A DNA stretch of 9,356 nucleotides from Bacteroidales bacterium (GTDB taxonomy: Bacteria > Bacteroidota > Bacteroidia > Bacteroidales > UBA932): positions 1 to 9,356 of the forward strand of contig JAFZDJ010000113.1 in assembly GCA_017561265.1 (NCBI GenBank), given 5' to 3'. The notes under the pieces are model-generated. The model saw only the letters and a list, made by a program, of their open reading frames with translations, was not told the origin of the DNA and ran no database searches. The translations under genes were made by a program, and so were the position numbers. Shown here in pieces: positions 1 to 9,356 of this stretch; the stretch's first letter is position 1, and every line of letters starts with the position of its first letter.

Positions 1-165
1 CCTCTGCTTAAGCTTGTTCCAGTATTTTCGTGCAGTAAGATAATCCTTACTTTCTGTAAGAATCTGTACTATATCAACAATGCTGAAATACCACTTTTCC
101 TGCACCTCATCCCAGATCGTTCTGATCTGCTTTTCTTCAAAAATCTTTAATTCCTGCATTGTCAT
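1..165 (-). CDS. Bro-N domain protein (phage antirepressor-like), partial at left edge
   Basis: The first 55 codons are visible and the gene runs off the left edge. From ATG at 165 the protein starts MTMQELKIFEEKQIRTIWDE and continues with the pattern WYFSIVDIVQILTES, then ARKYWNKLKQR. The blocks F-E-x-K-x-I-R-T-x-W-D, W-Y-F-S-I-V-D and Y-W-x-x-L-K are typical of the Bro-N domain. In Bacteroidales this domain occurs in many chromosomal and prophage proteins of the antirepressor or DinD-like kind, and it is thought to bind DNA. A second in-frame ATG at 159 is an alternative start. A perfect TAnnTTTG -7 box lies 23-30 bases upstream. The missing C-terminus prevents a sub-family assignment; the domain call itself is fairly safe. 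Confidence 0.75.
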   Translation of the reverse strand, partial: MTMQELKIFEEKQIRTIWDEVQEKWYFSIVDIVQILTESKDYLTARKYWNKLKQR

Positions 166-187
166 AACTTTAAGTTTTAATTCTCCA

Positions 188-195
188 CAAATCTA
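188..195 (-). promoter_or_regulatory. Candidate -7 box for the Bro-N gene
   Basis: On the minus strand this reads TAGATTTG, a perfect match to the Bacteroidetes sigma-ABfA -7 consensus TAnnTTTG. Transcription would start near 181, leaving a leader of about 16 nt before ATG 165. No clear TTTG -33 element is seen at the expected distance, so this rests on the -7 box and its position. Confidence 0.45.
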
Positions 196-213
196 ACAAT
201 AAATCCGAATAAA

Positions 214-463
214 TCATATCGCTTCAAAGACCTTCAGTGCATCGCGTTTAATATCCTTGTCAATCTCACGATATCGGGCAAAAGCCTTGCTGCCTTCTTT
301 ATGGGCGTTGAGGACTCCGACCAGGTTCGGGCTTTGACCTGTTTTTCGATCACGAATTACATAATGCTCATATCCCCAACTTCTTCATTCGGACTATTAT
401 CGAGCTGGACTTACGACCGAAATGTTCCGCGATTTCATGGACAGACAAACCTTCAGATATTTC
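214..463 (-). pseudogene. Frameshifted C-terminal part of the HD gene: HTH segment plus tail
   Basis: Downstream of the HD domain, coding-like sequence continues in other frames. In the frame ending at TGA 368-370, about 30 codons (461-371) read EGLSVHEIAEHFGRKSSS followed by IIVRMKKLGI. This is the helix-turn-helix pattern (G-x-S-x-x-E-I-A-x-x-x-G-R-K-x-x-x-I-x-x-R-x-K-K-L-G) common at the C-termini of Bacteroidales proteins. In the original HD frame, after stops at 399-394 and 387-385, a 56-codon stretch (384-217) then ends at TGA 214-216. It reads ...YEHYVIRDRKTGQSPNL... and ...KAFARYREIDKDIKRDALK.... That stretch has no usable start codon of its own. A single ancestral gene with two compensating indels explains all three pieces. 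The function of the tail is not recognised. Overlapping separate genes are less likely. Confidence 0.45.
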
Positions 464-849
464 TTCAGACGCTTGACATCCTTGTCGCTGAGATATGGAA
501 GCCGGCGGATGTCCATATTGTCCGTCAGGTCATTGATCTTCACCGCGGCTGCCAAAGGATTCTTCCGTACACGCTCGATGAAGTCGTCGTAATTTTCATT
601 TTCAGTGACCTTCGTCAAACACCTCAGCGCCGCAATGACCTGTGACGAAAAGCCCTCTGCCTGCAACATCTCGAAAGTCCACGGTGTATCTTCCACCACA
701 TCATGCAGTATACCAACAATCTTCTCATCTTCGGTCTTTCCCATTTCCATGACACGAAACGGATGCCCTATATATTCCTTTCCTGCCTTGTCCAACTGTC
801 CCGCATGTGCCTCAACAGCAATCTCGACGGCTCTTTCAAGTGTACTCAT
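397..849 (-). CDS. Small HD-domain protein, RelA/SpoT- or MESH1-type (p)ppGpp hydrolase-like
   Basis: This 150-aa cytoplasmic protein begins MSTLERAVEIAVEAHAGQLD. It shows the HD-superfamily metal site: H15 in the first helix, H29 in G-H-P, the H49-D50 pair in GILHDVVEDT, and a distal K-I-N-D-L-T-D-N motif with D107 and N111. The ALLHDvvEDT-like block is characteristic of RelA/SpoT hydrolase domains and small alarmone hydrolases, which remove pyrophosphate from (p)ppGpp using Mn2+. Other nucleotide substrates are possible for so short a protein. No synthetase or TGS domain is present. The core looks complete to about residue 133 (KRLKKYLK). The last 17 residues do not resemble the family and overlap a better helix-turn-helix frame, so the 3' end is probably frameshifted. 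ATG 849 is chosen because the hydrolase-type N-terminus starts there and a TAACTTTG box lies 30 bases upstream. Confidence 0.75.
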   Translation of the reverse strand: MSTLERAVEIAVEAHAGQLDKAGKEYIGHPFRVMEMGKTEDEKIVGILHDVVEDTPWTFEMLQAEGFSSQVIAALRCLTKVTENENYDDFIERVRKNPLAAAVKINDLTDNMDIRRLPYLSDKDVKRLKKYLKVCLSMKSRNISVVSPAR

Positions 850-878
850 AAAATGTCTTCAAATTATTTTCAACCTCA

Positions 879-886
879 CAAAGTTA
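879..886 (-). promoter_or_regulatory. Candidate -7 box for the HD gene
   Basis: The minus strand reads TAACTTTG, a perfect TAnnTTTG match. The predicted start of transcription near 872 gives a leader of about 23 nt to ATG 849. No convincing -33 TTTG is visible upstream. Confidence 0.45.
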
Positions 887-935
887 ACACCCGGTTTGAA
901 TTTACGGAAGGCCCGAACATATTTTCACCGGAATA

Positions 936-971
936 TTAATTTGGGTTTTAAGATAAATATTACGTAATTTG
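936..971 (+). promoter_or_regulatory. Weak candidate promoter for the SGNH hydrolase gene
   Basis: Two imperfect matches to the Bacteroidetes promoter lie in the 147-bp spacer between the divergent HD and SGNH genes. TTAATTTG at 936-943 differs from TAnnTTTG at one position. The TTTG at 940-943 is also spaced 20 nt from GTAATTTG at 964-971, which would suit a -33/-7 pair, but that box has two mismatches. The second arrangement gives a leader of about 20 nt. Neither is strong. Confidence 0.25.
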
Positions 972-996
972 TAGAAGTTATTACACACAAACTGAC

Positions 997-1656
997 ATGA
1001 AAAGAATTCTCACATTCATGCTGGCGGCGGCGATAGCTGTAACAGCATCTGCACAGACGAAGAAGGTTTCGATCCTTGGCGACTCGTATTCGACTTTTAC
1101 AGGACATAATCCGGAAGGATATGCACCGTTCTACCCTAATGACAGGAACGACGTGACTGAGGTGGAACAGACATGGTGGAGCCTGTATATCAAGGCTATG
1201 GGATACGAGCTTGACAAAAACAATTCTTGGGGAGGCACAACAATCTGCAATACCGGATACGGCAGAATGGACTCGTCAAAATCGTCATTCACATCGCGTG
1301 TGGACATGCTTGGTAACCCTGACATCATCTTCATTTTCGGTGGTACAAACGACGCATGGGCAGGCTCGCCTGTAGGAGAATACATGTGGGAAGGATGGAC
1401 AAAGGAGGATTGCAAGAATTTCAGACCAGCTTATGCTTGCCTTATTGACATGCTCCAGAAGAAATATCCGAATGCCAAGATTTACTCTATCTTGAACTCA
1501 GAACTCCGCGAGGAGATCAACGAATCCAGCCGCGAGGTCTGCAAACATTACGGAGTCCAGCTCATAGAGCTCTACGACATCGAGAAACAGAACGGACATC
1601 CATCGATCAAGGGTATGCAGAGCATCTGCGACCAGCTGATTGAAGCTATCAAGTAG
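997..1656 (+). CDS. Secreted SGNH/GDSL-family hydrolase (putative carbohydrate esterase)
   Basis: This is a 219-aa exported protein. Residues 1-19 form a signal peptide (K-R, a hydrophobic stretch, then A-S-A before Q20), so it acts in the periplasm or beyond. The mature part is one SGNH domain. Block I is ILGDSYSTF with nucleophile S30, block II is NSWGG (G79-G80), block III is FGGTND with N118, and block V is GHPS with H201. Families of this kind remove acetyl or other acyl groups from sugars, but the substrate cannot be read from sequence. A canonical D-x-x-H is absent: the residue three before H201 is Q198, and the nearest acidic residues are E196 and D194. The domain is about 45% identical, by hand alignment, to the C-terminal domain of the convergent GH127/146 fusion, sharing STICNTGY/TTICNTGY, GGTND and NSEL. 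The gene ends 16 bp before a shared bidirectional terminator. Confidence 0.85.
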   Translation: MKRILTFMLAAAIAVTASAQTKKVSILGDSYSTFTGHNPEGYAPFYPNDRNDVTEVEQTWWSLYIKAMGYELDKNNSWGGTTICNTGYGRMDSSKSSFTSRVDMLGNPDIIFIFGGTNDAWAGSPVGEYMWEGWTKEDCKNFRPAYACLIDMLQKKYPNAKIYSILNSELREEINESSREVCKHYGVQLIELYDIEKQNGHPSIKGMQSICDQLIEAIK

Positions 1657-1672
1657 CAACGCATTCTGATAT

Positions 1673-1780
1673 AAAAATATCGGTCTGTTAACATTATAGG
1701 TGACATGCCACCCCCGGCTAGGGGATGCCTGCCGAATGGCAGGTGGGGGTCACCGGTATGTTAACAGACCGATATTTTTT
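1673..1780. terminator. Bidirectional terminator in a 107-bp complex palindrome
   Basis: Perfect 22-bp inverted arms occupy 1673-1694 and 1758-1779. They begin with AAAAATATCGG and end with CCGATATTTTT, so transcripts in either direction would end in a U-tract after the stem. An inner 6-bp stem (GGTGAC 1699-1704 with GTCACC 1749-1754) encloses two hairpins: CCCC/GGGG around 1712-1724, and CCTGCC-GAAT-GGCAGG at 1728-1743. The element sits exactly between two convergent genes, and the TAA stop of the minus-strand gene (1779-1781) overlaps its T-tract. The stem is far longer than a terminator needs. Confidence 0.8.
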
Positions 1781-4700
1781 ACAATTCCTCTACAAAAGCT
1801 GCAACCTGCTCCGCCATGGCAGTCATGCCTGCTACGCTCGGATGGTCCCAGATCTTTTCGATGTCCTCGAGAAGAAGGGCGTGAGCTCCATAATGCTCAC
1901 ATGCTTCAAACTGACCCTTGGTGATCTCAGGCTTGAGCTCTGAATTTATGACGCAGATGATTTCAGCATCCGGAGCTTCTTTCGTAAGATAATCAAGCAT
2001 ATAGCAGCATGCAGGGAGGTATGAAGCAAGGTCTTCTTCAGTCCAGTCGGCATACTTCATCTCTCCGATAGGAGAATTTGCCCATGAATCGTTAGTACCG
2101 CCGCAGATGAGGATAAGATCAGGATCGTCATCCCCTGCCACGATGTTCTTCATACGGGCGATGAAGGACCATGTAGGGCACGGAACGGCATCATAACCTG
2201 TATTGCAGATAGTCGAACCGCTCCAGCTTTCGTTCATGACAAGGTCATATCCGGCAAGAGAGCAGAACTGGCTCCACCATGTATCTTCGACCTTGACAAC
2301 ATCATTCGGACCCTGCGGACGTGATGAATACCACCACGCATTGCCCTCGGGAATATGCCCCAGGAAAGTCGAATATGAATCACCGAGCACAGCCACTGTC
2401 GGCTGAGACTCTACAAGACGAAGCTCATAAAGTCCGCCTACCTGTGTACCTGGATAGCTCTGGAAACGTACGCGGATATATTCCTTGCCCTCGAGCATCG
2501 ATGCCGGTATACGGTATTCCTCAGTCTTGAATACAGACGAACGCCAGCGGCGTGTATTGTCCAATTCAATAAGTTTCTCATCATCGATCATGATATCGAA
2601 TCTGCGTGTTCCCCAGTCGTCGACTCCCCAATACTTCACATAGAGAGAAAGCTCTGTCTTGCCCTGAGTAGCAAGCTCATAGCTGAACCATCCGCCGTTC
2701 TGAGCCTCACGGAAAAACACATTGTTGGTATTGCCTGTAGTCGATCTCTCGAACTGCATCTTATGGTCGGTCTCAGGCTGCTGCTCAGCTGGCTGCACCT
2801 GATCTGTCGTACGTCCTTCGAGTTTCAGCCTGGCAGCCTCCTCCGCTGCAAGATCTGCGAGATAATCCTCATATCCGTCCTTCGAAAGCGCGAGCCAATA
2901 CATCATGTAGCGTGCATCATGGATGGTATAGAAAGGCTGGAGCTCGCCCTCGATAGGGTTGCGCACCTCGATACCTTCGAATGTGAAATGAAGCGGCTTG
3001 CCAGGAACAGGCTTGAGGCAGTCTGCAAGGTCGGCCTCGCCATAAAGAAGCATAGGTGCCTTGTCCACTGGGAGGTATTCTCCACCTGCATACTGTCCGA
3101 AACGGCTGTCGTCGGCGATGATTCCTCGAAGATCCTCCGTTCCGGTCTTCATACCCAGAACGATAGGGCCGTGCATGAATGCGACATACTGAGGGACATT
3201 AGGAAGCTGAACCACGCTTGTATGCATAGGGAAAGCAATCTCAACGACATCACCCTTCTTCCACTTGCGGTCGACAGTAACATATCCGTCAGCACCTGCC
3301 TGGGCAGATACGGTCTTTCCGTTCACCTTCACCTCGAACTCTCCTTCAGCCACCCATGAAGGCTTGCGAACCTTCATTTCAAACTGACCCTTACCTTTCG
3401 CCACGACTATACGTGAAGTCTCACCATATGGGAAAGCCGTCTCCTGACGAAGCACCATTCCGCGGTCCTTCCAATCAAGCTCCGACGCTACGAAAAGATT
3501 GACGTACAATGAATTATCGTCATGAGTATATATGAACTGACCATACTTTCCATGGTTCTCCATACCTGTTCCTACACAGCACCACATTGCTTCGCCCGGA
3601 GCCGAATAGACCCTGTAATGACGTGGGCGCACGCCTGTAAAATATACATATCCTCCATGCTCAGGATGCTGGGTAGAAAGGATATGGTTGAAGAGAGCAC
3701 GCTCGTAATAATCAGAATATGAAGACTTAGGATCGAGACGGAAAAGGCTCTCTGTAAGCTTCAGCATGTTGTAGGTATTGCATGACTCAGGACCGTCATT
3801 GTCATTAAGGAAGTCCACATATGCCTCGACCGGCGGGAAATGCTCCCTGCGGCTGTTTCCACCGAAGGCGAGGCTTCTGTTTCCGGTCACTGTCTCCCAG
3901 AAGAAACGGCCTGCATCAAGGTATTTCTGATCTCCCGAAAGCTCTCCGATACGTTCAAAACCCTGAGCCTTAGGCACCTGTGTATTCGCATGAAGATTAT
4001 CAAGACAATCTATGCCTTCTGACATAGGATCCAGAATCTGCTTGTGCGAGAATCTGCGCGCTGCATCGAGATACTTCTTATCTCCGGACACGGCATATGC
4101 ATCCGCAAGCACCTCGTTCATACCTCCCTGCTCGTTACGCATCATGGCCTGCATCTGCTCATCTGTCAGGCCTGAGGTCAGGCTGATCGCCCAGTCAGAA
4201 AATGCAAGGAACATGTCCTTTGCGTCCTCATAACCGCAGTATACCCATGCATCGCGAAGACCTGCATACATCTTGTGAAGGTTATAGAAAGGGGCCCATG
4301 CTGCGAAGTAGATTCCGAACTCTCCCTTCTTGAATGAAGTCCAGAGCTCATCGCTGCCAGGGAATCCGCCGATGTAATCCACTCCCCACTCCGGATTATT
4401 CTTCGCATGCGCGGCATGCACCTCCTTGAGTTCGCTGAGCATGTACTCCATCCTTTCGCGGCACTCCTTGTCGCCGGTAGCGGCATAGTTCTGAGCCATT
4501 GCAGAAAGGTAATGGCCGGCAATATGGCCGTCCAGACCATCCCAGTTTGGATATGGCTTCGCCTTCATCTCAAGACCCGATTCCTTCCTGTACGGAGCCA
4601 GCATGCGGTCCACATCATACTGCATCAGCACCTCGAGATTGAGGTCACGTGCCGTCTTGAGCGGTCCGTCAAGAAGTTTCACATCTCCCAAAGGGAAGGC

Positions 4701-4784
4701 ATTCGAATAAAGTCTGTCCTGCGCAGAGGCGCCTGCCGCCGCCAGAAGAAGCGATACGGCGATCAATAAAAGCCTAGGTCTCAT
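1779..4784 (-). CDS. Secreted beta-L-arabinofuranosidase (GH127/GH146 type) fused to a C-terminal SGNH hydrolase domain
   Basis: This 1001-aa protein has a signal peptide at residues 1-21 (A-G-A-S-A before Q22). Residues 25 to about 520 form the DUF1680-type (alpha/alpha)6 domain. The metal/catalytic residues known from GH127 are visible: E333 and C335 in GPESCNTYNM, and C402-C403 in MWCCVGTGMENHGKYG. In the family the first Cys of the pair (here C402) is the nucleophile and zinc ligand. Residues 520-640 (QLPNVPQYVAFMHGPIVLG...) match the DUF4986-type region, and 672-790 look like the beta-sandwich module (DUF6805-like) seen in such enzymes. Residues 796-1001 are an SGNH hydrolase domain: S803 in GDSYS, S855-G856, N898 in GGTND, and D980-H981 in DHPS. 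Ordinary family members stop after the beta-sandwich, near 790-800 aa, so the esterase-like domain is an addition. It follows the DUF1847 gene after 11 bp. The choice between GH127 and GH146 is uncertain; the accessory domains favour GH146. Confidence 0.9.
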   Translation of the reverse strand: MRPRLLLIAVSLLLAAAGASAQDRLYSNAFPLGDVKLLDGPLKTARDLNLEVLMQYDVDRMLAPYRKESGLEMKAKPYPNWDGLDGHIAGHYLSAMAQNYAATGDKECRERMEYMLSELKEVHAAHAKNNPEWGVDYIGGFPGSDELWTSFKKGEFGIYFAAWAPFYNLHKMYAGLRDAWVYCGYEDAKDMFLAFSDWAISLTSGLTDEQMQAMMRNEQGGMNEVLADAYAVSGDKKYLDAARRFSHKQILDPMSEGIDCLDNLHANTQVPKAQGFERIGELSGDQKYLDAGRFFWETVTGNRSLAFGGNSRREHFPPVEAYVDFLNDNDGPESCNTYNMLKLTESLFRLDPKSSYSDYYERALFNHILSTQHPEHGGYVYFTGVRPRHYRVYSAPGEAMWCCVGTGMENHGKYGQFIYTHDDNSLYVNLFVASELDWKDRGMVLRQETAFPYGETSRIVVAKGKGQFEMKVRKPSWVAEGEFEVKVNGKTVSAQAGADGYVTVDRKWKKGDVVEIAFPMHTSVVQLPNVPQYVAFMHGPIVLGMKTGTEDLRGIIADDSRFGQYAGGEYLPVDKAPMLLYGEADLADCLKPVPGKPLHFTFEGIEVRNPIEGELQPFYTIHDARYMMYWLALSKDGYEDYLADLAAEEAARLKLEGRTTDQVQPAEQQPETDHKMQFERSTTGNTNNVFFREAQNGGWFSYELATQGKTELSLYVKYWGVDDWGTRRFDIMIDDEKLIELDNTRRWRSSVFKTEEYRIPASMLEGKEYIRVRFQSYPGTQVGGLYELRLVESQPTVAVLGDSYSTFLGHIPEGNAWWYSSRPQGPNDVVKVEDTWWSQFCSLAGYDLVMNESWSGSTICNTGYDAVPCPTWSFIARMKNIVAGDDDPDLILICGGTNDSWANSPIGEMKYADWTEEDLASYLPACCYMLDYLTKEAPDAEIICVINSELKPEITKGQFEACEHYGAHALLLEDIEKIWDHPSVAGMTAMAEQVAAFVEEL

Positions 4785-4795
4785 AGTGTTATCGA

Positions 4796-5425
4796 TTATA
4801 TTCCAAATTTCTTCTTGTAATATGACCCTGCTGTGTAGAGAGCCGCAGCTGGGTTGTTTCCTGTGACGCGGTCCTTCGTCACAAGAGTAGTCACATATGC
4901 CTCGGAATAGCGGTAGAAGAGGCTGTCATGGCCTACGCAAAGGCCTATGACCACGTTAAGGTCGGTTCCGGCCTGATTCAGCAGACGTGCCTGAAGGATA
5001 GGATTGCACATGGCCGGACCTATGTTTTCGCATTTTTCAGGTATGCCCATGGATGTCTTGGCTCTGCCCTCGACCTTACATATCACGGCATATGGTTCGA
5101 AGCCGTTGGCACGCAGGATGCGGGCGAAGATGCGTGCCTCGTTGATCAGTCCGATGCAATTGGCAATGCCGATCTTCTTCGCACCGATCTTGCGGGCAAA
5201 CTCCATTATCTCCTGCACACGGGTCCACTGACAGTAACCTTCAAATTCCACCTCTGCGCTCGCAATCATTACCTCGCGGTTCCTGTCTTCATCATAGCGC
5301 TCGAGAGCCCAACTTGCATCTTCATCGGAAAGATTGGTCGTAAGGCAGAAATCAGGGTATGTCCTTGTCTTGAACTTGCAGTTCTGAGTGCCGCAGTCTA
5401 CGCAGCTTAAGGTCTTTTCATCCAT
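4796..5425 (-). CDS. DUF1847 family cysteine-rich, putative metal-binding protein
   Basis: This 209-aa protein has no signal peptide and is therefore predicted to be cytoplasmic. The N-terminus holds a cysteine cluster (C8-x2-C11-x4-C16-x10-C27). Further cysteines fall at 65, 90, 116, 132, 140 and 163, several in conserved-looking blocks: W-T-R-V-Q-E-I-M-E-F-A, GIANCIGL (C90), AMCNPILQA (C140) and GLCVGHDSLF (C163, H166). This pattern fits the DUF1847 family, for which metal binding has been suggested and no reaction established. The block order (KKIGIANCIGL, then CNPILQARLLN, then NVVIGLCVGHD) suggests a Rossmann-like alpha/beta fold carrying metal or Fe-S sites; this is inference. The protein precedes the GH127/146 fusion by 11 bp on the same strand, so the two are probably co-transcribed. 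A perfect TATATTTG box lies 20-27 bp upstream of ATG 5425. Confidence 0.8.
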   Translation of the reverse strand: MDEKTLSCVDCGTQNCKFKTRTYPDFCLTTNLSDEDASWALERYDEDRNREVMIASAEVEFEGYCQWTRVQEIMEFARKIGAKKIGIANCIGLINEARIFARILRANGFEPYAVICKVEGRAKTSMGIPEKCENIGPAMCNPILQARLLNQAGTDLNVVIGLCVGHDSLFYRYSEAYVTTLVTKDRVTGNNPAAALYTAGSYYKKKFGI

Positions 5426-5444
5426 AAATCATGTTTATCAGATA

Positions 5445-5452
5445 CAAATATA
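5445..5452 (-). promoter_or_regulatory. Candidate -7 box for the DUF1847-GH127/146 operon
   Basis: The minus strand reads TATATTTG, a perfect TAnnTTTG match. It would start transcription near 5438, only about 13 nt before ATG 5425. A -33 TTTG is not evident. Confidence 0.5.
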
Positions 5453-5474
5453 CCGTTATTCGGGAAATATTCCT

Positions 5475-5482
5475 TATTTTTG
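5475..5482 (+). promoter_or_regulatory. Candidate -7 box for the GH31 gene
   Basis: The plus strand reads TATTTTTG, a perfect TAnnTTTG match, 22 bp from the divergent box at 5445-5452. The predicted start near 5488 gives a leader of about 11-17 nt. This box also argues that translation starts at 5499 or 5505, not at an upstream in-frame ATG (5388). Confidence 0.5.
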
Positions 5483-5498
5483 GAAAAACATAAAACTT

Positions 5499-8063
5499 AT
5501 GATTATGAAAAGATTTTTTCTGACCGCAGTTGCTCTGATTGTCGGATGTGTCTTCATGACAGCATCGGCTCAGGATCATTCGATCCGCTTCCAGAACGGA
5601 ACCCTGACAGTCACTCCGCTGCAGGATAATGCCGTACGCATCAGATACATAGAGGGAGAAACTGCAGAACTTCCTGAATTGATCTATGTGGAAAACGACG
5701 ATAAGGTATCGTGCAAGAAATCCTCAAAGGGAGAGGTCACTACTCTCAAGCTCAAAGGGTTGATCTTGACTGCAGACAACGGAAGCGGCCGCATCGAAGT
5801 CGCTGACAGCAAAGGCGTGAAGGTATTCTCGGCTCTTGCCCATGAACTTGAAGCCAGCACCATCCAGGGTGAAGCGACAAGAGAAGCAAAACTCATAATC
5901 AATTCACCAGCAGATGAATACATCTATGGACTAGGACAGTTCCAGGACGGATACCTAAACGTAAAGGACCTCACCAGAAGGCTTACACAGGTCAACACAC
6001 AGATATCTGTTCCTTTCATTCTTTCCAGCAAGGGCTATGGCCTTCTCTGGAACAATTACGGCCTTACAGACTTCAATCCTGCCGAAAGCAGCGTGAAGAT
6101 GGAAAGGGCTCAGGCTAAAGGAGAGGAAGTGACCCTCAATGTAACCTCTACAGAAGGAAACAGAAGGGAGACAAGACGTACACATGATTTCAAGGCTACC
6201 GTCGACATACCTGAAGACGGTACATATGCGGTTCTCCTGGACGTGGGACAGAAGATGGCCCGCAGACATGATCTGAGCATCGACGGCAAGAATGTAATCC
6301 ATCTCATAAATTCATGGCTTCCTCCTACAACATCAGTCATCGTAGACCTCAAGGCAGGAAAGCACGAGCTTACTGCAGAGCTTGAAAGAGGAGACAGCCC
6401 TACTATATACTTCAGAAAGACGGATGACAGGACTGTATTCAGATCTCCTGTCGCAGAATGTGTCGACTACACTGTCTTCACTGGCAATGCAGACGATATA
6501 ATCGCCTCATACAGAGCTGTCAGCGGAGAAGTGCCTATGCTCCCTGACTGGGCATTCGGATATATCCATTGCAGGGAAAGATTCCATTCTCAGGAAGAAC
6601 TTGTCAACACTGCGAAAAGGTTCCGTGAAGAACAGATTCCCCTCGACCTGATCGTCCAGGACTGGCAGTACTGGGGAAAATACGGATGGAACGCGATGCG
6701 TTTCGACGAAGAGCATTATCCGGATCCGGCACAGATGGTCAAGGATCTTCACGACATGGATATGAAGCTAATGATCTCCGTATGGTCTAAGATCGATCCG
6801 TCTTCCGAGGTAGGAAAGGCAGCTCAGGAAAAGGGACTTTTCATTCCGGAGACCACATGGATCGACTTCTTCGACAAGGATGCTTCCACATTCTATTGGA
6901 ACAATTTCCGCGACAGACTTCTCAAGCCATACGGCATCGACGCATGGTGGCAGGATGCTACAGAGCCAGAGAACGACGACCTCGAAGGCCGCAGGATCAT
7001 GAAGGGAAGCCAGCCGGGAGAACGTTATAGAAATGTCTACCCGCTCAAGGTGACTGAAACAATCTATGAAGGTCTGAAGAAGGACGATTCGGAAAGAAGA
7101 CCTATGATTTTCACTAGAAGCGGATTCTCAGGAGCTCAGAGATACGGCGCGGTACTTTGGTCAGGTGACGTCGGAAACGACTGGCAGACACTGCGTTATC
7201 AGGTAGCTGCAGGTCTCGGGTTCGTTTCCACAGGACTTCCTTGGTGGACATACGACGCAGGCGGATTCTTCCGTCCGTACGACCAGTACAGGAATCAGGA
7301 CTATATCGAGCGCATGATCAGATGGATACAGGTGGGAACATTCCTTCCTCTTATGCGTGTCCACGGATACATGAGCAACACAGAGCCATGGGAATATGGC
7401 CCTGAAGCGACAAGGATAATCAAGAAGCAGATCGAGCTGCGCTACAAGCTTCTTCCATACATATATTCGGAAGCTGCGAAGGTGACATACGAAGGATCGA
7501 CTCTGATGAGACCGCTTGTCTTCGATTTCGCCTCTGACGAGGAAGCCTTGAAGCAGGATAACGAATATATGTTCGGTCAGTCACTGCTCGTATGTCCTGT
7601 GACTGAAGGTGGCGTTTCTCAGTGGCCCGTTTACCTTCCTGAGAATGAAGGAGGATGGTATGACTTCCGCAACGGAAAGAAATATGAAGGAGGAAAATAT
7701 GCCGACGTATCTGTCGACATCGAGTCCATCCCTGTATTCGTGAAAGCAGGATCCATCATCCCTACAGGCCCTGTAAAGCAGTCTGTGGCCGAAAAAAGCG
7801 AAGAGCCGATAGCCCTGAACATCTATCCGGGAGCAGATGCAAGTTTCCGTCTCTATGAGGACGAAGGCGACAACATGAATTATCAGGACGGTCAAAGCAC
7901 CACCATCGACATCAGCTGGGACGATTCTTCACGCAAGCTCACAATCGAAAAGAGAATCGGCAGCTTCGAGGGCATGCAGGAAGTCCGTACATTCAAGATA
8001 ACCGTCGCAGGTACAGAAAAGACCATACGCTACGACGGCCGAAAGGTTGCGGTAAAGTTCTGA
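5499..8063 (+). CDS. Secreted GH31 glycosidase, probable alpha-xylosidase, with PA14-like insert
   Basis: The protein is 854 aa from ATG 5499; ATG 5505 is an equally good start. The frame extends upstream to an ATG at 5388, but that would place 37 residues before the signal peptide MKRFFLTAVALIVG...ASAQ, which is cleaved near residue 24. An N-terminal GH31 beta-sandwich is interrupted at about residues 218-308 by a PA14-like insert (PEDGTYAVLLDVGQ..., L-K-A-G-K-H-E-L), as in Bacteroides and Cellvibrio xyloglucan alpha-xylosidases. The (beta/alpha)8 domain begins near LPDWAFGYIHCRERF. QDWQYWG is typical of the alpha-xylosidase-like group. WWQDATEPE carries the nucleophile D486, and WSGDVGNDW carries the acid/base D557. 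The C-terminal beta domains are complete to VAVKF. The likely role is release of alpha-xylosyl units from xyloglucan fragments in the periplasm; alpha-glucosidase or alpha-galactosidase activity cannot be excluded. It is divergent from the DUF1847 gene. Confidence 0.9.
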   Translation: MIMKRFFLTAVALIVGCVFMTASAQDHSIRFQNGTLTVTPLQDNAVRIRYIEGETAELPELIYVENDDKVSCKKSSKGEVTTLKLKGLILTADNGSGRIEVADSKGVKVFSALAHELEASTIQGEATREAKLIINSPADEYIYGLGQFQDGYLNVKDLTRRLTQVNTQISVPFILSSKGYGLLWNNYGLTDFNPAESSVKMERAQAKGEEVTLNVTSTEGNRRETRRTHDFKATVDIPEDGTYAVLLDVGQKMARRHDLSIDGKNVIHLINSWLPPTTSVIVDLKAGKHELTAELERGDSPTIYFRKTDDRTVFRSPVAECVDYTVFTGNADDIIASYRAVSGEVPMLPDWAFGYIHCRERFHSQEELVNTAKRFREEQIPLDLIVQDWQYWGKYGWNAMRFDEEHYPDPAQMVKDLHDMDMKLMISVWSKIDPSSEVGKAAQEKGLFIPETTWIDFFDKDASTFYWNNFRDRLLKPYGIDAWWQDATEPENDDLEGRRIMKGSQPGERYRNVYPLKVTETIYEGLKKDDSERRPMIFTRSGFSGAQRYGAVLWSGDVGNDWQTLRYQVAAGLGFVSTGLPWWTYDAGGFFRPYDQYRNQDYIERMIRWIQVGTFLPLMRVHGYMSNTEPWEYGPEATRIIKKQIELRYKLLPYIYSEAAKVTYEGSTLMRPLVFDFASDEEALKQDNEYMFGQSLLVCPVTEGGVSQWPVYLPENEGGWYDFRNGKKYEGGKYADVSVDIESIPVFVKAGSIIPTGPVKQSVAEKSEEPIALNIYPGADASFRLYEDEGDNMNYQDGQSTTIDISWDDSSRKLTIEKRIGSFEGMQEVRTFKITVAGTEKTIRYDGRKVAVKF

Positions 8064-8123
8064 CCTCCCGATACTTCAGACCGGCAGTGTTGAGGCTCCA
8101 GGCGCACTTCGTCGGATCCTCAA

Positions 8124-8143
8124 ATGAATCTGTTGGGATTCAT
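8124..8143. repeat. Stem-loop 1 (7-bp stem)
   Basis: ATGAATC (8124-8130) and GATTCAT (8137-8143) flank a 6-nt loop. A weak 6-bp pair, TTGAGG 8090-8095 with CCTCAA 8118-8123, directly precedes it. It lies 60 bp after the GH31 stop codon and could help end its transcript, although no U-tract follows. Confidence 0.5.
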
Positions 8144-8166
8144 AATCACCGTATTGAGACTCCTGA

Positions 8167-8204
8167 TGTGCCTTGACTGTATGAAAACTTGCAGTCAAGG
8201 CACA
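8167..8204. repeat. Stem-loop 2 (13-bp perfect stem, 38 nt)
   Basis: The arms TGTGCCTTGACTG (8167-8179) and CAGTCAAGGCACA (8192-8204) enclose a 12-nt loop. The sequence after it is only moderately T-rich (cctacatttt). The same CTTGACTG-type stem recurs in the element at 8252-8289. Confidence 0.8.
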
Positions 8205-8251
8205 CCTACATTTTGCAACTGCCTACATATCTGCAACTTACACAAAGCCCC

Positions 8252-8289
8252 TGTTCCCTGACTGCATATAATCCGACAGTCAAGGAACA
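8252..8289. repeat. Stem-loop 3 (13-bp stem, one mismatch, 38 nt; related to stem-loop 2)
   Basis: The arms TGTTCCCTGACTG (8252-8264) and CAGTCAAGGAACA (8277-8289) enclose a 12-nt loop. Total length and loop length equal those of 8167-8204, and CAGTCAAGG is shared exactly, but the loops differ. The single C/A mismatch on the plus strand would be a G-U pair in minus-strand RNA. Confidence 0.8.
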
Positions 8290-8367
8290 CTATCACTGTA
8301 AATAATTTCTGTTCATTAAGTATATATCCTATACAAAAGACTAACTCGCTCTCCTTAAGGCAGTTAC

Positions 8368-8406
8368 GCTTGTTGGGGTAGGTAATTTTCACCTATCCCA
8401 ATAAGC
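8368..8406. repeat. Stem-loop 4 (16-bp stem with two wobbles)
   Basis: GCTTGTTGGGGTAGGT (8368-8383) pairs with ACCTATCCCAATAAGC (8391-8406) around a 7-nt loop. The two non-Watson-Crick positions are G-U pairs in plus-strand RNA. No U-tract follows; the next bases are ataaaacact. Confidence 0.8.
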
Positions 8407-8485
8407 ATAAAACACTAGCCTCCAAACACTTAGGTATACGGGATCATTCTAAGCCTAAAAATGTACATGGTTTCATGCCAGCACC

Positions 8486-8513
8486 GCTGCCGGAATATAC
8501 GATTTCCGGCAGC
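8486..8513. repeat. Stem-loop 5 (10-bp perfect stem; left copy of an inverted element)
   Basis: GCTGCCGGAA (8486-8495) and TTCCGGCAGC (8504-8513) enclose an 8-nt loop. Bases 8489-8510 match the reverse complement of 8712-8733 at 20 of 22 positions, loop included, so this is one of two inverted copies. Confidence 0.8.
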
Positions 8514-8524
8514 TACAGCTCGGA

Positions 8525-8563
8525 TCGGCACGGAGAGCTCATCCGTTGAGCTCTCCGTGCCGA
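8525..8563. repeat. Stem-loop 6 (17-bp perfect stem, 5-nt loop)
   Basis: TCGGCACGGAGAGCTCA (8525-8541) pairs perfectly with TGAGCTCTCCGTGCCGA (8547-8563). The pairing extends across a small internal loop through CAGCT 8516-8520 and AGCTG 8566-8570. This is the strongest simple hairpin in the region, with no U-tract on either side. Confidence 0.85.
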
Positions 8564-8567
8564 CCAG

Positions 8568-8656
8568 CTGTTGCCGTGTCTGTACAGAAAGTACTGTCAA
8601 CCATCAGGATTCTGCACTGAAATCGTTTCAGACAGTACTAAAACATAAGGCAACAG
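8568..8656. repeat. Nested stem-loop 7 (three stacked stems)
   Basis: There are three concentric pairings: CTGTTGCC 8568-8575 with GGCAACAG 8649-8656, AGTACTGTC 8590-8598 with GACAGTACT 8631-8639, and an inner CTGAAA 8617-8622 / TTTCAG 8626-8631 that shares one base with the middle stem. The concentric order suggests one extended imperfect hairpin. Confidence 0.7.
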
Positions 8657-8658
8657 TC

Positions 8659-8700
8659 AAGCAATACGGACGGCTCGATGAAAGGCCGTCCATATCGCTT
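8659..8700. repeat. Stem-loop 8 (16-nt arms, two mismatches)
   Basis: AAGCAATACGGACGGC (8659-8674) faces GCCGTCCATATCGCTT (8685-8700) around a 10-nt loop. The inner seven pairs are perfect. The two mismatches would be G-U wobbles in minus-strand RNA. It begins two bases after the preceding nested hairpin. Confidence 0.75.
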
Positions 8701-8709
8701 AATCTGTAG

Positions 8710-8735
8710 TCGCCGGAGAGCGTATATTCCGGCGA
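8710..8735. repeat. Stem-loop 9 (8-bp perfect stem; right, inverted copy)
   Basis: TCGCCGGA (8710-8717) pairs with TCCGGCGA (8728-8735) around a 10-nt loop. On the opposite strand its core is nearly identical to the hairpin at 8489-8510. GCCGGAATATACG at 8489-8501 and CGTATATTCCGGC at 8721-8733 can also pair with each other over 13 perfect bases. Confidence 0.8.
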
Positions 8736-8773
8736 TGGCGCTCCCTCGAGCCAAAGCTCTGCCCGATAAAGCA

Positions 8774-8849
8774 CTGACAATCAACAGAATACGGAAACCG
8801 CGTGCCGCCATTGGGGAGCACGCGGTTTCCGTAAGTCGCTGATTATCAG
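8774..8849. repeat. Stem-loop 10 (16-bp perfect stem plus 10-bp outer stem, 76 nt)
   Basis: TACGGAAACCGCGTGC (8790-8805) pairs perfectly with GCACGCGGTTTCCGTA (8818-8833). Beyond a symmetrical 6+6-nt internal loop, CTGACAATCA (8774-8783) pairs with TGATTATCAG (8840-8849) with one mismatch. It lies about 110 bp downstream of the DUF1232 gene on that gene's transcript but has no U-tract. Confidence 0.85.
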
Positions 8850-8864
8850 GAAGGTAATGGGCAG

Positions 8865-8924
8865 GATTCAGACCAGGACATAGACCAGGATATAGGTCAG
8901 AATCTAGTCCCGTATATAGACCAT
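8865..8924. repeat. Five degenerate 12-nt tandem repeats
   Basis: Consecutive 12-mers GATTCAGACCAG, GACATAGACCAG, GATATAGGTCAG, AATCTAGTCCCG and TATATAGACCAT share the consensus GATATAGACCAG. The first three are closest and the fourth is the most diverged. The frame is open on the plus strand after TAA 8832-8834 but has no start codon, so coding is unlikely. The array begins 15 bp after the last hairpin. Confidence 0.7.
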
Positions 8925-8957
8925 GAATGCGGGGCTGAATGATCGGTTACATTGGAA

Positions 8958-9347
8958 CTATTCTCCTAACTGATCATCCGCAGCGGCCTGGTCGAAGTCC
9001 CCGAACCATTCGCGGGTCTTGGCGGCGGCTTGGGCCTTGATCTCGGGGGTGATGTTCTTCCATACTGTGTGGAGGGCCCAGATGACGGCGGTGAGGTCGT
9101 CCGTATAGCCGGCCAGCGGGATGAAGTCCGGAAGGATGTCCAATGGAAGAAGGAAATATCCTAGGGCACCGTAGATCTTTGACTTGTCTGCCTTCGAGAC
9201 GGTCTTGCTGCGGAGCACATAGTAGAGCAGAAGCACGGCATAGACCAGTTTCGAACCGGCCTTGCGGGCTACTTTCGGTAGTCTGGAGCCGAACTTGCTT
9301 TCGTCGTAATGCTCCTGATATTTCTCTATGTCTTTCGGTGGTTTCAT
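8958..9347 (-). CDS. YkvA-family DUF1232 membrane protein
   Basis: This 129-aa protein carries the DUF1232 signature GALGYFLLPLDILPDFIPLA, followed by GYTDDL (residues 60-85), the hallmark of the YkvA family. A hydrophobic stretch at 34-45 (LVYAVLLLYYVL) and the signature segment are probably membrane-embedded; no cleavable signal peptide is seen. The N-terminus is charged (MKPPKDIEKYQEHYDESKFG), and the C-terminal tail is acidic and alanine-rich. The family is widespread and its function unknown. Length is typical for the family, so the gene appears complete, with ATG at 9347 only nine bases from the window edge. Its promoter is outside the window. It converges with the GH31 gene across the hairpin-rich spacer. 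The family call is secure; its job is not known. Confidence 0.9.
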   Translation of the reverse strand: MKPPKDIEKYQEHYDESKFGSRLPKVARKAGSKLVYAVLLLYYVLRSKTVSKADKSKIYGALGYFLLPLDILPDFIPLAGYTDDLTAVIWALHTVWKNITPEIKAQAAAKTREWFGDFDQAAADDQLGE

Positions 9348-9356
9348 GATGAAGTA

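Follow-up and report, generated by a model that had tools for sequence, protein, structure and literature searches.

The dense array of stem-loops in a convergent intergenic spacer of a Bacteroidales bacterium is, with a probability of about 80%, a REP/BIME-like cluster of RAYT-type palindromes lodged at a permissive gene junction. At least three families make it up, namely two inverted copies of family A, one copy of family B and one pair of family C palindromes. Its kind is known from REPs, REPtrons and TIRtrons, and the families themselves appear new. This agrees with one option of the first-pass annotation, a cluster of palindromic elements, which is borne out by the dispersed families, the covariation in A and B and the empty junction in three relatives.

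The window is the whole stretch of DNA that was analyzed, 9,356 nt in length. The GH31 gene and the DUF1232 gene face each other across the spacer with the array, and the features are as follows.

5388..8063, + strand: GH31 glycoside hydrolase gene, the left neighbor; longest ORF, likely start ATG at 5505 (Pfam PF01055, E 8.4e-90)
8064..8957: spacer of 894 nt, from the GH31 stop codon to the DUF1232 stop codon, containing the array
8114..8163: weak hairpin around 8124–8143, from the fold; BLAST of the whole spacer gave no family for it
8167..8204: family C palindrome 1, a 13-bp perfect stem with a 12-nt loop, paired with palindrome 2
8252..8290: family C palindrome 2, 74% identical to palindrome 1, 85 nt from it start to start
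8368..8406: hairpin D, a 16-bp stem including one G-T pair, from the fold
8434..8917: outer imperfect inverted repeat (8434–8457 and 8893–8917) enclosing A-A-B, in the whole-spacer fold only; the fold of 8426–8957 alone pairs both arms differently
8477..8580, − strand: family A copy 1, a three-way junction, with a REP-like hairpin (8486–8513), CTAC at 8513–8516 (GTAG on the − strand) and a variable hairpin (8522–8565)
8581..8643: linker inside the tail-to-tail A dimer, with a hairpin (8590–8598/8631–8639) from the fold
8644..8745, + strand: family A copy 2, with a variable hairpin (8659–8700), GTAG at 8706–8709 and a REP-like hairpin (8710–8735)
8755..8866, + strand: family B, a 112-nt imperfect palindrome with a core stem (8790–8805/8818–8833) and a conserved loop
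8958..9347, − strand: DUF1232 protein gene, the convergent right neighbor (Pfam PF06803, E 2.6e-13)

The two A copies score 83.8 and 80.4 bits with the R1 model (alignment A1) and the B copy 104.5 bits with the R2 model (alignment A2), but these scores and the percentages of paired bases are not independent evidence, as both models were trained on sets that include the window copies and the structures derive from the same alignments. At the DUF1232 end of the spacer, degenerate 12-nt tandem repeats (family D1) occupy 8862–8900. The nearest database records are metagenome bins, and four of the first five are named for ruminant guts (roe deer, goat, water buffalo and yak).

About ten consecutive stem-loops had been claimed for 8124–8849, and folding or a perfect-hairpin scan recovers them in place. 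The confirmed stems are at 8124–8143, 8167–8204, 8252–8289, 8368–8406, 8486–8513, 8525–8563, 8567–8657 (with 8590–8639 nested), 8659–8700 and 8790–8833, the last within 8774–8849. The 8-bp hairpin at 8710–8735 was read off the sequence and is consistent with an 8-bp stem of the scan, while the minimum-energy fold instead joins the arms of this hairpin to those of 8486–8513 over long range.

The perfect stems in 8124–8849 reach 17, 16, 13, 10 and 8 bp (loops of 3–20 nt), against a mean of 0.03 stems of at least 9 bp and a longest stem of 11 bp in 300 dinucleotide shuffles. In the rest of the window, the scan listed no perfect hairpin of at least 9 bp. Folding of the 894-nt spacer gives −371.9 kcal/mol (z −23.8) on the + strand and −392.6 kcal/mol (z −14.3) on the − strand, and the 300-nt windows at 8401 and 8551 have z of −9.6 and −6.7 (+) and −9.6 and −10.1 (−), with most coding windows around 0. 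All these z values are rough since they come from only 20 shuffles per strand for the spacer and 25 for each 300-nt window.

The stem-loops had also been taken as mostly unrelated in sequence, which fails in two places. The segments 8480–8518 and 8704–8742 are inverted copies, 79% complementary over 39 nt, and 8167–8205 is related to 8252–8290 with 74% identity. The remark that most lack a U-tract is broadly right, the array having one terminator-like site (8167–8204, + strand). Two such sites were found in the whole of 7950–9050, compared with 0.8 (sd 0.9) in shuffles.

A family A element measures about 100 nt and consists of an outer helix, a hairpin of variable sequence, the GTAG tag and a hairpin with a conserved loop. 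The two copies in the window are inverted with their GTAG ends facing across the 63-nt linker. Seven partial copies among 22 hits (L087, L088, L090, L091, L094, L095 and L105) were left out of alignment A1, and in its 17 copies the tag is GTAG in 14 and TTAG in three. Part of the GTAG is base-paired and co-varies.

Covariation and recurrence elsewhere had been proposed as checks; covariation was found in families A and B, and the families recur in related genomes. In the 17 A copies, 58 cells are changed on both sides of a pair versus 22 in shuffles (none of 500 reaches it), and 13 pairs show two-sided change versus 9.2 (reached by 4 of 500). Slid controls give 3–14 cells. In pair types, A does not exceed the shuffles, 464 of 500 reaching its number.

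Outside the window's own genome, which is excluded from all family counts, A is present in 24 of 61 related genomes with up to 9 matches in each. Its genomic contexts show no clear preference, with eight convergent, seven tandem and two divergent sites and eight at edges among 25 of the 30 A loci examined. In L085, A lies directly past the stop codon of an IS256_Zn_var transposase gene (739–1796). A gene fragment of this type is near A in L106 (1629–1772), and L114 has a distant relative. Five A matches begin at base 1 of a contig.

Family B is far more abundant. It is found in 43 of the 61 genomes, with tens of copies in several and up to at least 62 matches per genome, although the loci are roughly half the matches, since a palindrome matches on both strands at most sites. 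The nearest relatives G001, G002 and G005 have 62, 43 and 114 matches, respectively. Alignment A2 contains 22 B hits minus a duplicate (L084) and two weak L072 hits, and among the 20 copies counted for covariation, 39 cells are changed on both sides versus 17 in shuffles (0 of 500 reach it) and 8–21 in slid controls. The stricter measures are not above the shuffles, two-sided pairs being reached by 98 and pair types by 148 of 500. GTAG was not seen as a conserved tag in B or C.

B prefers convergent gene ends. Of 47 copies, 32 are between convergent and 15 between tandem genes with none at divergent sites, and many fill the stop-to-stop gap within 15 nt. Ordinary neighboring ORF pairs (n = 53, from 14 loci) are 9 convergent, 32 tandem and 12 divergent, differing from B with p 2e-7. 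The 47 copies are 46 high-scoring sites in three chosen genomes, not a random draw, plus the window, and the ORFs for the B, A and ordinary-pair contexts were called mechanically. A preference for convergent and tandem sites is also reported for classical REPs in the consulted part of PMC3733652.

Family C is rare. Its two palindromes keep a spacing of 85 nt in the window, where they start at 8171 and 8256, and in L266 and L268, and in L267 a diverged partner aligns at the same offset. The exact core pattern occurs in only one of 151 genomes, at three places in G033, and the reversed control pattern in none. Neither A nor B was found at the three G033 loci. The pattern of hairpin D matched 0 of the 151 genomes and gave no family. 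BLAST of the spacer as a whole gave matches in at least 21 of these 151 genomes of one genus-level group, with the best three candidates per genome scored, and short matches in six of nine genomes reached via their DUF1232 loci.

The junction itself is nearly empty elsewhere. DUF1232 relatives are present in 67 of the 151 genomes, and 46 DUF1232 loci were searched, comprising 16 of the 68 relatives found first and 30 more with flanks of up to 1.5 kb. The GH31 and DUF1232 pair is shared by just three of them (L001, L002 and L005), where the two stop codons, read directly from sequence, are 2, 2 and 3 nt apart. Therefore, about 890 nt separate the two states, either by gain in the lineage of the window or by loss in that of the relatives, and the filled and empty orthologous sites are compatible with gain or with precise loss. 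The genomes with the near-empty junction (G001, G002 and G005) yet have A and B elsewhere.

Similar differences are seen at other sites. L299, a 9.1-kb stretch of G001, carries four B copies, one type I RAYT gene and one A. The flanks of its B at 4525–4638 are separated by 26 nt in G002 and by 6 nt in G005. A larger unit of B (6379–6492), RAYT (6498–7445), A (7596–7696) and B (7707–7820) is likewise missing from G002, where its flanks are 6 nt apart. At 1520–1631, B stands alone in G001, and the corresponding site of G005 contains three B copies plus a RAYT gene, with no A found among them. These differences are insertions or clean losses at gene ends, and no target duplication was identified.

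The RAYT genes fall into two types. Four type I proteins (L069, L075, L078 and L079) were compared with protein families: three pass the Pfam Y1_Tnp cut-off, and all four match NCBIfam NF047646, the REP-associated tyrosine transposase, at E values of 6.3e-9 to 1.6e-11 that are under its 80-bit cut-off. The predicted structure (pLDDT 92.7) has as its best PDB match 4er8, a RAYT bound to a REP hairpin (E 7.4e-5, probability 1.00, 16% identity), and so points to an HUH and Y1 fold related to the E. coli RAYT. A sequence search of the PDB with the RAYT profiles gave no hit.

Type II is weaker by the same measures, with L094 passing the Pfam cut-off but L081 and L073 not, and NF047646 matched by L094 but not by L081. 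These RAYT-like proteins are encoded at 528–1391 in L081, 633–1481 in L094 and 1–813 in L073, and have NHVH or NHAH motifs, with YIDRN in L081. Profile matches at E ≤ 1e-10 are found in 42 of 61 genomes for type I and in 52 of 61 for type II, which reaches 11 per genome, although these counts are upper bounds for each type because the two profiles cross-match weakly.

B is specifically linked to one RAYT type, type I. Among 20 type I loci, 18 have B in the flanks that were retrieved, 14 of them on both sides and a few at a distance of 650–900 nt, versus none of 10 type II loci (Fisher p 2e-6); one of the 20, L166, contains B training copies. Another 20 type I loci, taken with shorter flanks and sharing three genes with the first set, have B in 14 cases and lack it in six. 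Family A is less clear. A RAYT gene is near A in five of 30 A loci, one of type I and four of type II, and A is present at three of 30 RAYT loci, so that its agent is uncertain.

Within genomes, type I gene pairs aligning over at least 300 nt were found in G052 only, as four pairs of 66–71% identity, and such diverged pairs give no sign of a recent burst of transposition. Several divergent type I genes per genome, many flanked by B-like palindromes, are also seen in G052, G043, G037, G030 and G046 (L323–L342). In G074, G035 and G001 (L078, L079 and L299 6355–7840), but not in G002, a type I RAYT lies behind the same gene, whose protein ends in FI[AD]GQTL. This shared position is either a long-kept or a preferred site.

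Family A has much in common with the GTAG REPs and BIMEs of E. coli and Pseudomonas, as far as PMC3733652 was consulted. Its second hairpin is a palindrome of 20–40 nt with GTAG directly at the foot, it is dispersed, some of its copies adjoin RAYT genes, and the window's inverted copies with their linker form a tail-to-tail pair, as two inverse REPs do in a BIME or REPIN. However, A is about 100 nt long because a second, variable hairpin and an outer helix turn it into a three-way junction, and its GTAG is partly paired and co-varying. As for the many dispersed copies per genome expected of REPs, A reaches up to 9 matches, which is low for REPs, and B at least 62 in one genome, mostly as two matches per locus.

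The B and type I system fits the picture of the TIRtrons or TIRYTs, in which long inverted repeats unrelated to GTAG REPs, featuring a GGGGWSAS motif, flank the RAYT gene (PMC3733652, in part). Here too the RAYT gene is often between dispersed long inverted repeats, and B is self-complementary, lacks GTAG and sometimes has neighboring copies. It differs in its host order, the Bacteroidales, in the 112-nt palindrome and in reaching tens of copies in some genomes. The option of a recombination- or replication-associated DNA structure is right in part, in the sense that B is the palindrome on the flanks of a family of HUH/Y1 RAYT genes.

Two TnpA-Y1 subclasses, 2.4 and 2.6 (Bertels groups 4 and 5), are reported from Bacteroidetes in the consulted portion of PMC6006769. 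Subclass 2.4 has NH[IFV]H, WQ, YIxNNP and GT[AG]G REPs, and 2.6 has NH[LIV]H, WQ and YIH[QN]NP. As an HUH/Y1 protein of Bacteroidetes with YxxNNP in all four members, close to YIxNNP, type I resembles 2.4, but NHFH is found in only two of the four (DHIH or DHTH in the others), WQ is absent and B is without GTAG. It differs from 2.6 in the Y motif and in WQ. Hence we do not file type I under 2.4 or 2.6, as the WQ motif is missing in this comparison by motifs, made without a tree of reference members. We found no description of families A, B or C in Bacteroidales in the openly licensed literature, including PMC6006769, PMC3733652, PMC12306157, PMC8266576 and PMC5771137 as far as these were consulted.

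Among the other explanations, it is unlikely that the block is the remnant of a single B-RAYT-A-B unit that lost its transposase gene by internal deletion. In its favor, the RAYT gene of L079 and L075 is enclosed by inverted B copies and accompanied by A on one side, the window carries two A copies with B next to them, and a site with only B in G001 is occupied in G005 by B copies plus a RAYT gene. Yet tblastn with 26 RAYT alignment rows found no remnant of the gene in the spacer (best E 0.39), and the window has one B rather than two and two A copies. C, moreover, is absent from the RAYT units looked at, and its three G033 loci are without A and B.

It is rather improbable that the block is kept for an RNA function, as a bidirectional terminator and 3′-end stabilizer of the GH31 and DUF1232 mRNAs. 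Such a role would suit the position of B, mainly between convergent genes and often within 15 nt of the stop codons, the terminator-like hairpin at 8167–8204 and the REPs that PMC3733652, in the part consulted, places downstream of genes as possible RNA elements. But three relatives do without the block at this junction, the two terminator-like sites of 7950–9050, one of them in the array, compare with a mean of 0.8 for the shuffles, and the families present vary between genomes.

A single large structured non-coding RNA, the other option of the first-pass annotation, is very improbable and is not borne out as one unit. The very low folding energy and the long-range nested fold would fit it, but both strands are structured and A, B and C occur separately elsewhere and are absent from this junction in three relatives. 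No tRNA or tmRNA was found in the window, the spacer matched no phage record, and the ORFs of 65 and 82 aa within the array match no Pfam family. Rfam gave no match in the window at the curated cut-off, and 8040–8980 searched at E up to 1 gave sub-threshold matches only, none credible. No promoter-like site was found in 7950–9050, though the E. coli-type consensus used is a poor test here.

Chance or neutral palindromes are scarcely believable, because stems of 17, 16 and 13 bp exceed the maximum of 11 bp in 300 shuffles, the families recur and A and B covary, even if hairpin D and the weak hairpin at 8114–8163 have no relatives found.

In the preferred reading of a REP-like cluster, the A, B and C elements would have reached the junction separately or together. 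When a strand becomes single during replication or transcription, the palindromes may fold into hairpins, and a Y1/HUH transposase would recognize and cut these hairpins and rejoin them elsewhere, as inferred from known RAYT biochemistry. The cutting and rejoining of hairpins has been tested in vitro with the E. coli, Stenotrophomonas and Marinomonas proteins, and the same source reports no evidence for tnpA-REP mobility (PMC8266576, in part). Type I RAYTs would be the movers of B, and A could be moved by a RAYT of type I or II. Convergent stop-codon junctions would be favored because insertion there disrupts no gene and no promoter, and an influence on termination or on the ends of mRNAs, if any, would be secondary.

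More tentatively, and with much less confidence than the reading above, a unit of about 1.5 kb, B-RAYT-A-B, may move as a whole between convergent gene ends in this group of Bacteroidales from ruminant guts, the RAYT gene itself being mobile. It may seed non-autonomous B and A copies that pile up into compound arrays, together with fixed-spacing C palindromes of another system.

Most knowledge of REPs and RAYTs comes from Proteobacteria, and the way in which the palindromes spread has yet to be solved. Here, a clade of many sequenced species makes the RAYT types, flanking palindromes, copy numbers and filled or empty sites directly comparable. The three-way-junction A with its covarying second hairpin is a new shape that such a transposase may recognize. 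A warning also follows, that a very strong, conserved-looking structure with intergenic covariation need not mean a functional RNA.

The window holds a second repeat, family E, at 1657–1790 within and around the convergent spacer 1657–1778 between a GDSL and a GH127 gene. Its conserved core of about 60 nt caps a 22-bp helix that has A/T tracts, and Rfam gave no credible match for five copies. In 20 further copies the outer helix remains paired although most differ in its sequence, which a few copies share; its median length in the 21 copies is 20 bp. It matches seven of eight chosen related genomes with up to 24 matches each, and the window's copy has T-rich ends like a two-way terminator. Family E could be a terminator whose tip is conserved, or else an element that inserts into the loops of terminators.
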